Virus record (IMG/VR): IMGVR_UViG_3300035688_000034
Span: 1-34,364 of that record
Direction: 5' to 3' (one strand)
From: a virus
Length of the DNA: 34,364 nt
The position numbers and the translations under genes are program-made. The notes beneath the pieces were generated by a model. The model saw only the letters and a program-made list of their open reading frames with translations, was not told where the DNA came from and searched no databases. Positions 1-34,364 of this stretch are shown here, in pieces (position 1 is the stretch's first letter; each line of letters opens with the position of its first letter).

Positions 1-220
1 AGTGGACGACGGCAACTCTACGCCGCGCCTACAACGACACAGACAGACGCTTTCTGGTTCGAGATAATGCGATCCCTGGCTGAACCCATAGCAGCCAAGG
101 TATTCAAGGTCAATGAGAGCGAGCGTTACGTTGAACTTCCGGGCACAAAACAGTGCATTAAGGCCAAGACAGCCTGGAACGCTCAGACCTTACGCGGAGA
201 CTATGCCGATGATCTCTACC
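1..220. repeat. Terminal overlap, left copy (circular contig)
   Basis: Bases 1-220 recur at 34145-34364 with two differences: C24 versus T34168 and A93 versus G34237. Both fall on third positions of Ala codons of terL. The overlap lies inside a coding gene and joins the frame exactly, so it marks a circular or circularly permuted genome of about 34,144 bp. Confidence 0.95.
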
Positions 221-1158
221 TCGACGAGTTTCAACTCATGGCCGAGGACACATGGGGAGGGGTCGGAGCGCCTATGCTTATGGACAACAACGGCGACGCC
301 GTTTTCTGTTACACTCCGCCGTCTCTGGCGTCAAGCGGAATCAGCAAGGCCAAAGACCCCAGGCATGCAACGAAGCTGTTTAACCTTGCTAAACTGGACA
401 AGTCCGGGATGTGGGAGACCATACATATCACGTCGCATGACAACCCGTTTATCAGCAAAGAAGGCTTGCTGAATGTAACCAGGGATATGTCTCTGGACTC
501 GTACCGGCGAGAGATTCTAGCTGAGGACGACGAAATCGAGCGCTCCTGGCTGGTTTATAGTGCATTCAACGAGGTTGTATGCAAGATCAACTCAGTCAAT
601 ATTCAGCTTAACTGGCCGGTGTATGTAGGCCACGACTTCGGGCAGGCTAACCCCGCGGCTATCTTTGTGGCACAGGATCCGGCGACAGGATATTTCTACA
701 TTTTCAATGAGTACCTGCCAGGCGCGGGCAAGTCAACGGCTCAACATGTCGAGGCCTTCAAACGCATCGTCTGCCTGCCGGGCGGGAAAGAAAACCCCCT
801 GACATATAATGTGGTAAAGCGCATCGGCGGAAATGCTACTACTGAGGATGAGGTTAGACAAGGATACACCGCCCATGGCTGGCCTATTATTGCACCTAAC
901 ATCGTGAAGCCGAAGAATCAGATCGACAGGGTTATCGGTTTAATGGAGCGCAACAAGATATTCGTGCTCAATCATCTGACGTTACTGCTCTCCGAGTTGT
1001 CAAACTGTATGTGGGAGCTGGACGAAAACAACAAGCCGACGGATAAGATCAAGGGCGAGCCAAAGTATCATCTCCTGGCCTGTATGCGCTATCTATTCAG
1101 CGATTTCACGCCGGAGACAGTAGCGGAGAGCAATCCGTTTGTAATTATCAGTGTGTGA
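1..1158 (+). CDS. terL: Terminase large subunit, 3' part (genome opened inside gene)
   Basis: This is the C-terminal 385 codons of the ATPase/nuclease that packages DNA into the procapsid. The reading frame is open from base 1 and continues, across the circular junction, the N-terminal part that starts at 33989, giving 437 residues, a usual TerL length. The Walker B stretch LYLDEF puts the catalytic Asp/Glu at about residues 127-128 of the joined protein. A GHDFG motif near residue 264 fits the first metal-binding Asp of the RNase H-like nuclease domain. The Walker A motif is in the other fragment. An internal ATG at 67 is not a real start. Upstream is terS; downstream the portal begins 8 bases after the stop. 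The assignment is secure; the exact terminase subfamily (headful or cos) cannot be told. Confidence 0.95.
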   Translation, partial: SGRRQLYAAPTTTQTDAFWFEIMRSLAEPIAAKVFKVNESERYVELPGTKQCIKAKTAWNAQTLRGDYADDLYLDEFQLMAEDTWGGVGAPMLMDNNGDAVFCYTPPSLASSGISKAKDPRHATKLFNLAKLDKSGMWETIHITSHDNPFISKEGLLNVTRDMSLDSYRREILAEDDEIERSWLVYSAFNEVVCKINSVNIQLNWPVYVGHDFGQANPAAIFVAQDPATGYFYIFNEYLPGAGKSTAQHVEAFKRIVCLPGGKENPLTYNVVKRIGGNATTEDEVRQGYTAHGWPIIAPNIVKPKNQIDRVIGLMERNKIFVLNHLTLLLSELSNCMWELDENNKPTDKIKGEPKYHLLACMRYLFSDFTPETVAESNPFVIISV

Positions 1159-1166
1159 GGTAGTCG

Positions 1167-2969
1167 ATGAGCGAAAAAAGCGATAAAGCATGGGCAGCAA
1201 TCAAGGCCAGTGACACTCGATTAACCAGCCTACGGGCCCGGGTTAAGACAGACCGGGAATCATTCATGGGTAAGCTATTCGAGCTTAAAGACAAGAACAA
1301 TAAGCCGCTGAAGACCGTGGTAAATGTTACCTCGAATGATCCCATAGTGTTCGGCATCAAGAGTATGAGCTTCCTCGGCGGAGCTGCTCGGCAGACAGTA
1401 GTAAAAGGCCAGAACCTGCCGGACAAGACGGCGAGCGAGATCGAGGCCTTCATTGACTACATGTTCGAGCAGGCTGATATAAAGCTAACATCGAAAGGTC
1501 TGCTGCCCTTGCACCAGTCGCTTGTGAGCTATGCGTGTCTCGACGGCTGGCTGGTATCAAAGGGGCTTGTTTACGCAGACGCATCGGGCTCTCCCGTCTT
1601 CGACGTAATCCCGAACGACATCGTATTATTCAACTACGACATGGGCAAAGACGGCCTGCTGTGGGGAGCGCCGAAGTATAAACGCTCCAAAGCGCAGATA
1701 GAAGATGAATACGGCGATCTCATCGGCAGCAGATTCGATATACCCGCAGACGGCGGGTATATCCACGACTACTACGACGCCGAATTGAATATTATCTTCT
1801 TCCAGAAGTTAGCCGGCGACCTGGCCGAAGTAGTAGAGGAACGCAAGAACGATACGGGGATCGCCAAGCCCCCCTTCGGATTGCAGCCGGTGGCGCTGAC
1901 GCCGATGCTTAGTGACGACCTGAAGTATTTCGGCGAGAGCATCTATCAGGCTAACCGCAATCACTACGACCAGAAGGACACGATCCTAACAGTGTTGCAG
2001 ACCATTAACGTGCAAGGTTGGCGGGCTCCCCTTCACCTGGCGACAGACAAGAAGCTAACACCGGAGCAAGCCCAAAAGCTCAGTGTCGAAATACAAAAGC
2101 TGTACGAGTCAGGGGCAATGTTTATATCCGGGGAGAAGGACCTTCTCACTCTGGTGCCCGTGCGGGACATCTCGAATAGTGCGCCGTTCCTCTACAGCAT
2201 CATCGATTCCGAGATTCAGCGCGGCGGACTGCCGAACATAGACTTCGGCAACCTGACATTCCCGCTATCAGCAGTGGCTATCACGCAGCTGGCCGGGCAT
2301 AAAGACACCATTTATCTACCGCGCTTCCAGGCTATCAGTATGATATACCGCCAGCTGGCCAAGATGCTGATCGACCAGTTCATTGCAGGCAGTTACTCGC
2401 TGACACTCAAGAGTCCCAACGGCAAAGATATCAAGTACACCAAGAAGCTGCTGACAGGCGACTACACGATTTCATTCAGATTCTCAGCGGTAGCGCCGGC
2501 CGAGAACCTTGCGAACCTCAGCGCAGCACGGACGGCCAAGGGAGTGGGTTTATCGCAACAGTCGATATTCCAGGATGTCATGCACTTGCAGAACCCCACG
2601 GAAGAGATGCGTAGGGTAGAGGAAGAGCAGACCGAGTATCTGGTGCCATCCTTGAAGCTCTACAGGACGGCCAAGCACATGATAGAAGCCGCCGAGAAGC
2701 TGGGCGGAGACGACGCAGAGTCCAAGATCGCCGAGGCCACACTAATCATGAAAGCTATCGGCCTTGATATCGAGGGTAATCCGATACCGCAGCCATCAAC
2801 AGTAACACCCCCGCCAGCAGACCAAACCGCAGCCACGGCAGGCGCTGACACCGGAGCCAGCGGATTGCCGCTCGGCGCCGAGATGCCGCCCACGGACAAC
2901 GAAGCCTTCACCGCTCAGTTAGAGCAATCGCAGGGTAGGAAGAAACCGGCAAGAGGTCAGAAGAAGTGA
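1167..2969 (+). CDS. Portal protein
   Basis: This 600-residue protein directly follows terL, the usual place for the portal, the dodecameric ring at one capsid vertex through which DNA enters and leaves. The length (600 aa) and mixed alpha/beta composition fit. The middle of the protein (around residues 330-400) has the long helical stretch typical of portal stem and wing regions. The last 70 residues are Pro/Ala/Thr-rich and end in a basic Lys/Arg tail, likely disordered. The ATG at 1167 has a GAGGTAG ribosome site 8 bases after the terL stop. The identity rests on position, length and general appearance rather than on a single diagnostic motif. The stop overlaps the GTG of the next gene. 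Confidence 0.82.
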   Translation: MSEKSDKAWAAIKASDTRLTSLRARVKTDRESFMGKLFELKDKNNKPLKTVVNVTSNDPIVFGIKSMSFLGGAARQTVVKGQNLPDKTASEIEAFIDYMFEQADIKLTSKGLLPLHQSLVSYACLDGWLVSKGLVYADASGSPVFDVIPNDIVLFNYDMGKDGLLWGAPKYKRSKAQIEDEYGDLIGSRFDIPADGGYIHDYYDAELNIIFFQKLAGDLAEVVEERKNDTGIAKPPFGLQPVALTPMLSDDLKYFGESIYQANRNHYDQKDTILTVLQTINVQGWRAPLHLATDKKLTPEQAQKLSVEIQKLYESGAMFISGEKDLLTLVPVRDISNSAPFLYSIIDSEIQRGGLPNIDFGNLTFPLSAVAITQLAGHKDTIYLPRFQAISMIYRQLAKMLIDQFIAGSYSLTLKSPNGKDIKYTKKLLTGDYTISFRFSAVAPAENLANLSAARTAKGVGLSQQSIFQDVMHLQNPTEEMRRVEEEQTEYLVPSLKLYRTAKHMIEAAEKLGGDDAESKIAEATLIMKAIGLDIEGNPIPQPSTVTPPPADQTAATAGADTGASGLPLGAEMPPTDNEAFTAQLEQSQGRKKPARGQKK

Positions 2970-3214
2970 AGATAGTTACCGTCAAGGATTTAAACGCTCA
3001 GATCATGAAGATGGCCAACCCCGGCAAGTCAGCCACTGCGCCTACGATGCTGAGCATGTTGAAACAAGCTCGCACCATGGGTACCCAGCAGATTGCCAGT
3101 CCCGTGCCTGACTTCTTCGGTCGTTTCATGGAGCTGAAGGCTGGCGGAGAACTGGACAATATACCCGGCATTAAACTGCCTATTCTTAGAACGAAGTGGG
3201 ATATCAAGAGATGA
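2966..3214 (+). CDS. Small hypothetical protein between portal and giant virion protein
   Basis: An 82-residue protein of unknown function. It starts at GTG 2966, whose last two bases are also the first two of the portal TGA stop, and it ends in an ATGA overlap with the next gene. It is therefore tightly coupled on both sides and almost certainly translated. It is basic, has no Cys pair and no membrane segment, and is predicted mostly helical with a short loop at Pro-Gly-Ile-Lys-Leu-Pro. Its place between portal and the 1871-residue protein suggests a minor virion or assembly role; that is inference from context only. Confidence 0.7.
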   Translation: MKIVTVKDLNAQIMKMANPGKSATAPTMLSMLKQARTMGTQQIASPVPDFFGRFMELKAGGELDNIPGIKLPILRTKWDIKR

Positions 3215-6200
3215 CGACTACTTCGCCCGATATCAGGCTGTCAGACGATGTACTGAGGCAACTGCATGAGAACATAGCCGACGTGTTTCAATCGACCGAT
3301 ATCGCCGACGTGTCAACGATCCTCGATACTATCAAGCAGACGATAGAGTACACGCAGAACCCCGCCAAGTATTACGAACCCATCACCATGACGGCGGATC
3401 AGGCGGCTGCATACGGGCTGGAAGTGCCTGAAGGTTGGACTCTGCAGACTCAGATAAACGAATCAGGCGACGTTAGCTTCAGTATGGTTGACCCGGACGG
3501 CTGGCAGATCGACGACAGCGGCAATTACACGGCACCAGACGGCACACAATTCACGCAGGCCGAGCTCGAAGAGACCATGAACGTGCAGGACGTCATCGAT
3601 CGCAATATAGAACCGATTCTGAGCGGAATTAGCGAAGTTATAGGCGCTGCCGATTGGCCTGCTGAGATGCGGGCTGCCGATGTGACAGGGGAAACAATAC
3701 TGAGCTGGGCGCTTCAGTCACCGGAGAACAGCCAGGCGTTCATGCAGGGACTCTGGAATGTGGGAGCAAGAGGCTTTAATGTAAAGACAGGCAAAGAGAA
3801 TATCCCCGATGCAGATGCACAGCAACTGATAGATGATTCTTTCACTGCTCTTCAGTACCTCGGTTACACAGACGAAGACTTGCAGCAGATGTTCCCCGCC
3901 TACGCTACTCAGATATCCGAGGAAAAGCGGGCTCAACTCGGCCTCGGCGGGAAGATTCAAGACTGGCTATGGCAAAACATCGTCTGCCGTGTTGGTAGGG
4001 GAATTGAAAGTGTTATCAATTTTATAACTGCTTCGGGAGAGCAAAGAGTAGCGGAACTCGTCGCTAAATTCGGCGGTAGCGAACAAGACAGAGTATATAT
4101 TGAGAACATAAATAGGCTCTATGATATGTACGGCTGGACGTCATGCTTCACCGACGAAGCTCAGCAGGTTTACGCAAATTGGCACGCTCCGGGCGGCGGC
4201 TGGGGGAAGTTTGCTATATCTCTTGTCAACCCTATCTGGCTTCTCTCTGGCACAGCTGTATTTAAGGGCGCCGAACGCGTCGTTGCGCTGAGCGAGGTAT
4301 TTTCCAAAGTCCCGGCATTGACCGAGATCACACAGACGACGGCCAGGCTTGTGCAGTTCGTCGAAGCGGCTCCGGGTAGAGTTATAGGCTTACCATTCAA
4401 AGGAGCTGGCGCCGCTTCCCGATGGTTCTCTGGTGTTAGTATCAAGGGCAATTTGGCGATAGCAGGAGCTGAGCGCGCAGCAGGCGAGGCTTTTGCCAGG
4501 GATATCTCAGATTTGGCCATTCGTCCCGCTGTGCAGGATTGGGCAAGGACGGTTATTCCAGAGCCGAAGAATGTACTTGTAAGATTGCCAACCTATGACG
4601 AGCTGGCTCCGCAAATGTTTGCCGAGTCACCCGCTCGAAGGTTTGCCTTGACAGCTATAAAGACTCCGGGCGTAGGGCGATTGATAGAGAAGGCTTACAG
4701 GTTCACCCCGAACGCCAAGCTGATTGCTGGCACTACTGCGGCCTGGTCGAAAGTATCAGGAGAGATAGGGAAGATTTCTCTATATACTCAGACACTCTAC
4801 GGCATGGGGAAGGGCACGGCCGGTCAGGCAGTAAGTATTTTGAAGGCTATATCGGGAAAGTCTAGCCCAATAAAGTTTTGGGGGTTGGATAAATACGGTA
4901 TCAGTAAGACAATCAGGACGGCGGCAGGTCATGCGGGAGAAGCGCGAACAATCTATCGTATCTTAGAGAATCCAACAGCCTATAAACTTTCGCCAGAGCA
5001 GATCAAATATGCCTCTGTCATATACTCGACCATCGATGATATATATAAAATGCAACTCAGAGAAGGCATAGTGGTTCAAAAAACAGCAGTTGCCGACCTT
5101 GAACACTATGTCCACCGCGTTGTTAAGAACGTGAACAGGAACGCCGGCCTTGGTATGAAAGGCAGGATCGGGCGACTTCCGACTTTCGTCAAGCATCGTA
5201 CTGTCGGCGAAGTGACCGAGGAAGTAGCTAAGAAAATTGCATACACACATAACCCCGAAGTTATTGTAGAGAGCTACGTCCAGCAGGGCATCAAGAGGAT
5301 AGCCGATAAGCGCATGGCGGAGCTGGTGCAGAAGCTTCCCGACGTCAGGGTATCGCTCGAAAACCCCGTATATAAAGACTTCAAGTCAGCGCTCGGCTCG
5401 GCGTCACGCGGCGCCACAATTAAGCCGGAGATCATTAACAGGATTGAGCAGGAGTTCCCCGACCTGGGCAGGCGCTTCCGTGCCGCTACGAGGATGGCCA
5501 CCGTTGAGGATGAGGCCGTCAGGGGATATCTGCAAAAGAGTTGGGACCAGATAAAGGACTTGCAACAGCGCCTTGCAGCGAAGGAAGCCGCACCCGCTAC
5601 GGAAGCCAAGGCCGCAGGCGAAGTTGCGGCACCATCGATAGAGACCTTCACCAAGACTATGGAGGCTATAGCCTACGACGACCGCCTGTTATTCCTCGAT
5701 ACCTTTGAGGCAAGAATGGTTGAGATAGACCGCATGGCGGGCGAGATGAGCCAAGAGATAGAGGGCATGAAGAACTTCTTGGAGCAGGATGTTGTCGCCT
5801 CATATCGCGGCACAATGGGCAAGAGGACAACGAGCCTGTTATCGCTTCTTGATAAGTCGGGCAAGTTCCCCGAGACACTCACCCCCAAGCAGGCCGAATT
5901 ACTACTCATGGGCAGGGAGTTAAAACCCAACGTGCTTACGGCTGAAGGCCGGGTCCGCTGGGAGTATGTCATGGACGAGCTGGCCGACCACTTCCACATG
6001 ACGGAGCGGGAATTCATAAATCACCTTGAGAACCTGAAGGCGACAAGACTGAGGATAACTGACTTGAAAGGGCTTATAGACGACGCTGTAGTCCGCAAGA
6101 CAGAGCTTCAGGGTATGAGGGATGCGGTGAACGCGGTCAACCGCAGGGCCGCGAATCTGCCTACATCGGAAGAAGGCCGCCCGATATGGGCAACCGAGAA

Positions 6201-8826
6201 GCCGCTGCCGACTGAGGAAGAGTTGCTGAGGCCGCCAGTGGGATCAGTAGAATACAAGCCTGTGTCGTCCATCCTCGACGAGATACCGCCCGTTGTGCGC
6301 ACGTCCGCCGAGCGCAAGGCAGAACTTGAAGCTATCCGGGCAAACCTCGAAAAGATGACTCATCCTACGGCGAAGCTCGGCGAGCAGCAGTTATTTCATC
6401 CCGCATTCCGAGGCTGGGCTTTACCACCGGAGATTGCACGGACAGTCAACTACTTCTGGGACTCACGGAGCAATTCATTCTTGGAGTTCACAGCAAAAGT
6501 AGCAGGACTGCTGAGAACTAAGGCCGCTATGGACTTCTCGGCAATGATGATACAAGCCTTGCCTGCAATGGGCGCTACAATGGCGACGCTCAATCCCAAG
6601 TACATGACTACCTGGCTTAAAGGCTTGGGCGAAGGGTTGGAAGTATGGCTGAAGCCTGAAGTATACGCGAAGTGGGCGGCAGAGCATAATGTAGCTATTC
6701 AACAGCGCATATCTTTTGGCGGCACGCAGATGTCTTTCGATTGGTTTGAGGCTACCCCGTGGCTTCTTAGTTGGTCAGAACATGTACCTGGTGCATCGTG
6801 GGTAGTCAGACAGACTTATGGACGCTTTGAGGCGCAGTTCAGCTTCAGCCTTGACTACATGCGACAGACGACATGGGAGGCGCTATCACCTGCCGCAATA
6901 AAGAGCGGCAACGCTTTCAAACTGGCTGAGATGTGCGACCACATGATAGGTGTAACATCACGAGAGATCGCCGGTGTCCCCGCATGGTTCAGAGATATCG
7001 AGTCATCCTTTGGATGGTTTGCTCCTAACTACACCCATGGTTGCCTGCAATTAGTCGGCGATATCTTCAGGGGCAAGTATATGGCTGGTCAGGCAGTGAA
7101 GGCTCTAGCCGGCATGATGGGGGCCTGCACTTTAGTTTATTATACGTATTGCAAGGCGACCGGACAGGAACCTCAGCTTAACCCATTCGCAAGAGGATTC
7201 ATGACGTCTACCGTTGATGGTTTCGATGTAAGACTAGGCGGGTTCTGGAATGGACAGGCCAGGCTCCTAATTGACATCTGGAATTCAGCTCACGATAACT
7301 GGGATACGCCCATAGATTTCTTCTGGATCACGAAGGAGGGAGCGTTAAACAGGGAGAATCCTTTCCTTATGTGGTGGTACAAACGCAGCTCGGCCTTAAC
7401 ACATTTCGGCATCGATACGATGTGGCAGCACCGGGACTACAACCAGCACGAGTTAGACGATCCACTCAGTTATGCCAAGTACATGCTTGAATGTATAACC
7501 CCGATAGCGACGGATGCGATGTTGCAAAATGTTCTGTGGGGAGACAAGCAGGCAGGCTGGAAAATCTTCCTTGCTGAGCTTTTTGGTCTAAATACATATC
7601 CCTCATCTCTGTATAAAGCACTTGCCGATCAGGCGGCTATTTATATCAATCAGATGCAACCGAGTGAGATCGAGCCTGACCAGATGCAGAAGTGGCAGAA
7701 GGGCGAGCTCACATGGGACGATTTAAACAAGGCGCAACAAGCGACGCTCAAACTGCGCTATCCAGAGTTGAACGACATGGAGAACGCGGCGGATGAGGCT
7801 CAAGACCAGTGGGCTACTCCGTTAAGGCGGGACTATTGGAACGCAATCGACAACATTCGTACGTACAAGATAGATACAGGTAATGCCCTTGTCGATGATC
7901 TGATGTCCGGCGTGGACTCTGCGGGGAATGCCTTCAACACCAAGAGTTTCCGCAATGCAGTCTCCGACATGAATACGGCTTATGGCATCATGTACGGCGG
8001 CGTAAATAATGACGAGCGGTTCGCCGAAATCATTGCGGGTTGGGACAGACAGAAAGACCCGAAGGACGCCGAGACAGTCGACGCGGCTTACGACGAATAC
8101 TTTGATACCGTGGTCGGCGGGGACTATGACGGCCCCGACGATATATTCAACTTCAATGCCTACGACAAGGCCATAGCAGACTTCAAGACCAAGTGGGGTA
8201 TCGATATCTACAACCAGATATTGACCATCCTCGAATCAAACAAAATGGGCGAGAACCCGGTTGTTGTGCGGCTTTGGAAGGATAGGCAGACTCTGGCGGC
8301 TTCGGGCTATTGGGATATGCCAGTAGACACGACCGAGCAGAGGGCTGCGCGCAACGACTTCCTGAAGGCCAATCCCACTATTGATGCGACCCTGTTCTTT
8401 TGGGGATACCGCAGCGATCTTGAGACGGTCGCCGCCTATAACAACGTAGTGCAGATGTGCCAGGATACGGGTATTCCTTATACGGCAGTAGGCGGGACCG
8501 GCAAGTTGCCACCGACAAGCGTTGCCCCAGATTGGCTTTCTTATAAAGAGCAGGAGCTCACCGGCTGGGATCGCCAGAACTATTTGAGAGATCACCAGAC
8601 GCTGTACGAGTGGGGCATGGCTAACCTCGGATGGGACGCAATTGACTTCTCTACAGTGCCGAATCCTGAGATGAAGAGGATGCTGGATGAATACGACGCA
8701 GCAGCGGTGGGGGATGCAAGATTGAGATTGCGCTGTATGAATCAAGAACTCGATAACTGGATGGTCAACATTGAAGGATACTCGGCAGCTTATGGCACCG
8801 ACAGATGCACGAAGTTAGGGTACTAA
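3211..8826 (+). CDS. Giant virion-associated protein (1871 aa), likely internal/ejection protein
   Basis: This is the largest gene in the genome. I prefer ATG 3211 (ATGA overlap with the previous stop) over an upstream in-frame GTG at 3196. The N-terminal 150 residues are acidic. Hydrophobic segments lie near residues 332-350, 1095-1125 and 1295-1310. A long coiled-coil, Lys/Glu-rich region spans roughly 680-1060. From about 1080 to 1420 it resembles the membrane-active C-terminal domain (LPD38-like) of very large phage polyvalent proteins: a WFAPNYTHG segment, a hydrophobic helix, then a beta segment around DGFDVRLGG. The last 450 residues are Trp/Asp/Tyr-rich and helical. I see no lysozyme, transglycosylase or MuF ADP-ribosyltransferase signature. 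It sits between portal and scaffold, where no tape measure belongs, so I infer a protein packaged in the head and ejected with DNA. The function is unproven. Confidence 0.75.
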   Translation: MTTTSPDIRLSDDVLRQLHENIADVFQSTDIADVSTILDTIKQTIEYTQNPAKYYEPITMTADQAAAYGLEVPEGWTLQTQINESGDVSFSMVDPDGWQIDDSGNYTAPDGTQFTQAELEETMNVQDVIDRNIEPILSGISEVIGAADWPAEMRAADVTGETILSWALQSPENSQAFMQGLWNVGARGFNVKTGKENIPDADAQQLIDDSFTALQYLGYTDEDLQQMFPAYATQISEEKRAQLGLGGKIQDWLWQNIVCRVGRGIESVINFITASGEQRVAELVAKFGGSEQDRVYIENINRLYDMYGWTSCFTDEAQQVYANWHAPGGGWGKFAISLVNPIWLLSGTAVFKGAERVVALSEVFSKVPALTEITQTTARLVQFVEAAPGRVIGLPFKGAGAASRWFSGVSIKGNLAIAGAERAAGEAFARDISDLAIRPAVQDWARTVIPEPKNVLVRLPTYDELAPQMFAESPARRFALTAIKTPGVGRLIEKAYRFTPNAKLIAGTTAAWSKVSGEIGKISLYTQTLYGMGKGTAGQAVSILKAISGKSSPIKFWGLDKYGISKTIRTAAGHAGEARTIYRILENPTAYKLSPEQIKYASVIYSTIDDIYKMQLREGIVVQKTAVADLEHYVHRVVKNVNRNAGLGMKGRIGRLPTFVKHRTVGEVTEEVAKKIAYTHNPEVIVESYVQQGIKRIADKRMAELVQKLPDVRVSLENPVYKDFKSALGSASRGATIKPEIINRIEQEFPDLGRRFRAATRMATVEDEAVRGYLQKSWDQIKDLQQRLAAKEAAPATEAKAAGEVAAPSIETFTKTMEAIAYDDRLLFLDTFEARMVEIDRMAGEMSQEIEGMKNFLEQDVVASYRGTMGKRTTSLLSLLDKSGKFPETLTPKQAELLLMGRELKPNVLTAEGRVRWEYVMDELADHFHMTEREFINHLENLKATRLRITDLKGLIDDAVVRKTELQGMRDAVNAVNRRAANLPTSEEGRPIWATEKPLPTEEELLRPPVGSVEYKPVSSILDEIPPVVRTSAERKAELEAIRANLEKMTHPTAKLGEQQLFHPAFRGWALPPEIARTVNYFWDSRSNSFLEFTAKVAGLLRTKAAMDFSAMMIQALPAMGATMATLNPKYMTTWLKGLGEGLEVWLKPEVYAKWAAEHNVAIQQRISFGGTQMSFDWFEATPWLLSWSEHVPGASWVVRQTYGRFEAQFSFSLDYMRQTTWEALSPAAIKSGNAFKLAEMCDHMIGVTSREIAGVPAWFRDIESSFGWFAPNYTHGCLQLVGDIFRGKYMAGQAVKALAGMMGACTLVYYTYCKATGQEPQLNPFARGFMTSTVDGFDVRLGGFWNGQARLLIDIWNSAHDNWDTPIDFFWITKEGALNRENPFLMWWYKRSSALTHFGIDTMWQHRDYNQHELDDPLSYAKYMLECITPIATDAMLQNVLWGDKQAGWKIFLAELFGLNTYPSSLYKALADQAAIYINQMQPSEIEPDQMQKWQKGELTWDDLNKAQQATLKLRYPELNDMENAADEAQDQWATPLRRDYWNAIDNIRTYKIDTGNALVDDLMSGVDSAGNAFNTKSFRNAVSDMNTAYGIMYGGVNNDERFAEIIAGWDRQKDPKDAETVDAAYDEYFDTVVGGDYDGPDDIFNFNAYDKAIADFKTKWGIDIYNQILTILESNKMGENPVVVRLWKDRQTLAASGYWDMPVDTTEQRAARNDFLKANPTIDATLFFWGYRSDLETVAAYNNVVQMCQDTGIPYTAVGGTGKLPPTSVAPDWLSYKEQELTGWDRQNYLRDHQTLYEWGMANLGWDAIDFSTVPNPEMKRMLDEYDAAAVGDARLRLRCMNQELDNWMVNIEGYSAAYGTDRCTKLGY

Positions 8827-8827
8827 T

Positions 8828-9025
8828 CTACCTTTCAAACCCTTCGCAGTTAAGACATTCGCAATAATCTATTCCATCGACAGTATGTATTTCCGTTTCA
8901 CAGGTAAAAGGGCAGTTGCAGCCTGAATCCTGTTTTGGTTCACAACCTTGAGTAGCCAAAAGAAGAAAATAGCCAATCCAAAATATAAGGGCTGCACCTA
9001 CTATAAATTTTAATATCTTCTTCAC
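8828..9025 (-). CDS. Antisense small membrane-anchored Cys-rich protein (moron candidate)
   Basis: A 65-residue protein encoded against the late operon, ending one base from the convergent stop of the giant virion protein. It begins MKKILKFIVG, followed by a hydrophobic stretch to residue 25 and then a Cys at 28. The context before that Cys (ATQGC) is a poor lipobox because of the Gln, so an uncleaved N-terminal anchor is as likely as a lipoprotein. The rest carries seven more Cys in CxC, CxxxC and CxCxxC spacing, suggesting disulfides outside the cell or a metal site. The GTG start lies six bases after an extended -10 element, implying a leaderless mRNA. Isolated, self-promoted and antisense, it fits a lysogenic-conversion or superinfection-exclusion gene; no family is recognised. 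Confidence 0.65.
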   Translation of the reverse strand: MKKILKFIVGAALIFWIGYFLLLATQGCEPKQDSGCNCPFTCETEIHTVDGIDYCECLNCEGFER

Positions 9026-9031
9026 ATAACT

Positions 9032-9040
9032 ATTTTAGCA
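9032..9040 (-). promoter_or_regulatory. Extended -10 promoter for the antisense gene (leaderless)
   Basis: Read leftward, TGC-TAAAAT is an extended -10 box. Only six bases separate it from the GTG at 9025, so transcription should begin at or next to the start codon, and no Shine-Dalgarno sequence is present. There is no well-placed -35; a TTGACT at 9045-9050 is only 7 bases from the -10. Confidence 0.55.
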
Positions 9041-9066
9041 CAACAGTCAAACCAAATAGGGAACAT

Positions 9067-9099
9067 AGGCCGTGGCCTTGTCAGGTACGCGGCCTTTTT
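9067..9099 (+). terminator. Weak intrinsic terminator or attenuator before scaffold gene
   Basis: AGGCCG at 9067-9072 pairs perfectly with CGGCCT at 9090-9095 and is followed by five T. The stem is short and the loop is 17 bases, so it may only partly stop transcription between the giant virion gene and the scaffold gene. Confidence 0.45.
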
Positions 9100-9115
9100 G
9101 TTTAGGAGGAATACG

Positions 9116-9847
9116 GTGAACAAGGTAGACCAGCACGCGAAAGGTAATCAGGCGCAAGCTCTCCCTGGTGCAAGCCAGGCACAGCCTCCGGCTGACCAAC
9201 AGACGCCTCCTGGGAGCAAAGGCGAGGAACAAGCAGGGGGAAAGAAAGAAGGGGAGAAGGGGGTCAAGCTCTTCACGCAAGAGGAAGCGGACAAGTACGC
9301 CGAGGATCATGCGAACAAGAAGCACGGCAAACTCCGCAGCCAAAACGCAGGCATGGAGAAATGGTTGAACCTATTTGCCATTGAGCACCCGAAGGCGCAG
9401 GCACGGGTTCAAGAGCTTGAAGACCTCATGAACAAGTACGAGGCGGAAGGGGAGAAGAAAAACCCCGACCTCGCAGAAATCAACCGTATGAAACGTGAAA
9501 TCAAGGCCAAGGAGAAAGAGCTTGTTAAACGTGAGGAAGCTCTGCGATTCTCTATGGCCGAACACGGCGAGGGCTTAAAAAAGATGAAAGCCCAGGAGAC
9601 CAAGGACAAAGCCGCTGTGATAGCGGATGAGTTCGGCATTCCCATAGACGATCTGATGGATTTGGAGCCTACGTCTGAGGAACAGATGCGGGCGTTCGCT
9701 GAGAAGCTGGGCGCGGCCAAGAAAGCCAGCGGAAGCAAGCCCGGCGACTCCGGCAGCAAGGCCGGGGAGAGCAGCGAGAAGAATTCTGAGGACATGACTA
9801 TGGAGGAATACGCCGCATATTGGAAGAAGAAGCATCCAATCAAATAA
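9116..9847 (+). CDS. Capsid scaffold protein
   Basis: This 243-residue, highly charged protein directly precedes the coat gene, the standard position for the internal scaffold that guides procapsid assembly. The GTG at 9116 has an AGGAGG site and is preferred over an upstream in-frame codon at 9098. The N-terminus (residues 1-60) is Gln/Gly/Lys-rich and disordered. Residues about 95-170 form a strong Glu/Lys coiled coil, followed by an acidic IDDLMDLEPTSEE helix. Residues 205-230 are Gly/Ser/Lys-rich, and the C-terminus is short and basic (KKKHPIK), the kind of basic helix by which P22-type scaffolds bind coat. No protease domain is visible, so the scaffold probably exits intact or is cleaved by other means. 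Sequence identity between scaffolds is low; composition and position carry this call. Confidence 0.82.
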   Translation: MNKVDQHAKGNQAQALPGASQAQPPADQQTPPGSKGEEQAGGKKEGEKGVKLFTQEEADKYAEDHANKKHGKLRSQNAGMEKWLNLFAIEHPKAQARVQELEDLMNKYEAEGEKKNPDLAEINRMKREIKAKEKELVKREEALRFSMAEHGEGLKKMKAQETKDKAAVIADEFGIPIDDLMDLEPTSEEQMRAFAEKLGAAKKASGSKPGDSGSKAGESSEKNSEDMTMEEYAAYWKKKHPIK

Positions 9848-9871
9848 CGAAAAAAGGAAGGTAACATTTAA

Positions 9872-10990
9872 ATGACGAACACATTAGTAACCCCGACCGG
9901 GATAGCAAAAGAGGCCTTGATGCGCCTTTCACAAAAGCTGGTGCTGGCCGCACTGGTATATAAGAACTATGACCCTAACTTCGTAGGTAAGAAAGGCGAC
10001 ACGGCCAGGATTAAGAAACCCATCACCTTCACAGCCCAGGACTTCAGCACTACAGTCACTGTGCAGGATATCGTGCAGGGCTATGTGGACGTAACGCTGA
10101 ATAAGCATAAGGACGTCACATTTGCTCTCACGGCAAAGGAGCTTTCCCTGAGCATCGACGAGTTCGCCAAGGACCTGATCGACCCGGCAGTGGACGCCAT
10201 CGCCCAATCCGTTGAGGAAGCTCTGGCCGGACTCTACATCGATGTCCCGTACTTCGGCACCTACGACGGGACAACGGAGACAACCAAGCTTGCAGGGATC
10301 GCCGCCGCCCGGCAGAAGCTGAACCAGCTCGGAGTGCCGCAAGACGGACTTCGCCGGTTTGTGCTGGGGCCGAAAGCTGACGCCGGTATGCTCGTCGTGC
10401 CGTCCTTCATCAACGCCGAGAAGAAAGGCGACACGCAGGCCTTAAAGGAAGCAGCCCTGGGCAGAATCATGGGCTTCAATTTCTACAACAGTACGAAGAT
10501 GATAACCCATGATTATGGCGGAGACGACTACTCAGGCGACGTAGAAACAACCGCTAATGCCGGAGCGACCTCGGTAGCTGTGCACGCACTCGGCACTGGA
10601 CACATCCATAAAGGCACAGTGTTGACCTTTGCAGATGACAGTGTGCACCAGTATGTGCTAACTGCTGACGCGGCGATCACTACGAACTTGGCAACATGCG
10701 CCATCTACCCGGCGCTGGCTCAGCAAGAAGTCGCCACCACAGTAGTCACGTTCCAGACAAATGCAGAAGAGAGCCTCGCGTTCCACCAGAACGCATTCTG
10801 TCTGGCCTCAGCAGCTCTGGCCAAGCCCGCCGGCGCCGCATACTGCGAAGTAGTCACTTACGAGGGACTGGCTTGCAGGGTGATCGCCGACTACAACTCC
10901 AGCACGAAGGCAGACCAGGTGTCCGTGGACTTCCTGTTTGGCGTCAAGACACTGTGTCCTGAGATGGCCTACCGTTTCCGCATGGCCTAG
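9872..10990 (+). CDS. Major capsid (coat) protein, P22-like HK97 fold
   Basis: A 372-residue protein. The N-terminus has the P22-coat-family pattern: a helical arm, then GKKGDTARIKKP, then a stretch where a VQDIVQGYVDVTL segment precedes KHKDVTFALTAKELSLSID. The central part holds a DGLRRFVLGP strand, and the C-terminus closes with FGVKTLCPEMAYRF. Residues about 215-290 form a separate beta-rich insertion (Ala/Val/Thr/His), comparable in place to the accessory domain of P22-type coats. It is shorter than P22 gp5 (430). The ATG has an AAGGAAGG site 11 bases upstream. Scaffold upstream and a terminator downstream make this a unit that could be expressed more strongly than its neighbours. Confidence 0.9.
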   Translation: MTNTLVTPTGIAKEALMRLSQKLVLAALVYKNYDPNFVGKKGDTARIKKPITFTAQDFSTTVTVQDIVQGYVDVTLNKHKDVTFALTAKELSLSIDEFAKDLIDPAVDAIAQSVEEALAGLYIDVPYFGTYDGTTETTKLAGIAAARQKLNQLGVPQDGLRRFVLGPKADAGMLVVPSFINAEKKGDTQALKEAALGRIMGFNFYNSTKMITHDYGGDDYSGDVETTANAGATSVAVHALGTGHIHKGTVLTFADDSVHQYVLTADAAITTNLATCAIYPALAQQEVATTVVTFQTNAEESLAFHQNAFCLASAALAKPAGAAYCEVVTYEGLACRVIADYNSSTKADQVSVDFLFGVKTLCPEMAYRFRMA

Positions 10991-11015
10991 GAGTAACTAG
11001 GACGTAACAATAAAA

Positions 11016-11045
11016 GGGGAGAGCCTTAAAAACTCTCCCCTTCTT
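11016..11045 (+). terminator. Intrinsic terminator after the coat gene
   Basis: A perfect 8-bp stem GGGGAGAG (11016-11023) with CTCTCCCC (11033-11040), a 9-base loop and a TTCTT tail. The T run is interrupted, so some read-through into the connector genes is expected; this would make coat mRNA more abundant than tail mRNA. Confidence 0.75.
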
Positions 11046-11059
11046 CAAAGGAGGGAACC

Positions 11060-11245
11060 ATGCCGACACCTGTAGACAAACTCACACCCAAGAGCAGCGA
11101 CGCGCAGATTCGAGATGCAATCTCGGCATGTATTGCTATTGAGATGGATACCGGCAGAGCACAATCGCAAGACCAGGCGATAGCTATGTGCTTTGACATG
11201 GCCAGGAGAAAAACGGGCAAGAAAATCAGCCGCGGCGGAGAGTAA
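11060..11245 (+). CDS. Small hypothetical protein after coat gene
   Basis: A 61-residue protein with a strong AAAGGAGGG ribosome site. It is helical, with a Cys at 24 and a QAIAMCFDMARRKTGKK segment. That Gln-Ala-Ile-Ala-x-Cys...Lys-Thr-Gly-Lys pattern recurs in small proteins or tails of larger proteins in the head regions of many phages, where its function is not known. It sits alone between the coat terminator and the connector gene. No membrane segment or enzyme motif is visible. Confidence 0.7.
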   Translation: MPTPVDKLTPKSSDAQIRDAISACIAIEMDTGRAQSQDQAIAMCFDMARRKTGKKISRGGE

Positions 11246-11247
11246 CG

Positions 11248-12258
11248 ATGAGCGATAAACTAACGGAATATAGAGACGCTTTACGGGCAGCATTGCAGGA
11301 CACAGATCCCGAGAACGAAATATGGACTGACACCGAGTTAGACCAGCATCTGATAAGGGCACTCGTTGACATTAATTCTGTGCGACCACGTGAGCAGAAG
11401 ACTACGCTCACGACCACTGCGGCCTCGAAAGACCTCGATATATCCAGCCTCACGGACAGGCTCGACGTGGTGAAGGTTGAGTACCGCGTAGGGCAGGACC
11501 CGCAGGAGTTCCGCAACTTCACCACATGGGCTGACATTCTGACGATGGACATTGACAGCCTGCCGTCCGCCGCTGAATCGGTCTACATCTACTGGACGTC
11601 TCCGCATCTCCTGACCACAACAACCAGCACATTGCCCGCGGCTCTGACTAATCTACTGCTCATGGGCGGGGAAGCCTTCGCAGCACTGGCATGGATCAAC
11701 AAAGGCAGGTCTCAGATCGTGGATTCAATAGCCAAGCTGACCGGCGTTGATACCGCCCTCGGCCTGATCGCCGCCAGGGTAGCGCAGGCGGTCACTGACT
11801 TGGCCGCCGCCCGGACTGGTATCGGCCTGAAGATGACCGAGGCGAATACCGCCATCACTAACATGCAGGCGCGGATCACACAGGCCGTAACAGACCTCGG
11901 CACCGCCCGCACATATATGAACACTCTCACCCGGGGTGGGAACCCTGAATCAGACTATCTCAGGGCGTCCGTTGGCGAGCTCAATACGGCGACCGAATAT
12001 CTGAGTCAGGCCAAGGGGTATCTGGCCGAAGACCAGCCGGCGCAGGAGAAGGCCAACCTTGCCTCACACGAGCTGACGGCTGCCAACGGGTACATCAACG
12101 AAGCGCGGTCACGCTTAACGGGCATATCGAGCAAGCTCAACATAGCTGCAATGGTCAGGCAGTACCAAGCCGACGCCATGCAGAAGCTGGCGCTGTTCAA
12201 GACCGAACTGAATCAGCGCGAGCCTATCACGATAGTGCCGAATTATTCAAAAGATTAA
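11248..12258 (+). CDS. Head-tail connector/adaptor-like protein with helical repeats
   Basis: A 336-residue protein starting 3 bases after the previous stop. Residues 1-130 look like a phage head-completion/adaptor domain: YRDALRAALQD, a Trp-Thr-Asp-Thr-Glu-Leu motif, then a predicted beta portion around residues 60-110. Residues about 165-300 are a long Ala/Thr-rich helical region containing a duplicated unit; ARVAQAVTDLAAART and ARITQAVTDLGTART lie 38 residues apart. It therefore joins an adaptor-like head to a coiled or helical extension. The position after the coat gene and before the tail genes supports a neck component. The domain call is by resemblance and position; the repeated part has no assigned role. 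Confidence 0.65.
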   Translation: MSDKLTEYRDALRAALQDTDPENEIWTDTELDQHLIRALVDINSVRPREQKTTLTTTAASKDLDISSLTDRLDVVKVEYRVGQDPQEFRNFTTWADILTMDIDSLPSAAESVYIYWTSPHLLTTTTSTLPAALTNLLLMGGEAFAALAWINKGRSQIVDSIAKLTGVDTALGLIAARVAQAVTDLAAARTGIGLKMTEANTAITNMQARITQAVTDLGTARTYMNTLTRGGNPESDYLRASVGELNTATEYLSQAKGYLAEDQPAQEKANLASHELTAANGYINEARSRLTGISSKLNIAAMVRQYQADAMQKLALFKTELNQREPITIVPNYSKD

Positions 12259-12270
12259 CAGGAGGGACAC

Positions 12271-12891
12271 ATGCAAGAAGTAAAGGAACGTGCAACCTGG
12301 AATTGCAAAGCCAGACTGCTTAAATACAACGAGGACATAGACGTATTCGCTAAAAGGAACACGTTGTGTGCCAGGACACTGAGGAAGTTCGCAGATACAG
12401 TGCCATTCTTCGGTAGAACGGTAGGCCGATGGATTTACGACAAGACCGTGGGACGGCTTGAGCGTAAGTTCTACGCGCTCTATGACCCATACCAAGTTAT
12501 AGAGATGGAGAACAACTGTCTCTTGAACTCTGGCATTGACGAGATGTGGGACTTGATAAGCGGCGTAGTCTCAGGAGCCACCCATATCTTTGACAATGCC
12601 GCTGCGACCATAGGCGTAGGGGATAGCGCCACCGCAGCCGCAGCCACGCAGACCGACCTTCAGGCGGCCACAAACAAGACCTACAAGGGCATGGAATCGG
12701 GCTACCCGACGTCTACCACGCAGAAGATCACGCTGAAGTCGTCCTTCGGCAGCTCCGATGCCAACTATGCCTGGCAGGAGTGGGTTGTCAAGCAGGCCAC
12801 GAGCACCATCTGCTTGAACAGGAAGGTCGAGTCACTCGGAACCAAGTCGAGCGGTACATGGACTCTGGAGATCACGATAACGCTCTCGTGA
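12271..12891 (+). CDS. Minor structural protein, neck or tail region
   Basis: A 206-residue protein with an AGGAGG ribosome site 7 bases before ATG 12271. The first 90 residues are basic and Arg/Tyr-rich. From about residue 80 it follows a pattern common in uncultured phages: NNCLLNSGIDEMWDL, then an IGVGDS motif with an Ala/Thr run, a GYPTSTTQKITLKSSFGS segment, WQEWVV, and a final LNRKVESLGTKSSGTWTLEI with beta-strand spacing. That C-terminal half is a beta-sandwich-like virion module. It has no catalytic signature. Being flanked by connector and fibre genes, it is most likely a structural part of the tail or neck. Confidence 0.62.
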   Translation: MQEVKERATWNCKARLLKYNEDIDVFAKRNTLCARTLRKFADTVPFFGRTVGRWIYDKTVGRLERKFYALYDPYQVIEMENNCLLNSGIDEMWDLISGVVSGATHIFDNAAATIGVGDSATAAAATQTDLQAATNKTYKGMESGYPTSTTQKITLKSSFGSSDANYAWQEWVVKQATSTICLNRKVESLGTKSSGTWTLEITITLS

Positions 12892-12925
12892 TTACATTGA
12901 CTTTAGTTCCCAGCGAGTTAAGGGC

Positions 12926-12951
12926 GAGGCCGTCTCGCAAGGGGCGGCCTC
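12926..12951 (+). terminator. Hairpin after minor structural gene, possible weak terminator
   Basis: GAGGCCG (12926-12932) pairs with CGGCCTC (12945-12951). The tail is pyrimidine-rich but lacks a T run, so it may be an RNA processing or stability element rather than a true terminator. Confidence 0.4.
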
Positions 12952-12975
12952 TACTTCCTCTTTGAAAGGCGGAGT

Positions 12976-13488
12976 ATGTACGCAGAGATTGAGACATCGG
13001 GGATAGAAGTACAAGATGGACTGGTGAGAGTTCGCTTTGCGTTCTACTGTGAGCCTTTCGACCCACGTTATAACGAGCATTTCGTTCAGGTTATAGATGA
13101 GACAAGCAAAGAGTTCAAGAAGGGTTATCAAGGCAAGATAGACGAAGGCGGTACTCCTGTTGACCAGAAGGATTACGATAAGTGGCTTGATAGTCTGCCG
13201 AAGGTCTGGCAGAACAATCCCTTCCACAATCACTTCGACCTTGTATCCGCAGATATCACCGATACCGAATTGAAAGCACTGATGGATAAGAGACTTACTG
13301 ACTTCGGCAAGGCGTGGAGCGAGGGCTTTGCATCTGATGTAAGAGGTGAAGCGTGTGAGCAGATTCAGAAGGGTTGGGATAGAAACGACAAACACAACAA
13401 GACCAAAGCCAATTATGACAGGTGTGTTATCAAGGGACTGGATATAGCAGCGAGAAAAGATAGCTTTCAGAGAGTAAAAAATGGCTGA
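12976..13488 (+). CDS. Hypothetical late protein
   Basis: A 170-residue protein of unknown function with a GAAAGGCGGA ribosome site. It opens with a predicted beta segment and continues with charged helices (Lys/Asp-rich), including WLDSLPKVWQNNPFHNHFDL in the middle. Two Cys near residues 126 and 150 are not a zinc pair. There is no signal peptide or membrane segment. It overlaps the next gene by 8 bases, so it is coupled to the fibre-like protein and may be its assembly partner or chaperone. This stretch (12.9-13.9 kb) reads more AT-rich than the coat region, which may mean separate acquisition of this pair. Confidence 0.65.
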   Translation: MYAEIETSGIEVQDGLVRVRFAFYCEPFDPRYNEHFVQVIDETSKEFKKGYQGKIDEGGTPVDQKDYDKWLDSLPKVWQNNPFHNHFDLVSADITDTELKALMDKRLTDFGKAWSEGFASDVRGEACEQIQKGWDRNDKHNKTKANYDRCVIKGLDIAARKDSFQRVKNG

Positions 13489-14902
13489 TATTGATATTGG
13501 GCCTGGGGCAACTAACAGAGCAAGTACTGTTTCTTATAACCAAACTCTTGTAGACGTTAATAATCCCGCCAATAATACAGGTACACTTGATACTATGGAG
13601 TTTTGGGCTAACTCAACTATTTCTGGTACTAAGTGTGGCACATTCTCAGGTTCAGACACGTCATACGACGATAGGGATTATGAGACAATAGGGTCTATCA
13701 CCGGTGGCTCAAAACAGACATTCACAGGTCTAAACTGTGATGTATCTTCAGGTGACTTTTTAGGTATATATTATAGTAGTGGGCTTATGGAACGTGACAC
13801 TACTGGCTATGCTGGTGTTTATTCAAAAACTGGTGACTGGTTTGGCTCAGATACACAGCTATACACACTTTTCTATGGCGATGCCATCAGTATCTACGCC
13901 ACAGGTAATCTTGATATCACCGCCAAGACCTCTTCGGAGACAGGCTCCGGAGCCGACGCTAAGGCTGCATATCCCGCAGTAACACATAACAGGGCTGAGA
14001 CAGGCGGCGGAGTCGAGGCTTACGGCGGGAGAGGCTACGTATTACCAGAAACGGGCATAGGCGCAGAACTAGCGGCACTACTGGCAACTCACTTAAGGGC
14101 GGAGACGGGGACAGGAGCCGACCTATCCGCTTTACTCGTGGCGTTTCTCGGCGCGGAAACAGGGGCAGGTGTAGAGGCTTTACTAAATCGAGCCATCACA
14201 CTGGCAGAGATAGCGGCAGGCATCGAGGGCATTCTTGACCGCGACATTGCGCTCGGCGATATCGGTATAGGCGCTGATTTGGCCGCCCTGGTCAAGACAA
14301 TACTATGCGCTGAAACAGGCACGGCCTTTGAAAACTCCTATCTGCATATCCTTGAAGGTGTCAAGACCAGCTCCGATGCAGGCATAGGTGACGATGTGTC
14401 CTCATCTCTCGCCGTTGCGCATCTGCTGAGTGACACAGGTTCAGCCATCGACGCACTGATAGCACGTGCCCTGTTTGCCCAAGAATACCCCGCAGGCGCA
14501 ATCGACCTTGCAACGAAGATAACCGCAGCCATAGCGGGAACTGAAGTCGGCATTGGAGTCGAACTATCGCTACTGTCCCTCTTGATGCAACGGGCAGATT
14601 CAGGCAGTGGCACCGAGGCCTCTTCTCTCTTGGCTCTATTCACCGGCAGCGATTTGGGAGCAGGTGCAGAAGCCATAACACTGCTTGCAGCTATGATATC
14701 TCTGGACACAGGCGTAGGCGTGGAAGCGGTAATTGCCATGTTGAAACGTGCCATAGATAACGGAGTAGGCGCAGAGGCCATGAGTCTCATCGGAGCCGTA
14801 GGCCGAGCCATGAAGCTGATAACGTATGTCAGAAGCTATCGGAATTTATACGTCTACACGCGACAATATCGCGACCTGAAAGTTTATACAAATATGAGGT
14901 GA
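13481..14902 (+). CDS. Repeat-bearing tail/fibre-like protein
   Basis: A 473-residue protein. Residues 1-150 are Gly/Ser/Thr/Asp-rich and beta-predicted, with a lectin-like or jelly-roll look. Residues about 151-444 are some 16 degenerate tandem units of 17-19 residues with the pattern (Glu/Asp)-x-Gly-x-Gly-x-(Glu/Asp)-x-x-x-Leu-Leu, for instance AETGTGADLSALL and DTGVGVEAV. The C-terminus carries a short doubled aromatic-basic motif, YRNLYVYT and YRDLKVYT. Such an architecture (binding domain, repetitive stalk, attachment tail) suits an extended virion appendage. It is not a recognised family. The position among adsorption genes supports a structural role, but whether it binds host or is a spacer is unknown. 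Confidence 0.65.
   Translation: MADIDIGPGATNRASTVSYNQTLVDVNNPANNTGTLDTMEFWANSTISGTKCGTFSGSDTSYDDRDYETIGSITGGSKQTFTGLNCDVSSGDFLGIYYSSGLMERDTTGYAGVYSKTGDWFGSDTQLYTLFYGDAISIYATGNLDITAKTSSETGSGADAKAAYPAVTHNRAETGGGVEAYGGRGYVLPETGIGAELAALLATHLRAETGTGADLSALLVAFLGAETGAGVEALLNRAITLAEIAAGIEGILDRDIALGDIGIGADLAALVKTILCAETGTAFENSYLHILEGVKTSSDAGIGDDVSSSLAVAHLLSDTGSAIDALIARALFAQEYPAGAIDLATKITAAIAGTEVGIGVELSLLSLLMQRADSGSGTEASSLLALFTGSDLGAGAEAITLLAAMISLDTGVGVEAVIAMLKRAIDNGVGAEAMSLIGAVGRAMKLITYVRSYRNLYVYTRQYRDLKVYTNMR
13931..14811 (+). repeat. Protein-level tandem repeat array in fibre-like gene
   Basis: About 16 units of 51-57 bp encode the x-Gly-x-Gly-(Ala/Val)-(Glu/Asp) pattern. The DNA copies have diverged strongly while the Gly and acidic positions are kept, so selection acts on the protein rather than recent slippage. 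Confidence 0.7.
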
Positions 14903-14906
14903 GGCA

Positions 14907-15215
14907 ATGACGATAATCACGCAGACAGTATTCCAGGCGGGCGAGACCGTACCGATCCATGCCGATATCAAGGATTGGCTGGGAGCGTACATCGATCCCA
15001 GCAACGGAATAAAGATGACGCTCTACGACCCCTCAGGAACGGCTATTGTAACCGATGGAGTGATGACACAGGACGTATCCGGCAAGTACGTCTACTACTA
15101 CGCCACGACAGTTGCATCAACCAAAGGCACGTGGTCGTATGTAGTGACCGCGCAGGACGGCTCAGGGGCAGGAGTCAAGTACACCGTAGCGAAGGGGAGC
15201 TTTAAACTGACATGA
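14907..15215 (+). CDS. Small beta-sandwich structural protein
   Basis: A 102-residue protein with a GAGGTGAGG ribosome site that overlaps the preceding stop region. The alternation of short hydrophobic strands (TVFQAGETVPIHADI, IKMTLYDPSGTAIVTDG, GKYVYYYAT, GTWSYVVTAQDG) is that of a single Ig-like or bacterial-sandwich domain, as seen in many accessory virion proteins. It ends in an ATGA overlap with the large tail protein, implying coordinated synthesis. Its exact place in the virion cannot be told from sequence. Confidence 0.65.
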   Translation: MTIITQTVFQAGETVPIHADIKDWLGAYIDPSNGIKMTLYDPSGTAIVTDGVMTQDVSGKYVYYYATTVASTKGTWSYVVTAQDGSGAGVKYTVAKGSFKLT

Positions 15216-17368
15216 TCTCACTCAGCGCAACTTTGCTTGCCGCTCAGCGGGCAATGAAGGCCACGCCGTATATCAGGGTAGCAATCGGCAGCAGCATGTT
15301 TGAGACGGACAGGGTTATCTCCTACACACGAGAAGGCCAGCCGTTCAATGAAAAGGTGACGGTTGTCATTGCCAACGAGGACGGCGCCCTGGACGGATTG
15401 GTGCTCGAGGGCAAGACCGTCACGCTTGGCCGGGGCTTTGTAACTGGTGCTGGCAACGAGTATTGCAATCTGCCGCCCCTTGTGGCCTTGAAGCCTCAGT
15501 TCTTCACGGCCAGCGGGAAGCGGTTGTGTCAGCTGACGTGCATCGGCAAGGTCAACGAGATCGCCGAGGATAGAGCCAGCGTAAGCTACACGCCGGACGG
15601 GACCCTGACCGCAAAGACCCTGTATTCGCAGATAGCGGCGTCGACACTGGCACCATTCACTCACTGCCCGGCGTTGACAATCGAGTGGGGCACCCTCGAC
15701 ACCCTCTTTGACACCATCAAGCCTAAGACCAACTACAGGATATATACTAACAACGCCCGGCTTGGAGCCATGCGCAGGCTGATAGATTTCACCTACAACG
15801 CCATGAGGGTTAAGCAGAACGGCAGTCTTTATGTCTTCAGGCCTACGACATCGGGCACGACCTACGACTACGAGTATTCGTCCAGCGTTCACATTATCCA
15901 CGACAAATACCGGGGCAGGCAGTTGGTCATTCCGAACCATATCACGGTCAGGACGCCTACAGACGTTACCCCTGCATATTCCGGTTTTGCTATAGACGGC
16001 AACTCGACAAGTAAGTACAGAACAATCATGGCCTTCTTTGAATACAACCTTGCCAGCAACGCCCAGGCGGTAGATATCGCTCAGGCCATCCTTGCCAAAT
16101 ATCAAATGAACCAGCGGTACACGGTTGCCCATGTGCCGATCAATCTCGGCCAGGAGTTGTACGACTACGTGAAGATGACCGACTTCATAGACGATACCGT
16201 AGAGACGGGCAACGTGGGATATATCAATGAGGTCTACCGCCCGGCCGATAATCTCTTTGAGACTACAATCGGGCTCGGCGGCTGGTGGACGCACCGGGCG
16301 TCAGATGTGGCGAGTTCCCTAAGTGAAGAAGTAGGCGGGGAGACGGGCGACAGCAGCGTTGAAGCCATGGGCGATGTCGCCGCAGGGACAATCTACCTTA
16401 ACCCTATCAATCTCGACGTCGTAGTTGACGGCGTGACGTACAAGCGCACGAAGTCCGGAGCTCTTTCAGCAGACGGGCTGGTGCTGCTGGATCAACTCGT
16501 TAACGGCACAACCTACAAGATGGTGCTGGCGACACAGATAAACGCGGGTAAGATATATCTATCAAGTCAATGCGACTTTGCTTCAGGCTACAATCCTGTA
16601 ACGAAAGAATGGTCAATCCCCAAACAGAGTACGGCGCCCAGCAGCCCTGTAGTAGGGCAGATGTGGCAGGATACTTCCACGACGCCGAACGTGATAAAGT
16701 ATTGGAACGGCTCGGCATGGGTAGCAGCCGGTGTATCCAATCTCGACCAGTTGCCGAACGGAACGCAGTTCCATCGTGTTGCCACAGCATCCCTTGACGC
16801 CAACGGGCTCATACTGCTCGACCAGGTGCAGATCGGCTCAAACTATGACCTCATAGCCAAGGCCGACATATCGGCTCACCACATACTATTGTCATCGACA
16901 ATACAGAGTGTTAATGCCATGTACGCCAGCTCTGCTGAGAAAGCATCGTGGACTGGCAAGCCCAACAACATGGACGATATCCCTGCTGGCAGCACATACA
17001 GCAAAGTGCTGGGCACTGATATTCAATCAGGTCATATCAAAGTCTACAGCGGCACGATTTTCAGCGGCGTGTGGTACGACACGTCATACGTGGATATAGA
17101 CGCATCGACAGGCATCAAGTTCTATGGCGGGATGGCTTGCTACTTCTATGAAGGCAGTACAATAAAAGGATATCTTGGGGTAACGATAGGTGATTTTTTA
17201 ATCTTTGCGGCGAACGATGCGAAGGTAGCTCTAATAAGTACGTGGGGCGTTAAAATACCATATAGATCAAGTTATCCTACCGCCATTGAAGGGCTCGGCT
17301 TTTACCACACTGTAGACAAGAAAGCCTATATTTACACCAACGGTTCATGGAGAAATTGGCAATACTAA
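15212..17368 (+). CDS. Tail tip / receptor-binding protein
   Basis: A 718-residue protein. Residues 1-370 resemble the hub-like N-terminal part of tail-tip proteins: a start helix, then an ITR-like beta sequence with NEKVTVVIANEDGALDG, followed by alternating strands. Around residues 470-505 is the Ser-Pro-x-x-GQMWQDT and YWNGSAWV motif typical of tail fibres and spikes. Two copies of a SADGLVLLDQL / DANGLILLDQV unit lie about 96 residues apart, each linked to Leu-Asp-Gln segments. The C-terminus repeats the theme with YTNGSWRNWQY. It is thus a chimera of a tail-tip base and distal fibre modules and is the best candidate for host recognition. No depolymerase active site is evident. It ends the main structural block. 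Confidence 0.78.
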   Translation: MISLSATLLAAQRAMKATPYIRVAIGSSMFETDRVISYTREGQPFNEKVTVVIANEDGALDGLVLEGKTVTLGRGFVTGAGNEYCNLPPLVALKPQFFTASGKRLCQLTCIGKVNEIAEDRASVSYTPDGTLTAKTLYSQIAASTLAPFTHCPALTIEWGTLDTLFDTIKPKTNYRIYTNNARLGAMRRLIDFTYNAMRVKQNGSLYVFRPTTSGTTYDYEYSSSVHIIHDKYRGRQLVIPNHITVRTPTDVTPAYSGFAIDGNSTSKYRTIMAFFEYNLASNAQAVDIAQAILAKYQMNQRYTVAHVPINLGQELYDYVKMTDFIDDTVETGNVGYINEVYRPADNLFETTIGLGGWWTHRASDVASSLSEEVGGETGDSSVEAMGDVAAGTIYLNPINLDVVVDGVTYKRTKSGALSADGLVLLDQLVNGTTYKMVLATQINAGKIYLSSQCDFASGYNPVTKEWSIPKQSTAPSSPVVGQMWQDTSTTPNVIKYWNGSAWVAAGVSNLDQLPNGTQFHRVATASLDANGLILLDQVQIGSNYDLIAKADISAHHILLSSTIQSVNAMYASSAEKASWTGKPNNMDDIPAGSTYSKVLGTDIQSGHIKVYSGTIFSGVWYDTSYVDIDASTGIKFYGGMACYFYEGSTIKGYLGVTIGDFLIFAANDAKVALISTWGVKIPYRSSYPTAIEGLGFYHTVDKKAYIYTNGSWRNWQY

Positions 17369-17379
17369 AGGGGTGCTTT

Positions 17380-17688
17380 ATGGGAAATGAGATATACGAT
17401 GTGACAGGTATGATTATCTCCGAAGATAAGCTCATCTGTGCCTTCTTCGATGGAAGAGAAGGGCTTAATGCAATTATGATTGTCAAGATATCCGAGAAAC
17501 CAGATAAGCAAGGCGTGTATCATCTTGATTGCCGAAATCCCGACGGCGAGGAGCGGGTCTACTGGCTAGATAAGTTCGGCCTCCTCAGTAGTGAGGAAAT
17601 GGACGCCGAAGTAGCTAAACTTGCTGATGATCCGAAGCGCAGGCTCTTGAATAAGCTGACCGCAGACCTCAACAAGAAGAAAGGATGA
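17380..17688 (+). CDS. Hypothetical late protein
   Basis: A 102-residue protein. ATG 17380 has the AAAGGGG site; an in-frame ATG at 17347 lies inside the tail gene and is less likely. The first 60 residues are beta-rich, the last 40 are a charged helix ending Lys-Lys-Lys-Gly. No known motif. Its position right after the receptor-binding gene could suit a fibre-assembly factor or a minor tail protein, but no evidence picks between them. Confidence 0.65.
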   Translation: MGNEIYDVTGMIISEDKLICAFFDGREGLNAIMIVKISEKPDKQGVYHLDCRNPDGEERVYWLDKFGLLSSEEMDAEVAKLADDPKRRLLNKLTADLNKKKG

Positions 17689-17692
17689 CTTT

Positions 17693-17905
17693 ATGGACGA
17701 CCCAAACGAGGGAGTACTGGTCCTTACCTTTAACAAGGCAGAGCTGAAGTTGCATCGCTACTGTTTCAACTTGTCTCCGTCCGAGCAGTTGATAATCCTG
17801 CAACGCATTATGCCAGTGGTCACGCAGGAGAGCTTTGCATTCGAGCGCGAGATGGGGAAGCAAGAGGCCGCTGCACCTGCTGAGGGCAAACCAGTCAAAG
17901 GGTAG
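17693..17905 (+). CDS. Small hypothetical late protein
   Basis: A 70-residue protein with an AAAGGA site 6-7 bases upstream of ATG 17693. It has a short beta N-terminus and a central helix with LSPSEQLIILQRIMP, then a Glu/Ala/Pro-rich disordered end. No Cys pair or membrane segment apart from moderate hydrophobicity. Unknown function. Confidence 0.6.
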   Translation: MDDPNEGVLVLTFNKAELKLHRYCFNLSPSEQLIILQRIMPVVTQESFAFEREMGKQEAAAPAEGKPVKG

Positions 17906-17908
17906 AAG

Positions 17909-18073
17909 ATGGCAAACCACGAAGAGAACGGGACAATCCTACGGTGGACACGAAGGCTTGTATTCTGCCGCCATTGCAAGTTTGAGTATGAGCAGGAATA
18001 CGGCAAGGATTACAGTTGTCCCGCCTGCGGAGCTGAAGACGATTATTATGTACTAAATGAATACTATGATTAG
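17909..18073 (+). CDS. Zinc-ribbon mini-protein (54 aa)
   Basis: A short open frame from ATG 17909, three bases after the previous stop, encoding 54 residues with Cys pairs CRHC (residues 20-23) and CPAC (37-40), a clear four-Cys zinc ribbon, then an acidic Tyr-rich tail. The AGAAG before the ATG is a weak ribosome site; coupling to the upstream stop is likely. Structural Zn proteins of this size in phages often bind nucleic acids or RNA polymerase; the role here is unknown. Confidence 0.6.
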   Translation: MANHEENGTILRWTRRLVFCRHCKFEYEQEYGKDYSCPACGAEDDYYVLNEYYD

Positions 18074-18082
18074 GAGACGCTG

Positions 18083-18319
18083 ATGGAGATTTTAAGCGCG
18101 GCTGCAAGCCTTGGTGTAGGAGCCTTCTTAGGTACTCTTATATTCATTATCTATCGGATAGACCGTAGAGCAAGTGAGCAACGGTTTGAAAGGCTATGTG
18201 AACACCACGATAAGAAATGGGCAGCAGTTGTTCAGGCTGACCATAAGACCAGAGAGGAGAACACGAAGGCACTCACCGAGTTGGTAGATATACTTACAAA
18301 GATGAACGGTAAGCATTAA
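18083..18319 (+). CDS. Small membrane protein with coiled coil (holin- or XhlA-like)
   Basis: A 78-residue protein. Residues 4-25 are a single transmembrane helix with an N-out arrangement likely, followed by a basic/acidic amphipathic helix of about 45 residues. One N-terminal helix plus a coiled coil resembles XhlA/BhlA-type lysis-associated proteins, but similar shapes serve as anchors. It is the last gene of the late operon before the strong terminator. No endolysin lies next to it, so its link to lysis is only suggestive. Confidence 0.65.
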   Translation: MEILSAAASLGVGAFLGTLIFIIYRIDRRASEQRFERLCEHHDKKWAAVVQADHKTREENTKALTELVDILTKMNGKH

Positions 18320-18352
18320 AATAACCTGTAACGTATCATCCTTTGGCAAGGA

Positions 18353-18374
18353 AGCCCCTCGCCTATGTGGGGCT
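18353..18374 (+). other. Small hairpin ahead of operon terminator
   Basis: AGCCCC (18353-18358) pairs with GGGGCT (18369-18374) around a 10-base loop, just upstream of the terminator. It may protect the mRNA end or form part of a double terminator. Confidence 0.4.
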
Positions 18375-18385
18375 GAGAGATACTT

Positions 18386-18420
18386 CGGGGGTAGGTCGAA
18401 GGGACTACCCCCGTTTTTTG
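18386..18420 (+). terminator. Strong terminator of the late operon
   Basis: A perfect 9-bp GC-rich stem CGGGGGTAG (18386-18394) with CTACCCCCG (18405-18413), a 10-base loop and six T. It ends rightward late transcription before the leftward lysogeny module. Confidence 0.88.
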
Positions 18421-18442
18421 TTGTCTATTGAGTTGCGAAATA

Positions 18443-18470
18443 CGTCAACTTTGGCTGCCCCTGGTTGACG
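18443..18470. repeat. Inverted repeat in the gap between late and lysogeny modules
   Basis: CGTCAAC (18443-18449) and GTTGACG (18464-18470) form a perfect 7-bp inverted repeat 14 bases apart. The remainder of 18421-18525 holds no gene I can support. Confidence 0.45.
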
Positions 18471-18525
18471 GATTCGGAACTTACCGCCGCTTCAGATTAG
18501 CGACCGGTGATGCCTTGACATGTAC

Positions 18526-19026
18526 TTACACTTTATTTAGTAAAGCGAACTCTCCGAAGTATTTTTTCGCTGCTTCGTTGTAGGCTTTAGCAGCATCTTC
18601 TGGATTAGTGAACATCCCTAGTGAGTGCATTATGCCATCCGCTTTAATACGTGCTTCCCAGGGATGCTCTACACTACATTTTGAACCTAAGTGTTTTGTC
18701 ACACCTTTATATTTAGATAACGTGCCAGCCTTGCATTTTAACTTGGCTATATTCGCATGGTTTTGTCTATTAGTACAAAGCCTTAAATTGCACCGCCTAT
18801 TATCTAGTGCATCAAGGTTGATATGGTCTACTTGTTTGCCTTCTGGCGCATCTAATATGAGGCGTGCCATGATAATAGTTATATACTTACCTTTTATATT
18901 TTTTGTTCTTACGGCACATACTCTATTGCGATAACCATGAGCACACCATTTCCATTGATTAAGATAGTCGTAATTCTCATCATCTACGAGTGCGACCTTG
19001 CCCTGTGTCAGTGGTATCTCTTTCAT
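18526..19026 (-). CDS. HNH homing-type endonuclease with AP2 domain
   Basis: A 166-residue protein of the free-standing HNH_3/AP2 class. Residues 60-100 hold VDHINLDALDNRRCNLRLCTNRQNHAN, here split as VDHINLDALDNRRCNLR then LCTNRQNHAN, with the active-site DH and the N...N...H metal pattern. Residues 110-163 are an AP2 DNA-binding domain (YKGVTKH, WEARIKADG, GMFTNPEDAAKAYNEAA, FGEFALLN). Such enzymes cut DNA at a specific site and drive their own spread. The ATG has an AGGAGA site and overlaps the stop of a 56-codon upstream gene. It lies outside the rightward operons, between the late terminator and integrase, as a cargo gene would. It is intact. Confidence 0.9.
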   Translation of the reverse strand: MKEIPLTQGKVALVDDENYDYLNQWKWCAHGYRNRVCAVRTKNIKGKYITIIMARLILDAPEGKQVDHINLDALDNRRCNLRLCTNRQNHANIAKLKCKAGTLSKYKGVTKHLGSKCSVEHPWEARIKADGIMHSLGMFTNPEDAAKAYNEAAKKYFGEFALLNKV

Positions 19027-19193
19027 TCTCTTCTCCTGCGACTAGCCCATGCCTTCTTAGGATCACCGCGAGGATTATTTTTCCAATGTCCTATTATGGT
19101 AAGCTCCTCTTTCAAGACTCTATATAAAGCCTTGCTTCGGTTAAGCTCCCTGATTTCTTTGCGGAGTTGGGCTAAATCTATCTTTGTTGCCAC
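19023..19193 (-). CDS. Small basic protein coupled to the HNH endonuclease
   Basis: A 56-residue open frame from GTG 19193, ending in an ATGA overlap with the HNH start. Residues 1-32 form a Lys/Arg/Glu helix; the C-terminus is strongly basic, ending in four Arg and a Glu. It could be a DNA- or RNA-binding partner of the endonuclease. Its GTG lies six bases after the -10 of a near-consensus promoter, so the mRNA appears leaderless, which supports this start. No family recognised. Confidence 0.6.
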   Translation of the reverse strand: MATKIDLAQLRKEIRELNRSKALYRVLKEELTIIGHWKNNPRGDPKKAWASRRRRE

Positions 19194-19194
19194 C

Positions 19195-19215
19195 TACTAA
19201 ATATAGCATTTAGTA
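19195..19215. promoter_or_regulatory. Palindrome overlapping the HNH-operon -10 (operator candidate)
   Basis: TACTAAAT (19195-19202) and ATTTAGTA (19208-19215) are perfect 8-base arms with a 5-base gap, covering the -10 and the expected start site. A repressor bound here would block the promoter. Confidence 0.5.
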
Positions 19216-19228
19216 AGCTTAATGTCAA
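19200..19228 (-). promoter_or_regulatory. Near-consensus sigma-70 promoter for the HNH operon
   Basis: Read leftward: TTGACA (19228-19223), 17 bases ending in TGC, then TATATT (19205-19200). The GTG start is six bases further. The -35 overlaps the 3' end of the integrase gene. Confidence 0.75.
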
Positions 19229-20139
19229 GATTTCCTCCGCTTTAAATTCATTACGGGGCTGGCTTTCTGATGCTCTTGTAGAGCATGTTTAGTACGTACA
19301 GTTGAGATATATATTTCCGTTGATTTTATATTTGAGTGACCAAGTAATGTCTGAAGGTCTTGTATGCTCCCCCCGTTGTCTAAAAACATAGAGGCTGATG
19401 TATGTCTAACCGTATGAGGTGAGCAGCGCACGTCTTTAACCCCGGCGCGATCCTTCAGCCGATGGATAAAGAGGTACACGCCCTTCGCTTTTATCGGCAC
19501 TCCTTCTTCAGTCAGCCACATGCTATTGCATTGCCGGTGATGATAGAGCAGGTACTTCTTCAGCGCCAGCGCTGTCTTAACATCGAAGCGGACATACCGC
19601 TCTTTGCGTCCCTTGCCATGTATCTTGATTGTGCTGTTCGGCCAGTCGAGATCTCCCAACTGCATGGCCACCAGCTCCGACAACCTGATGGCAGTATCAA
19701 GCATGACCAGTAGGAGCGCGGTATTGCGGGCTTTCAGGTACTCGGTCGTGCCACAGGCCGCCAAGAGGTCGTTAAGCTGGCCCGGGCTGAAGACGGCCAA
19801 GACCTTGTGCGGGACCCGAGGCTGGGGCACTTTCTTCAGCGGGTTGTCCGGGCGGAACCCTTGCTCAATAGTCCAGTTATAGAACGTCCGCAGCACCCGG
19901 TAGTAAATGTGCAGTGTGGCCGGCGCGACTTCCTTTCCTCTCATAGCGAGGAAGCCTATGATCTGAAACTGATCGGCTTCGAGTAGCGGTATCTCCTGGG
20001 TTCGCAGGTACTCCCGGAATATGGCGAGGTTTGCTTTGTAATAGTCAACTGTTTTGGGCGTGCAACCCTGCACAGTTTTGGACGTGAGGAAATAATCGAC
20101 GACTTGGCTATCCGTCAGGAAAGCAGGACTCCTAGACAT
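19225..20139 (-). CDS. int: Tyrosine integrase
   Basis: A 304-residue phage integrase. I choose ATG 20139 because AAGGGGG lies 5 bases upstream; an in-frame TTG at 20154 is less likely. Residues 10-100 are the SAM-like core-binding domain. The catalytic domain is complete: Arg152 (TAIRLSEL), Lys176 (HGKGRKERYV), His242 and Arg245 (HTVRH), His268 (LGHSN) and the nucleophile Tyr277. There is no obvious separate N-terminal arm-binding domain beyond the first ten residues, so it is XerC/D-like in length. It catalyses recombination between attP, just upstream of the gene, and a host tRNA-Gly gene. No excisionase gene is recognised; one of the small early DNA-binding genes could serve. Confidence 0.95.
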   Translation of the reverse strand: MSRSPAFLTDSQVVDYFLTSKTVQGCTPKTVDYYKANLAIFREYLRTQEIPLLEADQFQIIGFLAMRGKEVAPATLHIYYRVLRTFYNWTIEQGFRPDNPLKKVPQPRVPHKVLAVFSPGQLNDLLAACGTTEYLKARNTALLLVMLDTAIRLSELVAMQLGDLDWPNSTIKIHGKGRKERYVRFDVKTALALKKYLLYHHRQCNSMWLTEEGVPIKAKGVYLFIHRLKDRAGVKDVRCSPHTVRHTSASMFLDNGGSIQDLQTLLGHSNIKSTEIYISTVRTKHALQEHQKASPVMNLKRRKS

Positions 20140-20155
20140 ATCTACCCCCTTCAAA

Positions 20156-20193
20156 AGCAGGTTATCTAGGAGGCGACTTTTTAGTGCTAAACC
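20156..20193 (+). repeat. attP left arm (inverted repeat)
   Basis: This 38-base segment matches the reverse complement of 20253-20291 at roughly three quarters of positions with small gaps. Both arms share AGCAGGT, a TAGG stretch and TTTTTAG followed by AAACC. Paired arms on either side of the core fit integrase arm-type or accessory-protein sites. Confidence 0.6.
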
Positions 20194-20212
20194 CTCGATT
20201 TAGCTTTGAAAA

Positions 20213-20254
20213 GCGGGAGACGGGACTCGAACCCGCGACACCCTGCTTGGAAGG
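20213..20254 (-). other. attP: attP core: 3' half of tRNA-Gly(UCC)
   Basis: Read leftward this segment is the 3' half of a tRNA. In order: anticodon loop CTTCCAA (anticodon UCC, Gly) at 20253-20247, anticodon 3' stem GCAGG, variable GTGTC, T-arm GCGGG-TTCGAGT-CCCGT, acceptor strand CTCCCGC (20219-20213). The 5' half is missing. Adjacent to int, this is the attachment site core; integration would rebuild the host tRNA-Gly gene. Confidence 0.85.
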
Positions 20255-20291
20255 TTTAAACGCTAAAAAACTGTCCTACCTAATACCTGCT
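20253..20291 (-). repeat. attP right arm (inverted repeat)
   Basis: Partner of 20156-20193 in inverted orientation. It begins at the anticodon-loop edge of the tRNA-like core and includes TTTTTTAGCGTTTAAACC when read leftward. Confidence 0.6.
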
Positions 20292-20297
20292 GTTTTC

Positions 20298-20741
20298 TTA
20301 TTTATTCAACCAGGTACGCACTCCACCGTGATATGAGCACGTCCCTGGTCCCGTGCTCAGGCTACAGGTTCCATCATTGCATATAGCGGTAGCCCATGAA
20401 TAAAATATCCATTGATCCAATTCAAAAGAATAGCATTTGTCCACCGGTGTTATAGTGGGAGATTGAGTTGACGTAGGAATCGGTATCCCGAAGCATTCCC
20501 ATAATAGTAAGTCGAGAGCCGCAAGATATCCGCCCGGATCATCGATGCCGTACTCCGCAGATAGTTCCGCGATTCTCCCATGGCATTCCCTTAACTCTTC
20601 ATCTGTTAGTGTTGATACCGGCTCCGGCGTGGGTGCTGCGGTTTGGGTAGGCGTTGATGTAGGAGTGGGCGAGAGAGTAGTTTGGACACAGGCGCTACAC
20701 AGTAGCAAGGTTAATAGAAGAACAAGTAATCCCCTTTTCAT
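20298..20741 (-). CDS. DUF3761-like lipoprotein, candidate lysogenic-conversion gene
   Basis: A 147-residue exported lipoprotein. The signal peptide (residues 1-17) is followed by lipobox CSAC with the lipidated Cys at about 18. Next is a Thr/Pro linker of about 25 residues, then a helical segment with Cys-53 and Cys-82, a second Thr/Pro-rich stretch, and a C-terminal domain with ATAICNDGT and GTCSYHGGVRTWL, matching the DUF3761 pattern. It starts 12 bases after the repressor stop on the same strand, so it should be made in the lysogen from the repressor transcript. A surface protein expressed by the prophage suggests superinfection exclusion or altered host surface; this is inference. Thr/Pro-linked lipoproteins of this style are common in Chloroflexota. 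Confidence 0.85.
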   Translation of the reverse strand: MKRGLLVLLLTLLLCSACVQTTLSPTPTSTPTQTAAPTPEPVSTLTDEELRECHGRIAELSAEYGIDDPGGYLAALDLLLWECFGIPIPTSTQSPTITPVDKCYSFELDQWIFYSWATAICNDGTCSLSTGPGTCSYHGGVRTWLNK

Positions 20742-20753
20742 TCTGAGAGACTC

Positions 20754-21398
20754 TTAATAGCTACGCTGCAACCAGACGAGTTGGCCGAGTATTTCCACAT
20801 CTTTAACTTTGACGGCCTTGAATTCCTGATTGGATGATACAAGGCTTACTGTTCCGTCACTCTTATAAACGTGGCGAACTACAACCTCATTACCCAATCG
20901 CAGAACATATATCTTGCCATCCTGGAAAGAGGGGTGTGGATCGAAAACCGCTACGTCCCCGGAATGAATGCCGTCTCCATTTAAGGACTCGCCGCTTATT
21001 TTCAGAGCGAAGAAATCCTTTTTCACTCCACCGACATCATCTATCGATAAGCACACATTACCAAGAATTTGTTGTTCTCTTATCTCAGGATGACCGGCAG
21101 GCACCGAGCCGATTATAGGCACGGTAATAAAGTTCATCTTCTCTTTGATGTCCCGGAGTTCTTTCATAACGGCATCATCCGAGGGCGACAACTTCGCTTC
21201 CCCAACGAAATAAGAGGGGTCAATTTCAAGGGCGTTAGCTATTTTGTACAACATGCGCATAGTAACTCGTCTATTGCCAGTCTCTATTCTGGAAATAGTG
21301 GCAGTAGCACAGGGCACTTTGTCGGCGAGTTCTGCTTGAGTCAAACCCGCTTTCTCACGCGCTATCGCTATTTTCTGGTTTATCTCTCCTGTATTCAT
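20754..21398 (-). CDS. CI/LexA-type repressor with S24 domain, catalytic Lys replaced
   Basis: A 214-residue lysogeny repressor. Residues 6-62 are an XRE-type HTH (LTQAELADKV, ATISRIETG). Residues 95-214 are a LexA-like S24 domain with the Ala101-Gly102 cleavage site and Ser138 in GESL. The position of the catalytic base, expected as Val-Lys, is Val-Arg (EVVVRHVY, Arg175). If that alignment is right, RecA-stimulated self-cleavage could be weak or lost. The gene faces left, away from the early operon, and its promoter places the start site only about 2-3 bases before the ATG, with no ribosome site. The lipoprotein gene follows as a second cistron. Confidence 0.92.
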   Translation of the reverse strand: MNTGEINQKIAIAREKAGLTQAELADKVPCATATISRIETGNRRVTMRMLYKIANALEIDPSYFVGEAKLSPSDDAVMKELRDIKEKMNFITVPIIGSVPAGHPEIREQQILGNVCLSIDDVGGVKKDFFALKISGESLNGDGIHSGDVAVFDPHPSFQDGKIYVLRLGNEVVVRHVYKSDGTVSLVSSNQEFKAVKVKDVEILGQLVWLQRSY

Positions 21399-21407
21399 AG
21401 GAACAAC

Positions 21408-21436
21408 AAAATATCATATAATAACCACTTTGTCAA
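21408..21436 (-). promoter_or_regulatory. Repressor promoter (PRM-like), leaderless
   Basis: Read leftward: TTGACA (21436-21431), 17-base spacer ending TGA, TATTTT (21413-21408). Nine bases then lead to the repressor ATG, so the message is nearly leaderless. Confidence 0.75.
21425..21433. promoter_or_regulatory. Candidate operator OL-like site
   Basis: CCACTTTGT resembles the palindrome CCACTGTGG found in the spacer of the opposite promoter (7 of 9 bases). It overlaps the -35 and spacer of the repressor promoter, a place where binding would adjust repressor synthesis. Confidence 0.35.
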
Positions 21437-21452
21437 TAATTAGTAAAAATGC

Positions 21453-21481
21453 TTGACAAATATATTCCACTGTGGTATACA
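21453..21481 (+). promoter_or_regulatory. Early rightward promoter (PR-like)
   Basis: TTGACA (21453-21458), 17-base spacer, TATACA (21476-21481). It diverges from the repressor promoter; the two -35 boxes form an inverted repeat TTTGTCAA/TTGACAAA 16 bases apart. Confidence 0.85.
21467..21475. promoter_or_regulatory. Candidate operator OR-like palindrome
   Basis: CCACTGTGG is a perfect palindrome around a central T, lying just before the -10 of the early promoter, where a bound repressor would exclude RNA polymerase. Confidence 0.45.
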
Positions 21482-21515
21482 TATTACAGAAAAAGAAAAG
21501 GCGAGGGCTAATTTA

Positions 21516-21749
21516 ATGAAGAAGAATTTACCAACTGGGTATAGTAATGCCAGAAAGAAAACCCCAGCGATGCTCAGGAAGGAACTGGAACTCAGGCGGC
21601 CACTGGCAGAAGCGATGGTTGAAGCGTGGGAACAACAGGGGAGCCAGGCCCGGGCTGCCGAGGTGCTGGGTATCAAGGCCGATACATTTTACAACTGGAC
21701 TCTACGGTTAGGTATTCAGAAGCGGCCAGTTATTGAGGTATCCCGATGA
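21516..21749 (+). CDS. Small HTH DNA-binding protein, first early gene
   Basis: A 77-residue basic protein, the first gene behind the early promoter, in the cro position. Residues 40-65 contain a Fis-like helix-turn-helix: GSQARAAEVLGIKADTFYNW. The start ATG 21516 is preferred over an upstream non-ATG codon that lies in the promoter. The first 30 residues are Lys/Arg-rich. It likely represses the repressor promoter or activates early genes, or acts as excisionase. The Fis-like (not XRE) fold differs from the CI-type partner opposite. Confidence 0.75.
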   Translation: MKKNLPTGYSNARKKTPAMLRKELELRRPLAEAMVEAWEQQGSQARAAEVLGIKADTFYNWTLRLGIQKRPVIEVSR

Positions 21750-22009
21750 GCAAAATCACCATATGCCAAAAGAATCCGAAGCTATCCGCAGCGGGTATCA
21801 AAGGCGGCAATGCGATCCTGGAGAAGTACGGACGCGACCATTACTCACGCATGGGCAAGACGCCGGCGAGAGTAGGAAAAAAGCGGGGCCGGCCGGCAAT
21901 CGCTTATGTGATTGGCAACGATGGCCTTATTTTTTCAGGGAAAGATGCGGTGAGATTGGCACAAGAATCAAAGACGGAACTCAATCCAGCCCGGGAGGAA
22001 CCATACTAG
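21746..22009 (+). CDS. Small basic hypothetical protein
   Basis: An 87-residue protein in ATGA overlap with the HTH gene. Residues 15-38 (AGIKGGNAILEKYGRDHYSRMG) recall the KGG-type Gly-rich motif of con-10/stress proteins, followed by a basic KKRGRP segment, which resembles an AT-hook and may contact DNA. The function is unknown; position and charge favour a DNA-binding accessory role. Confidence 0.6.
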   Translation: MSKITICQKNPKLSAAGIKGGNAILEKYGRDHYSRMGKTPARVGKKRGRPAIAYVIGNDGLIFSGKDAVRLAQESKTELNPAREEPY

Positions 22010-22117
22010 GGCTGAGAGAAAGGAGGAAAGGGCAATTTAGCAAGGGCTTGACAATTTACCATCGCCCACCAGTTCTAATGGAGGCGACTCTGGCGGGCGG
22101 CGGCAAAAGGTTAACGA
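22010..22117. other. Non-coding gap in early operon
   Basis: Gap of 108 bases with no supported gene. It contains a TTGACA at 22048 but no -10 at a workable distance, and several purine-rich ribosome-site-like runs. A frame crossing it has no convincing start. Confidence 0.4.
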
Positions 22118-22396
22118 ATGGAAGCAACGAGAGAGAGGCCATTCCAATATTTAGTCTGCCGGGGCTTGGATCCGCAGACACGAAAGAGGGTGATAAAGGA
22201 CTTGGAGAACATCAGCAGGCTGCTAGGAGAATTCAAAATACAAATAGAGAGGAAGGAAATGATAAAAGGGATGTTCTATCTAGGCACACTCTGGATAACA
22301 GACTGGTACGGCGGCGTCCGGGCAGCAAAGGTTCATCCGCTGATAATCGCGGGACTTCCAGAGGCTACTAGGATCATGCAGGTAACGAGGAATTAA
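22118..22396 (+). CDS. Hypothetical early protein
   Basis: A 92-residue protein with an AAAAGG site before ATG 22118. Mixed basic N-terminus with Cys-14 (YLVCRGLDPQTRKRVIKDLE), then a helix and a hydrophobic patch (GMFYLGTLWITDWYGGV) too short and polar for a clear membrane anchor. No recognisable domain. Confidence 0.55.
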   Translation: MEATRERPFQYLVCRGLDPQTRKRVIKDLENISRLLGEFKIQIERKEMIKGMFYLGTLWITDWYGGVRAAKVHPLIIAGLPEATRIMQVTRN

Positions 22397-22406
22397 GGAG
22401 GAGGCA

Positions 22407-22541
22407 ATGAATCTATCAGTATCTAAATATCTCTGCCCTTTCTGCGGTGAGTGGCATAAGCAGGGCGATCCCGAATATATCGCTCATTTCCCCACAGAGC
22501 AGGAACAAGACATTCTATTGAAGGAAACAAGCCATGTATAA
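22407..22541 (+). CDS. Mini zinc-finger protein (44 aa)
   Basis: An open frame from ATG 22407 with AAGGAGGAGG ahead of it. The N-terminal CPFC pair (residues 10-13) and two later His (17, 27) suggest a single zinc site. It overlaps the next small gene by 8 bases. The strong ribosome site supports translation; the role is unknown. Confidence 0.6.
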   Translation: MNLSVSKYLCPFCGEWHKQGDPEYIAHFPTEQEQDILLKETSHV

Positions 22542-22680
22542 CACTCAAAAGGTATGCCCTCGTTGTGGTTGGCATCAAGGATATGACAAAAACCACGATT
22601 GGCGCAAGGTAGCACTGTTGGAGAAGTGCCCGGAATGCCAGGCGCAACTAGAGACACAACCGTTCAGCCCTGATTATTGA
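22534..22680 (+). CDS. Zinc-ribbon mini-protein (48 aa)
   Basis: ATG 22534 lies inside the end of the previous gene. It has CPRC (residues 8-11) and CPEC (32-35), a typical four-Cys ribbon, with His and Trp between. Unknown function. Confidence 0.6.
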   Translation: MYNTQKVCPRCGWHQGYDKNHDWRKVALLEKCPECQAQLETQPFSPDY

Positions 22681-22697
22681 AAGGAGAAGGAGACGAA

Positions 22698-22901
22698 ATG
22701 AGTTTAGCTTATGACTTAAACGACCTTATTAACGGAAGTGGGATGCAAACCAATTTTACTACTATGTTATTGAAGCTGATATTCAAAGCAGACGAATACA
22801 ACCTTAAGAAGCTACGTAAAGGTTTCCCCGAAGCCGTTGAAATTGTCGAACACTATCAAAAAACAGGAGAGATACTCCACGATGGGGTTATACCTTTTTA
22901 A
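22698..22901 (+). CDS. Hypothetical early protein
   Basis: A 67-residue protein; ATG 22698 follows AAAGGAGAAGGAG, preferred over an upstream TTG. Helical, with LLKLIFKADEYNLKKLRKGFPEA in the middle, written here as LLKLIFKADEYN and LKKLRKGFPEA. No Cys pair or membrane segment. Similar small helical proteins sit upstream of recombination genes in other phages, without known function. Confidence 0.6.
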   Translation: MSLAYDLNDLINGSGMQTNFTTMLLKLIFKADEYNLKKLRKGFPEAVEIVEHYQKTGEILHDGVIPF

Positions 22902-22916
22902 AGGAGAGAAGGAGCG

Positions 22917-23297
22917 ATGAGCGAAGAAATCAGAATCAAACTAGATGAGTTGGCAGACTTGCAAATGGAGCAGGCTGGTATCCAGCTCCGCAAGCAAATC
23001 GATATCGACCAGATAATCACACCTGAAGTTAAAGCAAAGCTCGCTGAGATCGATGCAAAATATCTCGGCGAATCAAGCGACCTGCAAACGAAGATAGCAG
23101 AACTCGACGGCTATATTCGCAAGGCCGTGCTGGACCTCGGCACATCCATCAAGGGCAGTAGGCTACACGCTGTCTGGACAAAGGGGAGAGTTGCTTGGGA
23201 CACACGCGCACTCGACGGGTACGCAACTGCACACCCTGAGATAGCGCCGTTCCGCAAAGAGGGCGCACCATCAGTGTCTATCCGTCCGGCGAAATGA
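22917..23297 (+). CDS. Conserved phage protein next to RecT (Gam-like position)
   Basis: A 126-residue protein starting at ATG 22917 with AAAGGAGAGAAGGAG. Residues 1-70 are a long charged helix likely to coil; residues 80-122 form a compact domain with SRLHAVWTKGRVAWDT and ALDGYATAHPEI, ending in SVSIRP. This arrangement resembles phage proteins that accompany RecT-like genes and occupy the place of host-nuclease inhibitors, but it is not a recognisable Gam. The link to recombination is from context. Confidence 0.7.
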   Translation: MSEEIRIKLDELADLQMEQAGIQLRKQIDIDQIITPEVKAKLAEIDAKYLGESSDLQTKIAELDGYIRKAVLDLGTSIKGSRLHAVWTKGRVAWDTRALDGYATAHPEIAPFRKEGAPSVSIRPAK

Positions 23298-23304
23298 GGT
23301 CACC

Positions 23305-24426
23305 ATGGAAGATGCTTGGGAGGCAAAGGCATACGACGAATACGTAAAGAAACACGGCATTATAGAGAGCAATCTATTAGCGCGGGAGCAAGCAATGAGA
23401 GACGAATTTAACGGTGAAAGGATGGCAGAACAAATGACAATGGGAATCAGCGCAGATAAAGCAGTAGCAATCCGGCAGTTAGCACTTACGCCGAGACTAA
23501 ACAAGGAACAGGCTATCGAGGTATTGAAGACCTGCTGGCCTAAAGCGCCGGAGGGGGAAGTGATGCGGGCGGCTCTACTATGCGCCACATATCAACTCAA
23601 CCCGCTTATGAAGCACGTCTTCCTTATCCCTTACGGGCAGGGCGATAAGCAACAATGGTCAATCCAGATCGGCATTGGCGCGACACGGCTGGCAGCATCC
23701 CGCCGGGGCCCGGTGTCTTACATCGATGGTCCGCGCATTATGAGTGTAGAAGAACAGAAAAGCATTCGCGGTAAAACCGAACCAAATAAGATATGGGCAA
23801 TAACCAAACTCGGCGGTAGGAACGGCGCAACGTCTGTCGGTTACGGTAGTTACGGCGTAACCGAAACCGTACAGGGTGAAGCCAAAGGCAACAGTCGCGA
23901 GAATATGGCGATGATACGCTCAGAGCGGCAGGCGTTAGACCGTCTCTATCCCGCCGAGATGCCGATGCCCGCCGATGTCGAGACGGTAGACGAATCCTTT
24001 GAATCCTCACCATTAAAGGCCGTCGAAGGTGAATATCGGGACATATCCGACGCTAAAGAATTGCCCCCAAGCGTCGCAAATCTTGGCAAGGAAGCCCCTG
24101 CCCCTAGTGAGGCCGAGGAAACCCCCGCGGGGAATAATGACAACCCTTTCCCTAAACTGTCCAAACAGTACGGCGATATGTTGACCGCCTGCTGGGTACA
24201 TGGCGAGGTATGGACTATCGACAAATTCAAGAAGCGGACGCATAAGACCGACGAAGGTTGGTGCAATTGGAATGACGTGCTAAAACCAATCACTGTAGAA
24301 ATCTGCACAGCTAAGAGACTAGATGCTCTAGCCTTGAATGAGAAGTGCCGGGCGAAATATGAAGGCCGGACGTGGTCAAAGATAACTGAACCCGAACAAC
24401 TAGCGATGCTTGAAGGGTTGTTATAA
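23305..24426 (+). CDS. recT: RecT-like single-strand annealing protein
   Basis: A 373-residue protein. Residues about 80-190 carry the RecT-superfamily core: LCATYQLNPLMKHVFLIPYG, QWSIQIGIGATRLAASR, and a later GYGSYGVTETVQGEAKGNS segment. The last 150 residues include a Pro/Glu-rich linker and a Trp-rich C-terminal domain (HKTDEGWCNWNDVLKP) not part of the usual core, suggesting a fused accessory module. RecT-type proteins anneal complementary strands during phage recombination and replication. No RecE/lambda-exonuclease partner is visible nearby, which is unusual. A RuvC-like resolvase lies 1.6 kb downstream. Confidence 0.8.
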   Translation: MEDAWEAKAYDEYVKKHGIIESNLLAREQAMRDEFNGERMAEQMTMGISADKAVAIRQLALTPRLNKEQAIEVLKTCWPKAPEGEVMRAALLCATYQLNPLMKHVFLIPYGQGDKQQWSIQIGIGATRLAASRRGPVSYIDGPRIMSVEEQKSIRGKTEPNKIWAITKLGGRNGATSVGYGSYGVTETVQGEAKGNSRENMAMIRSERQALDRLYPAEMPMPADVETVDESFESSPLKAVEGEYRDISDAKELPPSVANLGKEAPAPSEAEETPAGNNDNPFPKLSKQYGDMLTACWVHGEVWTIDKFKKRTHKTDEGWCNWNDVLKPITVEICTAKRLDALALNEKCRAKYEGRTWSKITEPEQLAMLEGLL

Positions 24427-24439
24427 AGGAGGTATCACA

Positions 24440-24868
24440 ATGACAGAAGCGATCGATATTAAAGAAATCAATGATAAATGGAATCAGCTCATGGCGCTCA
24501 AGGCAAATACCATACATCGGGAAGCAGAGAACAACGACTACAAATCTAAGCTCGCAGCGAACAACGAGGCTATCGCTAATAACAAACGCGATATCGATGC
24601 TCTCACAAGGGAACTGCGACCCATCCTTGGGCTGCGCCCGGGTCCGAAATCGAAAGTGAAGGCGCCGCGTAAACCGCGTGCGACAAAGCCTAAAGAACCG
24701 CCGCAACTATTTTCTGATAATGAATCCCAAAAGAGCCGTGAGCAACTTGAGGCTGAGGCACGGTCGACGGCAACCTGCCCACACTGCGAGAAGTTGCTTG
24801 CAGATTGTACCTGCCAAGTCTCTGAGGAAGCCGCAGAGAAGCATCAAAAATTGTCGAAGAAGAAATAA
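24440..24868 (+). CDS. Coiled-coil protein with zinc-binding tail
   Basis: A 142-residue protein; ATG 24440 has AAAGGAGG. Residues 5-60 form a coiled coil, 65-85 a basic Lys/Pro/Arg linker, and 110-127 a CPHC...CTC zinc-binding knot. It is likely a nucleic-acid-contacting accessory to the annealing protein, by context. Not recognised as a named family. Confidence 0.65.
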   Translation: MTEAIDIKEINDKWNQLMALKANTIHREAENNDYKSKLAANNEAIANNKRDIDALTRELRPILGLRPGPKSKVKAPRKPRATKPKEPPQLFSDNESQKSREQLEAEARSTATCPHCEKLLADCTCQVSEEAAEKHQKLSKKK

Positions 24869-24871
24869 CTC

Positions 24872-25426
24872 ATGACCAACGTAACACGTAACCATGTGGA
24901 CGGGCGAACCTGCTACCAGGCGGGAGATCGCCCGTCCTCTGTTATCCGAGTCTTCCCGCGCCGGACATCTTATACACCAACAGATGAACTGGCTTTCGTT
25001 GGTGATCCCCCCATGATTCGGCCTGAAGCGAGCGAGGTACATATCTCCTGTACCTTTGCGTATGACCCTGATTACAATTTCCCAATATATAAAGATACGA
25101 AAGGCTATTACAACATCAAATGGAAGTCCCCTCTCTTCATGCCGAAGTGGGCAGCGCGGGACTGGCTACGGGTTACGGCCGTGCACTGTGAACGATTGCA
25201 AAGCATCAGTGAGGAAGATGCAATGGCCGAGGGTGTCTTATTTATGGGTGGGATTGCTGATAATTGGGATGAGGCTCCTTGGTGTGCAAGTATTAAAGAC
25301 CAAGAACCTATGACATTCCCTAGAGGTGCTTATGCCCGCGTATGGGACAGCATCAACGGCAAGAAGCATCCCTGGGAGCATAGCGAGTGGGTGCTGGCCT
25401 ACACGTTCGAGAGGATAACGAAGTAA
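24872..25426 (+). CDS. Phage ASCH/PUA-like domain protein
   Basis: A 184-residue protein with the phage ASCH-like pattern: W-K-S-P-L-F-M-P-K-W-A-A-R-D-W-L-R-V at residues 83-100, ISEEDAMAEGVLFMGG in the middle, and ARVWDSINGKKHPWEH with VLAYTFERI at the end. These PUA-superfamily domains are thought to bind RNA or modified nucleotides; their role in phages is uncertain. It ends in a TAATG overlap with the HTH gene. Confidence 0.72.
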   Translation: MTNVTRNHVDGRTCYQAGDRPSSVIRVFPRRTSYTPTDELAFVGDPPMIRPEASEVHISCTFAYDPDYNFPIYKDTKGYYNIKWKSPLFMPKWAARDWLRVTAVHCERLQSISEEDAMAEGVLFMGGIADNWDEAPWCASIKDQEPMTFPRGAYARVWDSINGKKHPWEHSEWVLAYTFERITK

Positions 25427-26052
25427 TGGTTCTGACAGCAGAGCGCCATGAGCTTTTATCGAAGTGGGGCACGAAGGCCGGCAGTGCGCATAAGCATCGC
25501 TGGACTGACGAAGAGCGCGAGATCGTGCGCCGGGATTATACCGGGACGCACCAATCGAAGCGCGACATAGCAGCTCGCCTGGGCGTAACTCAAAACGCCG
25601 TGGCCGGCCAGATCATGAACATGGGCCTGGGGAATCGCAGCGACAGGGACCGGCGCAAGCCATGGTCGGAGAAAGAAGACGAGCAGTTGCGCGAGCTCCT
25701 GGGGAAGTACGCGCCGCGGACAGTGGCCGAGAAGATGGTGCGTAGTCTTAACTCTGTGATGATCCGGGGGCAGCGGCTGGGTATCTCGAGGCGGTGCCGC
25801 GACGGCTGGTACACCAAAAAGGAATGCTGCGAGATCCTAGGCATGGACCATAAGTGGGTGCAGCGGCGCATCGATGAAGGCACCTTGAAGGCGACCTGGC
25901 ATTTCGGCACGCGGCCGAGTCAAAAAGGCTCGGCATCATGGCATATCGAGGAAGAAGACTTGATTGCATTTATCAAGAAATATCCGCAAGACCTCAACGG
26001 CAGGAACGTGGACCTGATTCAGATTGTGGGATTATTAAGTGGAGGTGCGTAG
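25426..26052 (+). CDS. SANT/Myb-like DNA-binding protein with C-terminal HTH
   Basis: A 208-residue basic protein; ATG 25426 overlaps the previous stop. Two SANT/Myb-like repeats appear (RWTDEEREIVRRDY at about 22-35; KPWSEKEDEQLRELL at about 80-94), each followed by a helix-turn-helix-like stretch, then a third DNA-binding unit around 125-185 (YTKKECCEILGMDHKWVQRR) resembling an excisionase/MerR-like winged helix. It could be a transcription regulator or the missing excisionase. The exact role is unknown. Confidence 0.72.
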   Translation: MVLTAERHELLSKWGTKAGSAHKHRWTDEEREIVRRDYTGTHQSKRDIAARLGVTQNAVAGQIMNMGLGNRSDRDRRKPWSEKEDEQLRELLGKYAPRTVAEKMVRSLNSVMIRGQRLGISRRCRDGWYTKKECCEILGMDHKWVQRRIDEGTLKATWHFGTRPSQKGSASWHIEEEDLIAFIKKYPQDLNGRNVDLIQIVGLLSGGA

Positions 26053-26532
26053 ATGATTTTAGGTCTTGATTGTGCTACTAAAACGGGTTGGGCAATCACA
26101 CGTAATGGCGGCACTATTTTGGAGTCCGGCGTGATGGACTTCAGCAAAAGACGCGGCGAATCCAACGGCGCGATGTTCCTGCGCTTCCGCAAGTGGCTAA
26201 GTGATTTATTTGAGACGCAGAAAGGTTTCCCTGAAGGTGCAATAACCTTTGTCGCCTATGAGCAAGCACACCACAGAGGCGGAGCTGCTACGGAAATTGG
26301 TGTCAATCTCACTGGCCGGGTCCAGGAGCAATGCGCTGACCTCGGTCTGGAATATGTCGCAATTCACACAGCAACCCTCAAGAAGTGGGCTACAGGCTCA
26401 GGGAAGGCTGATAAAACGCAGATGATGGCAAGAGCTACTACTTTCCTCGGTAGACCGCCAGAGGACGATAACGAGGCTGATGCTGTGTTAATCGCAATGT
26501 GGGCGCACGAGAATTATGCCGCCGCGAATTGA
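26053..26532 (+). CDS. RuvC-like Holliday junction resolvase
   Basis: A 159-residue protein with an RNase H-fold resolvase layout: Asp6 (LGLDCATKTG), Glu70 (AYEQ), and the C-terminal acidic pair Asp139 and Asp143 (DDNEADAV). It is shorter than bacterial RuvC but all four metal ligands are present. It resolves branched recombination or replication intermediates before packaging. ATG 26053 follows the previous TAG directly. Confidence 0.88.
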   Translation: MILGLDCATKTGWAITRNGGTILESGVMDFSKRRGESNGAMFLRFRKWLSDLFETQKGFPEGAITFVAYEQAHHRGGAATEIGVNLTGRVQEQCADLGLEYVAIHTATLKKWATGSGKADKTQMMARATTFLGRPPEDDNEADAVLIAMWAHENYAAAN

Positions 26533-26556
26533 GATTGAGGTAAGTGAGGTAAAAGG

Positions 26557-26763
26557 ATGAAGAAAAAAGAAATAGACGTATTTGAAGAGCGACAACAACT
26601 ACTGGATAACAAGCAATTCTGCGCATTTTTAAAGTACCTTTATTCTAATGCTTATAAGATTCTCCCTCCAGTTGCCCATTGGTTTTTAGATGGGTGTGAA
26701 CTCTATTTCGGAGATACCCACAGAATTAAAGATATCCTTAATGAAGGAAGATTCCATGATTAG
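26557..26763 (+). CDS. Hypothetical early protein
   Basis: A 68-residue protein, Lys/Glu-rich at the start, then helical with two Cys (22 and 47) not in a zinc arrangement. ATG 26557 has AAAAGGA. Its end overlaps the next gene by 8 bases. No known domain. Confidence 0.55.
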   Translation: MKKKEIDVFEERQQLLDNKQFCAFLKYLYSNAYKILPPVAHWFLDGCELYFGDTHRIKDILNEGRFHD

Positions 26764-27022
26764 CAAGCGATATCAACCGGCGCCGGTGCAGTATTTCACC
26801 TGCGGCAAGTGCAAGGCTAGGATCACAGAGACCGCCTGTAATGCGCACCTTCAGAAGTGCCAGCCGCATGGCTCCGAGTGCGGACGTTGCAAGAAGCTCA
26901 TCACGGACCCGGACTTCGTGGCTCATTATAAAAATTGTAAGGGAAAACTTGAAACCGTTGCTGTGCCGACTAAGCAGGAGGACATAATAGACTTAACGCC
27001 AGTCATTAAAGAGAAGGGATGA
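26756..27022 (+). CDS. Double zinc-finger mini-protein
   Basis: An 88-residue protein; ATG 26756 with GAAGGAAG ahead is preferred over an upstream in-frame codon. Residues 16-35 and 42-62 are two related units, each CxxC then CxxH/HxxxC (CGKCKARITETACNAH; CGRCKKLIT with HYKNC), suggesting a tandem zinc finger. The C-terminal 25 residues are flexible. It lies just before the replication initiator, so a DNA-binding replication accessory role is plausible. Confidence 0.65.
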   Translation: MISKRYQPAPVQYFTCGKCKARITETACNAHLQKCQPHGSECGRCKKLITDPDFVAHYKNCKGKLETVAVPTKQEDIIDLTPVIKEKG

Positions 27023-27025
27023 TAC

Positions 27026-27814
27026 ATGGCTAATCCGCAAGTTGAAAACGGACACACTCAAATAGCCAACGAAATACTCGAACAACTTATCCGGTTGCAT
27101 CTATCGCCTAATCAGTGGCAAGTCCTTCTATGTGTGATCCGCAAGACATACGGCTACCGGAAGAAAGTTGACTATATTGCTAACTCTCAAATATGCGAAG
27201 CTACTAGGCTCGGTAAGTCAGTAGTGTCACGTTCGCTCTGGTTGTTGGAAGCCATGAATCTTATCATCCGAAAAGGCAAGAATATCGGCTTTCAAAAGGA
27301 CTGGGAGAAGTGGCGAAAGTTAGCTAAACAGTCAACAAAAGTTAGCAATATTGCTAACAATAAAGAGTTAGCAGAATCGTCAACTTCAGCTACGAAGTTA
27401 GCAGAACAGCTAACAATTGAAAAGTTAGCAATTTCGTCAACAGAGTTAGCAGAATCGTCAACAAAAGTTAGCAGCCCTGTTGTCGCACAAAAGAAAAAAG
27501 AAACTAAACAAAAGAAAAATATACCCCCTACCCCCTTAAAAGAATTTTCCCCTGAATTCCAGGAAACATTCACCCGTTTTATTGAAATGCGTAAGTCCCT
27601 TAAAAAACCCATGACGGACTATGCGGTTAAGCTGGCGCTCAATAAATTGAAGGAGCTCGCCTCTTCTGAGCAAGAGCAAATCGTAATTATCAATCAAAGC
27701 ATATTTCATTCTTGGCAGGGATTCTTTCCATTGAAAGACCAAGGCAACCAAAAATCCGGAGGTCGGATACCGCCGCATTACACCGACCCGGCGGAATTGG
27801 AGGACAAGACATGA
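27026..27814 (+). CDS. Replication initiator, lambda O-like
   Basis: A 262-residue protein. Residues 1-100 are the winged-helix O-type DNA-binding domain: QIANEILEQLIRLHLSPNQW, VLLCVIRKTYGYRKK, IANSQICEATRLGKSVVSRS and IRKGKN. Residues 100-155 are a low-complexity Lys/Leu/Ala/Ser/Thr linker encoded by the origin iterons. Residues 165-262 have a Lys-rich link then a helical C-terminal part that, as in lambda O, would contact the helicase loader. The next gene, in ATGA overlap, is that loader. The N-domain should bind the iterons in its own gene. Confidence 0.85.
   Translation: MANPQVENGHTQIANEILEQLIRLHLSPNQWQVLLCVIRKTYGYRKKVDYIANSQICEATRLGKSVVSRSLWLLEAMNLIIRKGKNIGFQKDWEKWRKLAKQSTKVSNIANNKELAESSTSATKLAEQLTIEKLAISSTELAESSTKVSSPVVAQKKKETKQKKNIPPTPLKEFSPEFQETFTRFIEMRKSLKKPMTDYAVKLALNKLKELASSEQEQIVIINQSIFHSWQGFFPLKDQGNQKSGGRIPPHYTDPAELEDKT
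27319..27484. repeat. ori: Iteron replication origin within the initiator gene
   Basis: Seven units of 18 bases, GTTAGC-N6-G(C/T)(C/T)AAC, start at 27319, 27341, 27367, 27397, 27424, 27445 and 27467; the last has a degenerate right half. Each is an imperfect inverted repeat. An A/T-rich purine run at 27487-27526 follows, like a DNA-unwinding element. This parallels lambda ori inside O. Confidence 0.88.
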
Positions 27815-28668
27815 CGGTTATCACTAGGATCCTGCAGCGCGATAAGTACCTCGGAGAGAAATATACACCCGAACAACTAGCAGAAGCCATCGATAAATGG
27901 CGTGCCGATCATCCGTATCTTCCGCCATTGCATCCTTCAAAATTGGACGCGTCCCGGGAAGCCGAATGCGAGCTGTGCCTGGATCTGGAATGGGTTGCCA
28001 CCGTCACCAAAGATATTAACGGGAAAGAAATTATAACAGGATATAAGCCCTGCCTGTGCGCCGAGCGACAGAGAAAGGCGGAAGCGGCGCGGCGTACCCT
28101 AGAGTATTCCGGGATTCCGCAGACATCCGGGCGGGCATACACGTTCAAAACATTCAAGGATATACCAGGAACTGAAAAGGCAAAAGAAGCCGCGATGATA
28201 CTTGCCACCGGTGCTGCGCCATTTAAGATGCTCCTGTTATATGGCGATGTGGGTAATGGTAAAACGCATCTATTGTATGCAACTGCGGCTCTCGCTATAG
28301 AGAACGGCCTGCGGGTCAAATTCATAGCGTTTCCCGACCTTCTATCCAAAGCCCGCATGAACATCGGCAACCGGGACGGCGGAGGCATCGATGCGGTCCT
28401 GATGGAATATAAACAGTGTCAGTTCTTATGCCTCGATGAAGTGAAGTTTAAACTCACTAAGGATGGCCAAGCTGAGGATCAGTGGGCGACGGATGTGCTG
28501 GAGGACTTATTAAATCACCGCTACCGATACGAGCTCTACACGATGATAACTACAAACCACGACGTGAAGGCTTTTCCGGCGCAAGTATATAGCCGCTTCA
28601 CCGAGCCGAGGATATGTAAGTGTGTACTAAATAGCGCACCGGACTACAGGAAGAAAGTGAAAAGGTAA
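27811..28668 (+). CDS. DnaC-like helicase loader ATPase
   Basis: A 285-residue AAA+ protein starting at ATG 27811 (ATGA overlap with the initiator). Walker A GDVGNGKT (residues 145-152), Walker B FLCLDE (Asp209, Glu210), sensor 1 Asn249 in TTNH and a likely Arg finger Arg262 in SRF are all visible. The N-terminal 95 residues have paired Cys CELC (53-56) and CLC (81-83), probably a zinc module that binds initiator or helicase. It loads the host replicative helicase at the iteron origin; no phage helicase is encoded. Confidence 0.88.
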   Translation: MTVITRILQRDKYLGEKYTPEQLAEAIDKWRADHPYLPPLHPSKLDASREAECELCLDLEWVATVTKDINGKEIITGYKPCLCAERQRKAEAARRTLEYSGIPQTSGRAYTFKTFKDIPGTEKAKEAAMILATGAAPFKMLLLYGDVGNGKTHLLYATAALAIENGLRVKFIAFPDLLSKARMNIGNRDGGGIDAVLMEYKQCQFLCLDEVKFKLTKDGQAEDQWATDVLEDLLNHRYRYELYTMITTNHDVKAFPAQVYSRFTEPRICKCVLNSAPDYRKKVKR

Positions 28669-28672
28669 GGAA

Positions 28673-28897
28673 ATGATGGGCACGTTCAAGCTTTGGTACT
28701 ACCTTTCGAGGATCGAACAAGACCGTGTCCTGCATAAATTTCCGACTATCCATCCGCCAGACCACAGGCTGGACGAGGTAGAGAAGAGACCGGAGATAGT
28801 TCACATAATGAAGGAGCCGCCGGTGGGCGAACAGGCTATTATCGGCAGGACACCGGTAACTATTAAGCGGCGAAAAACAAAAAAGGAGGCTATATGA
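28673..28897 (+). CDS. Hypothetical early protein
   Basis: A 74-residue basic protein with two possible starts (ATG 28673 and 28676) after GTAAGGA. N-terminal aromatic segment, then Pro-rich middle and a Lys/Arg-rich end (RRKTKK). Its stop overlaps the next ATG. Unknown function. Confidence 0.55.
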   Translation: MMGTFKLWYYLSRIEQDRVLHKFPTIHPPDHRLDEVEKRPEIVHIMKEPPVGEQAIIGRTPVTIKRRKTKKEAI

Positions 28898-29139
28898 CAT
28901 TAGAAGAGAAGATAGCAGAGATAATAAGTGACGCTTTTAGGCATGAAGTTTTACCGTGCTTTTGCTGCAAGGAAGATACAAATTGTCAAAGAACCTTAGA
29001 GAAGTGCATTAATTTTAGGCTTCAAGCCCTCATCGCCGCAGACAGGGCAGGGCTGGTGGAGGCATTAACTAAGATAAGCGCAACTTCAAATGACATAAAT
29101 GCAAGAATAATAGCCGATAAAGTTCTGGAGGTGAAGTAA
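28894..29139 (+). CDS. Hypothetical early protein with Cys cluster
   Basis: An 81-residue protein; ATG 28894 has AAAAAGGAGG. A Cys cluster at residues 22-38 (CFCC, then CQRTLEKC) may bind a metal or an iron-sulfur centre; the rest is helical and Ala/Asp-rich. Its TAA overlaps the next ATG. No family recognised. Confidence 0.55.
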   Translation: MTLEEKIAEIISDAFRHEVLPCFCCKEDTNCQRTLEKCINFRLQALIAADRAGLVEALTKISATSNDINARIIADKVLEVK

Positions 29140-29333
29140 TGGCTAAATGTGATATTACTGCATACTTTAATTATATACAGAAAGAACACCCGAACTTCTG
29201 TCCCGTGTGTGGTATGCAAAGTGGAAGTACATCAGTTGTATGTTTGCACCACTTCCCATTAGTTATCTCATATAAAAATAGAGAGCAATGTTATACAAAT
29301 GGATTTCCTTATGAGGAGGTACAGAATGGATAA
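29139..29333 (+). CDS. Cys/His mini-protein
   Basis: A 64-residue protein starting within the previous stop (TAATG). CPVC (residues 21-24), then Cys-35 with His-37 and His-38 suggest a zinc site. Overlaps the next gene by 8 bases. Unknown function. Confidence 0.5.
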   Translation: MAKCDITAYFNYIQKEHPNFCPVCGMQSGSTSVVCLHHFPLVISYKNREQCYTNGFPYEEVQNG

Positions 29334-29640
29334 GAAGATGGGTACTTGCAGGTTCCCGAAATGTAAGAGGTATAAGGACTGTGATATTTATAGAGATTGT
29401 CCTGGTTATGTGCCTCCTAAGCCCTCCTTATCCCCTGCAAAGGATGTTAGGGGAAAGGTAGCACCCGAAGATAGCTCACTATGGAAATGTAATTGGCTTA
29501 ATTGTTTGCATGGATGTGGCCTAGCGGGCAATGGTAGCTGTTCGGCAGACGGAGAATGGAATAATCCTAAATGCCCACAATTTAGGCGGTATGAATGCCC
29601 TGAGTGTATGGCAGAGCTAAAGAAGCAGTTGGAGGGGTAG
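29326..29640 (+). CDS. Cys-rich hypothetical protein
   Basis: A 104-residue protein from ATG 29326 (GAGGAGGT ahead). It holds 14 Cys: CRFPKC, CDIYRDC, CNWLNC, CGLAGNGSC, and CPECMAELKK at the end, suggestive of several metal sites. An N-terminal arrangement CxxxxCxxxxxC resembles zinc-knot proteins. Unknown function. Confidence 0.55.
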   Translation: MDKKMGTCRFPKCKRYKDCDIYRDCPGYVPPKPSLSPAKDVRGKVAPEDSSLWKCNWLNCLHGCGLAGNGSCSADGEWNNPKCPQFRRYECPECMAELKKQLEG

Positions 29641-29649
29641 GAGGGAGCG

Positions 29650-30132
29650 ATGGCTGATATAGAGTCATACGCAGACAGGCAGCGAATCAAGCGTGTAATC
29701 ATCGATGCCTACACGCCGGCGATGCGCGACAGGTTCCCGGAGCGATTCTCTGAGGTATCATCTAGTGGCCATGGCGAGTGGGAGCTCCCCCGCGGCCTGT
29801 TGATCCTTCACATTCAAGTAACACTGCTGCGAGTCCGGGATCAGTACGCATATCACTACCTATTCCGCCCACTGTACGAGCAGGGCCTGTCGATGGAAGA
29901 AGTAGCCCGGCGGCAGCGCACGAACCACAAGAACATCACGCGCCGCATTGACCGGATGCTGGACAACGCCATCGAACGCATGACAAAGCGCACGGCTCAG
30001 ATGATACTCAGTGTGTACTGGCAGATGCACGAGGGCGAGCAAATGATATATGACGCGCTCGATGCAGCCGGTCTCCCCACTGAGATCGAGAAGGGCGTCG
30101 TGAAATTGTGGCACGGCAGGGGCAAGCGATAG
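29650..30132 (+). CDS. HTH regulator in the Q position (sigma-70 region 4-like)
   Basis: A 160-residue Arg-rich protein, start ATG 29650 with GGAGGGAG. Residues about 68-108 contain a region-4-like HTH: LYEQGLSMEEVARRQRTNHKNI followed by TRRIDRMLDNAIERM (shown as two halves: LYEQGLSMEEVARRQ and RTNHKNITRR). The remainder is helical. It is the penultimate early gene and lies directly before the late promoter and its terminator cluster, where lambdoid phages have the Q antiterminator. I infer a late activator or antiterminator; no direct family match to Q is claimed. Confidence 0.68.
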   Translation: MADIESYADRQRIKRVIIDAYTPAMRDRFPERFSEVSSSGHGEWELPRGLLILHIQVTLLRVRDQYAYHYLFRPLYEQGLSMEEVARRQRTNHKNITRRIDRMLDNAIERMTKRTAQMILSVYWQMHEGEQMIYDALDAAGLPTEIEKGVVKLWHGRGKR

Positions 30133-30134
30133 GG

Positions 30135-30140
30135 TATAAT
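30135..30140 (+). promoter_or_regulatory. Consensus -10 without clear -35
   Basis: TATAAT three bases after the regulator stop region. No -35 lies at 16-18 bases. It could be a regulated promoter for the downstream small gene or chance. Confidence 0.3.
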
Positions 30141-30155
30141 TACAAGAGGAGGAAG

Positions 30156-30176
30156 ATGAATAGTTCGGCGCTATGA
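30156..30176 (+). other. Six-codon leader ORF
   Basis: AAGAGGAGG precedes ATG 30156, which encodes only MNSSAL before a TGA overlapping the next ATG at 30173. The good ribosome site belongs to this mini-frame, so the zinc-ribbon gene is probably translated by coupling. Confidence 0.45.
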
Positions 30177-30370
30177 GCAAAGAGAGTGATATCTTTGTTG
30201 TCTGCAAGCTCTGTGGCATCAGAATCGGCGAGAAATACACCGAGAAAGTATCCTATCCCTCGAAAGACGGCGTTATTTGCGGCAACTGCAAGGACAATCC
30301 GCCCTTCCGAGGCGATGTCCGATATCGATACTGGGGTAAAGTCATGAAGAACAGGCTCGGCATGCCATAA
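30173..30370 (+). CDS. Zinc-ribbon mini-protein
   Basis: A 65-residue protein with CKLC (residues 11-14) and CGNC (residues 36-39), a four-Cys ribbon, then a basic aromatic C-terminus. It follows the Q-position regulator and precedes the late promoter. Zinc ribbons of this size can contact RNA polymerase or nucleic acid, so it may assist late control, but only its place suggests that. Confidence 0.6.
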   Translation: MSKESDIFVVCKLCGIRIGEKYTEKVSYPSKDGVICGNCKDNPPFRGDVRYRYWGKVMKNRLGMP

Positions 30371-30387
30371 CTCGGCTAGCTAACCCC

Positions 30388-30416
30388 TTGACAAATCCCG
30401 TTGCGGGCTTTAAAAT
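30388..30416 (+). promoter_or_regulatory. Late promoter (PR'-like) with palindrome in spacer
   Basis: TTGACA (30388-30393), exactly 17 bases, TAAAAT (30411-30416). The spacer contains CCCGTTGCGGG (30397-30407), a perfect palindrome around TTG. The expected start is near 30423. A sequence resembling a -10 box (TATTGT, 30431-30436) lies about 10 bases into the transcript, where a sigma-dependent pause could occur. Confidence 0.85.
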
Positions 30417-30435
30417 ACTGTAATCTCAAGTATTG

Positions 30436-30465
30436 TCCCCGGCGTAGGCTGGGGATTTTTATTTT
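30436..30465 (+). terminator. Promoter-proximal terminator (tR'-like)
   Basis: TCCCC (30436-30440) pairs with GGGGA (30451-30455), 10-base loop, followed by TTTTTATTTT. It starts only about 13 bases after the predicted transcript start. Confidence 0.68.
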
Positions 30466-30489
30466 CCCCCAAGAATGGGGGACACCCCC
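30466..30489 (+). other. Mutually exclusive hairpins in the late leader
   Basis: CCCCC (30466-30470), GGGGG (30477-30481) and CCCCC (30485-30489): the middle G run can pair with either C run, so two alternative stems are possible, as in RNA switches or attenuators. Confidence 0.5.
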
Positions 30490-30517
30490 AGTCCTTCCGC
30501 GGAAGGACTCTTTTATT
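30490..30517 (+). terminator. Second terminator in the late leader
   Basis: A perfect palindrome, AGTCCTTCCG (30490-30499) with CGGAAGGACT (30500-30509), followed by CTTTTATT. As RNA an 8-bp stem with CGCG loop and a T-rich tail. Confidence 0.7.
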
Positions 30518-30675
30518 AGACAAACTGCTGGACATCCTCAAAACATTGTTACGTTCAAGGTCAAGCTAGAAATCTCAGACATTATGCTGGACATTGCAGT
30601 AATCTTTACTGTGATTGCAGTATTTGTTACATCTCCCAATGAGTATGTACTCCAAATAATGAGTGTGGAGCGTGT
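30518..30675. other. AT-rich stretch before metallophosphoesterase
   Basis: It shows a repeated CTGGACAT, a dyad CAGTAA-TCT-TTACTG and a possible 33-residue hydrophobic peptide frame (30584-30685) lacking a ribosome site. I cannot support a gene here. Confidence 0.35.
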
Positions 30676-31521
30676 ATGCAAGTAATCATTAAGGATGTCG
30701 AGTATAGTAGACCTGATAAGTTTACTATCTACCCGATTGGAGACATCCATTGTGGTGTGGTACATTGTGATGAAGATTTACTTACTAAGCAAGTCAAAGA
30801 GATACAACAAAACCATAATGCCTATTGGCTAGGAATGGGCGATTACGCTGATCTAGTAACACCTTCTGATTTCAAGCGATGGGAAGGCAAGATACTTTCC
30901 CCTTGGATGAAGGGGCAAGAAGACAATATTGGCCCCACACAATTAAGGCATATCAATTCAATCCTCTCTCCTATATGGGGCAAGTGTTTGGGATTAATTG
31001 AAGGCAACCATGACGAGAACATCCGCAGGTATCATCATTACAACTTCATTCACGAACTCTTAATAGAAGCTAATAAGAAATATGAAGTGCCTTATGCTGG
31101 TGTGCAATGTCTCTTGATTCTAAGGTTCAATCGTAAGAACTCCTCAGAGAGCCATGAGTATATCATCCATGCTCGGCATGGCGAGGGAGCCGCAAGAACA
31201 TCTGGCGCTCGTGCACTTGCAGTCTTGCGTCTAGCGGGGACTTTCGTTAATGCACATATCACTTTCATGGGGCATTTACATGGGCAGGAATCACCAGACA
31301 TCCCGCAGAGATTGATATACAGGGCGGGCAAAATCAAGTCGTTTGAGACGATTGCAGTAATGACTGGGGCTTGGCTTAAAGGTTATATGCAGAATGTCCC
31401 ACCATGTTACATTGAGCGTTGGGGATGCACACCTTCGGTTTTAGGATGCCCACATATCACAATCGAACCTGACGATGATGTTATGGAATTAGTTAAGAGT
31501 CGTAGAGTAACCAAGATGTAA
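30676..31521 (+). CDS. Calcineurin-like metallophosphoesterase
   Basis: A 281-residue protein with all five metallophosphoesterase motifs: GDIH (Asp23, His25), GDY (Asp56), GNHDE (Asn111, His112), HARHG (His168 region) and GHLHG (His200, His202). Such enzymes cleave phosphodiesters with two metals; the substrate is not deducible. It is the first gene after the late leader and is AT-rich compared with the head genes, with different codon choice, suggesting separate acquisition. Possible roles include DNA or RNA processing or removal of a nucleotide signal used in host defence; none is proven. Confidence 0.88.
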   Translation: MQVIIKDVEYSRPDKFTIYPIGDIHCGVVHCDEDLLTKQVKEIQQNHNAYWLGMGDYADLVTPSDFKRWEGKILSPWMKGQEDNIGPTQLRHINSILSPIWGKCLGLIEGNHDENIRRYHHYNFIHELLIEANKKYEVPYAGVQCLLILRFNRKNSSESHEYIIHARHGEGAARTSGARALAVLRLAGTFVNAHITFMGHLHGQESPDIPQRLIYRAGKIKSFETIAVMTGAWLKGYMQNVPPCYIERWGCTPSVLGCPHITIEPDDDVMELVKSRRVTKM

Positions 31522-31686
31522 TTATGCTTGCTTGATAGCGGCATATAGCAGTGCTGGTGTAAGAACCTAGCACTCAATCGGGGAGTAAATGAACTCCCCT
31601 CTAAATTTAAGGGGGGCGGGGGCTGGAAGGACTCAGCCCTATGGGACTAAGCACATCTGGCCCCTCTAACCCTATTCGGAGAAGAT
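31522..31686 (+). other. Structured non-coding region
   Basis: No gene. Three hairpins in a row. Stem 1 is AGTGCTGGT (31550-31558) with ACC (31565-31567) and AGCACT (31569-31574), one bulged T. Stem 2 is GGGGAGT (31580-31586) with ACTCCCC (31593-31599). Stem 3 is GGGCT (31620-31624) with AGCCC (31635-31639). Stem 2 may terminate or protect the upstream mRNA; no T run follows. Confidence 0.45.
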
Positions 31687-31869
31687 ATGACTCCAGCTAA
31701 ATGTCTTAAATGCCGTCACTTTATACTTGAATCCCACTATTACATAGATGGGAAAGTACGCCATCCCATGATGAATTGGCGATGTAATAGTGACATAACG
31801 CCTTTCGATTATAAAAATTGCAATAGATATAAGCCAAGAGTAAAGGGAGAAGATGATAAAGCAAATTGA
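31687..31869 (+). CDS. Cys-containing mini-protein
   Basis: A 60-residue protein after CGGAGAAG. CLKC (residues 6-9) with Cys-33 and Cys-45 suggests a zinc site in a pattern often annotated in small phage proteins; the function is unknown. Confidence 0.55.
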   Translation: MTPAKCLKCRHFILESHYYIDGKVRHPMMNWRCNSDITPFDYKNCNRYKPRVKGEDDKAN

Positions 31870-31877
31870 GGTAGGAG

Positions 31878-32075
31878 ATGACCCGTTACCAGGCGGCAAA
31901 GATATTCGTGATACTGGAGACGGCAATAACAATACCGCTCTCGACGTATATCGGATGCTCGTATGGCTTGGGCCGGGTGCTTCTCCCTTCGGTATTATTG
32001 GCATTGCAGGTCTTATTAGCTGTGGCAAGTCTATGGGTTTATTTGTGGATGCTTGAATCTCTAACTAAGAGGTGA
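31878..32075 (+). CDS. Two-TM small protein, holin candidate
   Basis: A 65-residue protein with GGTAGGAG before ATG 31878. Residues 8-28 and 33-57 are hydrophobic helices, short basic ends, the shape of class II holins. It lies immediately before a secreted-size peptidase gene and after a small zinc protein. A competing frame at 31853-32056 lacks membrane character and fits the context less well. The holin role is inferred from topology and neighbours. Confidence 0.62.
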   Translation: MTRYQAAKIFVILETAITIPLSTYIGCSYGLGRVLLPSVLLALQVLLAVASLWVYLWMLESLTKR

Positions 32076-32077
32076 AT

Positions 32078-32893
32078 ATGGATTTAAAGCTTGGCTGTAA
32101 CTGGCCGCCGATAGTAGACAAACGTAATATCAAGCTGTCTGCCGTGCTGAACATGAAGCAGCTCTGGATACCAACTGAGTTCGATGCCGAGGTTGATCTC
32201 ATGGGCAACCCATTTCCCGGGCGGATGGATTATAACAACAATGCTCCCTGTTGTGTAATCTCAATGCAAGCTAAAGTCTCTCGTGTGCTTGAGTACATTG
32301 AGCAGGGGCATATCATCAATATCACGGATGCTGATGTTAAGGCTGAGTGGAAGAGGCAGAGCGGCGGATCAGGCGGACTGTATATGCTCAACGCCTACAA
32401 CGAATGGCGTAGGACGGGATGGAATATCACCAATGGCAAGCTCAACGCAGCCAAGACAAAAGGATGCTGGCACAAGTTCTTCCCTCAACCGGTACCGGTG
32501 TCGACAACACAACATCTGGATATACATGCCTTCGCTGCGCTTGACGATCCGGACGAGCTGCGGGCATCGATTTACTATCTGCATAACGGCGAGTGTGCCG
32601 TCATGCTGTATCAGAAGGACATCGATCAGTTCAACGCCGGGGAACCGTGGCACCTGACAGGCAATGACGGCGAACAGATTGGCGGGCATGCCTTGGATGT
32701 TCCCGCCTTTCATGTAGATGGCTCGTTCGACGACTGGTCCTGGGGTAAGAGGCAGCCGATGGACGAGGCCTGGTTTATGGCGCGGAAGTACGACATATTC
32801 TCAGTTGTCGATAATAGAGACAACTTTAAGGTGAATAATCCTACGGACTATGAGAAGTTCGAAGCACTACTCAACGATATAGTGAAATCATAG
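32078..32893 (+). CDS. Papain-like (C1-type) cysteine peptidase, possible lysis enzyme
   Basis: A 271-residue protein. ATG 32078 has AGAGGTG; an in-frame GTG at 32072 is less likely. The pattern matches the phage/bacterial C1-like family: the nucleophile Cys, most likely Cys59 in NAPCCVIS, with catalytic His204 in IGGHALDV. Then comes WSWGKRQPM (residues 220-228) and a closing FSVVD. No signal peptide and no peptidoglycan-binding repeat. It follows the two-TM protein and precedes a secreted membrane protein, the place of an endolysin in many phages, and no other lytic enzyme is found in the genome. It may cleave envelope proteins to release virions; alternatively it processes virion proteins. 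Confidence 0.7.
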   Translation: MDLKLGCNWPPIVDKRNIKLSAVLNMKQLWIPTEFDAEVDLMGNPFPGRMDYNNNAPCCVISMQAKVSRVLEYIEQGHIINITDADVKAEWKRQSGGSGGLYMLNAYNEWRRTGWNITNGKLNAAKTKGCWHKFFPQPVPVSTTQHLDIHAFAALDDPDELRASIYYLHNGECAVMLYQKDIDQFNAGEPWHLTGNDGEQIGGHALDVPAFHVDGSFDDWSWGKRQPMDEAWFMARKYDIFSVVDNRDNFKVNNPTDYEKFEALLNDIVKS

Positions 32894-32902
32894 GAGGTAA
32901 GC

Positions 32903-33307
32903 ATGAAAGGCAAGATTTTAGGGCTCATGGTACTCGTATTCTTGATGCTCCTGCCGGTGGCGATCTGCTGCGGCGTGGCGTTCGCAGACAACGGCGGGTC
33001 CGGAGACTCGGACTATATCTCCCAAATATGGGTGATAGTAGTGCCGTTCCTGACGCTGGCCGCGGTGTTTTACTGGTCGGCATTACGGCAAAAGATCGCA
33101 TTGATATGGGCGCATGCAACCGATAACTTCTGGTGGAAGGTACGTTGTTCATTACTAGCGTGCTTTACATCGGTTTGGCCTGCTGCAAAGACAGCCTTCA
33201 AAGATTTCCCGATCGGCACACTTTTGAATCTGCTAATCAGGATCGTCAAGGCGCGACTCGGCATACCGGCGGCATATAAACAAGTCGGCAAAATATTCAA
33301 AACCTGA
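32903..33307 (+). CDS. Exported or membrane protein of the lysis/packaging region
   Basis: A 134-residue protein with an AGGAGGTAAGC ribosome site. Residues 1-28 are a signal sequence ending AFA-D; a second hydrophobic helix covers 42-62. A third moderately hydrophobic stretch (85-110) has charged ends, and the C-terminus is basic. It could be a signal-arrest-release holin/spanin-like partner of the peptidase, or a virion membrane component. The role is inferred only from position. Confidence 0.6.
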   Translation: MKGKILGLMVLVFLMLLPVAICCGVAFADNGGSGDSDYISQIWVIVVPFLTLAAVFYWSALRQKIALIWAHATDNFWWKVRCSLLACFTSVWPAAKTAFKDFPIGTLLNLLIRIVKARLGIPAAYKQVGKIFKT

Positions 33308-33341
33308 TTCCCCCGGCCGAAATAACAAATAGGCGGTGGAT

Positions 33342-33539
33342 ATGAAGCAACTCGTCGACGGTGAACAGGTCCGGGTGCATATCCCCAACGATAAGACAGA
33401 AGGGTTCTACCATCTCGAGTGCTGCCGGTGCGGGCTCAAGCATAATCTCTACGTTGGGCGTATAGGTAAGGACGTGACGCTGGCATTCGTGCGAAGAGCA
33501 GAGGACAAGGAGAAAGCAAAGAGAGTAAAACATGACTAA
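33342..33539 (+). CDS. Small Cys protein before terS
   Basis: A 65-residue protein from ATG 33342 with TAGGCGGTG ahead (an in-frame GTG at 33336 is less likely). HLECCRCGLKH at 25-35 is a Cys/His motif common in small proteins that precede small terminases in phages of uncultured bacteria. It overlaps terS by 8 bases. Function unknown. Confidence 0.6.
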   Translation: MKQLVDGEQVRVHIPNDKTEGFYHLECCRCGLKHNLYVGRIGKDVTLAFVRRAEDKEKAKRVKHD

Positions 33540-33996
33540 GAAGGTAGCCGGAAACGGACAAGAGAAAACTGAAAAGAATCCTATCGGGTCGGGCCCGCCA
33601 CTGAAGCCGCTCGTTTGGGCGGTCATAGCGCGAATGTGCGCTGACCATGCCACCGAGGAAGAGATTTGCCGATGGCTTGGCATCTCTGCTGATTGCCTTT
33701 TAGACCGATGCAAAGGCCGTTGGGGTATGACGTTCAAGAAATACTACAATGAGAACCAGGCCGAAGGTAAGATAAGTCTGCGCCGGCAGATGCACAAAGC
33801 AGCCGAGGGGGTCGATCCTCAAGTCCTGCGAGACAAAGACGGTAATATCGTGTGCGATGGCAAGGGGCATCCTGTTATTGTTCCCGGGCAAGCTCCTAAT
33901 GTAGCGGCTCAGATATTCTTGGCCAAGAACGAGCTTGGATATTCAGACAAGCTCTTCCAAGCCGGAGAGATAACTCTAAGGGTGGTTCGTGAGTAA
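33532..33996 (+). CDS. terS: Terminase small subunit
   Basis: A 154-residue protein. Residues 40-62 are the DNA-binding HTH (ATEEEICRWLGISADCLLDR), the middle is helical for oligomerisation, and the end has the typical AQIFLAKNELGYSDK motif before a short beta tail. It recognises the packaging site and directs TerL. Its stop lies inside the first codons of terL (GTG start at 33989 overlaps by 8 bases). No cos or pac site can be assigned from sequence alone. Confidence 0.85.
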   Translation: MTKKVAGNGQEKTEKNPIGSGPPLKPLVWAVIARMCADHATEEEICRWLGISADCLLDRCKGRWGMTFKKYYNENQAEGKISLRRQMHKAAEGVDPQVLRDKDGNIVCDGKGHPVIVPGQAPNVAAQIFLAKNELGYSDKLFQAGEITLRVVRE

Positions 33997-34364
33997 AGAG
34001 TATGTAGTACGGCTCCGTAAGACTGACGGGCACCCGAACCAGGAGCGTATCGTCTCTAGCACACACAAGCGCATTATCTGCAAGGGCGGCAGACGTGGGG
34101 GAAAGACAGTTGGGGTTGCAACACGGTCCGTAGACCGCTTCCTCAGTGGACGACGGCAACTCTACGCTGCGCCTACAACGACACAGACAGACGCTTTCTG
34201 GTTCGAGATAATGCGATCCCTGGCTGAACCCATAGCGGCCAAGGTATTCAAGGTCAATGAGAGCGAGCGTTACGTTGAACTTCCGGGCACAAAACAGTGC
34301 ATTAAGGCCAAGACAGCCTGGAACGCTCAGACCTTACGCGGAGACTATGCCGATGATCTCTACC
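33989..34364 (+). CDS. terL: Terminase large subunit, 5' part
   Basis: N-terminal 125 codons of the packaging motor. GTG 33989 overlaps the terS stop. A Gln (Q18 in HPNQERI) suits the adenine-binding motif, and GGRRGGKT (residues 33-40) is the Walker A. From 34145 the sequence repeats the window start, so residues from 53 on are counted twice here. The joined protein has 437 residues. Confidence 0.93.
   Translation, partial: MSKEYVVRLRKTDGHPNQERIVSSTHKRIICKGGRRGGKTVGVATRSVDRFLSGRRQLYAAPTTTQTDAFWFEIMRSLAEPIAAKVFKVNESERYVELPGTKQCIKAKTAWNAQTLRGDYADDLY
34145..34364. repeat. Terminal overlap, right copy (circular contig)
   Basis: Second copy of bases 1-220 with two synonymous changes. See the left copy; genome unit length 34,144 bp. 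Confidence 0.95.

Follow-up and report, generated by a model that had tools for sequence, protein, structure and literature searches.

What is known of Q-type antitermination of late phage transcription comes mainly from proteobacterial systems, namely lambda, 21, 82 and AlpA. In phages of Gram-positive bacteria, late regulators of the ArpU/RinA type are HTH proteins encoded just before the late genes; these are considered to act on initiation and would not explain terminators lying between a promoter and the late genes, as in the locus described here. Lambda Q, which combines a zinc finger with an HTH (PMC9371919), needs a -35-like element besides the Q-binding element and a -10-like pause sequence (Shi et al., PMC6606751), and the core of 21Q (H3-H6) resembles sigma region 4 (PMC6606751, PMC9371919). 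AlpA is an HTH antiterminator that is loaded between -35 and -10 and bypasses a promoter-proximal intrinsic terminator before lysis genes (PMC9371919). The 21Q, lambda Q and 82Q families and AlpA have no common sequence similarity, yet likely share a common mechanism (PMC6606751, PMC9371919), and missing similarity is therefore no argument against a Q mechanism, though it bars membership in a known family.

The DNA analyzed here, referred to as the window, is the whole of IMG/VR record IMGVR_UViG_3300035688_000034 (34,364 bp of virus DNA). From its terminal direct repeat of 220 bp with 2 mismatches, it can be taken as a near-complete genome; the late genes span the two ends, running off one end of the window and resuming at the other. 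An integrase and a LexA/CI-like repressor are encoded on the minus strand, the early operon includes RepO-like and DnaC-like genes, and the window is a near-complete temperate phage. At the early-late junction, the last early genes are followed by a promoter and two terminators (T1 and T2), and then by genes for a metallophosphoesterase, a lysin-like and a holin-like protein, terS and terL (Table 1). The placement just before the first late gene, as described in the initial annotation of this locus, was thus confirmed, with early genes on one side and metallophosphoesterase to terL on the other. A search for relatives of this first clear late gene returned none.

Table 1. Coordinates of the junction features and terminase genes in the window
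Feature	Position	Strand	Details
160-aa protein, candidate late regulator	29650..30132	+	ORF; HTH/sigma-region-4-like segment at about residues 70-110, by inspection only
65-aa zinc-ribbon-like protein, last early gene, possible partner	30173..30370	+	ORF
-35 element TTGACA, candidate late promoter	30388..30393	+	11/12 together with -10, spacer 17
Palindrome CCCG-TTG-CGGG in promoter spacer	30397..30407	+	about 9-11% by chance
-10 element TAAAAT, candidate late promoter	30411..30416	+	predicted start near 30423
TATTGT, possible -10-like pause element, about +9	30431..30436	+	chance-level match
Terminator T1	30435..30465	+	hairpin 30435-30456 and U-rich tail; 9 pairs, -16.9 kcal/mol
Middle hairpin (CCCC..GGGG) between T1 and T2	30465..30482	+	predicted fold
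Terminator T2	30490..30517	+	hairpin 30490-30509 and U-rich tail; 8 pairs, -11.3 kcal/mol
Metallophosphoesterase / DNA repair exonuclease-like, first clear late gene	30676..31521	+	PHROG 7339, E=1.2e-24
terS	33532-33996		
terL	from 33989, continuing at 1-1158 past the record end		

Several smaller features surround the junction. An open frame between T2 and the metallophosphoesterase gene (30520-30685) encodes a hydrophobic stretch (MLDIAVIFTVIAVFVTSPNEYVLQIMSVERVCK at its end) and could represent a small membrane protein where relatives have a holin; no clear ribosome-binding site was seen for it. The non-coding gap after the metallophosphoesterase gene (31521-31687) contains several inverted repeats (AGTGCT..AGCACT, GGGGAG..CTCCCC) and gave no Rfam match. 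Small Cys-rich, zinc-binding-like reading frames lie around the early/late boundary (29139-29333, 29299-29640 and 31687-31869), and a very large reading frame of 1876 aa (3196-8826) is found a little downstream of the gene for a 600-aa protein that follows the terminase.

The near-consensus promoter of the initial annotation proved to be the best promoter-like site of the region (TTGACA-17-TAAAAT, 30388-30416, 11/12). The two terminators reported close behind it are both strong intrinsic terminators situated between this promoter and the first late gene, with T1 beginning 18 nt and T2 73 nt after the -10. The predicted terminated RNAs of ~44 nt (T1) and ~95 nt (T2) agree with the short leader of 40-95 bases that had been proposed. 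Under a stricter scan, the + strand of the window yields no more than two promoter-like sites scoring 10/12 or higher, along with just two strong terminators, and one of these promoters is directly upstream of both terminators. The window has a single case of a promoter with a strong terminator within ~60 nt, and not one of 200 dinucleotide shuffles reproduced such a pair. No other + strand promoter of at least 9/12 was detected between T2 and the first late gene. Searches for DNA relatives of the region found none, and Rfam returned only sub-threshold noise.

Other elements of the initial annotation fared less well. The spacer palindrome is at chance level, with 4-bp arms present in 9% of window 17-mers, and was not seen in relatives; the proposed -10-like pause motif near +10 (TATTGT at ~+9) is likewise at chance level, an equal match occurring in 19% of 20-mers. 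Alternative hairpins had also been suggested at the terminators. In the minimum-energy fold of the leader (-42.8), T1, the middle hairpin and T2 are all present, and the best structure lacking T1 lies 13.5 kcal/mol higher; since all three form together, a switch between competing structures is not supported.

We then turned to the proteins encoded upstream of the promoter. The 160-aa gene ends 255 bp and the 65-aa gene 17 bp before the -35. As annotated, the former is a 160-residue ORF with a plausible region-4-like segment (LYEQGLSMEEVARRQRTNHKNITRRIDRMLDNAIERM) and no evident Q relative: it gave no significant match in Pfam, PHROGs, NCBIfam or PDB sequences, which places it outside the lambda Q, 21Q, 82Q and AlpA families. 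Against NCBIfam, including the ArpU/RinA models, only a chance MarR-type match was obtained (E=0.059). No relatives of this protein were found in phages, viral contigs or 393 genomes of the Dehalococcoidia class, and none of the 65-aa protein in viral contigs; three weak hits (L043-L045) were considered as relatives of the window proteins and judged to be chance. AF2 on the 160-aa protein alone, without homologues, gave a poor model (pLDDT 49).

Because no relatives of either protein were found, we used the terminase to find related phages. The hosts of phages with related terminases are Dehalococcoidia. Prophage-like contigs from Dehalococcoidia MAGs (L029-L031, L034) are among these relatives, and the little-studied bacteria of this class are therefore probably also the host of the window phage. 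The sequence of the closest phage (L003, 98% TerL identity) stops short of the junction. A scan of all loci identified a promoter followed by a terminator, on the coding strand and a short way upstream of the terminase, in L005, L007, L034 and L038; the only pair on the opposite strand is in L005, elsewhere than the junction. L008/L009, also among the TerL relatives, have the same arrangement upstream of late genes. In the relatives, it lies directly after the gene for a sigma-region-4-like regulator and just upstream of holin/terminase genes. The arrangement is thus common to a group of phages and does not represent a one-off solution.

The junctions read in L004 and L006-L009 have a conserved leader, composed of TTGACA, 17-18 bp, a -10, then in most of them TGACAA, a hairpin with varied arms and AAGTCATTTTAG, and in most of them a terminator and a holin gene follow the conserved box. 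The hairpin arms vary among relatives (GGGCG/CGCCC, GGGCAU/AUGCCC, GGGUGC/GCGCCC), with AAGUCAUUUUAG standing between the hairpin and the terminator. A pattern scan for the leader box added L048/L051, L054 and L064, the arrangement in L048/L051 and L064 being recognized by the conserved leader motif; the usual terminator directly after the box is absent from L004, L006 and L054. Only instances with a promoter were counted, since the box also matches unrelated coding sequence in viral contigs, and no instance of AAGTCATTTTAGAGCC was found in Dehalococcoidia-class genomes. The window has neither the hairpin nor the box of its relatives. In L007, L048 and L064, the terminator directly precedes the Shine-Dalgarno sequence and start codon of the first late gene; a further promoter could not fit in between, and late expression must therefore pass the terminator.

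In ten of the relatives' promoters, TTGAC recurs 27-31 bp downstream of the -35. The TTGACA repeat stands at 28 bp in L005, L006, L007, L009, L064 and L079, at 27 bp in L054, and at 30-31 bp in L038, L080 and L081; it is absent from the window promoter. We also approached the junction from the protein side, using nine loci found by regulator profiles (a tenth, L068, was excluded because its phage origin was doubtful). Three promoter-terminator pairs were found in 3,870 bp around the regulator end (L066, L073 and L081), compared to one in 77,336 bp elsewhere, a ~60-fold enrichment. In L069, L079 and L080 a pair fits by eye and misses the strict cut-offs, and L065, L067 and L078 have no pair directly downstream of the regulator gene.

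The late leaders of these phages have further individual features. L081 has two tandem terminators (~2975-3050), as does the window, and L080 a tRNA-like stretch between two terminators (~3283-3352) that was not called by ARAGORN. A tRNA-Met (CAT) gene follows the late promoter in L004 (488-563) and L034 (9127-9202), lying within the late leader or the late operon. The terminators of the diverged loci L034 (~8824-8850) and L066 (1985-2006) have a common loop, GGTGTAACAGCC, and the loop of T1 in the window is similar (GGCGTA-GGCT).

The gene ending at or near the relatives' promoter encodes a protein of ~110-170 aa, in many cases bearing an N-terminal Cys cluster (CxxCxxWxxC). L048, L005, L065 and L067 have the entire C-terminal HTH, whereas it is shorter in others, and its canonical helices are lost from several close relatives (alignment A6). 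The L048 regulator matches Pfam Sigma70_r4_2 at E=8.6e-5, with a bit score short of the curated cut-off, and has a weak match (E=0.0013) to PHROG 79, 'anti-termination protein Q-like'. In an AF2 model built from 15 sequences (pLDDT 80.5), residues 52-124 align with sigma region 4 at a middling Z of ~7; a structure search with this model lists sigma region 4 and no Q protein, a result that excludes nothing, and a PDB sequence search with the regulator profile found nothing. The family profile finds five loci in Dehalococcoidia-class genomes and a sub-profile finds further viral contigs, while the profile gave no new loci across 400 Chloroflexota-phylum genomes.

The 160-aa gene of the window occupies the slot where relatives encode this regulator. 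A relation between the two proteins is undetectable by sequence: comparison with profile A3 (an earlier, 7-row version) gave an hhalign probability of 0.1%, profile A6 does not find the 160-aa protein among the window reading frames, and an HTH-only profile ranks it as second-best window ORF, but with E=0.5. Given its position and HTH character, the 160-aa protein is the most likely candidate for the regulator. The zinc ribbon of the initial annotation can be retained as an ORF with a CxxC...CxxC pattern and a weak Pfam hit to the treble-clef family zf-Tbcl_FmdE (E=1.4e-4, below cut-off), its role as a partner being only suggested. Such a role is plausible because Cys clusters, or in L067 a zinc ribbon, are often part of the regulator itself in relatives, and is weakened by the several other small Cys-rich reading frames in the window genome.

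Judged from its sequence, the window module is of Q type in anatomy. It resembles lambda Q/PR'/tR' in the gene order of regulator, late promoter, terminator, lysis genes and terminase, as well as in a short terminated leader. Lambda PR' (J02459) has a TTGACT 28 bp after the -35, comparable to the TTGAC at 27-31 bp in the relatives, whereas the window lacks this -35-like repeat. The window counterpart of the Q-binding element is only putative, the leader and terminator sequences differ, and the family libraries detected no sequence similarity; the zinc finger and HTH of lambda Q can be set beside the N-terminal Cys cluster in many of the relatives' regulators. The phage 21 system is alike in a sigma-region-4-like HTH domain and a small late regulator encoded beside the late promoter, its PHROG 79 match being weak, confined to L048 and absent for the window protein; 21Q itself binds TGAGCA sites arranged as direct repeats. 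Q-type regulators combine a C-terminal HTH with an N-terminal nozzle at the RNA exit channel, and of these parts the model of the relatives' regulator displays the sigma-region-4-like domain. No homology to AlpA of Pseudomonas aeruginosa was found, and AlpA belongs to a chromosomal lysis programme under AlpR.

Together, these data support the core of the initial proposal, a late promoter with immediate terminators that calls for antitermination, through position, statistics and, above all, recurrence in relatives. Because the late genes lie behind the terminators, no good promoter intervenes and the layout is kept in relatives, read-through of T1 and T2 by the polymerase is very likely needed for late expression. 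From the position, the promoter, the terminators and their recurrence with a sigma-region-4-like regulator gene, we infer that read-through is regulated, that elongation rather than initiation is the target, and which protein is responsible. Host RNA polymerase would start constitutively at ~30423 from the putative promoter and would normally stop at T1 or T2. The early operon would supply the regulator from a gene shortly before the promoter; the 160-aa HTH-like protein is the likeliest candidate, perhaps together with the 65-aa zinc-ribbon protein, and the regulator may load onto RNA polymerase at the promoter DNA or during an early pause. Polymerase loaded in this way would pass both terminators and turn on the lysis, terminase and structural genes. 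We favor, with moderate confidence, late control that works like lambda Q/PR'/tR' with an unrelated or very distant regulator.

Alternatively, the HTH protein could be an activator of initiation at the late promoter, of the ArpU/RinA kind, with terminators that are leaky or serve only to end early transcripts. The HTH segment and position of the 160-aa protein would fit such a function too, and DUF1492 and sigma-like phage proteins appear weakly among the structural neighbors of the relatives' regulator. We nonetheless regard this as unlikely, because a promoter already at 11/12 consensus should need little activation; the downstream terminators would cut the activated transcript, in an order that recurs in relatives, and the 160-aa protein has no NCBIfam match.

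Somewhat less probable still is antitermination based on or loaded by RNA, in which the nascent leader would be the signal, either directly or as a site for a phage protein (like HK022 put RNA, or boxB/nut). The 98-nt window leader folds 4.1 sd better than shuffles, and the relatives have in common the leader hairpin with varied arms and the sequence after it. These latter elements are missing from the window, however, where the first hairpin to form is T1 and no antiterminator is predicted to compete with it. Besides being a possible RNA signal, the relatives' hairpin forms a palindrome in the DNA at the start site and could instead be an operator; the factor may load at promoter DNA or leader RNA.

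A promoter with tight terminators is also the anatomy of a small-RNA gene, and the promoter with T1/T2 could make a stand-alone RNA of ~44-95 nt while the late genes are transcribed otherwise. This is improbable in view of the missing alternative promoter between T2 and the first late gene, and of L007, L048 and L064, in which polymerase has to pass the terminator to reach the first late start codon. That a fortuitous promoter merely adjoins terminators of the early operon is hardly credible, for while pattern matches alone never prove a promoter and a 4-kb stretch holds 10 promoter-like sites against 7.3 expected, no shuffle reproduced the pairing and it recurs, strongly enriched, at the same place in diverged relatives.

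In our best reading, the window is a divergent example of Q-type antitermination, with a putative regulator unlike any known Q. A broader proposal, which we advance tentatively and hold to be rather doubtful, is that Dehalococcoidia (Chloroflexota) phages possess an undescribed family of late antiterminators, sigma-region-4-like and often with a Cys cluster, that are loaded where a promoter of the lambda PR' type combines a tandem -35-like repeat with a conserved hairpin in the leader. The corresponding slot in the window would then hold a further, unrelated regulator, so that within a single phage group different proteins would have taken over Q-type control on more than one occasion. In the literature searched, we found no description of such a late-control module in Dehalococcoidia/Chloroflexota phages. 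The sets of regulator, promoter and terminator collected here are at hand for in vitro work, the better anchored ones being those of L009 (regulator 8122-8631, promoter 8600) and L066 (regulator 1489-1896, promoter 1924). Q-type anatomy in Chloroflexota phages would include, in the relatives, the lambda-like tandem -35, and, if the proposal is true, promoter-proximal termination combined with a loadable sigma-region-4-like factor would be a widespread, possibly convergent, means of timing phage lysis.
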